Source: a bacterium
Lineage (GTDB): Bacteria; Patescibacteriota; Patescibacteriia; UBA1558; S5-K13
Length of the DNA: 38,567 bases
Assembly: GCA_029555085.1 (NCBI GenBank)
Contig: JAKPTO010000015.1
Coordinates: forward strand, 1-38,567
Reading direction: 5' to 3'
The first letter of the stretch is position 1, and each line of letters starts with the position of its first letter. Shown here one piece after another: positions 1 through 38,567 of this stretch. The position numbers and the translations under genes are program-made. The notes below the pieces were generated by a model. The model ran no database searches, was not told the origin of the DNA, and worked only from the letters and a program-made list of their open reading frames with translations.

Positions 1-129
1 GATGTTAGTATTATTAATAGATACTTATCAAGATACTTAAAATACTATAATGAAGAAAGATTACATCTTGGTATTAATCTAAAAACACCTAGTCAAATGA
101 TTGCTAAGTGTTGCCAAGCTATTGGATAG
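1..129 (+). CDS. IS transposase, C-terminal fragment (DDE/rve type, IS481-like)
   Basis: An open frame enters from the left edge and ends at a TAG stop, giving the last 42 residues of a transposase. The segment YNEERLHLGI followed by KTPSQMI matches the C-terminal end of the integrase-core (rve, DDE) domain in IS481/IS3-type transposases, where a YN..R.H..L...TP signature is usual. The stop codon lies inside the terminal inverted repeat region: the 20-bp repeat at 106-125 recurs inverted at 38437-38456. The first part of the gene is outside the window. The matching 5' end of another copy starts at 38510. The family assignment rests on motif recall; IS3 is the alternative. Confidence 0.8.
   Translation, partial: DVSIINRYLSRYLKYYNEERLHLGINLKTPSQMIAKCCQAIG
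106..125 (+). repeat. Right terminal inverted repeat of IS element
   Basis: The 20 bases at 106-125 are the exact reverse complement of 38437-38456. A shorter imperfect match (ctacgt on one strand) continues outward beyond both copies. The repeat overlaps the last codons of the transposase. It marks the right end of this IS copy; the exact outer boundary and any target-site duplication cannot be fixed without the other ends. Confidence 0.75.
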
Positions 130-187
130 AAGACGTAGTAAAATTACGCTATTTTGAATATATAATAAGTGCTAATTTGTCTATATT

Positions 188-1933
188 TTAAGCTATAAAA
201 CCACCAACTTGTTTATTCCAGAGTCTTTTATATAAGCCATTTTTTAAAAGTAGTTCATTGTGCGATCCTTGTTCTATGATTTTACCATTTCCCATTACTA
301 TAATACGATCCATTTTCATTATAGTTGACAATCTATGAGCTATAACTATTACTGTCTTACCGACCATGAGAGAAGTTAATGCTTTTTGTATCAATTCTTC
401 TGATTGAGAATCCAGGGATGAAGTCGCCTCGTCTAATACTAGAATTGGTGAATTTTTTAATATAGCGCGAGCTATTGCAATTCTTTGTCTTTCACCACCA
501 GACAATTTGATTCCTCTTTCCCCAACATAAGTATCATATTTATCTTGAAGTGTTTCTATAAAATCGTGACAAAATGCAAGTTTTGAGGCCTCTATTACTT
601 CTTCATCTTTTGCTAATTCATTGCCATATCTGATATTTTCCATAAGAGTTCTGTGAAATAGTATTGTATCTTGAGGGACAAAACTTATATTTTTCCACAA
701 ACTGTCTTGTGTAACTTTTGTTATTTTTTGATTATCTATAAATATAGAACCACGCTCAACATCATAATTTCTTAAAAGAAGATTTACTATAGTCGATTTA
801 CCAGCACCACTTGGCCCTATTATTGCAATTTTTTCTTTTGCTTGAATTGTTAAGTTAAAATCATGGATTACATTTCTTGTTTGATTGTAATTAAAGTATA
901 CATTTTTAAATTCTATCTTAGGGCCATGTATTATTAATTCTTTTGCATCCTTTAAATCTGTTATTGCATATGGGGTTTCAAAAATTTCTATCATTTCTTT
1001 TGAATCAGAAATATATTCATAATATCTTCTTATCATTCTTCCAAGACGCCATATTCTCATAAATATATTAAGTACATAGGCCTGAATAAGAACAATATCA
1101 CCTATCGTTAGTATATTTTTCTGCCATAATTTCAGAGCTATGAAAAACAATCCTACTTCAAGGGTTATAATAAGCCCACCATGAATTGCCTCAGCTACAT
1201 TACCTAAATTCCAAGAAAATATTCTTAACTTATGAAGCTCCATATTCTTTTCCTCAAAAGCTAAATTTTCCCTATTATTTGCATTAAAAAGTTTAACACT
1301 AATTTGATTTGTTATAGTATCTGCTAATAATCCAGTAATTTCAGAATCTTTTTTAGTTCTTTTTATATCGTGTTTTAATTTGTAAAAACTAAACAAAATG
1401 TTAATTGTACTGTAAATAATGAGCCAAACTACAACAATAAGCGCCATGTATATATTTTTTCTAAATAATACAATTTCTGCTGCAATAAAAGTCGTGATAA
1501 GTGGTAAAAATTCATACATTGCTAAATCCATAACTCCCTCAAAAGAATGTACAAATTTATTTACTTTTTTAACCAAAGATCCAACAAAATTATTATTAAA
1601 AAAATCTATTGAATGTTTATGAATTGCTTTAAAAGATTTATTTGATAAATCTGCCATTACACGCGACTCTAAATATGAAACAAGAAAAGAACCTATCCTC
1701 CAAAAAATCCAACCTATACAATAAATAAACACGACATTAAATAAAAATCCTGTTAATTTAGCAATGTCTCCATTGCCAACTAGTTCATCAAAAAATTTTT
1801 TGTAATACAAAGGAACAACAACATCTGAAAGAGATGCGATTGGTATGGATATTAAACTCAAAATAAGAGAAATTCTATATTTTTTTACATATTTAAAGTA
1901 AATTTTTAATGGTTTACTTTTTTGTTTATTCAT
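188..1933 (-). CDS. ABC exporter, fused permease/ATPase (MsbA-like)
   Basis: A 581-aa half-transporter that most likely works as a homodimeric exporter in the cytoplasmic membrane. Residues 1-310 are the six-helix ABC exporter membrane domain. The nucleotide-binding domain follows, with Walker A GPSGAGKS at 373-380, signature LSGGE at 477-481, Walker B ILVLDE at 497-502 and the switch histidine in AHRLST at about 533. Substrate is not readable from sequence; MsbA-type lipid, peptide or drug export are all possible. The start codon has no recognisable SD, as for most host genes here. It lies 57 bp downstream of secF; a small hairpin at 1948-1960 in the gap could be a weak secF terminator. Length is normal for the family. 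Confidence 0.93.
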   Translation of the reverse strand: MNKQKSKPLKIYFKYVKKYRISLILSLISIPIASLSDVVVPLYYKKFFDELVGNGDIAKLTGFLFNVVFIYCIGWIFWRIGSFLVSYLESRVMADLSNKSFKAIHKHSIDFFNNNFVGSLVKKVNKFVHSFEGVMDLAMYEFLPLITTFIAAEIVLFRKNIYMALIVVVWLIIYSTINILFSFYKLKHDIKRTKKDSEITGLLADTITNQISVKLFNANNRENLAFEEKNMELHKLRIFSWNLGNVAEAIHGGLIITLEVGLFFIALKLWQKNILTIGDIVLIQAYVLNIFMRIWRLGRMIRRYYEYISDSKEMIEIFETPYAITDLKDAKELIIHGPKIEFKNVYFNYNQTRNVIHDFNLTIQAKEKIAIIGPSGAGKSTIVNLLLRNYDVERGSIFIDNQKITKVTQDSLWKNISFVPQDTILFHRTLMENIRYGNELAKDEEVIEASKLAFCHDFIETLQDKYDTYVGERGIKLSGGERQRIAIARAILKNSPILVLDEATSSLDSQSEELIQKALTSLMVGKTVIVIAHRLSTIMKMDRIIVMGNGKIIEQGSHNELLLKNGLYKRLWNKQVGGFIA

Positions 1934-1990
1934 ATATTTAAAATAGACCAGAATATCCGGCCCATTTATTATAGTAGAAGAATATAATAT

Positions 1991-2992
1991 TTAAGCCCTT
2001 TTTTTAAATTTTAAATCATAAAACATTACTAAAATTGGTGATGCTACAAACACAGATGAATATGTTCCCGCTATAATTCCGAGCATAAGCGCTAGAGTAA
2101 AAAATTTCACAGTTGCTCCACCAAGAAAGAATATTGCAGCAAGAACTATAAATGTCGTAAAAGAAGTATTAAAAGATCTTGGGATGGTTTCATTTATACT
2201 TACATTTACCAATTCTTTAAATGTTAAATTTGTTTTTTTATGTAAATTTTCTCTTATTCTATCAAATGTAACAATTGTATTATTTATAGAATAGCCAAGC
2301 GTTGTAAGAATAGCCGTTATAAAAAGTGCGTCAATCTCAACATTTAAAAATTTTCCAAGTACAGCAAATACTCCGATTATTATTATAATATCATGTGCAA
2401 GCGCCATAAGTGATACTAATCCATATTTCCAGGATTCTACTGGCATTGAAACATGTCTAAATACATATGCTATATATAGCGCTATTGCTATTAAAGCTAA
2501 TATTGTGGCTAAAAGCGATTTATTTTTTAATTCTTTACCAATTATAGGACCTATTGAGTCAAATTTTTGTTCAACTATATTAGTATTTACTGTACCAATA
2601 TTAACTGGAATATCTATAATTTGCCCATCTTGAGTTGTTGCTTGGATTGTTTGGGTTTGCGAATCGTCTCCTGTGCTAAATTTTTCAGCTAATTTTGATA
2701 AAATTTGTTGATGCTTTTCTTCTGTTATGCTAGGCATTTTTATAGAATACTGATTATTTCCCATTGGCTGAATTTGAGCTTGTTCTATTTGCAATTCCTC
2801 AAGTACTTGATTTATTTGGTCAATAGATGGTCTTTCTATATCTTTAAATTCAACAACAAGTATTGATCCTCCAGTAAAATCAGTTCCCAATTTTAATCCA
2901 AACACAGCAATAGCTACAATACTTAAAATTACGAAAATTACGGATACTCCAACGAAGTATTTAGAATTTTTTATTATTTGCAAATTTCTCAT
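1991..2992 (-). CDS. secF: Protein translocase subunit SecF
   Basis: SecF (333 aa) pairs with SecD to drive late steps of Sec-dependent protein export using the proton gradient. The sequence shows an N-terminal membrane helix, then the SecF signature GTDFTGGS at 36-43, a periplasmic-type (external) domain, and a C-terminal bundle of five membrane helices with AILTTLGYSINNTIVTFDR, the conserved SecDF transmembrane motif region. It lies 22 bp downstream of secD, so the two are one transcript. No SD is visible before the ATG. Family membership is secure. Confidence 0.95.
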   Translation of the reverse strand: MRNLQIIKNSKYFVGVSVIFVILSIVAIAVFGLKLGTDFTGGSILVVEFKDIERPSIDQINQVLEELQIEQAQIQPMGNNQYSIKMPSITEEKHQQILSKLAEKFSTGDDSQTQTIQATTQDGQIIDIPVNIGTVNTNIVEQKFDSIGPIIGKELKNKSLLATILALIAIALYIAYVFRHVSMPVESWKYGLVSLMALAHDIIIIIGVFAVLGKFLNVEIDALFITAILTTLGYSINNTIVTFDRIRENLHKKTNLTFKELVNVSINETIPRSFNTSFTTFIVLAAIFFLGGATVKFFTLALMLGIIAGTYSSVFVASPILVMFYDLKFKKRA

Positions 2993-3014
2993 ATTATTTA
3001 TTGTCTAAATTATT

Positions 3015-4655
3015 TTATTGCTTAATTTGTTTTTTTGATACACCAAAAAACCATATATATTTTTCCATTTTATCTCTCACAAACAACATTAAAAATGTTC
3101 TTGTTATGGTTATTGCTGAAAACATTGATAATACAATACCTATACCAAGTGTTATTGCAAATCCCTTTATCATACTAGAACCTAAATACAAAAGTATTAA
3201 ACAAGTAATAAGAGAAGAAACATTTGAATCCCTAATTGATGGCCAGGAACGCTTGAATCCTTCTTGTACCGCGAAAGTTAAATTTTTACCAGCCCTAATT
3301 TCTTCTTTTGTTCTTTCAAGAATTAAAACATTTGCATCTACAGCCATACCAAAAGACACTATGAAACCAGTAATTCCGGATAATGTTAATGTTATTGGCC
3401 ACATTTCAAATATCATACCAATTAGAACTCCATATATTGCAAGAGCAATTACAGATATAAATCCTAAAAATCTATAAGCTAGTATCATAAAAATTGCAAG
3501 AACAATAAGACCATAAAGTCCAGCCATTAAACTTTGATTTAAAGATTCCTTTCCAAGTGTTGCTCCAACTGTTTGCTGACTAACTAATTTTATTGGAACT
3601 GGTAGAGCGCCAGCGTTTAATCTTTGTGATAATTGTTTTGCTTCTGTTATTGTGAAATTTCCAGAAATTACAGCTTGCCCCTGACTGATTTTTTCATTTA
3701 CCATTGGTGCTGTTATTATTTCTCCATCAAGAACTATAGCTACTCTTTTTCCAACATTTCTTTCTGTTATTTCAGTGAAAAGTTGCGCGCCCTCGGTGTT
3801 GAATTCTAAAGCTACTTGAGCTTGTCCTGTTGTATTGTCAAAAGTAACATTTGAAGTTTTGAGATGTTTTCCGGAAAGTTGCGTATTAATCCAGCTTGTA
3901 TCCATAGCAGGATTTTGTTTTAAAAACAATATATGTTGGGATTTAACTTCTCTATCACTGTCAGAACCACGCTCCTCTATTTTTTTGATTATATGATAAC
4001 CAAATTGACTTTCAACAACTTGGTTGTACACTTTTCCATTTTGTAATTTATTAAAAATAACATCGGCATATGTAGGATCTAGCAAATCTTGTTTGTAAAA
4101 ATCAACTATTCCGCCATTATCTTTTGATCCTGGATCCTCTGATAATTCTGAGGCTAATTTTGCAAAATCCTCACCAGCTAAAACTTTTTTTAATGTATCT
4201 TCCGCTTTTGATTTTGCCTGCGAATTCAATTGATCCATTTCTTCTGGAGCGAGTGTTTGCCCTTGTTCTTTAAATTCTAATAATGGAGTTTCTCCTATTT
4301 TTTGTATTGCCTCCTGAACATCAAAAACACCAGCAAGCTCTACTATTATTTTATCATCTCCACTTGTTTGAATAACTGGTTCTGCTACTCCAAATGCATT
4401 AACTCTTCTTTCTATTACATCTCTTGCACCTTCAAGAGCAGAGGCTCTATCAGCTGTTTCTATATTAGAAAAATCAGCTTGGTAAACTAAATGCGCACCG
4501 CCCTGTAAATCAAGCCCTAAAAGAGGTTTAAATTTATTAAAAAAAGAACTTCCAGGGACCCAACTTGGAACATTTGGACATACAACTAAAGTAGCAAAAA
4601 TTGTTAAAATAATTATAAGCAAGAAACTTAATCTTACTTTTGATATCTGCGACAT
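3015..4655 (-). CDS. secD: Protein translocase subunit SecD with parvulin-like insertion
   Basis: SecD (546 aa), partner of SecF in the Sec export motor. It has an N-terminal membrane helix (8-26), the SecD signature GLDLQGGAHLVYQ at 47-59, the P1 external domain with GKRVAIVLDGEIITAP, and a C-terminal membrane bundle. The unusual part is residues about 132-248, placed between the P1 strand ending LLEF and the region beginning SGKHL. It contains DFAKLASELSEDPGS (163-177), NGGIVDF and SQFGYHIIKK (216-225), which are hallmarks of the PpiC/parvulin peptidyl-prolyl isomerase fold. A parvulin-like first strand, VKSQHILFL (237-245), comes after the core instead of before it. Prolyl isomerase activity on emerging proteins is inference. 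It heads the secD-secF unit. Confidence 0.94.
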   Translation of the reverse strand: MSQISKVRLSFLLIIILTIFATLVVCPNVPSWVPGSSFFNKFKPLLGLDLQGGAHLVYQADFSNIETADRASALEGARDVIERRVNAFGVAEPVIQTSGDDKIIVELAGVFDVQEAIQKIGETPLLEFKEQGQTLAPEEMDQLNSQAKSKAEDTLKKVLAGEDFAKLASELSEDPGSKDNGGIVDFYKQDLLDPTYADVIFNKLQNGKVYNQVVESQFGYHIIKKIEERGSDSDREVKSQHILFLKQNPAMDTSWINTQLSGKHLKTSNVTFDNTTGQAQVALEFNTEGAQLFTEITERNVGKRVAIVLDGEIITAPMVNEKISQGQAVISGNFTITEAKQLSQRLNAGALPVPIKLVSQQTVGATLGKESLNQSLMAGLYGLIVLAIFMILAYRFLGFISVIALAIYGVLIGMIFEMWPITLTLSGITGFIVSFGMAVDANVLILERTKEEIRAGKNLTFAVQEGFKRSWPSIRDSNVSSLITCLILLYLGSSMIKGFAITLGIGIVLSMFSAITITRTFLMLFVRDKMEKYIWFFGVSKKQIKQ

Positions 4656-4689
4656 TGTTTTAAATTTATTTGGTTAAGAATTATAATCT

Positions 4690-4718
4690 ATAATAATGTA
4701 ATGATAAAAAAAAGTCAA
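4690..4718 (-). promoter_or_regulatory. Sigma-70-type promoter for secDF
   Basis: Read on the minus strand, TTGACT (4713-4718) is followed by a 17-bp spacer and TATTAT (4690-4695). It ends about 35 bp before the secD start codon. Good match to consensus; activity not shown. Confidence 0.6.
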
Positions 4719-4764
4719 TGATAAATAATCATTAACTATATAATATTAACTATTAAAATAGCTT

Positions 4765-5592
4765 TTATTTATTTAAATTTTTATAAGCGCGTTCCCATGT
4801 TTGAGACATTTTAGAAGATATTACATTATCGTGCTTTTTAAAATGTCCGCATAATTTACAAAATGTATCAAGTTCATCCAGCATTAAATCACTTTTATCT
4901 GGAATTGATTTTCTTCCTTTATTTAATTTAAAAACTCTGTCTATTCCGCCAGCAACAGCACATGGGTAATATCCGTACATATTCAAACCCATTCCGCAAT
5001 ATTTAAGAATTTGACAACCATTTCTAAAGTCCTTATTTTTATATTCATCTAAATCAATGGGCGCAATATTAAAAGAAGAAAATTTATTTACAACTGTTTT
5101 TTTATTTGAATTTATAATAATTACATCCTTTGGAACTTTATTTAATTCCTCTTCTAATATTCCATTTGTAACTAAACATATTTTTGTTTTTCTTGAAAAA
5201 TGATTTTTATAATCTAAAATTAAATTAATGATTTCAAAAATATTGGGATGTACTAATGGTTCTCCGCCAACAAGAGAAATTTTGCGCCATTTTATATTTT
5301 TTTCTATGCTCTGTTTTATAAAATCTTGAATTTGTTCTATTGTCATGGATTCTTCAGTTGGCGCCTGAGTACAAGATCTATTACAATTTGGACAACTTAA
5401 ATTACATTTATATGTTATGTCAATTTCTATTGAATTATTGCTTCTTTTGTATTGAAAACCAAAAATTCGAGTCGCAAGTTTAGAGACTCTGATTGGTCTT
5501 ATAAAATCCAATAAAAAGATCTTCAAATTTGTAAGATTATTTTGAAGTTTTTTGGACAAATGCTTTTTTATGTAAGTTCTGTAAACACTCAT
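4765..5592 (-). CDS. Radical SAM/SPASM-domain protein
   Basis: A 275-aa radical SAM enzyme. The cluster motif CNLSCPNC (CxxxCxxC) near residue 63 binds the 4Fe-4S/SAM centre, and VGGEP is the SAM-binding motif. The C-terminal part holds further cysteines (GCQ, KYCGMG, YPCAV, CKLCGHF) as in SPASM auxiliary-cluster domains. Its coding start overlaps the 3' end of the upstream glycosyltransferase by 56 bp, a long overlap; no better internal ATG exists before the cluster motif, so the start is kept. It is the last gene of a four-gene minus-strand run (radical SAM, GT4, GT4, radical SAM). A role in sugar or peptide modification during polysaccharide synthesis is inferred from context only. Confidence 0.85.
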   Translation of the reverse strand: MSVYRTYIKKHLSKKLQNNLTNLKIFLLDFIRPIRVSKLATRIFGFQYKRSNNSIEIDITYKCNLSCPNCNRSCTQAPTEESMTIEQIQDFIKQSIEKNIKWRKISLVGGEPLVHPNIFEIINLILDYKNHFSRKTKICLVTNGILEEELNKVPKDVIIINSNKKTVVNKFSSFNIAPIDLDEYKNKDFRNGCQILKYCGMGLNMYGYYPCAVAGGIDRVFKLNKGRKSIPDKSDLMLDELDTFCKLCGHFKKHDNVISSKMSQTWERAYKNLNK

Positions 5593-6691
5593 TTTGTTTA
5601 TAAAGTTCTTGTATTTGATTTGCTATTTTATTCCATGAAAAATTTTCCTGTATATATTCTGCTGTTTTTTGTGCTTTTGCTAATGCTGTATCATAATTTT
5701 CAATCATCCATGACATTTTTGTTTTTAATCCTTGTACATCTTTATTTTTAAAACCATAAATCAAACCCTTGTCTATAAAATCTTGATTTGCTTCTATTTC
5801 ACTTGCTATCAATGGAAGTCCATGAGCCATGGCTTCAAGAAAAGAAATTGAAAGTCCTTCATTTTCTGATGGTAAAACATAAGCATATGCATGAGTAAAC
5901 AATGCGTCTAAATTTCCATCCATTTGTGTTCCTGTAAAAATTATATTTTTTTCATTTTCTACCATTTTCATAAGTTCCATTTTATAGTCATCATTATGAA
6001 AAGTATCTCCAACTATTACTAACTGAAAATCTGGATTATTTAATTTTTTGTAAGCATCAATTAAATAGTGAACACCTTTATGTCTGATTAATCTTGTTAC
6101 ATATAGAAAATATTTTTTTGGTTTTATGTTGAGTTTTTCTAATATTTCAGTATTTTCGTTTTTTTCTATACTAAAACCATTTGGAATATAATCGACTTTT
6201 TTTCCATAATCATCTAAGCAATATTTTTGAATGTATTGAGAAACGGCAATTGTTTTGTGTGGAAAATAACAAACAGTCCATTCTCCAATTCTTAACATAA
6301 GTCTTGCAAAAAACCCCCATTTTTGATGAAATCTGTCTAAGCAATGAAATGTTCCAACAACTTTTGCGCGTGAAAAAATTCTTGGAATAAAACTCATAAG
6401 AGATGCTCCAACAGAATGATAGTGAATAACATCATATTTTTGAAACAAAGCATGAATTGTAGAAAAGAGAACATGAGTAATTGTGTCTAAATTTTTTGTT
6501 CTTATACTTGGAATTGAAATCAGTTTTACACCTTTATATTCTTTTAAATTTTTATCAGTATAATAATCTCTTGTATACACAAAAACTTCATGACCTAATT
6601 TTGCCATTTCAACAGCCAAATTCTCAACATGCGCTTCAACGCCACCCTGAGTCATTGGAATTCCTTTTTGTCCTATGTATGCAATTCTCAT
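5537..6691 (-). CDS. Glycosyltransferase family 4 protein
   Basis: A 384-aa GT-B glycosyltransferase. The N-terminus has the glycine-rich loop GQKGIPMTQGGVEAH typical of GT4 enzymes. The C-terminal donor-binding half has YVTRLIRHKG and the EGLSISFLEAMAHG segment with the E-x7-E type nucleotide-sugar motif. It is cytoplasmic or peripheral to the membrane, transferring a sugar from an activated donor. It lies 10 bp downstream of another GT4 gene and overlaps the next radical SAM gene. No SD is visible. Donor and acceptor are not predictable from sequence. Confidence 0.9.
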   Translation of the reverse strand: MRIAYIGQKGIPMTQGGVEAHVENLAVEMAKLGHEVFVYTRDYYTDKNLKEYKGVKLISIPSIRTKNLDTITHVLFSTIHALFQKYDVIHYHSVGASLMSFIPRIFSRAKVVGTFHCLDRFHQKWGFFARLMLRIGEWTVCYFPHKTIAVSQYIQKYCLDDYGKKVDYIPNGFSIEKNENTEILEKLNIKPKKYFLYVTRLIRHKGVHYLIDAYKKLNNPDFQLVIVGDTFHNDDYKMELMKMVENEKNIIFTGTQMDGNLDALFTHAYAYVLPSENEGLSISFLEAMAHGLPLIASEIEANQDFIDKGLIYGFKNKDVQGLKTKMSWMIENYDTALAKAQKTAEYIQENFSWNKIANQIQELYKQNECLQNLHKKAFVQKTSK

Positions 6692-6701
6692 AATCTATTA
6701 T

Positions 6702-7817
6702 TTAATTATTTACTGTTAGCGCATTATTATATACTTTTACTAAATTTTCATAATAATGAGCCGAAGTAAATATATTATTAATATTATTAGTTAATTTATT
6801 ATCATACATTAAATAATTTATTTTGTCAAGAGTATCTTTTGAATTCTTAAAATCGTATATTAACACACTTTTATCTAATTTTGAAAGTTCTGTATTTCCG
6901 CCCAAATTTACGGCTAAAACAGGCCTTTTTAGACAAATTGACTCAATTATTGCCATATTACAGACTTCATCGCACAAACTTGGAACAACTATAAATTTAG
7001 CTTTTTCTATAATTTTAAATAATTGATCCTGTGGTTTATAACCCAATAATTTAATTTTATTTTCAAAATTTAATTTGTGTATTAACTTTTCAATTTTTGA
7101 TCTTTGATCGCCGTCGCCAACAATATAAAACTGAAAATCACCATTTAAATCTTTTAATATTTTTATAAACTCTACCAAACCTTTTTCTTTTGATAATCTT
7201 CCAAAGTATAAAAAATAATCGTCCGTTTGTGAATTTTGTTCTTTGCTGGAAATATTAGTAAAATTATAAATTACATGCAAATTTTTAAATCCGCGAGATT
7301 CTAATTGATTTTTTATAAATTTACTAGGACAAATGAAAGCATCTATATTTTTTTTGAAACTAAAAAATATTTTTCTAAAAATAAATTCCTTTATTAAAAT
7401 AATATTTTTAAAGTGAAAAGGATTCCATCTTTTGTTTCTATTGTAATTCGGACCTATTATTGAATAATCATGAGTTGTCATTACAATTGGAATATTTTTC
7501 TTTTTTATTTCTGAAATTATTGAAAAACTAAGATGAAAATTTATATTATGAATATGACAAATATCAAAAGTTTTATTTTCCAACATTTTTCTAATACATT
7601 TTTTAGCTTCGAAATTGTAAAAATATTTAAATAAATTTTTTGGTTTTTTATCATTATATTCTGGCCAAAAATCTTCATTTCTTAAATTCTTTTCATTTTG
7701 CATACTAAAAACTGTCACCTCATGACCATGTGATTTTAACATTTCTTCAAGCGCCAAAAGATGCACCTCAGCTCCGCCTCTTGCGTAATAATAATTATTT
7801 ATTAAAAGAATTTTCAT
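6702..7817 (-). CDS. Glycosyltransferase family 4 protein
   Basis: A 371-aa GT4-type glycosyltransferase with N-terminal loop NNYYYARGGAEVH and C-terminal FGRLSKEKG and PSLCDEVCNMAIIES. In the last motif the first acidic residue region is kept but the typical EGFG is replaced by DEVC, a common GT4 variant. Its ATG overlaps the upstream radical SAM stop by 4 bp (ATGA), indicating translational coupling. With the neighbouring GT4 it probably builds successive linkages of a surface glycan. Substrate unknown. Confidence 0.88.
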   Translation of the reverse strand: MKILLINNYYYARGGAEVHLLALEEMLKSHGHEVTVFSMQNEKNLRNEDFWPEYNDKKPKNLFKYFYNFEAKKCIRKMLENKTFDICHIHNINFHLSFSIISEIKKKNIPIVMTTHDYSIIGPNYNRNKRWNPFHFKNIILIKEFIFRKIFFSFKKNIDAFICPSKFIKNQLESRGFKNLHVIYNFTNISSKEQNSQTDDYFLYFGRLSKEKGLVEFIKILKDLNGDFQFYIVGDGDQRSKIEKLIHKLNFENKIKLLGYKPQDQLFKIIEKAKFIVVPSLCDEVCNMAIIESICLKRPVLAVNLGGNTELSKLDKSVLIYDFKNSKDTLDKINYLMYDNKLTNNINNIFTSAHYYENLVKVYNNALTVNN

Positions 7818-8755
7818 TTGAATAATAATTTAATTTTTTCTTTTATAATCCAATAAATTACTTTATAAAAATATTTTTTCATAGAACCCCTAGTATTACA
7901 AATACTAAAATGTTCTTGTGTTGTATTTTTATATTTTGAGTTTAGAGAATTAAAATTATCAATATTAGCTATTTTTTCATTTATTAAATTACTTGGATAA
8001 ATGTCTCCTTTGGAGTCAATAAAAGCTGAGAAATTTCCAGAATCTGCAGGTATTAATCTTTTCTTATTTTTTAAATAATATAAAAGTCCGTAGTCAAAAT
8101 ATGCTCTAAGCCATTTTTTCATATTCCAGGATTTCAATTGATCACGCACTATATAATTAATTTGATTTTCTAAGTTTTGATCAAAAAATATATTATTATC
8201 TTGTTTATTAAAATATATTTCAGAATTTTGAACAGATGACATTGAAAATTCAACACCTAATTTTTTTGAAAAATCGTAAACAGTTTTTAGTTCGTTTTTG
8301 TTGTTGTTTGAAATTGTAAATGCAATTCCAATATTTTTTATTTTATTTTCTTTCAATTCTTTTATTGTTTGAATAGCATTTTCAAAAGATTTTTCTACTC
8401 CTCTTATTTCATTATGTATTTTTTCTGTTCCATCTATTGAAATTCTAATACCAATATTTTTGTCAATAAAAACTAGCTTTTTCATTAAACTCACAATTTG
8501 ATTTGTTAAAAGTCCATTGCTTGAAATAATTATATTTGAATTGGGATTATTTTTTTTCAAAATTTTAACAATATCGCACAAATCACTTCTTAAAAATGGC
8601 TCGCCACCAGATAAATTTATATATTTTAAATTATGTAATTTTTCAAATTTTTCCAAACTTAAATCAACTGGATTTTCTGTTTTCCATATATTACACATTG
8701 CGCATTTTAAATTGCATTTTTCAGTTATTGCTATAACTAAACTTTTTATTGACAT
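7814..8755 (-). CDS. Radical SAM protein with degenerate C-terminal SPASM-like region
   Basis: A 313-aa radical SAM protein when started at the ATG at 8753-8755. Motifs are CNLKCAMC (CxxxCxxC) and NLSGGEP for SAM binding, then the strand/helix pattern of the radical SAM barrel. The C-terminal part resembles a SPASM domain (AFIDSKGDIYPS), but the cysteine normally after YP is serine and only one later cysteine (SICNTRG) remains, so an auxiliary cluster is doubtful. The frame is open up to an ATG at 8848, which would add a 31-aa hydrophobic leader and overlap the divergent gene by 7 bp; I prefer the shorter start because it begins just before the conserved domain and leaves room for divergent promoters. 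It ends with TGA, showing UGA is a stop here. Confidence 0.82.
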   Translation of the reverse strand: MSIKSLVIAITEKCNLKCAMCNIWKTENPVDLSLEKFEKLHNLKYINLSGGEPFLRSDLCDIVKILKKNNPNSNIIISSNGLLTNQIVSLMKKLVFIDKNIGIRISIDGTEKIHNEIRGVEKSFENAIQTIKELKENKIKNIGIAFTISNNNKNELKTVYDFSKKLGVEFSMSSVQNSEIYFNKQDNNIFFDQNLENQINYIVRDQLKSWNMKKWLRAYFDYGLLYYLKNKKRLIPADSGNFSAFIDSKGDIYPSNLINEKIANIDNFNSLNSKYKNTTQEHFSICNTRGSMKKYFYKVIYWIIKEKIKLLFK

Positions 8756-8841
8756 ATTTGTATAAAACTTGATTTTTTTAACAATATATGTTAAAAATAA
8801 TATTAATAATAATGTATAAATTGTAGCATATTTATCAATAA

Positions 8842-10212
8842 ATGTCAAATAAATCTAATAAAAAATTAATAATCATTTTAGAGGGAATTTTATCTATTTC
8901 TGCGCTTATTTTTATATCTTTTTTTAATTTAAATTTAAGCGTAGCTCTGGGAATTATAATAATTGCAATACTTATTCCTCTTTTTATAATATTCCCATAT
9001 TATTCTCTTTTGCTTCTACTAATAGTTAGAAATTCTACTGATCTATATGCTGAAAATGTTTTTATTGATTTTTATTTTGTATCTTTAAACTTTTCTTCCA
9101 TACTTGGAATAATGATAATTCTATGGGCAATTTATGTAATTTTAAAAGAAAATATTGACATAAAAAAAATTCCACTTTCTATACCGTGGATTTTATTTTT
9201 ATTTTGTGCGTCCTTAAGTTTAATTTATTCTATTGATAGGGCTAGTACTTTAAAAAATTTAACAAAATTATTCAACTTTTATTTTATTTATATAATTTTT
9301 TATCATTATTTTCAAAACGCTCAAAATAAACATAAAACAAGAAAATATTTTATTTTATCCATTTTATTTTCGTTTTTCATTCCTTTAATATTTGGTTTGT
9401 ATCAATTTATTTTTAATAAGGGATATGTCGGTCCGGAAGGATTAAATAGAGTTTACGGAACTTTTACTCACCCAAATATTTTTTCATTCACATTGCTGTT
9501 TCTCTTATTTATCTTAGTAATTTTGTATACACAAAATTATTATAAAAAAAGAAAAAAAGAAAATAAATTAATATTATGGCTTATTTTTATAACAATATTC
9601 ACATTGATAAATACTTTTACAAGAAGTGCCTGGCTTGGAGCCCTTGCATTTATTTTTCTATGGATGTTTTTATATAAAAAAAATAAAATTTTTAGTGTTC
9701 TATATTGTGTCTCCATTATTGCATTTACTTTATTTTTAGTAATAAATTATACTCCGCTTAAATATTATGATTTTAATAACATTGATTTTGTTAGAAGATT
9801 AACAACTTCTGATACTTCTATTTCTTCTACGCAATGGAGAATGCTCTCCTGGAGACAAATGTCAAGCTATGTTTATAAATCTCCAATCATTGGATTTGGG
9901 CTGGGTACATATAGATTATTAAGAGAAAAACAAATATATTCTAGTGTCTATGAATATCCGTACTATGCCCACAATGATTACTACCAAACACTAATTGAAC
10001 TTGGTGTAATTGGTTTATTTTTTTATTGTAATTTATTATTGCAAACATTTCGCAATATTTATAAAAAATATTTACAAAAAAAAGACAAAACAATTCTTTT
10101 ATCTTTATTTGGAATAATTATTATTTTTTCAATAGGATTTGTTGATAATATTTTAACATCAACTTCCCTACAATGGCTCATTTGGGCCTATATTGCGTTT
10201 TTACTTACCTAA
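8842..10212 (+). CDS. O-antigen ligase/polymerase-like membrane protein (Wzy_C)
   Basis: A 456-aa polytopic membrane protein with about ten to twelve hydrophobic segments. Three signatures place it in the O-antigen ligase/polymerase (Wzy_C, PF04932) superfamily: YGTFTHPNIF, then NTFTRSAWLG, and GFGLGTYRLL followed by YAHNDYYQTLIELGVIG. Such proteins join or polymerise undecaprenyl-linked glycans outside the membrane. It is the only plus-strand gene in the polysaccharide locus and diverges from the radical SAM gene at 8755. A compact terminator follows immediately. Polymerase versus ligase versus protein glycosylase cannot be separated by sequence. Confidence 0.88.
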   Translation: MSNKSNKKLIIILEGILSISALIFISFFNLNLSVALGIIIIAILIPLFIIFPYYSLLLLLIVRNSTDLYAENVFIDFYFVSLNFSSILGIMIILWAIYVILKENIDIKKIPLSIPWILFLFCASLSLIYSIDRASTLKNLTKLFNFYFIYIIFYHYFQNAQNKHKTRKYFILSILFSFFIPLIFGLYQFIFNKGYVGPEGLNRVYGTFTHPNIFSFTLLFLLFILVILYTQNYYKKRKKENKLILWLIFITIFTLINTFTRSAWLGALAFIFLWMFLYKKNKIFSVLYCVSIIAFTLFLVINYTPLKYYDFNNIDFVRRLTTSDTSISSTQWRMLSWRQMSSYVYKSPIIGFGLGTYRLLREKQIYSSVYEYPYYAHNDYYQTLIELGVIGLFFYCNLLLQTFRNIYKKYLQKKDKTILLSLFGIIIIFSIGFVDNILTSTSLQWLIWAYIAFLLT

Positions 10213-10215
10213 ATT

Positions 10216-10253
10216 AAAAGGAGGCAGAAAATTTGCTCCATCTCCTACCTCCT
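10216..10253 (-). terminator. Minus-strand terminator of the 10269 gene
   Basis: On the minus strand a purine-rich GGAGGT arm pairs with GCCTCC (one G-U pair) and is followed by TTTTAATTT. It lies just downstream of the 10269-10799 gene and overlaps the plus-strand terminator of the facing gene. Confidence 0.5.
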
Positions 10254-10266
10254 AAGAGGTTTTTAT
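10247..10266 (+). terminator. Plus-strand terminator of the Wzy-like gene
   Basis: ACCTC-CTAA-GAGGT hairpin (10247-10260) followed directly by TTTTAT. The stem is short (5 bp) but the position 35 bp after the stop codon and the T-run support it. Confidence 0.5.
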
Positions 10267-10268
10267 AC

Positions 10269-10799
10269 CTATTTGATATTGCCCGCTGGCAATATCCCTT
10301 TTGAATCATCGATCCGGAATCGAAATTCCAGATTTTCCCTTGTTACTTTGGGATCCTGTTTCGGATCATATCCGAAAGCAGAGAACCTATCAACAAAACC
10401 GTAACCGGTTTTTCCGTCCCTTGTTAGGATCTCTACGGCAAAATAGCCATATCCATCCTGACTCAGAACTTCATTTTTCTTTACTCTAGCAACTAGAGCA
10501 TTGTAGCGTAGCTCCATTCCCTTGCTAGAGTTGTTGTAATGTAGTGTAGCTTTTTGAATATCTGCTACACTAAAGGGTTTAAAATCTTTGGTTAGCCCTG
10601 GACCTACCAGGTAAAAATCCTTTGGATTATTAGCCTGGCGTCTAATGACGAACCAGCCCTCAAATTCAGAGCTAAGGCTATAGCTGATTACTAGCTCATC
10701 GCCTTCCTCGAGAACGCTAAAACGCTCCCTGCTGTCTACTTGTGCATAGGTAGCAGACAACAAGCACACAATGATGATCATCATAATGATCTTTTTCAT
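10269..10799 (-). CDS. Exported hypothetical protein, 176 aa (GC-rich island)
   Basis: Function not recognised. An N-terminal signal peptide (about residues 1-20, ending SATYAQ) indicates export. The mature part is about 155 residues of likely beta-rich sequence with no cysteines and no catalytic motif I can name. A strong SD (GGAGG, 10804-10808) precedes the ATG, a consensus-like promoter lies at 10890-10917, and terminators bound it, so it is a monocistronic unit. Base composition is visibly richer in G+C than the flanking polysaccharide genes. A weak resemblance in length and strand pattern to the 181-aa neighbour (LVxYS near the start, FEF/FRF near the end) could mean distant paralogy; I cannot test this. 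Confidence 0.85.
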   Translation of the reverse strand: MKKIIMMIIIVCLLSATYAQVDSRERFSVLEEGDELVISYSLSSEFEGWFVIRRQANNPKDFYLVGPGLTKDFKPFSVADIQKATLHYNNSSKGMELRYNALVARVKKNEVLSQDGYGYFAVEILTRDGKTGYGFVDRFSAFGYDPKQDPKVTRENLEFRFRIDDSKGILPAGNIK

Positions 10800-10889
10800 A
10801 ATTCCTCCTGGAATTTTTTATTTTTTTTGGATTTTTATTTTAGAATGAAATCACTACACTCTACAAATAAAAACCCTCTCGGTGCTTAT

Positions 10890-10917
10890 ATAATACTCCA
10901 TATAAAAAATTTGTCAA
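10890..10917 (-). promoter_or_regulatory. Sigma-70-type promoter for the 10269 gene
   Basis: On the minus strand, perfect TTGACA (10912-10917), 16-bp spacer, TATTAT (10890-10895). It lies about 90 bp upstream of the start codon and implies a transcribed leader of roughly 80 nt. Confidence 0.65.
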
Positions 10918-11000
10918 GTGCTTGTATATGCACACATTATTGGTCTAAATTATATTAAAATGTATTGTTTTCTTAAAAAAGATAAATTTTTTGTATAAAT

Positions 11001-11037
11001 TAAAAGAGGGTGGAAACGAATTTTCTCGCTTCCACCC
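11001..11037 (-). terminator. Strong Rho-independent terminator after the three-gene island operon
   Basis: A 12-bp stem (11026-11037 paired with 11008-11019, one G-U) on the minus strand is followed by TCTTTTA. It is 8 bp beyond the stop codon of the 181-aa gene and separates that operon from the 10269 gene. Confidence 0.8.
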
Positions 11038-11045
11038 TTTGAAGT

Positions 11046-11591
11046 TTAGTAGGTGACCGGTGTTATTAGCACCGATCCTCTTGTTTTCGAAAGATTAAAT
11101 TCGAAATGTGACTTGCCCGGGTCACGACTGTAATTGACTGTTCGGTCAATCACATACTGCGACCAGTCACACAGAGAATAGGCCGGGGCTGTAACCAGCT
11201 TTCCTGCCTTCTCATATGTGACGAGGCATTCCCACGTCAAATCGTGGGGGCCTTCCACGAGATTCGCTATGGGCACCTCAGAATAAAATCCCTGGGCGCC
11301 TGGCGCATCGGCGTGATAAACACAGGTCCAGACTTTATCTAGATAAAGTCTGGGCTCCTCTATTTTTATTATCCGATACACCGGTTTTCCATCCGGTGTG
11401 CGCCCAGCCATAGGTCCAACCAGGTTGTCTCCGACTGCCACGAAGTGGCACTGGAGGTCTGGTTGGGTTGAATAGTATACCAGCAACATGCTGGAATCCT
11501 CCGCCTTGGGACCGATTTCGATCCTGACGGGTTTTGCGAGTATAGCAGTAATGGCCATCAGTGCGATGGCAAAAATTAGCATTTTCTTCAT
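11046..11591 (-). CDS. Exported hypothetical protein, 181 aa (GC-rich island)
   Basis: Function not recognised. A classical signal peptide (residues 1-19, ending AILAK) precedes about 160 residues that look beta-rich. Four cysteines (QCHF, WTCVY, WECLV, SLCDW) could form disulfides outside the cell. It has an SD (GGAGG at about 11596-11600) and is the third gene of a tight operon (21 bp after the lipoprotein gene), ending in a strong terminator. G+C content is around half by eye, far above the AT-rich host genes, which suggests horizontal acquisition from a different lineage. Confidence 0.85.
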   Translation of the reverse strand: MKKMLIFAIALMAITAILAKPVRIEIGPKAEDSSMLLVYYSTQPDLQCHFVAVGDNLVGPMAGRTPDGKPVYRIIKIEEPRLYLDKVWTCVYHADAPGAQGFYSEVPIANLVEGPHDLTWECLVTYEKAGKLVTAPAYSLCDWSQYVIDRTVNYSRDPGKSHFEFNLSKTRGSVLITPVTY

Positions 11592-11612
11592 TTTTCCTCC
11601 TATGCTATGGGG

Positions 11613-12665
11613 TTATTGTGGTCCAATACCAGCCCATTGACCTCGAAGGTCCACGGGCTCGATGTTACTGGTTATCCCATTTTCTATTTTGGCGGTAAAT
11701 AATTCCTCGCCATAATAGAGATATTGATTTATCAATTCCACTCCTCCGACGGTGATACCAAAAATTTTTGGATTTCCGGGATCATCAAAGGAGAAGATTT
11801 TCAGATTAAAGACTTGGTTAGGGAATAATCTAAGAGTCGTCTCCCAACGATTGTATGTTGAGTTCCAACTCATTTTTTCCCTACAGAACTGGGATCCAGA
11901 CCAGGCAATTTTACATTGCATATCCGCTGTGCACGGCTCTGTAAAATTGATAATCTGGTCTTGGGGGATTGGCAGAAGTTGCACTCCATCCGCAGTATAA
12001 CCACCAACACCATCCCAGTAACAATTTACCTTCACAAGTCCACTTTGGGGGATACCTAATGTAAATAGTTCCCCTGCAAAGTTTTTTCCGAAAGTATAAC
12101 ACGGAATATTTACTTTCGGTCTGTCTTGAGGGAAAACCCCATCTGGTGATTGAGACAGGAGCATTCCCGTGCAATTTAACGTTTCTAACACATTGCCAGA
12201 AGCGTCATATCTTTTTAACACGGGAGCACCCCAAAGCACTTCTAAATCCCCATTGGGTTTTTCTAGAGCAAATCTTACTCGGTTTACACTATCTTCATCC
12301 TCCGGAATGCTCCGGATCAACACCATCGTAGAAAATGAATTAAATGGTGTTGTTGGACCAACAGTCCCCAATAATATTTTTTCCCCAGTATCATTGGGGT
12401 GTAATCTTACAGGTCCACTTTGGGGATCCTGAAAGAATCCACTCCCCGCGATAACCCATACCTTGTCTCCGTTTTGGGGATTCTTGGCGGGGTCTTTAGA
12501 GGGCTCGGGATCTGATGTGTGAAGCTTATAATAGCTTCCACTAGGATCAATAAAATCCCCATCGGTTATAACTTCCGGTCCCAAGATGTTGTCTGCAACC
12601 GAATTTCTGTCGCAACCAACAATCATAAGGGAGATTAGTATCACCACGAAAAAAAAGTTTTTCAT
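11613..12665 (-). CDS. Putative lipoprotein, 350 aa (GC-rich island)
   Basis: Function not recognised. The N-terminus is a type II signal peptide with lipobox LMIVGC, giving a lipidated Cys18 and membrane anchoring. The rest is a beta-rich extracellular sequence with several cysteines (NCTG, IPCYTF, VNCYWDG, EPCTADMQC, QFCREK). No enzyme motif is visible. SD AAGGAG precedes the ATG, and the gene sits 22 bp after the 515-aa barrel-like gene and 21 bp before the 181-aa gene. The three exported proteins probably act together at the cell surface. Composition differs strongly from host genes, as for its neighbours. Confidence 0.86.
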   Translation of the reverse strand: MKNFFFVVILISLMIVGCDRNSVADNILGPEVITDGDFIDPSGSYYKLHTSDPEPSKDPAKNPQNGDKVWVIAGSGFFQDPQSGPVRLHPNDTGEKILLGTVGPTTPFNSFSTMVLIRSIPEDEDSVNRVRFALEKPNGDLEVLWGAPVLKRYDASGNVLETLNCTGMLLSQSPDGVFPQDRPKVNIPCYTFGKNFAGELFTLGIPQSGLVKVNCYWDGVGGYTADGVQLLPIPQDQIINFTEPCTADMQCKIAWSGSQFCREKMSWNSTYNRWETTLRLFPNQVFNLKIFSFDDPGNPKIFGITVGGVELINQYLYYGEELFTAKIENGITSNIEPVDLRGQWAGIGPQ

Positions 12666-12687
12666 TTTATCTCCTTTTTAATGTAAT

Positions 12688-14235
12688 CTAATGTAAATAC
12701 CTACTTGGCATGTTCCAAAACAATGTCAACTTACATTCCATGAGATCGTCACTGCGATCTTCCTGGTCCTCAAGTTGTTCACAAGTTTTGGTATAGCCAA
12801 GAATACCCTCTATCATCCACCTTCCTTTCGGCCTGTAGAAGGCACCAACCCTATAGTCACACCTTCTAAACCTCGACCACTCATTTTGGTCATCCCTATT
12901 TTGAATGTGAAAAATTTCTCTATGACTTACAAAAAGAAGCCAATTTTCACTAAATGAACGCCCGACTCTCGCATCAAATGAATAATGCTCGAACCCAGGA
13001 GCTCTCAGAGTATCCACCATCTCAGATGGTGTTAGTTGATACCCTCCAGATGCAAACATATACCACCTTTTAGGCTCAAGTTTTAATGAACCCGTGACGG
13101 CATATGTCCTGGGATTTTTGTTAAGGACGGTGTTGGCAAACACCTGGAAATGGTTGTTGCCATCCATACTGAGTTTTTCATACCCAGCATAGATGCCGTC
13201 CTCTTTGGGTATTGGGATGTAGCTCATTGAGAATCTTTCCCAAATCCTCTCATCTGTGAGTTCGTAATACTCGCATTTTAGATGAGCGAATTCGCGATAA
13301 TCTCGTCTCCATCCCATTTCAAAGAAATTTCTCCGAATGGGTTGCCACTGGACACCTAGGGTGGTGTGCCAGTCATAGGGACCATCTTGGTAGCCCCCCT
13401 CAAAACCGGCAATGATGGCAAAGTTATCTTTCAGACACACTTTACCACCAATAGATACTATTCCGGAGTAAATTCCCTTATCAGTGGTGTTATAATCCAC
13501 TAGAGTATATCCATTTGTTCCCAGAACCCTAAAAAATGGTTCCCCAAATAAATCAGTGGCCCCAGAGACCCACCCCCAAACGTGGGCACACAGTCTTCTC
13601 TCTATCACTTCTACAAAAATCGTATCAGTGACTGTTTGATAGACCGGATAGGGCCTATCAACATAGACTGTGTCGTGCACAACAACCTCATAAGGTTCTG
13701 GCACGTATTTGATTTCAATTGAGGGTTCGGGCGGAGGTTTGGGCAAGTCCAGTTCCTTCCAACAATGGTTGTTGCACTGAACTTTTCCGTTTAAATTGTT
13801 CTGAAACCAATAGCTACAGAACAACTTTCCAGTCAGTGAGTTGTAGGCCTTTACCAGCCAGGCACTGGCTGGCTTTACATTAAAATTTTCTCCGATTGTC
13901 ACTTGTGCCAATCGGACAATGATATTAGGGGAGTACTTTCCTCCATAGCATTCCCCGTCAAACCTCTCTCCGGATGTCACAACGACCTTTTCCTTAATGT
14001 CGTTGTTGAAATTGGAGATGAGACTATCCGCACAGTCCGGAGCTATTACTCCAACCGCAACCAATAATCTCATGTGATCTTCAAACTTCTCGAGGCAACT
14101 TACGTCGCCTCCCATCTTTACCCATGTCCATGGCCTACCGCGATGGACTTCCACGTTTTTCCCTTTGTATTTCAGGGCAAAAAGTCCAGAAAAACAAAAA
14201 AGGAAAACTACGAAGACGAAAATTATCTTTTTCAT
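12688..14235 (-). CDS. Exported protein with C-terminal beta-barrel-like region, 515 aa (GC-rich island)
   Basis: No family recognised by name. A signal peptide (1-20, ending GLFALK) is followed by a Cys-containing N-terminal domain to about residue 165, a proline-rich linker (PKPPPEP) and a HDTVYVDRPYPV stretch, then about 300 residues of alternating polar and aromatic residues typical of outer-membrane beta-barrel strands, ending near LTLFWNMPSRYLH. Comparable linker-plus-barrel architecture occurs in Bacteroidota-like diderms. CPR cells are thought to be monoderm, so a barrel protein would be out of place; another surface fold is possible. SD GGAGG lies 8-12 bp upstream. First gene of the three-gene operon. 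Confidence 0.86.
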   Translation of the reverse strand: MKKIIFVFVVFLFCFSGLFALKYKGKNVEVHRGRPWTWVKMGGDVSCLEKFEDHMRLLVAVGVIAPDCADSLISNFNNDIKEKVVVTSGERFDGECYGGKYSPNIIVRLAQVTIGENFNVKPASAWLVKAYNSLTGKLFCSYWFQNNLNGKVQCNNHCWKELDLPKPPPEPSIEIKYVPEPYEVVVHDTVYVDRPYPVYQTVTDTIFVEVIERRLCAHVWGWVSGATDLFGEPFFRVLGTNGYTLVDYNTTDKGIYSGIVSIGGKVCLKDNFAIIAGFEGGYQDGPYDWHTTLGVQWQPIRRNFFEMGWRRDYREFAHLKCEYYELTDERIWERFSMSYIPIPKEDGIYAGYEKLSMDGNNHFQVFANTVLNKNPRTYAVTGSLKLEPKRWYMFASGGYQLTPSEMVDTLRAPGFEHYSFDARVGRSFSENWLLFVSHREIFHIQNRDDQNEWSRFRRCDYRVGAFYRPKGRWMIEGILGYTKTCEQLEDQEDRSDDLMECKLTLFWNMPSRYLH

Positions 14236-14292
14236 CTTTTAATCCTCCATATTTTTTATTTTTTTTAATGTGCTATTTTTTATCTAAAACGC

Positions 14293-14302
14293 TTACGCGT
14301 AA
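14293..14302. promoter_or_regulatory. Perfect 10-bp palindrome at the island edge
   Basis: TTACGCGTAA is a perfect palindrome about 58 bp upstream of the island operon start and 12 bp from the end of the Wzz-like gene. It is GC-rich in its centre within otherwise AT-rich spacer. It could be an operator for the island operon or a junction scar; no function shown. Confidence 0.3.
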
Positions 14303-14313
14303 TATTTTTAATT

Positions 14314-15156
14314 TTATTTACCTAATAATCTTCTTCTTAATTCTTCAAAATCTATATTGTCTGAAATATTTCTATTTTGCGAATTATTGTTAATATTATT
14401 ATTTGCTGAATTTTCTGTATTATTTTCTTGAGCTTCTGCTTGATTAAAAACTAATTTAATTTTTTGATGTGTTTTGGCTTTTTTATTACTAGAATTAAAG
14501 AAGTTATTTAAACTAGCATCAAAATTTGTATATTTATTTGGAAACAATACCATAAATGAAATATTAAAAAACACGGCTAAAATAAAACTCGTAAAAATAT
14601 TTACAAACCAATTTGGTCTCACTGGATAATTTGATGTAACTGGAGTATCAATAATTTGTAATTTAATTAAATCTCCCGCGCCATGATAATCTTTGTGTGT
14701 TTGAAAAAGTGTATTTATAATATTGTTTAAATGTTTTTCTGCTTCAAAAGCTGATTCATTATATACTTTTATTTGTACTATTGATGTATTTGGAATAATT
14801 TTTACATCAACTTGCCTTTTCCAATGATTTCTTTTTTGTTTTTCACTTGCATAAAATTTAAAAGGAGTGTCTGGATATTTTTCTATAACTTGATTTCTGA
14901 ATGATGATGATAAAATTGCATCGCTTATATTTTTAGATATGGCCTCAGATGCTTTACTAGCAATGTATGCATCCATTTGCATTTGTTGATTCTGAATTAT
15001 TAAAATTTTTGCAGTTGATGAGTATTCTATTTTTTGAAAAACTGTTAATATACAAGATATCAATATAAAAATTAATACAAAGAAAACAAAAGCAAACTTA
15101 TTCTGTAATGAAAAGTTTAAAACGCTTTCTGATTTTGTTGTTATTTTTTCTTTCAT
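14314..15156 (-). CDS. Wzz/YveK-type polysaccharide chain-length determinant protein
   Basis: A 280-aa protein with one N-terminal membrane helix (about 23-44), an external coiled region and a second helix (about 186-206) preceded by DTPVTSNYPVRPN, the proline-rich motif before TM2 in Wzz/PCP proteins. It lacks a fused tyrosine kinase; instead the cytoplasmic tail is Asn-rich (about 238-265) and ends in charged EELRRRLLGK. Such proteins set glycan length or help export. It starts 1 bp after the upstream DUF4012 stop, so the two are translationally coupled. No SD. Likely partner of the Wzy-like gene beyond the island. Confidence 0.82.
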   Translation of the reverse strand: MKEKITTKSESVLNFSLQNKFAFVFFVLIFILISCILTVFQKIEYSSTAKILIIQNQQMQMDAYIASKASEAISKNISDAILSSSFRNQVIEKYPDTPFKFYASEKQKRNHWKRQVDVKIIPNTSIVQIKVYNESAFEAEKHLNNIINTLFQTHKDYHGAGDLIKLQIIDTPVTSNYPVRPNWFVNIFTSFILAVFFNISFMVLFPNKYTNFDASLNNFFNSSNKKAKTHQKIKLVFNQAEAQENNTENSANNNINNNSQNRNISDNIDFEELRRRLLGK

Positions 15157-15157
15157 A

Positions 15158-16909
15158 TTATTTTATTGTTATTTCTTTATCACTATATAAACTAAAATTT
15201 GAATAATAATCTAATATATTTAATTCATAATTTACTTTTTCAACCCCTGGTTGTTTTTGTATAAATAATTTATAACTACCATTTTCTAAATATTTCTTCA
15301 TTCCATTCGGTAATTTATATTTAAATGTAAGGGTTTTTGAATGTTTTGGTTCTATTGATATAAATGTTCCAAAAATTGTTTTCCCATATAAATTATATAC
15401 ATCTGTTTGACCTGGTTTTTCTGTTCTATCTGTTTCCATAGAGCCCACTGTTTCTATTAATTCTGAGCCCATTGGTACTAAAATTCTTGTATATGTTCTG
15501 TATCTTGTTGAATTCCAGGAAAATGTTCCATTGTGGGTGTATGTAATATCTACTTGCGCTATCAAATCCTCGTTTTCTTTTTTAATATTATATTTTACAC
15601 TTCTATCAATAAATTGATCTGATTTATAACTTGCTAAATTACTATCTACTACCATTATATAATCAGAATTTTTATTTTTTATTTCTCCTGCCCAGTTATT
15701 CTGAATTAATATATTTTCAATTTCAGAATCCGTACTATAAACAAGAATATTTTTATTTTGCAAATTTTCATCAATTATATCTAGAATTTTAGAATAATCT
15801 GATAAGCTTCTGTTTTTCAATCCATCTAAAATTGACTGCGCTAAAGATTTTATAATGTCTTTTCTATCCCAGTGTGAAATATTTCTCTCTTTGTAATATA
15901 ATTCAACTGCTTTTTGTAAATCATCAGTAAAATTTTCTTTTTCAAATATCACACCTTCAATATTTTGTATTCCTATTACGCCCAATAGTTCTCCAACAAC
16001 ATCTGGTGTTAATGCAATCACTCCATCAATATTTCCCATATCTCCAGATTCAAGTTTATATAAATCAATACAATTTTTCATAGATTCTGGAAAACCAGGT
16101 TCAAAATTACAATCTCTCATATACCACTCTGGTGTTTCGAGATATTTTGCAATCGGAGCTGGTATGTCATTTTTTAACTTTCCTATTGCTTGGCTATCCA
16201 AATGGTATATGTCATCAATGAATATATTTTTAATTTTTGTATTTTCTATTGTTAAGATTCCGTATGTTCCTATAAATCCACCTGTTGGGCGAAGTTCTGT
16301 ATTGTTTTGAAATAATAATAAATATTTTTTTTCAGCATTTATTCCAGCTATATCATAAATGTACTCATTGAATGGTTCTAAAAATTTTAATGCTTTTGAT
16401 ATAAAATTTATATTCTCTGATAACTTATCATTGTCAACGCCCAAAACACTCTTTATAATATTTAAATTTATTGCTAAATTTTCAAAGCTAGTTCTAAAAT
16501 TTTTTAATTGATCTTTGTTTTTTAATAAATAAAGTAAAATATCATTTCTTGAAGCGTCATTACTAAGTGAAGATAAAATATTATACGATCCACTAGTAAT
16601 AACTTTAGCGTCTTTTACTATATTTTCAATTGCTGTAAATTTTGAATTTACTATTGGAATAAACTTAAATATTTTCAATAACTTCAAATTTTTTTCAATA
16701 ACAGCTATATCACCATTTGTTTGGTTTAATAAAATTTTCACAGAATTATAGTCATCATTTTTAGCGTATTCTTGTATTTTTGTTAGGTTGTTTTTTATCA
16801 ACATCCCACGAGAATAAACTGTTTTTATGGGCAAAACTACGAAATAGATACTAAAAATGATCAAAAATAATACTATTACTATAATTACTAGTTTTGTATT
16901 TTTTTTCAT
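15158..16909 (-). CDS. DUF4012-domain membrane protein
   Basis: A 583-aa protein with an N-terminal membrane helix (8-29) and a large external part. The segment LLLFQNNTELRPTGGFIGTY (197-216) is the hallmark of DUF4012, found in CPR and Actinobacteria, commonly in polysaccharide loci. DUF4012 has no established biochemical role that I know of. The C-terminal 170 residues look like a beta-sandwich. It has a good promoter at 16950-16978 and heads the unit with the Wzz-like gene. No SD before the ATG. Confidence 0.88.
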   Translation of the reverse strand: MKKNTKLVIIVIVLFLIIFSIYFVVLPIKTVYSRGMLIKNNLTKIQEYAKNDDYNSVKILLNQTNGDIAVIEKNLKLLKIFKFIPIVNSKFTAIENIVKDAKVITSGSYNILSSLSNDASRNDILLYLLKNKDQLKNFRTSFENLAINLNIIKSVLGVDNDKLSENINFISKALKFLEPFNEYIYDIAGINAEKKYLLLFQNNTELRPTGGFIGTYGILTIENTKIKNIFIDDIYHLDSQAIGKLKNDIPAPIAKYLETPEWYMRDCNFEPGFPESMKNCIDLYKLESGDMGNIDGVIALTPDVVGELLGVIGIQNIEGVIFEKENFTDDLQKAVELYYKERNISHWDRKDIIKSLAQSILDGLKNRSLSDYSKILDIIDENLQNKNILVYSTDSEIENILIQNNWAGEIKNKNSDYIMVVDSNLASYKSDQFIDRSVKYNIKKENEDLIAQVDITYTHNGTFSWNSTRYRTYTRILVPMGSELIETVGSMETDRTEKPGQTDVYNLYGKTIFGTFISIEPKHSKTLTFKYKLPNGMKKYLENGSYKLFIQKQPGVEKVNYELNILDYYSNFSLYSDKEITIK

Positions 16910-16949
16910 GGTTTCTTTTTTATTATAATTTTTATTTTTTTAATAACTT

Positions 16950-16978
16950 ATCTTACATCAAAACAAAAAATTTGTCAA
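16950..16978 (-). promoter_or_regulatory. Sigma-70-type promoter for DUF4012-wzz unit
   Basis: Minus strand: TTGACA (16973-16978), 17-bp spacer, TAAGAT (16950-16955), about 40 bp before the start codon. Confidence 0.65.
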
Positions 16979-17025
16979 GCTCTTTCTATGTTGACAAATT
17001 ATTCAACTTATTTCCTTATATACAC

Positions 17026-17056
17026 AAAAAATCTTCAATAATTTGAAGACTTTTTG
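17026..17056 (-). terminator. Terminator after the SIMPL-domain gene (bidirectional shape)
   Basis: TCTTCA and TGAAGA arms flank a short AT loop, with an A-run on one side and a T-run on the other, so it can work on either strand. It lies just beyond the stop codon of the minus-strand gene ending at 17083. Confidence 0.65.
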
Positions 17057-17082
17057 TTTAAATTTACAAGTTATAGAAAATA

Positions 17083-17862
17083 TTATTTAACTTTATAAGT
17101 TAATGTAATATTTGATGAAACTTCCGACTCTCCAGAATTTATTATTGGGGAACTCTCTGCCTTGTTTAGACCAGCTACGCCCATCGCAAGATTTACTGTT
17201 TCACAAGCTTGATAATAGTCATTTTCATATACTCCAATAATTTTCCCCAACTTAATGCCGGACTCTTTCTCCATTTGACGAGCTTTTTCCTTTGCATTTT
17301 TTATAGCCTCTGCTCTTGCCAAAGCCTTTAATCCTTCTTGATCATCAATTGTAAATGCTACATTTCCAATTTGATTTGCGCCTATATTTGCAGATTCTTT
17401 AATTACATCTCCTATTTTATCTAAATTTCTTATTTTAATAGTTATTTCCTGATACAATTCATAGCCAGCAATCGTTGCTCGCCCACCGTCTCTAGGGTAA
17501 ACATACGATGGATTCACAGAATAAGCTGTTGTTTTTATGTCTTTTTCTTCAATTTCCATTTTTTTCATTTGCTCTATAATGTTATTCATTTTATCAGCAC
17601 CTTCTTTTACAGCTAGCTGAGCTTCTTTTTTAACTTCTGTTTTTATTCCTAATTTAATTGTTGCAATATCTGGTTTTGCAAAAACACGCCCCTCTGCAGA
17701 AATACTAACCAAATTATTATCATTAAATAATTTATCTTTTAAAATTGACACAACCCCTAATCCTATCACTCCTAAAATTAGTATTAGGGTTAAAAACCTA
17801 TTCCAACAATTTAATTTGGAATTGTAATTTTTTATACAATCTTGTTTTTTTTCTTCTTCCAT
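17083..17862 (-). CDS. SIMPL (DUF541) domain protein, membrane-anchored
   Basis: A 259-aa protein with one membrane helix (about 22-44) and an external SIMPL/DUF541 domain: VSISAEGRVFAKPDIATI at the domain start, then TTAYSVNPSYVYP and GYELYQEITIKIRNL. The family includes E. coli YggE and is linked to oxidative and envelope stress, without a known reaction. A GGAGG-like sequence sits about 18 nt upstream of the ATG, too far for a normal SD and placed in a hairpin loop (17874-17898). No other in-frame start fits better. Confidence 0.88.
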   Translation of the reverse strand: MEEEKKQDCIKNYNSKLNCWNRFLTLILILGVIGLGVVSILKDKLFNDNNLVSISAEGRVFAKPDIATIKLGIKTEVKKEAQLAVKEGADKMNNIIEQMKKMEIEEKDIKTTAYSVNPSYVYPRDGGRATIAGYELYQEITIKIRNLDKIGDVIKESANIGANQIGNVAFTIDDQEGLKALARAEAIKNAKEKARQMEKESGIKLGKIIGVYENDYYQACETVNLAMGVAGLNKAESSPIINSGESEVSSNITLTYKVK

Positions 17863-17873
17863 GTATTTGTCTT

Positions 17874-17898
17874 TCAGCTTCTCCTCCTTCTCAGCTGA
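17874..17898 (-). promoter_or_regulatory. Hairpin displaying a GGAGG sequence upstream of the SIMPL gene
   Basis: A perfect 6-bp stem (TCAGCT...AGCTGA) encloses a 13-nt purine loop GAGAAGGAGGAGA on the minus-strand transcript, 12 nt before the ATG. It may be an unusual ribosome-loading element or mere coincidence. Confidence 0.25.
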
Positions 17899-17930
17899 TT
17901 AATTAATTTTTAATTTATATTTTATATAAT

Positions 17931-18176
17931 TTATACTATTGGCGATGTTGGTGGTGCTTTAATTGGTGTTGAATTTGTTTCTTGTTTTTTTATTTTACTA
18001 AACACAAAAATATATAAAATTTCCAAAACCCCAATTGTATTTAATAACATTAAAACAATAAACCATGTTTTTTGCTGCTTTTGAGCTGATTTCCACAAAG
18101 CCACGCCCTTCCAGGGTAGAGACCATAAGGATATAATAATTATTAAATTAATTTGTACCTGTGTTAAGGGTTCCAT
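17931..18176 (-). CDS. DUF5652 small membrane protein
   Basis: An 81-aa protein with two hydrophobic segments. The segment SLWSLPWKGVALWKSAQ followed by KTWFIVLMLLNTIGVLEILY matches DUF5652, a small family I know mainly from CPR genomes. No function is known. It lies 68 bp upstream of the SIMPL gene on the same strand. No SD is visible. The family match supports the CPR assignment of the window. Confidence 0.85.
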   Translation of the reverse strand: MEPLTQVQINLIIIISLWSLPWKGVALWKSAQKQQKTWFIVLMLLNTIGVLEILYIFVFSKIKKQETNSTPIKAPPTSPIV

Positions 18177-18270
18177 AATATAGTTGATAGTATTAAATAT
18201 ATTATATCACAATTTTACATAAAAAAATATTTTTTCTTTCTTGTATATAAGTATATCCAAAATAGTAAAA

Positions 18271-18294
18271 TCGACAAATTGTTCATTTTGTTCG
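18271..18294 (-). terminator. Weak terminator after uvrC
   Basis: An imperfect hairpin on the minus strand (CGAACAAA against TTTGTCG, one bulged A) is followed by ATTTTA. It begins 7 bp after the uvrC stop. Confidence 0.35.
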
Positions 18295-18300
18295 TCCTTT

Positions 18301-19458
18301 TTATTTTCTATTTTTCATTCCCATTTTTCTTCCTCTATTTGCAAATCTATGCGCTTCTTCGCGAACTTTTAAAAGTGTTGACTTGATATTTTCTGCTAAT
18401 ATTTTTTGATTTTTATTTAAAGAATTTGAAAAAACTAATTTATTATTATCATATTTTGAAATTCCAACAATGGGAATATTAATATTATTTTTAAGAAAAT
18501 ATTTATTTATAAAATCAACTTGTGGCTTTCCACCGTCAATCATTATTAAATCAGGATATTGCCATTCATTATGTTTCATTCTTCTTTCAAGCATTTCAAG
18601 TAATGCTCTCTCATCGTCAGAACTCGGCGCGGTTTTTATTTTAAATAACCTATATTCATTTTTATTCGGCTCGTTGTTTTCAAAAACAACCATTGATCCA
18701 TAAGTTTCACGACCTGCAAAATGAGAAATATCATATCCCTCAATTCTATTAATTTTTTTATTTAAATCTGTTTCGTTTGTGAGTAATGAAACATCTTGAA
18801 TATGACGCAAAGCTTTTACTGATTCAGGATTTTCCTTTGATAATTTGTTTATTAATTTTTTCTTTTCACCAGATAAAAATAAAATAATGTTTGTTATATT
18901 TTTTCTATAATCTTTTTTTGTAATTTTCCCCATGCAAGTTCCTGGACAAAGTCCTATTTGATAATCAAAACAAGGTTTTCCATTATTTGCTTTACATGTG
19001 CTATATGGAAATATTCGTCTAATAATTTTTAAAGCATTTTGAATTAAATACAATGATTGGTAGGGACCAAAAACAGCAAAATCTTTTATTGGAAATTTTA
19101 TGAGTTCTCGTTCTCTAACAATTTTAATTGTCGGATAATCGCTTTTTTTATCAATTACAATATAGATAAAAGATCTATTATCTTTATCTTTTACATTATA
19201 TTTTGGCAAAAATTTTTTAATATTTTGCGCCTCAAGAATAATTGCTTCAAGTAAATTATCTGTTTCGATATATTTTATATCTTTAGCTAATGAAACCATT
19301 TCAGCAATTCTCTCATCAATATCCTTCCTAAAATACTGAGAAACTCTATTTCTCAAACTAGTTGCGCGACCAACATAAAGAATTTCCCTTTTTTTGTCTA
19401 AGAAAAAATACACTCCTGATTTTTTAGGAAACTTTTTTATTTTGTCTTTTAACTGCAT
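18301..19458 (-). CDS. uvrC: Excinuclease ABC subunit C, short form
   Basis: UvrC makes the two incisions in nucleotide excision repair. The GIY-YIG nuclease domain (GVYFF 15-19, YVGRA 28-32) makes the 3' cut; a cysteine quartet at C155, C163, C171, C175 matches the 4Fe-4S ligands of UvrC; the RNase H-like domain for the 5' cut has GYDISHF (241-247), DGG (308-310) and EAHRFA (368-373). At 385 aa it is far shorter than the usual 590-620. The UVR coiled-coil hairpin that docks on UvrB is reduced to a remnant (ALRHIQDVSLL near 216-226) and the protein ends right after EAHRFA with no helix-hairpin-helix domains. There is no frameshift or lost downstream frame, so this appears to be a native short form. 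Confidence 0.92.
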   Translation of the reverse strand: MQLKDKIKKFPKKSGVYFFLDKKREILYVGRATSLRNRVSQYFRKDIDERIAEMVSLAKDIKYIETDNLLEAIILEAQNIKKFLPKYNVKDKDNRSFIYIVIDKKSDYPTIKIVRERELIKFPIKDFAVFGPYQSLYLIQNALKIIRRIFPYSTCKANNGKPCFDYQIGLCPGTCMGKITKKDYRKNITNIILFLSGEKKKLINKLSKENPESVKALRHIQDVSLLTNETDLNKKINRIEGYDISHFAGRETYGSMVVFENNEPNKNEYRLFKIKTAPSSDDERALLEMLERRMKHNEWQYPDLIMIDGGKPQVDFINKYFLKNNINIPIVGISKYDNNKLVFSNSLNKNQKILAENIKSTLLKVREEAHRFANRGRKMGMKNRK

Positions 19459-19543
19459 GAATTAATATTATAATAAATTACTATTTTTTACTATATTGAC
19501 ATGTGGCTTAAAAAGAATAACATAAATATAGAAAAGCAATTTT

Positions 19544-19942
19544 ATGAAAAATAGGGGCCTTATTTTATTTAAAAATAAATATAGAACTTCGTCTATCAGA
19601 TTAAAAAACTGGGATTATTCTAGTCCTGGTTTTTATTTTATTACAATTTGTACAAAAAATATGCAAAATATGTTTGGTAAAATTATTAATGAAAAAATAA
19701 TATTAAATAAATACGGATATATTGTGAAACATTATTTAAAGCAAATACATGCGCATTTTCGTTTCGTTTGTGTCGATTCGTTTATTGTAATGCCAAACCA
19801 TATTCATTTAATATTACAAATTAAACACACACATACACGTAGAAACGTAGAATTGCTACGTTTCTACGGAAACGAAAATGCGCAAATGTCAAAAATTTTC
19901 ACCAAAGCCAAAATCAATTTCATCAATCATTCATTCATATAA
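19544..19942 (+). pseudogene. REP-associated tyrosine transposase (RAYT, Y1_Tnp) remnant
   Basis: The first 95 residues match the RAYT/IS200-like Y1 transposase family: YRTSSIRLKNWDYSSPGFYF, ITICTKN, and the HUH metal-binding motif in MPNHIHLIL. After that the family's conserved C-terminal part with the catalytic tyrosine helix is missing. Instead the reading frame runs into a perfect 13-bp palindrome and an inverted copy of its own upstream sequence, then stops at 132 aa (full length is usually 170-240). It is probably inactive. It is the only plus-strand gene between uvrC and uvrA, and it interrupts an otherwise minus-strand repair cluster. Confidence 0.8.
19750..19884. repeat. Nested inverted repeats within the RAYT remnant
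   Basis: Two structures are nested. The 16 bases at 19750-19765 recur as an exact reverse complement at 19869-19884. Directly abutting the second copy is a perfect 13-bp hairpin (19838-19850 and 19856-19868, 5-nt loop AATTG). RAYT enzymes act on REP palindromes, so the hairpin may be the cognate REP-like sequence or the scar of an inverted duplication. Confidence 0.8.
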
Positions 19943-19965
19943 ATCCATTACTATTCGCAATAGTT

Positions 19966-22461
19966 TTATTTCTTCAAATAATGTTTCAAATATTTTCCTG
20001 TTACGCTTTTTTCATTTCTCGCAATATCTTCAGGTGTTCCATGAGCAATAACTCTACCACCATTTTCTCCACCATCGGGACCTAAATCAATTACACAATC
20101 TACTGATTTTATAACATGCAAATTATGTTCAATAATCAAAATTGTATTTCCATGTTCAACCAGTTTATTGAGTACACGAAGAAGAAGTTCAATATCATGA
20201 TAATGAAGTCCTGTTGTTGGCTCATCAAGTAAATACAATGTTTTCTTGCCAAGAGTATGAGTAAGTTCTTTTGCAAGTTTTATACGCTGAGCCTCTCCAC
20301 CAGAAAGTGTTGTAGCAGGTTGTCCTAATTTCAAATATCCAAGCCCCACATCAATTAAAACTTTTAATTTGTCAGTTATATAATAATTTCCATCAAAAAG
20401 TTTATACGCTTCATCAATTGTTAAATTTAGCACATCCGCAATGCTATGATTTTTGTATTTTACCTGTAAAGTTTCTCTGCTAAATCTTTTTCCATGACAC
20501 ACTTCACACTCAACCATTACTGGTGGCAAAAAGTGCATTTCGATTAAATTAAATCCAGCTCCATCACATGCCTCACATCTTCCCCCAGCTCGATTAAATG
20601 AGAAACGCGACAATGTATAAGCTCTTTCGCGTGACTGGGGAAGTTCTGCAAAAAATTCTCTAATTGGTGAAAATATTCCAGTATAAGTTGCTGGATTTGA
20701 TCTCGGCGTTCGACCAATTGGTGATTGATTTATTTCAACTATTTTATCAACATATTCTAATCCTTTTATTTCTTTTACATTTTGTAAATTTTGTTTTGCC
20801 GGGCGACGCATTATGCGTTCAATATTTTTATACAAAACATCGTAAACAAGCGATGATTTTCCACTTCCCGATACCCCAGTAACTCCAACCATGCGACCTA
20901 ACGGAATTTCTACATTTACTCCTTTTAAATTATTTGCTTTGGCGCCAATAATTTTTAAAACTCCTTTGTTTTTCTCGCGTCTATGATTTGGTATTGCAAT
21001 TTTTTTCTCACCTCTTAAATATTGTAAAGTCAAAGATTTATCATAAGGCTTTTTTGATTCTAATAATTCAAGAGTATTTCCAATTGCAGTAATTTCTCCA
21101 CCATGTACTCCTGCAAGAGGCCCTAAGTCAACTAAATAATCTGATTCCAAAATTGTTCTTTCGTCATGCTCAACAATTACAACAGTATTATTTTTATCTC
21201 TCAAAGTTTTTAATGTTTCAATTAACCTATCCGTATCTCTTTCATGAAGTCCAATTGTTGGCTCATCAAGAACATAAAGAGTTCTAGATAAATGTGAACC
21301 AATTTGTGACGACAATCTAATTCTTTGTGCTTCTCCACCTGATAATGTTTCAGCTTCTCTGTCAAGCGACAAATAATGGAGTCCAACTTTTAATAGAAAT
21401 TCATATCTCGCTATTATTTGATTTATAACGGGATCTGCAATTTCATGCTGACGTTTGGTCATTTTATCTCTAAAATTACTAAAAAATTCAATTGCTTTGT
21501 CGATTGTGAGTGCGCAAATTTCTGCGATATTTTTCTTATTAATTTTTATTGATAATGTTTCGTCTTTTAATCTTTTTCCATTGCATTTATCACAAATTTT
21601 ATCCGTAAAACCTATTTTTCCCAAACCAAAACATTGTGGACATGCTCCATGAGGGGAATTAAACGAAAAAAGTCGTGGTTCTATTTCTGGAAATGAAAAA
21701 TTGTCATTTGGACAAGTCCAGTTTGCTGAAAGTAAAAATTCTTCTCCATTTATTTGAACGATTACAAGTCCCTTGCTATATGAAAGTGATAATTCTACTG
21801 CTTCAAAAATACGCGATTCATCTGAAAGCAGTACTTTATCAACCACTAAATCAATACTGTGTTTTTTCTTTGGATCAATTAATATTTTTTCACGAAGAGA
21901 TTTCATATTTCCATCAACTCTTACTTCGCCATACCCAAGCTTCAAATAATCATAAAGCATTTGATAATACTCGCCTTTTCTATCTCTTACAACAGGAGAT
22001 AAAATTACAGCATAATCTTTTTCAGATTTTTTACGCGACAAAATTATATCAACCATTTCTTCCAATGATAATTTTTCTATTTTTGTACCACATATTGGAC
22101 AAAAAACTTCTCCAAGACGAGAATATAAAACACGAAGATAATCATAAATATCAGTAAGAGTTCCAACTGTGGATCTGGGATTATGTGAAAGCGCTTTTTG
22201 GTCAATTGAAATTGATGGAGCAAGTCCAATTATTTCATCAACATCAGCGGGTTTTTTCTGACCTAAAAATTGTCTCATGTATGGTGAAAGTGATTCTACA
22301 TATTGTCTTTGTCCTTCTGCAAAAAGCGTATCAAAAGCAAGAGAAGATTTTCCACTTCCTGAAAGTCCTGTTATTACTGTTAATTTGTTATGTGGGATCT
22401 CGAGATCAATATTTTTAAGATTATGCATTCTAGCTCCCTTGATAATAATTGACTCTGACAT
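19966..22461 (-). CDS. uvrA: Excinuclease ABC subunit A, form lacking the insertion domain
   Basis: UvrA is the damage-sensing ABC ATPase of excision repair. Seen here: Walker A GLSGSGKSS (32-40) and GVSGSGKSS (529-537), signatures LSGGE (373-377, 719-723), Walker B LYVLDEPT (395-402) and LYLLDEPT (742-749), and the C-terminal zinc module C629/C632/C652/C655. The UvrB-binding region after CPIC (121-124) is present. Between ACPQC (273-277) and the CDKCNGKRL segment (290-298), where typical UvrA has an insertion domain of roughly 110 residues, only about a dozen residues remain, which accounts for 831 versus about 940 aa. The first zinc module reads CPND, with Asp where the second Cys is usual. 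A weak SD (AAGGA) precedes the ATG. Confidence 0.95.
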   Translation of the reverse strand: MSESIIIKGARMHNLKNIDLEIPHNKLTVITGLSGSGKSSLAFDTLFAEGQRQYVESLSPYMRQFLGQKKPADVDEIIGLAPSISIDQKALSHNPRSTVGTLTDIYDYLRVLYSRLGEVFCPICGTKIEKLSLEEMVDIILSRKKSEKDYAVILSPVVRDRKGEYYQMLYDYLKLGYGEVRVDGNMKSLREKILIDPKKKHSIDLVVDKVLLSDESRIFEAVELSLSYSKGLVIVQINGEEFLLSANWTCPNDNFSFPEIEPRLFSFNSPHGACPQCFGLGKIGFTDKICDKCNGKRLKDETLSIKINKKNIAEICALTIDKAIEFFSNFRDKMTKRQHEIADPVINQIIARYEFLLKVGLHYLSLDREAETLSGGEAQRIRLSSQIGSHLSRTLYVLDEPTIGLHERDTDRLIETLKTLRDKNNTVVIVEHDERTILESDYLVDLGPLAGVHGGEITAIGNTLELLESKKPYDKSLTLQYLRGEKKIAIPNHRREKNKGVLKIIGAKANNLKGVNVEIPLGRMVGVTGVSGSGKSSLVYDVLYKNIERIMRRPAKQNLQNVKEIKGLEYVDKIVEINQSPIGRTPRSNPATYTGIFSPIREFFAELPQSRERAYTLSRFSFNRAGGRCEACDGAGFNLIEMHFLPPVMVECEVCHGKRFSRETLQVKYKNHSIADVLNLTIDEAYKLFDGNYYITDKLKVLIDVGLGYLKLGQPATTLSGGEAQRIKLAKELTHTLGKKTLYLLDEPTTGLHYHDIELLLRVLNKLVEHGNTILIIEHNLHVIKSVDCVIDLGPDGGENGGRVIAHGTPEDIARNEKSVTGKYLKHYLKK

Positions 22462-22465
22462 ATTT

Positions 22466-23710
22466 TTATCCTTCTTGAATATTATTTTTTATTTTTTCTA
22501 TTGTGAGTGTTTTATAGCCACTGACCCCGGATGATATAAAAATATTGAATTTTTTGGTATCGATCATATTTCTAAAAATATTTTTAATTTTTGAATTTAA
22601 GTTCGGATCATTATCAAGTGTTTTTTTAGAAATTTGCATTGGATAAATTCTGCATTTACCACCCTCTTTTAAAGAATTACAAATATTAGAAAATAAAGAT
22701 TCTATTTGTTCTATATTATCTAAATACATGGGCACAGAAAATGAAGCCCAAATTTCGTCTGGGGAATCTATGTTATTATTTTTTAACTCTTCTAAAAGAT
22801 TATCACTAGAAGCATCTATTTTTAGACAATTATATTTTACTTTTGACCGTTTTTTTATTTCATCAATTTTATTTTCATCTATAAATGGATCAATATTTGT
22901 GATACTATTTGGTCGAAAATCCTCTGAGTCTAATAAATCCTGACATGAATAACCACCACCCAAAAGACATATATTCTTACCATTTACAATGCTTTGTATA
23001 TATTTTTTTTGTTCATCAATTCTAATTTGTGGAATTCCAAACATTGAAACACAATAATGCGCTCTTTTGTCTATTAATTTTGTTGCTGGCCCAATACCAT
23101 CTTTATTGTAAAATGGCCTTCCTCTACCCGTATCATCAAAATTTGTTTTTTGCTCGTTAGCTTTAGAAATAATATTATCAAAAAATAACTTTTCTAACTC
23201 TTTCTCATTATTTTCTTTATTAAATTTACTATTTTCTGATATTGACAATAAATTTGTAAAAATTTCTTTTAGTTGCTCATCGTTGAGATATTTCCATTCA
23301 GAAAATTGTGGATTTAAAGTCAGTACACCATTTCCGAATTTTATATTCATCCCCCTTAAAACGACAGAGATTCTATTTATATAAGATTCTCTCGACTCAC
23401 TTTCTTTTGGTTTAAAGTCTACTTCTCCATTTCTTTCTTGATTTATATATTCAATTTCAGAACTTGCCATATCAGAAGCAACTCCAATTTCATTTTCCGT
23501 ATTCTCTGCTATTTCCTGTATTTCTAAATTATCCTTGTATGAATTAGATATATCTCGATTATCCTTAATCGCAATATCTACTTCTGTGTTAATTTCTTTT
23601 TTTACTTCTACAATAATTTCTTCTAAGTTTTCTTGTGGTTTTATAATCTCTTGCTCATTATTAGATTCATTTGATTGTATTGTTTCTTGTTGATTGTTAT
23701 TTTCTAACAT
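22466..23710 (-). CDS. SAM-dependent methyltransferase-like protein with acidic N-terminal region
   Basis: A 414-aa protein. Residues 1-110 are acidic, Glu/Asn/Ile-rich and probably disordered. The C-terminal half looks like a class I Rossmann methyltransferase: a strand and glycine loop ICLLGGGYSCQDLL (247-260), an acidic strand end NIDPF (272-276), LKIDASS (296-302) and a post-motif region ending SLKEGGKCRIYP. No target-recognition motif identifies the substrate. It ends 4 bp before uvrA, so it is cotranscribed with it and lies downstream of uvrB. A link to DNA repair is only positional. Confidence 0.7.
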   Translation of the reverse strand: MLENNNQQETIQSNESNNEQEIIKPQENLEEIIVEVKKEINTEVDIAIKDNRDISNSYKDNLEIQEIAENTENEIGVASDMASSEIEYINQERNGEVDFKPKESESRESYINRISVVLRGMNIKFGNGVLTLNPQFSEWKYLNDEQLKEIFTNLLSISENSKFNKENNEKELEKLFFDNIISKANEQKTNFDDTGRGRPFYNKDGIGPATKLIDKRAHYCVSMFGIPQIRIDEQKKYIQSIVNGKNICLLGGGYSCQDLLDSEDFRPNSITNIDPFIDENKIDEIKKRSKVKYNCLKIDASSDNLLEELKNNNIDSPDEIWASFSVPMYLDNIEQIESLFSNICNSLKEGGKCRIYPMQISKKTLDNDPNLNSKIKNIFRNMIDTKKFNIFISSGVSGYKTLTIEKIKNNIQEG

Positions 23711-23729
23711 ATTTTTATTTTAGATTATT

Positions 23730-23867
23730 TAAAATATTATTAATTTTTTGATTATCTTGTTTTTTTATAATTTCTTCGATTTTCTTATTTCTGTTTTTTA
23801 TAATAGAGCTTAGTGTTTCGCGAAAAACATTTTTAATTTTTTTAATTTTTAATATTTTTTCTTCCAT
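23730..23867 (-). CDS. Possible 45-aa basic peptide between uvrB and the methyltransferase gene
   Basis: An ATG-initiated frame of 45 codons (starts MEEKILKIKKIKNVF, Lys/Ile-rich) fits neatly in the 182-bp gap, 25 bp after uvrB and 19 bp before the next gene. No SD and strongly AT-driven composition mean it may be a chance frame. It is not a displaced UVR domain of UvrB, since the expected UVR motif is absent. Confidence 0.3.
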
Positions 23868-23892
23868 ATATTTTCAATTAACTATTTTTAAA

Positions 23893-25728
23893 TTATTGAT
23901 CAGTTGGTAAATCCAAAAAATCTTCAATTTGTTTTTTAATTGTTTTTGGCTTGATATTGTGTTTTTTATTATATTCAAGTTGTTTTTTTCTTCTTCGCTC
24001 AACTTCTTTAATAGCGCGTTTCATTGAGTCGGTAATTGTATCAGCATATAAAATTATTTTTCCACTTACATTTCTTGCAGCACGACCCATTGTCTGCATA
24101 AGAGATGTTTGCGATCTAAGAAATCCTTCGCGATCTGCATCTAATATTGCAACAAGAGTTACTTCTGGTAAATCGAGTCCCTCGCGAAGTAAATTCACCC
24201 CAATTAAAACATCAAATTTTCCCAGACGGAAATCTTTTAAAATATCAGTTCTCTCAAATGTTTTTACATCACTGTGTAAATAATTCGACTTAAATTTATT
24301 CTGAGTTAAAAATGCATGCAAATCCTCTGCTTGTTTTTTTGTAAGTGTATTTATAATTGCTCTTTCGCCTTTTTTGGCAATGATTTTGATTTCATCCATA
24401 ATGTCACTAATTTGACTTCTGTTGTGTTTTTTATCAAATACTGGTCTTACTTCTATTTCAGGATCAATGAGTCCTGTAGGTCTTATAATTTGCTCTACGA
24501 CGGCTTTTGAATGCTCATACTCAAACTTTCCAGGTGTTGCAGTAGTAAAAATCACCTGTCCGATTCTACTCAAAAACTCATTAAACTTTAAAGGTCTGTT
24601 ATCAAGTGCCGATGGCAATCTCCAACCGTATTGAACAAGAGTTTGTTTTCTTGCTCTATCACCTTCATACATTCCGCGAATCTGTGGAATTCCAATATGC
24701 GACTCATCAATCACTGTAAGAAAATCTGCTTTTCTATTTTTTTTAGGAAAATATGCAAGCAAAGAATCCGGTGCTTCTCCGGCAAGTTTTCCAGATAAAT
24801 GACGAGAATAATTTTCTATTCCATGACAATAACCAATTGTTTTTATCATTTCCAAATCATATCTTGTTCTGCGTCTTAATCTTTCTTCTTCTAAATATAA
24901 TTTATGTTTTTTAAAATATGATAATCTTTCTTTTAATTCAATTTGTATATTTTTTATCGCTTCTTTTGTTTGAGGTTCTGATGATATAAAATGTTTCGGA
25001 GGGAAAATTACAATCTCTTTCAAGTCTTCTAAAATATTTTGTGAAACATTATCAATAACACTAATTTGTTTTATGATCTGATCTTCAATTTCTATTCTAT
25101 ATGTAATATCTTCATTAACTGGTTTTATTTCAAAATTATTTCCACGCAATCTAAATTGTCCGCGTTTCAAAACTCCGTTTGTTCTTTCAAAATGAATTTT
25201 AATTAATTGTGAAATGAAATCAGCACGAACCATTAGTTTGTCTTTTTCTAAATGAATACTGGCTTCTTGATAACTCATTGGTACACCAAGATTATAAATA
25301 CAGGAAACCGAAGCAACAATTATTACATCGCGTCTTGTCGATAAAGCTGTCGTAGCTCCGTGACGAAGACGATCTATTTCTTCATTTATCATTGCTTCTT
25401 TATCAATATAAGTATCTGTAATTGGTAAATATGCTTCTGGTTGATAATAATCATAATAAGAAACAAAATAATGAACTGCGTTATTTGGAAAAAAATTTTT
25501 ATATTCTCTATATAATTGAGCTGCTAAAGATTTATTTGGTGCAATCACCAAAACTGGTTTATCAATATACTCTATAATATTTGCAATTGTAAATGTTTTA
25601 CCTGATCCCGTTACCCCCATTAATGTTTGAAAATCAAAACCCTTCTCAATTCCACTAATGAGTTTTCTAATTGCCTCTGGTTGATCTCCAGCTGGTTTAA
25701 ATGATGAATGTAATTTAAATAACGACAT
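23893..25728 (-). CDS. uvrB: Excinuclease ABC subunit B without C-terminal UVR domain
   Basis: UvrB is the DNA helicase-like damage verifier of excision repair. Start chosen at the ATG at 25726-25728 (MSLFKLHSSFKPAGDQPEAI), because the ATG 21 bp upstream only adds an atypical Cys-rich leader and overlaps the GGAGG that would serve as SD, 13 nt before the chosen start. Walker A GVTGSGKT (38-45), the beta-hairpin region YYDYYQPEAYLP, and helicase motifs up to MGRAARN are present. It is 611 aa and ends at IEDFLDLPTDQ, immediately after the helicase part; the C-terminal UVR helical hairpin of standard 660-aa UvrB is missing. This matches the reduced UVR in UvrC. Confidence 0.95.
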   Translation of the reverse strand: MSLFKLHSSFKPAGDQPEAIRKLISGIEKGFDFQTLMGVTGSGKTFTIANIIEYIDKPVLVIAPNKSLAAQLYREYKNFFPNNAVHYFVSYYDYYQPEAYLPITDTYIDKEAMINEEIDRLRHGATTALSTRRDVIIVASVSCIYNLGVPMSYQEASIHLEKDKLMVRADFISQLIKIHFERTNGVLKRGQFRLRGNNFEIKPVNEDITYRIEIEDQIIKQISVIDNVSQNILEDLKEIVIFPPKHFISSEPQTKEAIKNIQIELKERLSYFKKHKLYLEEERLRRRTRYDLEMIKTIGYCHGIENYSRHLSGKLAGEAPDSLLAYFPKKNRKADFLTVIDESHIGIPQIRGMYEGDRARKQTLVQYGWRLPSALDNRPLKFNEFLSRIGQVIFTTATPGKFEYEHSKAVVEQIIRPTGLIDPEIEVRPVFDKKHNRSQISDIMDEIKIIAKKGERAIINTLTKKQAEDLHAFLTQNKFKSNYLHSDVKTFERTDILKDFRLGKFDVLIGVNLLREGLDLPEVTLVAILDADREGFLRSQTSLMQTMGRAARNVSGKIILYADTITDSMKRAIKEVERRRKKQLEYNKKHNIKPKTIKKQIEDFLDLPTDQ

Positions 25729-25827
25729 AAAGCACAAACAACCTCCCATTTGCCCATGGGGGTTGTATTGACAAATAATTATATAAACAGCTTAACAGAC
25801 AATGAACTAAAAATCAATAATTATACC

Positions 25828-25877
25828 GTTAACACTAATAAATAACACTTGCTATACTTAGAGGTAACACTGTTAAC
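25828..25877. promoter_or_regulatory. Repeated TAACACT / GTTAAC motifs upstream of uvrB
   Basis: TAACACT occurs three times in direct orientation (25830-25836, 25843-25849, 25865-25871), and palindromic GTTAAC occurs at 25828-25833 and 25872-25877. They sit in the 149-bp... spacer (25750-25898) between the pyruvate phosphate dikinase stop and the uvrB start, a plausible operator site. No known SOS box is matched. Confidence 0.35.
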
Positions 25878-25898
25878 ATAGGATTTTATTTGTATAAT

Positions 25899-28562
25899 CT
25901 ATTTCTTTAATAATTCTTTTACTGCTGCTTGAGCTGCCGCAAGACGCGCAATTGGAACCCTAAATGGTGAACAAGACACATAATCAAATCCATTTCTATG
26001 GCAAAATTCAACCGCATTTGGTTCCCCGCCATGCTCTCCGCAAATCCCAATTTTCAAATCTGATTTCACACTTCTTCCTTTTTCAATTGCAATTCTAATT
26101 AATTCCCCAATTCCTTCTTGATCTAAAACTTCAAATGGATCATTTTCATAAATTCCTTGCGCTACATATTCTTTTAAAAATTTCCCTGCGTCATCACGAG
26201 AAAGTCCAGCCCCCATTTGTGTTAAATCATTTGTACCAAATGAGAAAAACTCGGCTCCACTTTCAACAATTTTATCAGCAACTAGCGCTGCACGAGGAAC
26301 TTCAATCATTGTTCCAATTTTGTATTTAATCTCAAGTCCAGATTGTTTTAATTTAGCATCAACAATTTTTACAATTCTATCTTTTAAAATTGAAAACTCT
26401 TTTGTTGTTGCAATGAGTGGAATCATAATTTCTGGCTTAACATCGTGTTTTTTACCACAAACTGGACAATTATCTGCTACTGCAATTGCGGCCTCAATTA
26501 TTGCAACTGTTTGCATGTCATAAATTTCAGGAAATGTTATAGCAAGACGACATCCGCGATGACCAAGCATTGGATTAACTTCATGCAAATCTTCAATTTT
26601 TTCTCTTAGAGTTTCAACTGAAACATTCATCTCTTGTGCTAATTCTATAATATTTTTTTCTTCTTTTGGCAAAAATTCATGTAGAGGTGGATCGAGAAAT
26701 CTTATTGTCGTAGAATATGAATCCATTTCATGAAACAAACCTATAAAATCTTCCTTCTGGTATGGTAATAATTTTGCTAAAGCTGTCTTTCTAGCTTCTA
26801 CATTATCAGCTAAAATCATTTCTCTAACAGCTTTTATTCTATCACCCTCAAAAAACATATGCTCAGTCCTACACAATCCTATTCCCTGAGCTCCAAATTT
26901 GATTGCAGTAGCTGCGTCAATTGGAGTATCGGCGTTGGTTCTAATACTAATTTTTCTAAACTCATCAGCCCAGTCCATAAGTGTTCCAAAATTTCCCGAC
27001 AATTCTGGATCCTGAGTTCCGACCTTTCCCAAATAAACCTTTCCAGTTGAACCATCAAGAGATATAAAATCACCCTCTTTTATAGTTATATTTTTACTTT
27101 TTATTGTGAGGATCTTTGCTTTTTCATCAATTAATATATCAGAACATCCTGCCACACAACATGTTCCCATTCCACGAGCCACAACCGCAGCGTGTGATGT
27201 CATTCCTCCACGAGCTGTTAAAATTCCTTTCGCGCTATGCATTCCATCAATGTCCTCAGGAGATGTTTCGGTTCTAACCAAAATCACATTTAATCCTTCC
27301 TGATTTTTATTAAATGCTTCACTAGCTGTAAAAACTACTTCACCAACAGCAGCACCGGGTGATGCTGGAAGTCCGTGAGCAATTTCTTCTGCATTTACAA
27401 GAGCAACTGGATTGAGTTGTTTATGTAATAATTGATTTAATTGATTTGGCTCAACACGTAAAATCGCTTCTTCTTTTGTAATTAATCCTTCGTTAACCAT
27501 TTCAACTGCAATTCTTACTCCAGCTGTGGCGGTTCTCTTACCGCTTCTCGCTTGCAAAATATACAATTTATTATTTTGAATTGTAAATTCCATGTCTTGC
27601 ATGTCTTTGTAATGTTTTTCTACTTTATCGCATATATCAACAAGCTCTTTATAAATTTCAGGATTTTGCTTTTCAAGCTCTGATACTGGCATTGGAGTTC
27701 TAATTCCCGCTACAACATCTTCACCCTGCGCGTTCATTAAATATTCTCCGTAAAATTTTGCTTCACCCGTTGATGGATTTCTTGTAAAGCAAACTCCTGT
27801 TCCTGAATCCTCTCCTAAATTTCCAAATACCATGGATTGAATATTTACAGCAGTTCCTATTAATCCTTTTATTCCATTAATTTCTCTATATCTTATGGCT
27901 CTATAATTATTCCATGAATTAAAAACCGCATTTATTGATAAAAATAATTGTTCAACTGGGTCTTGTGGGAATTCAATTCCTTTTATTTCTTTAATTTTTT
28001 CTTTATATTTTTTTACAATTTCCTGTAAATCCTCTGTTGTTAAATCAGTATCATATTTTGCGCCTTTTGTATCTTTTGCATTTTCTAAAATGTGTTCAAA
28101 TTCAGCATGCTCAACTTCCAATACAACATCACCAAACATTTGAATGAGTCTTCTATATGAATCCCATGCAAATCTTGCGTTCCCAGATTTATTTGATAAT
28201 CCCTCGACTGATTTATCATTTAATCCTAAGTTTAATATTGTATCCATCATTCCTGGCATAGAAGATGCGGCACCTGAACGAACAGAAACAAGCAATGGAT
28301 CATTTGCATCACCCAAAGTTTTCTCCATTTTCTTTTGTAATTTATCTAAGTGTTCTAAAATTTCTTTTTTTATTTCTTCTGTGATTTGTTTTTCATTCTT
28401 ATAGTACAGGTCACAAACTTCTGTTGTTATTGTAAATCCAGGTGGTACATTAATACCCAAAGTTGACATTTCAGCCAAATTTGCACCTTTGCCACCAAGA
28501 ATTTGTTTCATGTCTTTATTCCCCTCTTCGAAAGAATAGACATACTTTTTTACATCAGGCAT
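25899..28562 (-). CDS. ppdK: Pyruvate, phosphate dikinase
   Basis: Interconverts pyruvate + ATP + Pi and phosphoenolpyruvate + AMP + PPi in the cytoplasm; in CPR it is likely part of lower glycolysis. Full-length (887 aa). The N-terminal ATP-grasp region starts with GGKGANLAEM (23-32); the phosphohistidine domain has GGMTSHAAVVARGMG with the catalytic His at 457; the C-terminal PEP/pyruvate barrel contains GLCRTEHMFF and ends with GICGEHGG and SCSPFRVPIARLAAAQA. All expected motifs are intact. Own promoter at 28600-28628; no SD. Monocistronic by position, with a terminator of the upstream gene just before it. Confidence 0.97.
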   Translation of the reverse strand: MPDVKKYVYSFEEGNKDMKQILGGKGANLAEMSTLGINVPPGFTITTEVCDLYYKNEKQITEEIKKEILEHLDKLQKKMEKTLGDANDPLLVSVRSGAASSMPGMMDTILNLGLNDKSVEGLSNKSGNARFAWDSYRRLIQMFGDVVLEVEHAEFEHILENAKDTKGAKYDTDLTTEDLQEIVKKYKEKIKEIKGIEFPQDPVEQLFLSINAVFNSWNNYRAIRYREINGIKGLIGTAVNIQSMVFGNLGEDSGTGVCFTRNPSTGEAKFYGEYLMNAQGEDVVAGIRTPMPVSELEKQNPEIYKELVDICDKVEKHYKDMQDMEFTIQNNKLYILQARSGKRTATAGVRIAVEMVNEGLITKEEAILRVEPNQLNQLLHKQLNPVALVNAEEIAHGLPASPGAAVGEVVFTASEAFNKNQEGLNVILVRTETSPEDIDGMHSAKGILTARGGMTSHAAVVARGMGTCCVAGCSDILIDEKAKILTIKSKNITIKEGDFISLDGSTGKVYLGKVGTQDPELSGNFGTLMDWADEFRKISIRTNADTPIDAATAIKFGAQGIGLCRTEHMFFEGDRIKAVREMILADNVEARKTALAKLLPYQKEDFIGLFHEMDSYSTTIRFLDPPLHEFLPKEEKNIIELAQEMNVSVETLREKIEDLHEVNPMLGHRGCRLAITFPEIYDMQTVAIIEAAIAVADNCPVCGKKHDVKPEIMIPLIATTKEFSILKDRIVKIVDAKLKQSGLEIKYKIGTMIEVPRAALVADKIVESGAEFFSFGTNDLTQMGAGLSRDDAGKFLKEYVAQGIYENDPFEVLDQEGIGELIRIAIEKGRSVKSDLKIGICGEHGGEPNAVEFCHRNGFDYVSCSPFRVPIARLAAAQAAVKELLKK

Positions 28563-28599
28563 AATTTTTTTGTTTATAATTTATAAATTTTGTAGCTCA

Positions 28600-28628
28600 A
28601 TTATCTCATTTTTAAAAATAAAAATCAA
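28600..28628 (-). promoter_or_regulatory. Sigma-70-type promoter for ppdK
   Basis: Minus strand: TTGATT (28623-28628), 17-bp spacer, GATAAT (28600-28605), about 38 bp before the start codon and directly after the terminator at 28641-28673. Confidence 0.55.
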
Positions 28629-28635
28629 TAGTTTT

Positions 28636-28673
28636 TAAACAAAAAACTGCCAGAAATATCTCTAGCAGTTTAT
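28636..28673 (-). terminator. Terminator after the 247-aa hypothetical gene
   Basis: Stem AAACTGC/GCAGTTT, extended by AGA/TCT after a one-base mismatch, followed by TTTTTTG on the minus strand. Lies 12 bp after the stop codon. Confidence 0.75.
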
Positions 28674-28684
28674 TATTGTAAAGA

Positions 28685-29428
28685 TTATTCACAAAAATCA
28701 CAGATCTTTGCTAATGCAGATAATAAAATAATCTGCTCATCTGGACGATCAATATTGTGACCACAAATCTCACCATCTCCAACAATTAACCATAATCCAC
28801 TCTTTATACTAGGAGCATTAATTTGTATTATGCTATTATATGGAGAAACTGAAAACATGAATTCGTAGACATGTTTTTCGTCTACAATTTTCTTTTCAAC
28901 ATTAGTCATGGTTTTAATAATCTCCTTAATTTCTACATCTGTTATACTTGCAACTTTTGCAGAAATTACAGGAGAACATGATCCTAAAATATGAAATCCA
29001 GAACTATCCCCACAAATAAAAGATGTTTGTATTTCTATTTTTTGCAACATTTTTTCTTCTACTTCTTTATGTTCCCTACGGAATAAATAAAAAAACTGCG
29101 CGAAAAAAAGAAAAACATGCAAAGTTGCACAGATTTTTAATGGTTCGTGGAATTTATCTGTTTGAAAATAGACAAACCCATCATTTTCTTGATGAATTTT
29201 CTGAAAAATCTTATCAAAACCAAAACCTTGTTTTTTGAAATCAAAATTAAATTGATAATTTAGTTCGTTTTGCTTTAAAAATTCTTTTGCGTAACTAGTA
29301 ATACGCTCTAATGTTACAGTCTTATTAGATGTAAAAAAATCTTTGCGTATTTTTAATATCAACTGACAATTATTACTGTCAAAGGATAAATCAAAAACAC
29401 GGGATACTGGCTGATACATTGCTGGCAT
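28685..29428 (-). CDS. Hypothetical protein, 247 aa
   Basis: Function not recognised. Start placed at the ATG at 29426-29428 (MPAMYQPVSR) because a strong SD (GGAGG, 29433-29437) lies at ideal spacing; the frame extends 10 codons further upstream without SD. The protein is mixed, with one hydrophobic stretch (LHVFLFFAQFFYLF, about 108-121) and several cysteines, ending ICDFCE with a CxxC-like tail. A repeat-like domain structure is not evident. It is a single-gene unit bounded by terminators and belongs to the SD-bearing minority of genes in this window. Confidence 0.75.
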   Translation of the reverse strand: MPAMYQPVSRVFDLSFDSNNCQLILKIRKDFFTSNKTVTLERITSYAKEFLKQNELNYQFNFDFKKQGFGFDKIFQKIHQENDGFVYFQTDKFHEPLKICATLHVFLFFAQFFYLFRREHKEVEEKMLQKIEIQTSFICGDSSGFHILGSCSPVISAKVASITDVEIKEIIKTMTNVEKKIVDEKHVYEFMFSVSPYNSIIQINAPSIKSGLWLIVGDGEICGHNIDRPDEQIILLSALAKICDFCE

Positions 29429-29483
29429 TATTCCTCCGGATAATATTATTTTCTCCATATTACATTAAAACACATAAAACCGC

Positions 29484-29519
29484 AAATAAAAAAGCCGATG
29501 GGGTTAAACCCGAACGGCT
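29484..29519 (-). terminator. Terminator after the 59-aa Cys-peptide gene
   Basis: Two-step stem on the minus strand: AGCCG/CGGCT outside and GGGTT/AACCC inside, followed by TTTTTTATTT. Strong intrinsic terminator. Confidence 0.8.
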
Positions 29520-29572
29520 AATTATCAAAAAACCCTCCTTGTCTTTTCTTTTTAAATTTATTTGGAGCAAAT

Positions 29573-29752
29573 CTACGCTCCGGATTTCTTTTTTTGTTTT
29601 CTCCCGGTAGAATCAGAAAGTTCTCTTGCAGATGGATCTTTTTTAAAGGAGCATACACCACCTGACAAACAAATTCCATCAAATATACACTCACTAGTTG
29701 TTTTTATGTTCACAGAACACCACCTTGGTTTAATATTTGTTTTTTTAGACAT
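29573..29752 (-). CDS. Small cysteine-containing protein, 59 aa
   Basis: Not a family I recognise. The start at 29750-29752 (MSKKTNIKPRWC) is fixed by a strong SD (GGAGG, 29760-29764); the open frame continues upstream for 19 codons without SD. Four cysteines fall in the central segment WCSV...SECIFDGICLSGGVCSF, spaced 10, 5 and 5 residues, followed by a basic tail (GRKQKKKSGA). No signal peptide. It has its own TTGACA/TATAAT promoter and its own terminator, which argues that it is a real gene. A metal-binding or disulfide peptide are possible; a modified peptide precursor is speculative. Confidence 0.72.
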   Translation of the reverse strand: MSKKTNIKPRWCSVNIKTTSECIFDGICLSGGVCSFKKDPSARELSDSTGRKQKKKSGA

Positions 29753-29782
29753 TATAATTCCTCCTATGAATATTTGAAATAT

Positions 29783-29809
29783 ATTATAAAAAAAATAATT
29801 TTTTGTCAA
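29783..29809 (-). promoter_or_regulatory. Promoter for the 59-aa Cys-peptide gene
   Basis: Minus strand: perfect TTGACA (29804-29809) and perfect TATAAT (29783-29788) with a 15-bp spacer; sliding within TATAATATAT gives 16-17 bp. The -35 box starts just after the terminator of the 32-aa ORF. Confidence 0.6.
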
Positions 29810-29810
29810 T

Positions 29811-29841
29811 TAAAAACAGACCAAATAAATGGGCTGTTTTT
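29811..29841 (-). terminator. Terminator after the 32-aa ORF
   Basis: Stem AAAAACAG/CTGTTTTT plus CC/GG after one mismatch, 12 bp beyond the 32-aa ORF stop. The T-run forms part of the stem and continues as TTTTTAATT. Confidence 0.65.
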
Positions 29842-29853
29842 AGATATCAAATA

Positions 29854-29952
29854 TTATTGAACCCTAATTGTTGGTTGAACAAATTCCTGAATCAAATCAC
29901 AACCAAGTGGACGCCCAGAACCATCATCAAATCCAGTCCCACAACTAGACAT
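29854..29952 (-). CDS. Small peptide, 32 aa, two cysteines
   Basis: ATG at 29950-29952 opens a 32-codon frame (begins MSSCGTGFDDGSGRPLGCDL, ends RVQ). GGAG lies 9 nt before the ATG, and a terminator follows 12 bp after the stop, so it is the last gene of the operon from 34921. It is only 29 bp after the 273-aa repeat protein. The N-terminal half is Gly/Asp/Ser-rich between two cysteines 14 apart; no signal peptide. Not recognised; a short regulatory or modified peptide is possible, but a chance ORF cannot be ruled out. Confidence 0.5.
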   Translation of the reverse strand: MSSCGTGFDDGSGRPLGCDLIQEFVQPTIRVQ

Positions 29953-29981
29953 ATTTTATTACTCCGTTAAATAACTCACTA

Positions 29982-30803
29982 TTATTTAATGTATGTAAAT
30001 GGTTCTGTTATTTTCCCACATTTAATTTCTAAATCTGCAGATCCAGTTTTCAAAAAATTTGTTTCATAAATCCAGCATGCTATTTCAGAATTATTGAATC
30101 CCCTTATAGTACCAACCCCATCCGCAGAATTGTATTTATTTTCATTTAAACCAAAAGAATTAAAAAATCCACCAACCAAATCATTTCCAGATTTATTTAT
30201 AATAACTTGATTTAATTTTATCCCCTTACCAGTTATAGATGTTATATCAGAACTTGAAAAACTATATTCAAATGTTATATTGTTATTAATCTGGGGATTA
30301 TAAACTCCAAATTTCGCACTTAAATCTTGTAATATTTGAACGATTGAATCTTTTACCATGTATTCCTCAATTTTCTCCAAATCTCTATTTGTTATTCCAA
30401 GCGACAATCTTCTAAATAAATTCATTAGATTTCCCCATGTAACCTCGTGTTTCATTCCATTTGAATCTATATACCATATTCTTCCCTTATCTTCTACTTG
30501 TAGAAGTAATCTTCCTTTTAATCTATTTCCTAGGGTTGTTGATTTTACTTCTGAAATTTGATCTAAATCTTTATTGGATATTCCTAAAGATAGTTTTTCA
30601 AATAAAGGAAGTGCATTAGCAAATGTTACTTCATATCTTTTTGAATCATCTGGATTTACATACCATATTCTTCCTTTGTCTTCTACTTGTAGAAGTAATC
30701 TTCCTTTTAATCTATTGGATAAATTCTTGTCATAGCTTGCCGCTGAAACAAAAGTTACAACAACCAGCATCATGACTAAACTAATAAAAAGTACTTTTTT
30801 CAT
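29982..30803 (-). CDS. Exported protein with two GRLLLQVE...WY repeats
   Basis: A 273-aa protein with a signal peptide (1-22). Residues 30-83 and 93-146 are two copies of a module starting NRLKGRLLLQVEDKGRIWY, continuing through a (Y/H)EVT strand and ending LSLGI(S/T)N(K/R)DL. This module, in the form GRILLQVE..G.AWYVNP, is common in extracellular proteins of CPR bacteria; no function is known. The C-terminal 125 residues are unrecognised and beta-rich, with two cysteines (ACWI, IKCG). It is 22 bp after the Memo-CapA gene and no SD is visible. The copies are almost identical at DNA level, indicating recent duplication or conversion. Confidence 0.82.
   Translation of the reverse strand: MKKVLFISLVMMLVVVTFVSAASYDKNLSNRLKGRLLLQVEDKGRIWYVNPDDSKRYEVTFANALPLFEKLSLGISNKDLDQISEVKSTTLGNRLKGRLLLQVEDKGRIWYIDSNGMKHEVTWGNLMNLFRRLSLGITNRDLEKIEEYMVKDSIVQILQDLSAKFGVYNPQINNNITFEYSFSSSDITSITGKGIKLNQVIINKSGNDLVGGFFNSFGLNENKYNSADGVGTIRGFNNSEIACWIYETNFLKTGSADLEIKCGKITEPFTYIK
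30471..30527 (-). repeat. 57-bp direct repeat, copy in second protein module
   Basis: Matches 30660-30716 with two mismatches, offset 189 bp (63 codons). Both copies contain the inverted repeat CTTCTAC-TT-GTAGAAG. It encodes the KGRLLLQVEDKGRIWY core. Confidence 0.85.
30660..30716 (-). repeat. 57-bp direct repeat, copy in first protein module
   Basis: Partner of 30471-30527; the mismatches are both third-position type, so the amino acid sequence is unchanged across the core. Confidence 0.85.
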
Positions 30804-30825
30804 AGTTTTGTTTCTTGATTATTAT

Positions 30826-32637
30826 TTAAATATTGATTTTGTTTAAATCCTCTTCGTTTAAATTTGACCATTTTATAAATTTGTCAAAAAACTTATTCGT
30901 CTGTGACTCACTCATAAATTGTAACTTATTATCAATAGAAATAAAAGGGAATAAATATATTTTATAGTTTTCCTTATTATTTATATCTATTGAAATTCCA
31001 ACTGATAATCCCTCTTGCGTGTCATATGAAAAATATTGATCAAATATAAAATTACCCAATGAATAAAAAATTGGTTTATCTTTATATATTTCCATTCCCT
31101 GAACAACATGTGGATGGTGACCAATAATAAAATCCGCGCCATTGTCAATAAATGAATACGCAACCTGTCTTTGCAGGTCTCCATTTATATGTGTATATTC
31201 CGTGCCCCAATGAACATTAATTATTACAATATCAGAATTTTGTTGTAAATTTTTTATTGTCTCATTTGCATTATTTAAATCAAAAGTGCCATAAACCATA
31301 CTAAAACCAGCTGTTCCTATTTTGTAACCACCAATGTTTATAATTTTTGAACAATTCTCTGATTGCCTATCTGCACAACCAGAATAATTAAAACCTAATT
31401 TTTCTAAATTTTTATAAGTTTCCTCTAATCCTCGTTTCCCTTGATCTGTTATGTGATTATTTGAAATGTTAAAAAAATTAAAATTATAATCATGCAATTT
31501 ATTAACCAAACTAGGATCAAAAGCAAAATCATACGCAACTTTTGGCTCATAATGATCCCCATTATCAGTTACAGCACCTTCGAGGTTGAGAGATATCATA
31601 TCAGAGCCAACAAAAAATCTTTTTTCCTCCCCAGCAAAATCTTTCAATATATGATCTAAATCAGAATTATTTATTCTTTTTTTAACACTTCTGTCCAACA
31701 TCACATCTCCAAAAAATAAAAAATTCATGACACTTTCTTTTGATTTATCACCACGAGTAAAATAGAAAAAATTATGACTTGTTGTTGGTTCATATTTTTG
31801 ATTCATCAATGTTCCAGAATCAGTTGTAAAAATTAGTTCACTTTTTTGTAATTCATTTAATTCTAAATATTTTAAAAGTAAATACACTGATGGCGGAGAA
31901 TCAATTTCCATACTATAAATTCTATCAAAATCAAAATTTTTAATTATTGAATTGCTTCTATTGTCATGAAAATTAGCAGTATTAGTTGTTTGATAATGAG
32001 AAAAATCAACACTTGATAAAATTAAAATATCATTTTTATTTGTGTTTTTAGAAATTTTTTCTGCTAATTTTTCTAAATCCTCTTTTTTTGTGTTTACTTT
32101 TAAAAGTATTGGCAATATTTTCGAATTTGGAAATGTTTTTTTTATAAACGAAACCAACCCAGGGATAGAATGCTCACTATCAAAAACATTCTCCTCTATT
32201 GATAAATCTAATTTTTCTATAAGTTGTGAATTTGATTCAATATTTCCATATGGCGTAATCCAAACACCGTTTGATGAAATTATATCTGATTTTCCTGCAT
32301 TAAAATGATTTGGAGCAATTAAAATTATTGTTTTATAATTATTATCTTTAATTCCCTCAAAAAAAGCCGCAATTTTATCTTTAACAATCAAGTGATGTGG
32401 CAAAATTCCCCCATAAACTCTATAATCTGGTTTTCTTACTTGTTGTTCTACATTTTGATACGCTTCATCAAAAAATTCATGATTCATGAAGTATGAATAA
32501 TGTTTTGTTTTTGAAATATTTTTAGAAAAATCTTCAAAATATACATTTCCCTTGTCTTTATATACAAAAAATATAAATCCTATTTGAATAGCAAACAAAA
32601 TCAACAATAAAACAATAATTTTTCTTATTTTTGACAT
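30826..32637 (-). CDS. Memo-like / CapA-like two-domain envelope protein
   Basis: A 603-aa fusion. After a membrane helix (7-25), residues about 65-293 match the Memo/AmmeMemoRadiSam protein B fold, with metal-site type histidines in GGILPHH (76-82), PNH (109-111), EHS (155-157) and DFSH (211-214). Residues 304-575 are a CapA/PGA_cap phosphoesterase-like domain: FGDVMLDR (309-316), NLEG (351-354), NNHITDQG (393-400), HWGTEY (476-481), GHHPHV (506-511) and SLGNFIFDQ (526-534). CapA proteins act in poly-gamma-glutamate or capsule handling. Both domains face outside. Its start overlaps the upstream stop by one base (TAATG). Confidence 0.9.
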   Translation of the reverse strand: MSKIRKIIVLLLILFAIQIGFIFFVYKDKGNVYFEDFSKNISKTKHYSYFMNHEFFDEAYQNVEQQVRKPDYRVYGGILPHHLIVKDKIAAFFEGIKDNNYKTIILIAPNHFNAGKSDIISSNGVWITPYGNIESNSQLIEKLDLSIEENVFDSEHSIPGLVSFIKKTFPNSKILPILLKVNTKKEDLEKLAEKISKNTNKNDILILSSVDFSHYQTTNTANFHDNRSNSIIKNFDFDRIYSMEIDSPPSVYLLLKYLELNELQKSELIFTTDSGTLMNQKYEPTTSHNFFYFTRGDKSKESVMNFLFFGDVMLDRSVKKRINNSDLDHILKDFAGEEKRFFVGSDMISLNLEGAVTDNGDHYEPKVAYDFAFDPSLVNKLHDYNFNFFNISNNHITDQGKRGLEETYKNLEKLGFNYSGCADRQSENCSKIINIGGYKIGTAGFSMVYGTFDLNNANETIKNLQQNSDIVIINVHWGTEYTHINGDLQRQVAYSFIDNGADFIIGHHPHVVQGMEIYKDKPIFYSLGNFIFDQYFSYDTQEGLSVGISIDINNKENYKIYLFPFISIDNKLQFMSESQTNKFFDKFIKWSNLNEEDLNKINI

Positions 32638-34433
32638 TATTTATGAAGTGCCCCTCCCCACTCTACAACTGTAAATCCTATTCTTGGAGTTGTTTTTATA
32701 ATTTGTGGTTTTACGCTTATTGGATTGTCCATACCCTCAAAATCCATAAACACTCTTATTATTGTGTCTGGCTTTGGACTTACAAAAAGTGGAGCTAATT
32801 TATCAAATTGTTCTTGCGGTACAAATGTTATAAAATAATAATTTTTATCTTGCATTTTTGGTAACCAAAATTCTATAAATTCACTATACTCTTTTTCTAT
32901 TAAACCAAATTTTGCTAGCTTTTCTTCTAAAAATTTTTTTACATCACTTTTTGCTACTACAAATCCCTGCTCTGGTCTTTTGTAATTCATTCCATGACCC
33001 TCCCAAAATAAATACGGATAAGTATTTTTATCATTATAATTGTACAAAGTTCCATCTGTATGCGCTTTTACAAACCAACCATCATTATAAGCTGGCTCTG
33101 TTATTGTAAATCCGCCTGTTGGAAATACTTTTACAGAAATGTCTGTTGTTTTTGTAGGGTAAAGATAAATTACAGGTTTCCCACACTCAACAGCTGGCAA
33201 GTATTTTGCATTTTTAAATTCAATAAATTGACCAAATGGATCTTTCCAGAAAATAAGAGGTTTTTGCGTTACAAATTCTTCAAATGAAATTTTTTCATAT
33301 GGTTTCTGTGTTGCAGGATCGTATCCTGGATAATAGGAATCATACATTGATTTTAATTTACTTTGAAAATTATTATCTCTTAGCGCATAAATTGAATCTC
33401 CGGTGGAAGTTTTTCCAATTTCTCTCAAGTCATTTTCAGTAACATAATCAGCATAAGCATAACATGTAGTTCCACCACAACCACTAACAACACTGAGAGT
33501 ATATTCATTATTATTTTTCGTTCCATCTGACCAAGTAATATCTAATTTATATGGAACAACCCCTGAAACATCTGATTTAGTTTTTTGACCCAAAAATTGT
33601 AAATTAAAAGAATATTCCCTCGCTGTTCCATCATTTGCTTTCACAATCAAACAACTAGTCATATTATCTATATAAACATAATTTTTATCATCATATTGAA
33701 ATATTTTTTTTGGGTTAGCGTAAGAATCCATCATTTTGTATGGCTCTGTTTGATTTTTTACCAGGTTAATTGAACTTGGAGTATTTATTATGTCTGGAGT
33801 TTCTAAATTAACTATACTTATATTATCATTAACAATAAATAATTTTTTATAAAACATTGATAATTCCTCTGAATATTTACCAAGAACTATTAAATCATCG
33901 TTATTTTTGATAACTCTAAGCATTGTTCCACCACTAATAGCCATATCATTTACTGGCAAAAATAAAATTACATATAAATCATTTCCTTGATATTCCTCTT
34001 TTGTAATTGTACCAACTTTATATACATCAAAATCATTAATTATATTATTTACTTCCAATTTTAAACTTTGAAACTCTGAGTCACTTTCTAATATTTTCTG
34101 AACAACTGTGTGGTTAAAAATATCCCATCCAGTTTGTTTAACTGGCCAGTCAAACCACTCAACTAAAATTTCATCATCTTTCAATATAATTTCTTCTGTA
34201 GTTGTAGTGTCGCTTTCTTGATTATTTATCTCTTCATTGATTATTTGATTTATTTTTTTATTTTGAGAATTTTTAAAAATATAATAAAAAGCCCCCGCAT
34301 TTCCCATAAATAAAAGCAATATAACAAAAACCAACAAATAATTTATTAAATTTTTTTTCTTACCCACAGTAGAATTCATTGAATCTTTTTGTTCTAAATG
34401 CGTATTCAATTCATTTAAATTTTGTTCATTCAT
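32637..34433 (-). CDS. KPVIYLYP-motif membrane-anchored protein
   Basis: A 598-aa protein with a cytoplasmic Asn/Gln-rich N-terminus, a single membrane helix (about 29-52) and a large external part. The segment ECGKPVIYLYPTKT (416-429) and the following WFVKAHTDG and PYLFWEGHG are hallmarks of a widespread CPR surface protein family without known function. The region between 60 and 415 is divergent and has Cys pairs (SGCGGTTCYAY). It lies 26 bp after rlmH and overlaps the Memo-CapA gene by one base. No SD. Confidence 0.82.
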   Translation of the reverse strand: MNEQNLNELNTHLEQKDSMNSTVGKKKNLINYLLVFVILLLFMGNAGAFYYIFKNSQNKKINQIINEEINNQESDTTTTEEIILKDDEILVEWFDWPVKQTGWDIFNHTVVQKILESDSEFQSLKLEVNNIINDFDVYKVGTITKEEYQGNDLYVILFLPVNDMAISGGTMLRVIKNNDDLIVLGKYSEELSMFYKKLFIVNDNISIVNLETPDIINTPSSINLVKNQTEPYKMMDSYANPKKIFQYDDKNYVYIDNMTSCLIVKANDGTAREYSFNLQFLGQKTKSDVSGVVPYKLDITWSDGTKNNNEYTLSVVSGCGGTTCYAYADYVTENDLREIGKTSTGDSIYALRDNNFQSKLKSMYDSYYPGYDPATQKPYEKISFEEFVTQKPLIFWKDPFGQFIEFKNAKYLPAVECGKPVIYLYPTKTTDISVKVFPTGGFTITEPAYNDGWFVKAHTDGTLYNYNDKNTYPYLFWEGHGMNYKRPEQGFVVAKSDVKKFLEEKLAKFGLIEKEYSEFIEFWLPKMQDKNYYFITFVPQEQFDKLAPLFVSPKPDTIIRVFMDFEGMDNPISVKPQIIKTTPRIGFTVVEWGGALHK

Positions 34434-34459
34434 ATTTATAAAATTAATTATTATCTATA

Positions 34460-34921
34460 TTAATAATGATACTCCTTATCCTTTAAAATACAAACACTTC
34501 TATAAATTTGCTCCAATAATATTAGGCGCGCCATTGTGTGAGTAAAAGTTAATTTTGATAATGATATTAAATTTTTGTTTTTTAATATTTCACGATTATA
34601 ACCAAGCGCGCCTGCAATAACAAAAACTATTTTTCCATTTTCTTTATCTAATTTATATGCAAATTCGCGCGACCCCAAACTATCCCCATATTCATCTAAA
34701 AAATATATAGTAGAATCTTTTTCCTTGAAAAGTGCTTCTTCAAGTCGCGCGCTTTCAATTGCCACTGCTTTTTGTTTATTACTAGAAGAAAATGACTCGC
34801 TTTTTAATTCAATAATTTCAATTTTTGCGTAAGGAGACAATCTTTTTATGTATTCTAAAATTCCGCGTTCAATCCATTTTTCTTTTATTTTCCCAATTGT
34901 AATAATTTTAATATCAAACAT
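34460..34921 (-). CDS. rlmH: 23S rRNA (pseudouridine-1915-N3)-methyltransferase RlmH
   Basis: SPOUT-class enzyme methylating Psi1915 in helix 69 of 23S rRNA. 153 aa, normal length. It begins FDIKIITIGKIKEKW, and the C-terminal knot has VFVIAGALGYN (usual family form: IGGADG) and HTMARLILLEQIYRS followed by KDKEYHY, the RlmH C-terminal signature. It heads the minus-strand envelope operon running to 29854. No SD; the 206-bp gap upstream holds only a weak TATGATAAAAT-like -10. Confidence 0.93.
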   Translation of the reverse strand: MFDIKIITIGKIKEKWIERGILEYIKRLSPYAKIEIIELKSESFSSSNKQKAVAIESARLEEALFKEKDSTIYFLDEYGDSLGSREFAYKLDKENGKIVFVIAGALGYNREILKNKNLISLSKLTFTHTMARLILLEQIYRSVCILKDKEYHY

Positions 34922-35077
34922 TTATATTATTGTTCATTTATTTAAAATTATTTATTTTTTTTGAATAACTCTTTCTACTTCATAAAATTCCATCGGTATA
35001 ATTTTATGTCCTTGTAACTTCTGACACTATTTTATCATATTTATAATATATTTATAATATGAATCACACTGTAAAAA

Positions 35078-35106
35078 TTGACTTTTTATATTATTTATGA
35101 TATAAT
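35078..35106 (+). promoter_or_regulatory. Strong promoter for the YdcF-like gene
   Basis: TTGACT (35078-35083), 17-bp spacer, perfect TATAAT (35101-35106), about 25 nt before the SD. Confidence 0.75.
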
Positions 35107-35139
35107 TATAAATTAATATTAAAAAATATGGAGGAGATT

Positions 35140-35655
35140 ATGAAAATCATCATAATTCACGGAAACCTCAATCGGGGATCAACATTAAATGAGGACTCTA
35201 TAGATAGAGCCAATAAGGCGCTCGAAATACTCGAGACAAACTCATATGACTCTATTCTAGTAACAGGAGGAATTTTTGAGAGATTTCAGGGTAATATTTC
35301 TGTGGCTAAAGCAATAAAAAATTATCTTGAAACCAAGAGAGTTCTTTTACCTGTCGAAATTGAAGAAGAAAGCTTAACAACAATTCACAATGTCGAGCTT
35401 TCTGCCAAAATAATTAATTCAAAGGATGAGGTAACTGTTGTAACCTCCAACTACCACGTTCCGAGAACTTGGTTAGCTTGGAGATTGATCGGAAAACGCA
35501 ATATTAAAATTGTTGGCGCTAATTCAAAAATAACGCCCAAAAAATTCTTTATTGAGTTTATAGGTATTGGCGTCGTTATTGCTTATTTTTTAGGATTTAA
35601 ATGGCTAGAACTCTGCTTCAGAGCCAAGGCCAGAACAATAAAAGCGATTGACTAA
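35140..35655 (+). CDS. YdcF/SanA-like (DUF218) protein
   Basis: A 171-aa cytoplasmic-side protein of the DUF218 (YdcF/ElyC/SanA) family: HGNLNRGS near the start, VTGG(I) then ESLTTIHN, VTSNYHVPRTWLAW. The start is set at 35140, since the upstream in-frame ATG at 35128 would put the SD (GGAGGAG) inside the coding region. A hydrophobic C-terminal stretch (IGIGVVIAYFLGF) may anchor it. DUF218 proteins are implicated in envelope or nucleotide metabolism, without a fixed reaction. Strong promoter, SD and terminator with its stop codon inside the stem make it a self-contained unit that differs from neighbours in signals and composition. Confidence 0.82.
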   Translation: MKIIIIHGNLNRGSTLNEDSIDRANKALEILETNSYDSILVTGGIFERFQGNISVAKAIKNYLETKRVLLPVEIEEESLTTIHNVELSAKIINSKDEVTVVTSNYHVPRTWLAWRLIGKRNIKIVGANSKITPKKFFIEFIGIGVVIAYFLGFKWLELCFRAKARTIKAID

Positions 35656-35675
35656 CCATCAATCGCTTTTTTATT
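35641..35675 (+). terminator. Terminator of the YdcF-like gene
   Basis: 10-bp perfect stem (35641-35650 and 35660-35669) with a 9-nt loop containing the TAA stop codon, then TTTATTT. Confidence 0.85.
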
Positions 35676-35680
35676 TGAAA

Positions 35681-35705
35681 TAAAAAACATCAGATTTTAA
35701 CTGAT
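35681..35705 (-). terminator. Terminator of tRNA-Gln
   Basis: ATCAG/CTGAT stem with AT loop followed by GTTTTTTA on the minus strand, 10 bp past the tRNA 3' end. Confidence 0.6.
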
Positions 35706-35714
35706 ATTTTTTTA

Positions 35715-35788
35715 TGGCTCCGGGACATGGATTTGAACCACGATTACTAGGGCCAGAACCTAGCGTCCTACCATTAGACGATCCCGGA
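35715..35788 (-). tRNA. tRNA-Gln (anticodon CTG)
   Basis: A 74-nt cloverleaf on the minus strand with encoded CCA. Acceptor arms TCCGGGA and TCCCGGA pair perfectly, with discriminator G. The D-arm (CGTCTAATGGTAGGACG) is typical of tRNA-Gln, and the anticodon loop TTCTGGC flanked by CTAGG/CCTAG reads CTG, decoding CAG. T-arm GTGGTTCAAATCCAT fits. Isolated tRNA gene with its own promoter and terminator. Confidence 0.95.
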
Positions 35789-35912
35789 ATATATAAAATA
35801 TTATATTATATAAATATTAATTTAAAAACACTTCTTTTATCCTAATCAATTTTGTATTAATTCAATTTCTTTATTAAATATGTCGAATAAATTCGCTATT
35901 TAGAATTTTTAT

Positions 35913-35941
35913 ATTATACTATAAAAATTTTGAAGTGACAA
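35913..35941 (-). promoter_or_regulatory. Promoter for tRNA-Gln
   Basis: Minus strand: TTGTCA (35936-35941), 17-bp spacer, perfect TATAAT (35913-35918), about 120 nt upstream of the mature tRNA 5' end. The rest of the 283-bp spacer 35789-36071 holds no gene I can support. Confidence 0.6.
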
Positions 35942-36016
35942 TCCTTACTTTTGGATTTGCGTATCAAGGTTAGTAAAATGATTTCAATTTTTGCGAGGAT
36001 CTTAATTAAGAAACCA

Positions 36017-36043
36017 TAAAAAAATATCCCGCCTCACGGGGTA
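36017..36043 (-). terminator. Terminator of dnaX
   Basis: A 7-bp stem TACCCCG/CGGGATA with one G-U pair, 5-nt loop, then TTTTTTT on the minus strand, 29 bp after the stop. Confidence 0.75.
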
Positions 36044-36071
36044 CTTTCATTATTCTAAAATAATTTATTAA

Positions 36072-37634
36072 CTAAGAAATCACCTCTCCGCCCAATTCAT
36101 TAATCAAACCATTTATTGTATCATCATTTTCTTTTGCTATATCATTGTATATTGCACTTGTTACAGAATTTCTATTTTCTTTGTAGTTTGTATCAACTTC
36201 AGCATCAATTAAAACTTTCTCATTAAGTATTCCAGATAAAACTTCTTCAATATTTTTTTTATGATGTGGTTCTAAAATTCTATCTGTGTGAAATTTAAAT
36301 TCAAATCCAATTATTATTTTATTTCCCTCAATTCTAAGCGGATGTCCTACTTTTAAAAATGCTGAAAGTGAATGATTGTAATCTTTTAAATTAACGAGTA
36401 ACTGTGGCCATATTTTTACTATATCTGATACTTGTGATTGCAATGCACATTTTTTCGAAGTATCTGAATGTTTTTTTTCATTATTGTCTATACTAGAACT
36501 CTTTTTTGATCCAAAATCTATTTTGGCAACATTAATTGATCTATCTAAAAATGTTTTTATGGAAATTATAGCCATTTCTAATGGTAGTTGTTTGAATCTA
36601 TCATTTTTTAAATTGTCAAAAGCATTAACAAATTCTTTCAAAATAATGTTCCAAGTATTTAAATCGAACTTTTCTGCTTGTTCTATTATTTTTTCTTCTA
36701 TGTTGCGCTCAACATCCCATAAATATTTTTCAGACGCGCCTGAAATTTTTACAAGCACTATTTTTCTTAAATAATTTATTAATTCTTCTGTAAAATAATT
36801 TAAATCTAAACCATCAGTTATTAAAGAATTAATCACTTTTATACTATAATCAAATTTTCTAAATACTAAACTGTCAACAAGTTCTATAATTGGAGTAAAA
36901 TTTGATTCTGGTAAAATTAAATCCGCTGTTTCGCTACTTACTTCGTTATTCTCAGAAAGCGAAAGAATTTGACCAAGCGTTGAAAGCGCATCTCTTACAT
37001 AACCACCGCTACGCCTAGCTATTTTGTCAATTATTGAAATATCAACCGTGATTTTTTCTTTTAAACAGGTTTCTTTTAAATAATTTTTTAATTTTTCAAT
37101 ATCCACAGTTTTAAAATCAAATTTTTGACAACGAGATATAATTGTTTGTGGAAATTTATGAGCTTCTGTAGTAGCAAGTATAAATACCACATGCTTTGGG
37201 GGCTCTTCCAATGTCTTTAAAAGCGCATTAAATGCTTCTATTGTTAACATGTGCGCTTCATCTATTATAAATACTTTATATTTATTTTTATGTGGAGCGT
37301 ATTTGACAACCTCGCGAAGTTCTCTTATTTCATTAATTCCACGATTAGATGCGCCATCTATTTCTACTAAATCCAAATTATTCCCCCCTGTCATTGATAG
37401 ACAAGAATCACATTCATTACATGGTTCATATGTTGTTTTTCTTTCACAATTAATGGCTTTTGCAAAAATCCTAGCAAGAGTTGTTTTTCCTATTCCTCTT
37501 GGTCCGGAAAATAAATAAGCATGAGCTATTTTATTATTTAATATCTCATTTTGAAGAGTCAATTTTATATGTTCCTGACCTATAACTTCTTCAAATTTTT
37601 GTGGTCTATATTTTCTGTATAGAGTTTGTGACAT
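36072..37634 (-). CDS. dnaX: DNA polymerase III subunit gamma/tau
   Basis: Clamp-loader ATPase of the replisome. Start chosen at MSQTLYRKYRPQKF (37632-37634), the usual DnaX N-terminus; an ATG 18 bp upstream adds only six residues. Walker A GPRGIGKTT (44-52), the zinc module with CNECDSC, Walker B IDEAHML and sensor motif SRCQKFDF are present. At 520 aa it is shorter than long tau forms but has a C-terminal extension. No slippery A-run with a frameshift element was identified for a gamma product. Promoter at 37661-37689, no SD. Confidence 0.95.
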   Translation of the reverse strand: MSQTLYRKYRPQKFEEVIGQEHIKLTLQNEILNNKIAHAYLFSGPRGIGKTTLARIFAKAINCERKTTYEPCNECDSCLSMTGGNNLDLVEIDGASNRGINEIRELREVVKYAPHKNKYKVFIIDEAHMLTIEAFNALLKTLEEPPKHVVFILATTEAHKFPQTIISRCQKFDFKTVDIEKLKNYLKETCLKEKITVDISIIDKIARRSGGYVRDALSTLGQILSLSENNEVSSETADLILPESNFTPIIELVDSLVFRKFDYSIKVINSLITDGLDLNYFTEELINYLRKIVLVKISGASEKYLWDVERNIEEKIIEQAEKFDLNTWNIILKEFVNAFDNLKNDRFKQLPLEMAIISIKTFLDRSINVAKIDFGSKKSSSIDNNEKKHSDTSKKCALQSQVSDIVKIWPQLLVNLKDYNHSLSAFLKVGHPLRIEGNKIIIGFEFKFHTDRILEPHHKKNIEEVLSGILNEKVLIDAEVDTNYKENRNSVTSAIYNDIAKENDDTINGLINELGGEVIS

Positions 37635-37660
37635 TTCTATGATTCTTATCAAGAATTAAT

Positions 37661-37689
37661 ATTCTAAACATATTTTACTTGAAAAACAA
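37661..37689 (-). promoter_or_regulatory. Promoter for dnaX
   Basis: Minus strand: TTGTTT (37684-37689), 17-bp spacer, TAGAAT (37661-37666), 27 bp before the start codon. Confidence 0.45.
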
Positions 37690-37715
37690 ACTTAATTCAA
37701 ATATTTGATTTTTAT

Positions 37716-37746
37716 CAATAAAACGGGGTTTTAATCCCCGTTTTTT
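37716..37746 (-). terminator. Strong terminator after the 195-aa gene
   Basis: Perfect 9-bp stem AAAACGGGG/CCCCGTTTT, loop TTTTAAT, with T-run on both strands. Located 20 bp past the stop of the minus-strand gene. Confidence 0.85.
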
Positions 37747-37765
37747 ATATATACATAATTAAAAA

Positions 37766-38353
37766 TTATATTTCGTAACCTATGGTATCATCAACCTTCA
37801 AATCCATATTATTATTTGTGACATTTATAATATTTTCAACAGCACAATAAACCGACTCCCCATCTTTTGGAACAAGAGCAATTACCTCATCACCATCCTC
37901 ACCTCTAAAATATGTAACACTGGCTTTTATAACTTTATATTGTCTACCTTCTGCCATTATAGTAAATTCTCCTGTTATAATATCTTTTGATAAAATCCCC
38001 TTTATTCTTTTTCTCTCAATTGGGGCAATTTGTTTATAAACAAAACTTCCGTCGGATTTTATTGTTAATTTCAAAATATCTCCCTCAACTAATTTTGATT
38101 TTGAACAATAGTTTGCTGGAATTGAATATCTTTTACCATCTGGACCTATCATTTGTGTTCCATCAAAAACGCCCTCGATAATTTTCGTATTGCCTTGCAT
38201 TGTCTCCGATCCTAATGACTTTGCCTTACTTAAAAAATCAGAAGAATAATTTGGTGCTTCAAAACCAAATTCATTAAAAATTGCTTTTGCTTTATTTATT
38301 TGAAGCTCTATTTGAGCAATGATCTCTCTGAGTTCTTCGATATTATTAAACAT
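37766..38353 (-). CDS. Conserved CPR hypothetical protein, 195 aa
   Basis: Function unknown. The N-terminus (1-35) is a predicted coiled helix (EELREIIAQIELQINKAKAI). The central region has IGPDGKRYSIPANYCSKSKL, then VEGDILKLTI and GSFVYKQIAPIERKRIKGIL, then SVTYFRGEDGDEVIALVPKDG. I recall this layout from many CPR genomes as an unnamed conserved protein, possibly with two small beta-barrel-like parts. It is a single-gene unit with its own promoter and terminator, adjacent to dnaX. Confidence 0.8.
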   Translation of the reverse strand: MFNNIEELREIIAQIELQINKAKAIFNEFGFEAPNYSSDFLSKAKSLGSETMQGNTKIIEGVFDGTQMIGPDGKRYSIPANYCSKSKLVEGDILKLTIKSDGSFVYKQIAPIERKRIKGILSKDIITGEFTIMAEGRQYKVIKASVTYFRGEDGDEVIALVPKDGESVYCAVENIINVTNNNMDLKVDDTIGYEI

Positions 38354-38392
38354 TTTATTTTTATTTTATTTTTGATTTTTGTTTATATAAAT

Positions 38393-38421
38393 ATTATACA
38401 ATATTTTATATTTTTTTCCAA
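38393..38421 (-). promoter_or_regulatory. Promoter for the 195-aa conserved gene
   Basis: Minus strand: TTGGAA (38416-38421), 17-bp spacer, perfect TATAAT (38393-38398), about 40 bp upstream of the start. Confidence 0.6.
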
Positions 38422-38436
38422 TACCTACGTAATAGC

Positions 38437-38456
38437 CCAATAGCTTGGCAACACTT
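38437..38456 (-). repeat. Left terminal inverted repeat of IS element
   Basis: Exact reverse complement of 106-125. It precedes the transposase start by about 54 bp. It identifies the start of a second copy of the same IS, in the same orientation as the fragment at 1-129. Confidence 0.75.
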
Positions 38457-38509
38457 TAAGTGTAATAATTAAATATATATAATATAATAATTATTAATCC
38501 TTAAAGTGT
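38451..38509 (+). promoter_or_regulatory. Hairpin ending at the transposase start codon
   Basis: ACACTTTAAG (38451-38460) and CTTAAAGTGT (38500-38509) are perfect 10-bp complements, extended inward by TAATAATT/AATTATTA after a short mismatch. The 3' arm ends at the base before the ATG at 38510. In read-through transcripts this would occlude ribosome access, as in known IS elements; internal transcripts starting inside the loop would not form it. Confidence 0.55.
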
Positions 38510-38567
38510 ATGGCATATACTATTAATCCTAATTTACCAAGATTAAGAGCTAAAGCAGTTAATATGG
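38510..38567 (+). CDS. IS transposase, N-terminal fragment (same IS as 1-129)
   Basis: Nineteen codons from ATG to the right window edge (begins MAYTINPNLPRLRAKAVN). This resembles the start of the N-terminal helix-turn-helix region of IS481-like transposases. The gene is cut by the window, not by a mutation. No SD; a hairpin directly abuts the start. Orientation matches the 3' fragment at 1-129, so these are two copies of one IS. Confidence 0.7.
   Translation, partial: MAYTINPNLPRLRAKAVNM

Follow-up and report, generated by a model that had tools for sequence, protein, structure and literature searches.

Gene content of the locus

The window analyzed here, 38,567 nucleotides in length, is the entire contig C31 of a 1.02-Mb genome in 53 contigs (99% complete), for which the closest relative found is the deposit "Patescibacteria group bacterium STF1_138". 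The source bacterium is tiny and probably a symbiont. Four genes assigned by ORF calling, all on the minus strand, form an island in this window and encode proteins of 515 aa (14235-12688), 350 aa (12665-11613), 181 aa (11591-11046), and 176 aa (10799-10269). The island is flanked by a Wzz-like gene on the minus strand (14314-15156; PF02706, E 5e-5, just under the curated cut-off) and by a convergent Wzy_C gene on the plus strand (8842-10212; PF04932, E 2e-22), both of which have the composition of the resident genome with GC3 values of 0.13 and 0.17, respectively. In contrast, the GC content of the island is 0.425, compared with 0.288 ± 0.021 (maximum 0.337) in 234 overlapping 4.1-kb chunks from a 331-kb sample of the 1.02-Mb genome, which was picked in part around Shine–Dalgarno (SD) sites. 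The tetranucleotide L1 distance of the island (0.494) is also larger than that of every one of 120 chunks (maximum 0.270), and the composition steps are sharp at both island edges. The gene calls and coordinates, the site between the Wzy-like and Wzz-like genes, and the GC content well above that of the flanks, all of which had been described in an earlier, sequence-only reading of this DNA, were thus confirmed, as was the compositional anomaly by the tetranucleotide profile that it had proposed as a check.

Each of the four genes is preceded by a strong SD sequence on the minus strand, namely GGAGG at 14244-14248 for the 515-aa gene (within the match 14229-14248), AGGAG at 12671-12675 in the upstream sequence of the 350-aa gene, GGAGG at 11596-11600 for the 181-aa gene (within the match 11585-11600), and GGAGG at 10804-10808 for the 176-aa gene (within the match 10793-10808). 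The accompanying claim that the other genes of this genome have none was overstated, because 33 of the 309 sampled non-island ORFs also have GGAGG upstream. Two terminator-like hairpins of 14 pairs each, which had likewise been reported, are located on the minus strand, one with a T tail on the 3' side of the 181-aa gene (11038-11007) and the other on the 3' side of the 176-aa gene at the island end (10253-10219). A promoter-like element, TTGACA-16-TATTAT, is located ahead of the 176-aa gene (10890-10917, minus strand) and was assigned by consensus match only (11/12).

The N-termini of the island proteins are signal-peptide-like, according to visual inspection and a crude hydrophobicity rule instead of SignalP, and the 350-aa protein possesses the lipobox IVGC; on these grounds, the proposed signal peptide or lipobox on every protein is supported. 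In the 515-aa protein, a signal peptide (approximately residues 1-20) is followed by a QCNN domain (approximately 21-165), a Pro-rich/DTVYV linker (approximately 166-212), and a C-terminal beta-barrel-like domain (approximately 213-515), the limits of which were read from alignments. The GC3 of the 181-aa gene is 0.54. None of the four proteins showed a family match in Pfam, NCBIfam, PHROGs, or PADLOC, in agreement with the earlier statement that none is recognizable, and all matches in PDB searches were above E 0.05. Weak SusD matches were obtained with the lipoprotein profile against the PDB, also above E 0.05, and were not relied on. Structure prediction, which had been suggested for the 515-aa protein, was carried out with AlphaFold on two-row alignments and gave pLDDT values of only 33 (515 aa) and 31 (350 aa). 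A defence role had also been suggested; the defence island was rejected as a candidate, as no known defence family was matched in PADLOC up to E 0.1.

Conservation in the family and age of the composition

The family set consists of four genomes from three genera, the source genome (G000), a congener (G001), and one genome from each of two other genera (G002 and G003). The order of wzz, the barrel-like protein, the lipoprotein, a small exported protein, and the convergent wzy is found at the same site in all four. In the congener, where the gene order and the adjoining Wzz and Wzy genes are unchanged, the 515-aa protein (50% identity) and the 350-aa protein (60%) have orthologs, the 176-aa protein has a remote counterpart (25%), and the 181-aa protein has none. 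Searches of G002 and G003 with the 515- and 350-aa proteins gave no match. At the Wzz loci of these two genomes, an exported protein of 538 or 552 aa is followed by a lipoprotein and an exported protein of 140 or 150 aa, the positional counterparts of the 350- and 176-aa proteins, and then by the convergent wzy. Profile-profile comparison shows that the large proteins of the different genera are homologous (Prob 98.4, E 4e-15), and they have the QCNN motif in common. For the lipoproteins (a weak profile match, E 0.001, Prob 19) and the small exported proteins (E 3e-6, with most of the match in the signal peptide), the link is chiefly positional. A hydrophobic N-terminus was recognized in all four orthologs of the 515-aa protein by eye and by the crude rule, and the lipoproteins at this position in the four genomes have a predicted lipobox Cys after a hydrophobic signal (VGC, TSC, TAC, and ISC). 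When 286 genomes of the class were searched with a four-row profile of the large protein, the matches were confined to this family, and the protein was not found in the 282 other genomes. The same profile also detected a second G003 protein, in which a QCNN domain lies behind a membrane anchor.

The distinct composition is likewise common to the family. The GC content at fourfold sites is 0.30-0.59 in every island gene of the four genomes versus 0.09-0.22 in wzz and wzy. The outcome that the sequence-only reading had named as its own refutation, proteins common in the lineage with the same composition, was observed at the level of the family (4/4 genomes). Between the two congeners, the identity of the island proteins is 46-60% versus 67-80% for the flanks. 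At conserved residues, the fourfold sites of G000 and G001 differ by 0.72 in the 515-aa gene and 0.64 in the 350-aa gene, for which saturation would be expected at 0.76 and 0.75, respectively, and the flanking genes differ by 0.37-0.55 against a saturation expectation of 0.52-0.65. Since the silent sites are near saturation and the fourfold-site GC is still high, recent acquisition does not fit. A recent GC-rich insertion is therefore not supported, the island being present in 4/4 family genomes with the GC difference kept. Of the "acquired surface system" proposed earlier, the surface part is supported, as all proteins are predicted to be exported and the wzz–wzy site is occupied in four genomes, and the acquisition, if understood as recent, is not. 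The lasting GC difference and the higher divergence of the island could result either from prolonged vertical inheritance or from recurrent replacement out of a GC-richer pool; the former is favored because site and order are common to three genera. A phage or plasmid origin was rejected: neither the 515-aa nor the 350-aa protein had a match among viral contigs, PHROGs gave nothing significant, and tblastn gave no match in phages for the 515-aa protein and none in plasmids for the 350-aa protein.

A second gene class and type IX sorting domains

In the 331-kb sample, the median GC3 of the 33 GGAGG-led ORFs outside the island is 0.30 versus 0.185 for the others (p 3e-12), and a shift in the same direction was observed around the SD sites of G001, G002, and G003 with a sampling pattern that favors MK starts. 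When only genes preceded by a gap of 80 bases or more were considered, TTGACA was found for 48 of 100 class genes versus 19 of 242 others (p 5e-16). Nine ortholog pairs of this class between the congeners, including the 515-aa pair of the island, have fourfold-site GC values of 0.35/0.30 versus 0.17/0.16 in 30 background pairs, and their median identity is 57% versus 80%. The island belongs to this second class, which is characterized by a GGAGG leader, frequent TTGACA, raised GC3, and fast evolution. The class shows no significant enrichment in signal peptides (p 0.21), and it is therefore defined by its expression grammar rather than by export. The anti-SD sequence is retained in the 16S rRNA of G002 and G003, so that the strong expression signals need no host; no 16S rRNA was found in G000 or G001.

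Type IX secretion system (T9SS) sorting tags are otherwise typical of outer-membrane bacteria. T9SS type A sorting domains were detected above the NCBIfam cut-off on nine exported proteins of the class, distributed across all four genomes, including an M23 peptidase with carbohydrate-binding domains that is kept in G000 and G003. In both G000 and G002, the same alaS-like gene adjoins a pair of tagged genes; the neighbor on the other side in G000 also flanks the tagged gene of G001. Of 36 genomes of the order, 21 have the sorting domain, versus 7 of 380 in a phylum sample. The four island proteins have no match to TIGR04183 or PF18962. SprA was not found in the four genomes with a control that was weak, since no control genome reached the cut-off. 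In the tagged proteins, conservation of the sorting domain does not exceed that of the remaining sequence (35% versus 43-54%; 54% versus 64%), and thus no sign of selection on the tag was obtained. No title or abstract in the literature searched links Patescibacteria to type IX secretion, and none names the candidate phyla radiation together with T9SS.

Possible role of the island at the host contact

The outer-membrane barrel proposed for the 515-aa protein received moderate backing. The strand-alternation score of the C-terminal halves of the four large orthologs is z 2.0-3.5; this score is ad hoc, with propensities set from general knowledge, and gave 3.0 for OmpF, 3.5 for the OmpA barrel, and at most 1.0 for non-barrel E. 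coli controls, but missed LamB (0.2). Aromatic residues are present in the last strand or at the C-terminus of all four orthologs. The C-terminal domain is likely to be a membrane barrel, though unproven in view of the pLDDT of 33 and the missed LamB. No Omp85 (PF01103) was found in G000-G003 in a search for which the control worked. Without Omp85/BamA in its own cell, insertion of the barrel would have to use that of the host.

Our tentative interpretation, to which we give slightly less than an even chance, is that the island is a vertically maintained, family-specific, host-facing envelope operon, perhaps for a diderm host of the FCB type. Such a partner is suggested by the exported repertoire of the order with its T9SS tags. 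After synthesis in the symbiont and export via Sec, the island proteins would function where the symbiont touches its host, a diderm probably of the FCB type. There, the barrel may imitate the outer membrane of the host or dock in it, the lipoprotein and the small proteins could complete a complex with it, and the neighboring polysaccharide genes may shape the coat around this complex. Conservation, synteny, the lasting composition difference, the expression signals, the order-specific tags, and the lack of a detectable Omp85 were observed, whereas the barrel fold, complex formation, host type, and site of action are inferred. The island proteins themselves possess no T9SS tag, and the link to a diderm host runs via the gene class, which speaks against the host-facing reading, as do the unproven barrel fold, the lack of significant signal-peptide enrichment in the class, the modest conservation of the sorting domains relative to the rest of their proteins, and the intact anti-SD.

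A close rival, doubtful but well within the possible, is a module of the symbiont's own surface, that is, an S-layer- or capsule-associated decoration that at no stage enters the outer membrane of a host. In that case, the C-terminal beta-rich domain would adopt a soluble or S-layer-like fold, with capsule assembly or anchoring suggested by the wzz/wzy neighborhood. The wzz–wzy location in all four genomes, the lack of a detected Omp85, the intact anti-SD, and a lipoprotein that could anchor in the symbiont's own membrane are all consistent with this; the barrel-like alternation with aromatic C-termini in all four orthologs and the T9SS tags elsewhere in the same gene class argue against it. 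Alternatively, the raised GC and the strong signals may stem from a high level of expression, or from GC-biased gene conversion in accessory genes that recombine frequently, and be silent about the host. This is considered unlikely: the consensus promoters and SDs are usable by the symbiont, but the class evolves faster than the background, unlike highly expressed genes, and the fourfold bases of the island are near even instead of skewed to preferred codons.

Repeated uptake, in which a hotspot repeatedly acquires related cassettes of higher GC from a common donor pool and hence keeps a lastingly foreign composition, appears rather improbable. It could account for the greater divergence of the island than of its flanks in both protein identity and fourfold difference and for the 181-aa gene in only one of two congeners, and Bacteroidota and Omnitrophota are documented sources of horizontal transfer to Patescibacteria in groundwater (PMC12455944). 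However, order and junctions are the same in three genera, and collections of genomes, viruses, phages, and plasmids yielded no donor homolog, the genomes being scanned by a pattern-based method that can miss distant relatives. It seems very unlikely that the class is a stable second gene set written in the idiom of the host (promoters, SDs, GC, barrels, lipoproteins, and T9SS tags), with products processed by or made inside an FCB-type host. Just as improbably, nucleic acid would be delivered across the contact or the proteins routed via the host envelope machinery for this purpose; the intact anti-SD makes such a reading unnecessary. Patescibacteria possess a type IV secretion system, mostly without a relaxase (PMC12102498). 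Finally, an assembly chimera, in which a stretch of another organism was joined into the contig, had been raised earlier; the sharp composition steps at both edges would fit it, but it can be dismissed with near certainty because the same gene order and neighbors occur at the same site in three other assemblies.

For most Patescibacteria, host choice and exploitation are little understood, and the conserved operon, together with order-wide T9SS-tagged proteins in cells with no detectable Omp85, provides a concrete genomic clue to the type of host (diderm and FCB-like) as well as a few candidate contact proteins for localization. In addition, a distinct silent-site composition that persists through near-saturating divergence is at odds with the usual view that genes of odd GC content are recent arrivals.

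Compared with known systems, the 515-aa protein resembles outer-membrane beta-barrel proteins in its signal peptide, beta-rich alternating C-terminal half, and aromatic last strand, but matches none of the known barrel families in sequence and occurs in a genome with no detected Omp85. Other GGAGG-class genes here carry the domain of T9SS type A cargo of FCB bacteria (TIGR04183/PF18962) above the curated cut-off, in contrast to the island proteins, and SprA was undetected in the four genomes (weak control). The operon is placed between Wzz-like and Wzy_C genes, as in Wzz/Wzy-dependent surface-polysaccharide loci, although none of its proteins resembles a polysaccharide-assembly protein. Like the genomic islands of Patescibacteria (PMC12455944), it is a local composition anomaly with accessory genes; unlike them, it keeps its site in three genera, and its silent sites are nearly saturated.

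Exported proteins

The QCNN domain that forms the N-terminal part of the exported 515-aa protein was also found (E 8e-8) in a 428-aa protein with a membrane anchor (L107:348-1634) in G003, a genome of another genus of the family. Elsewhere in the window, a 273-aa exported protein (29982-30803) carries two near-identical copies of the motif RLKGRLLLQVEDKGRIWY. Exported proteins bearing the type IX secretion sorting domain are encoded at one conserved locus, neighbored by alaS-like and MINYYQ-type genes, in G000, the genome of the window (L041:9186-11542), its congener G001 (L087:1325-3454), and G002, from a third genus (L068:2541-5088).

Small peptides

Small peptides whose genes follow a GGAGG Shine-Dalgarno sequence and whose C-termini read STCCGASKG are conserved in both congeners (L050:7905-8147 in G000; two copies, L008:1295-1510 and L028:1508-1723, in G001), and they may be RiPP precursors. 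A 53-aa Cys-rich peptide gene of G001 (NCKNCICKCQNCKCGHC, L032:1346-1507) is immediately adjoined by a radical-SAM-like gene (L032:1509-2543), and the two possibly constitute a RiPP pair.

Possible mobility and upstream regions

Stretch L070 (G002:C71), with GC3 of 0.53-0.82, probably either entered the genome bin as a contaminant or represents part of a phage. The regions 5' of GGAGG-led genes in L011:1510-2208 (G003) and L061 (G002) are nearly identical across the two genera, and these genes look like a recently mobile unit. Leaders such as TGCTCTTTGACAATTAATA in the upstream regions at L087, L022, and L068 appear to resemble rRNA boxA antitermination elements.
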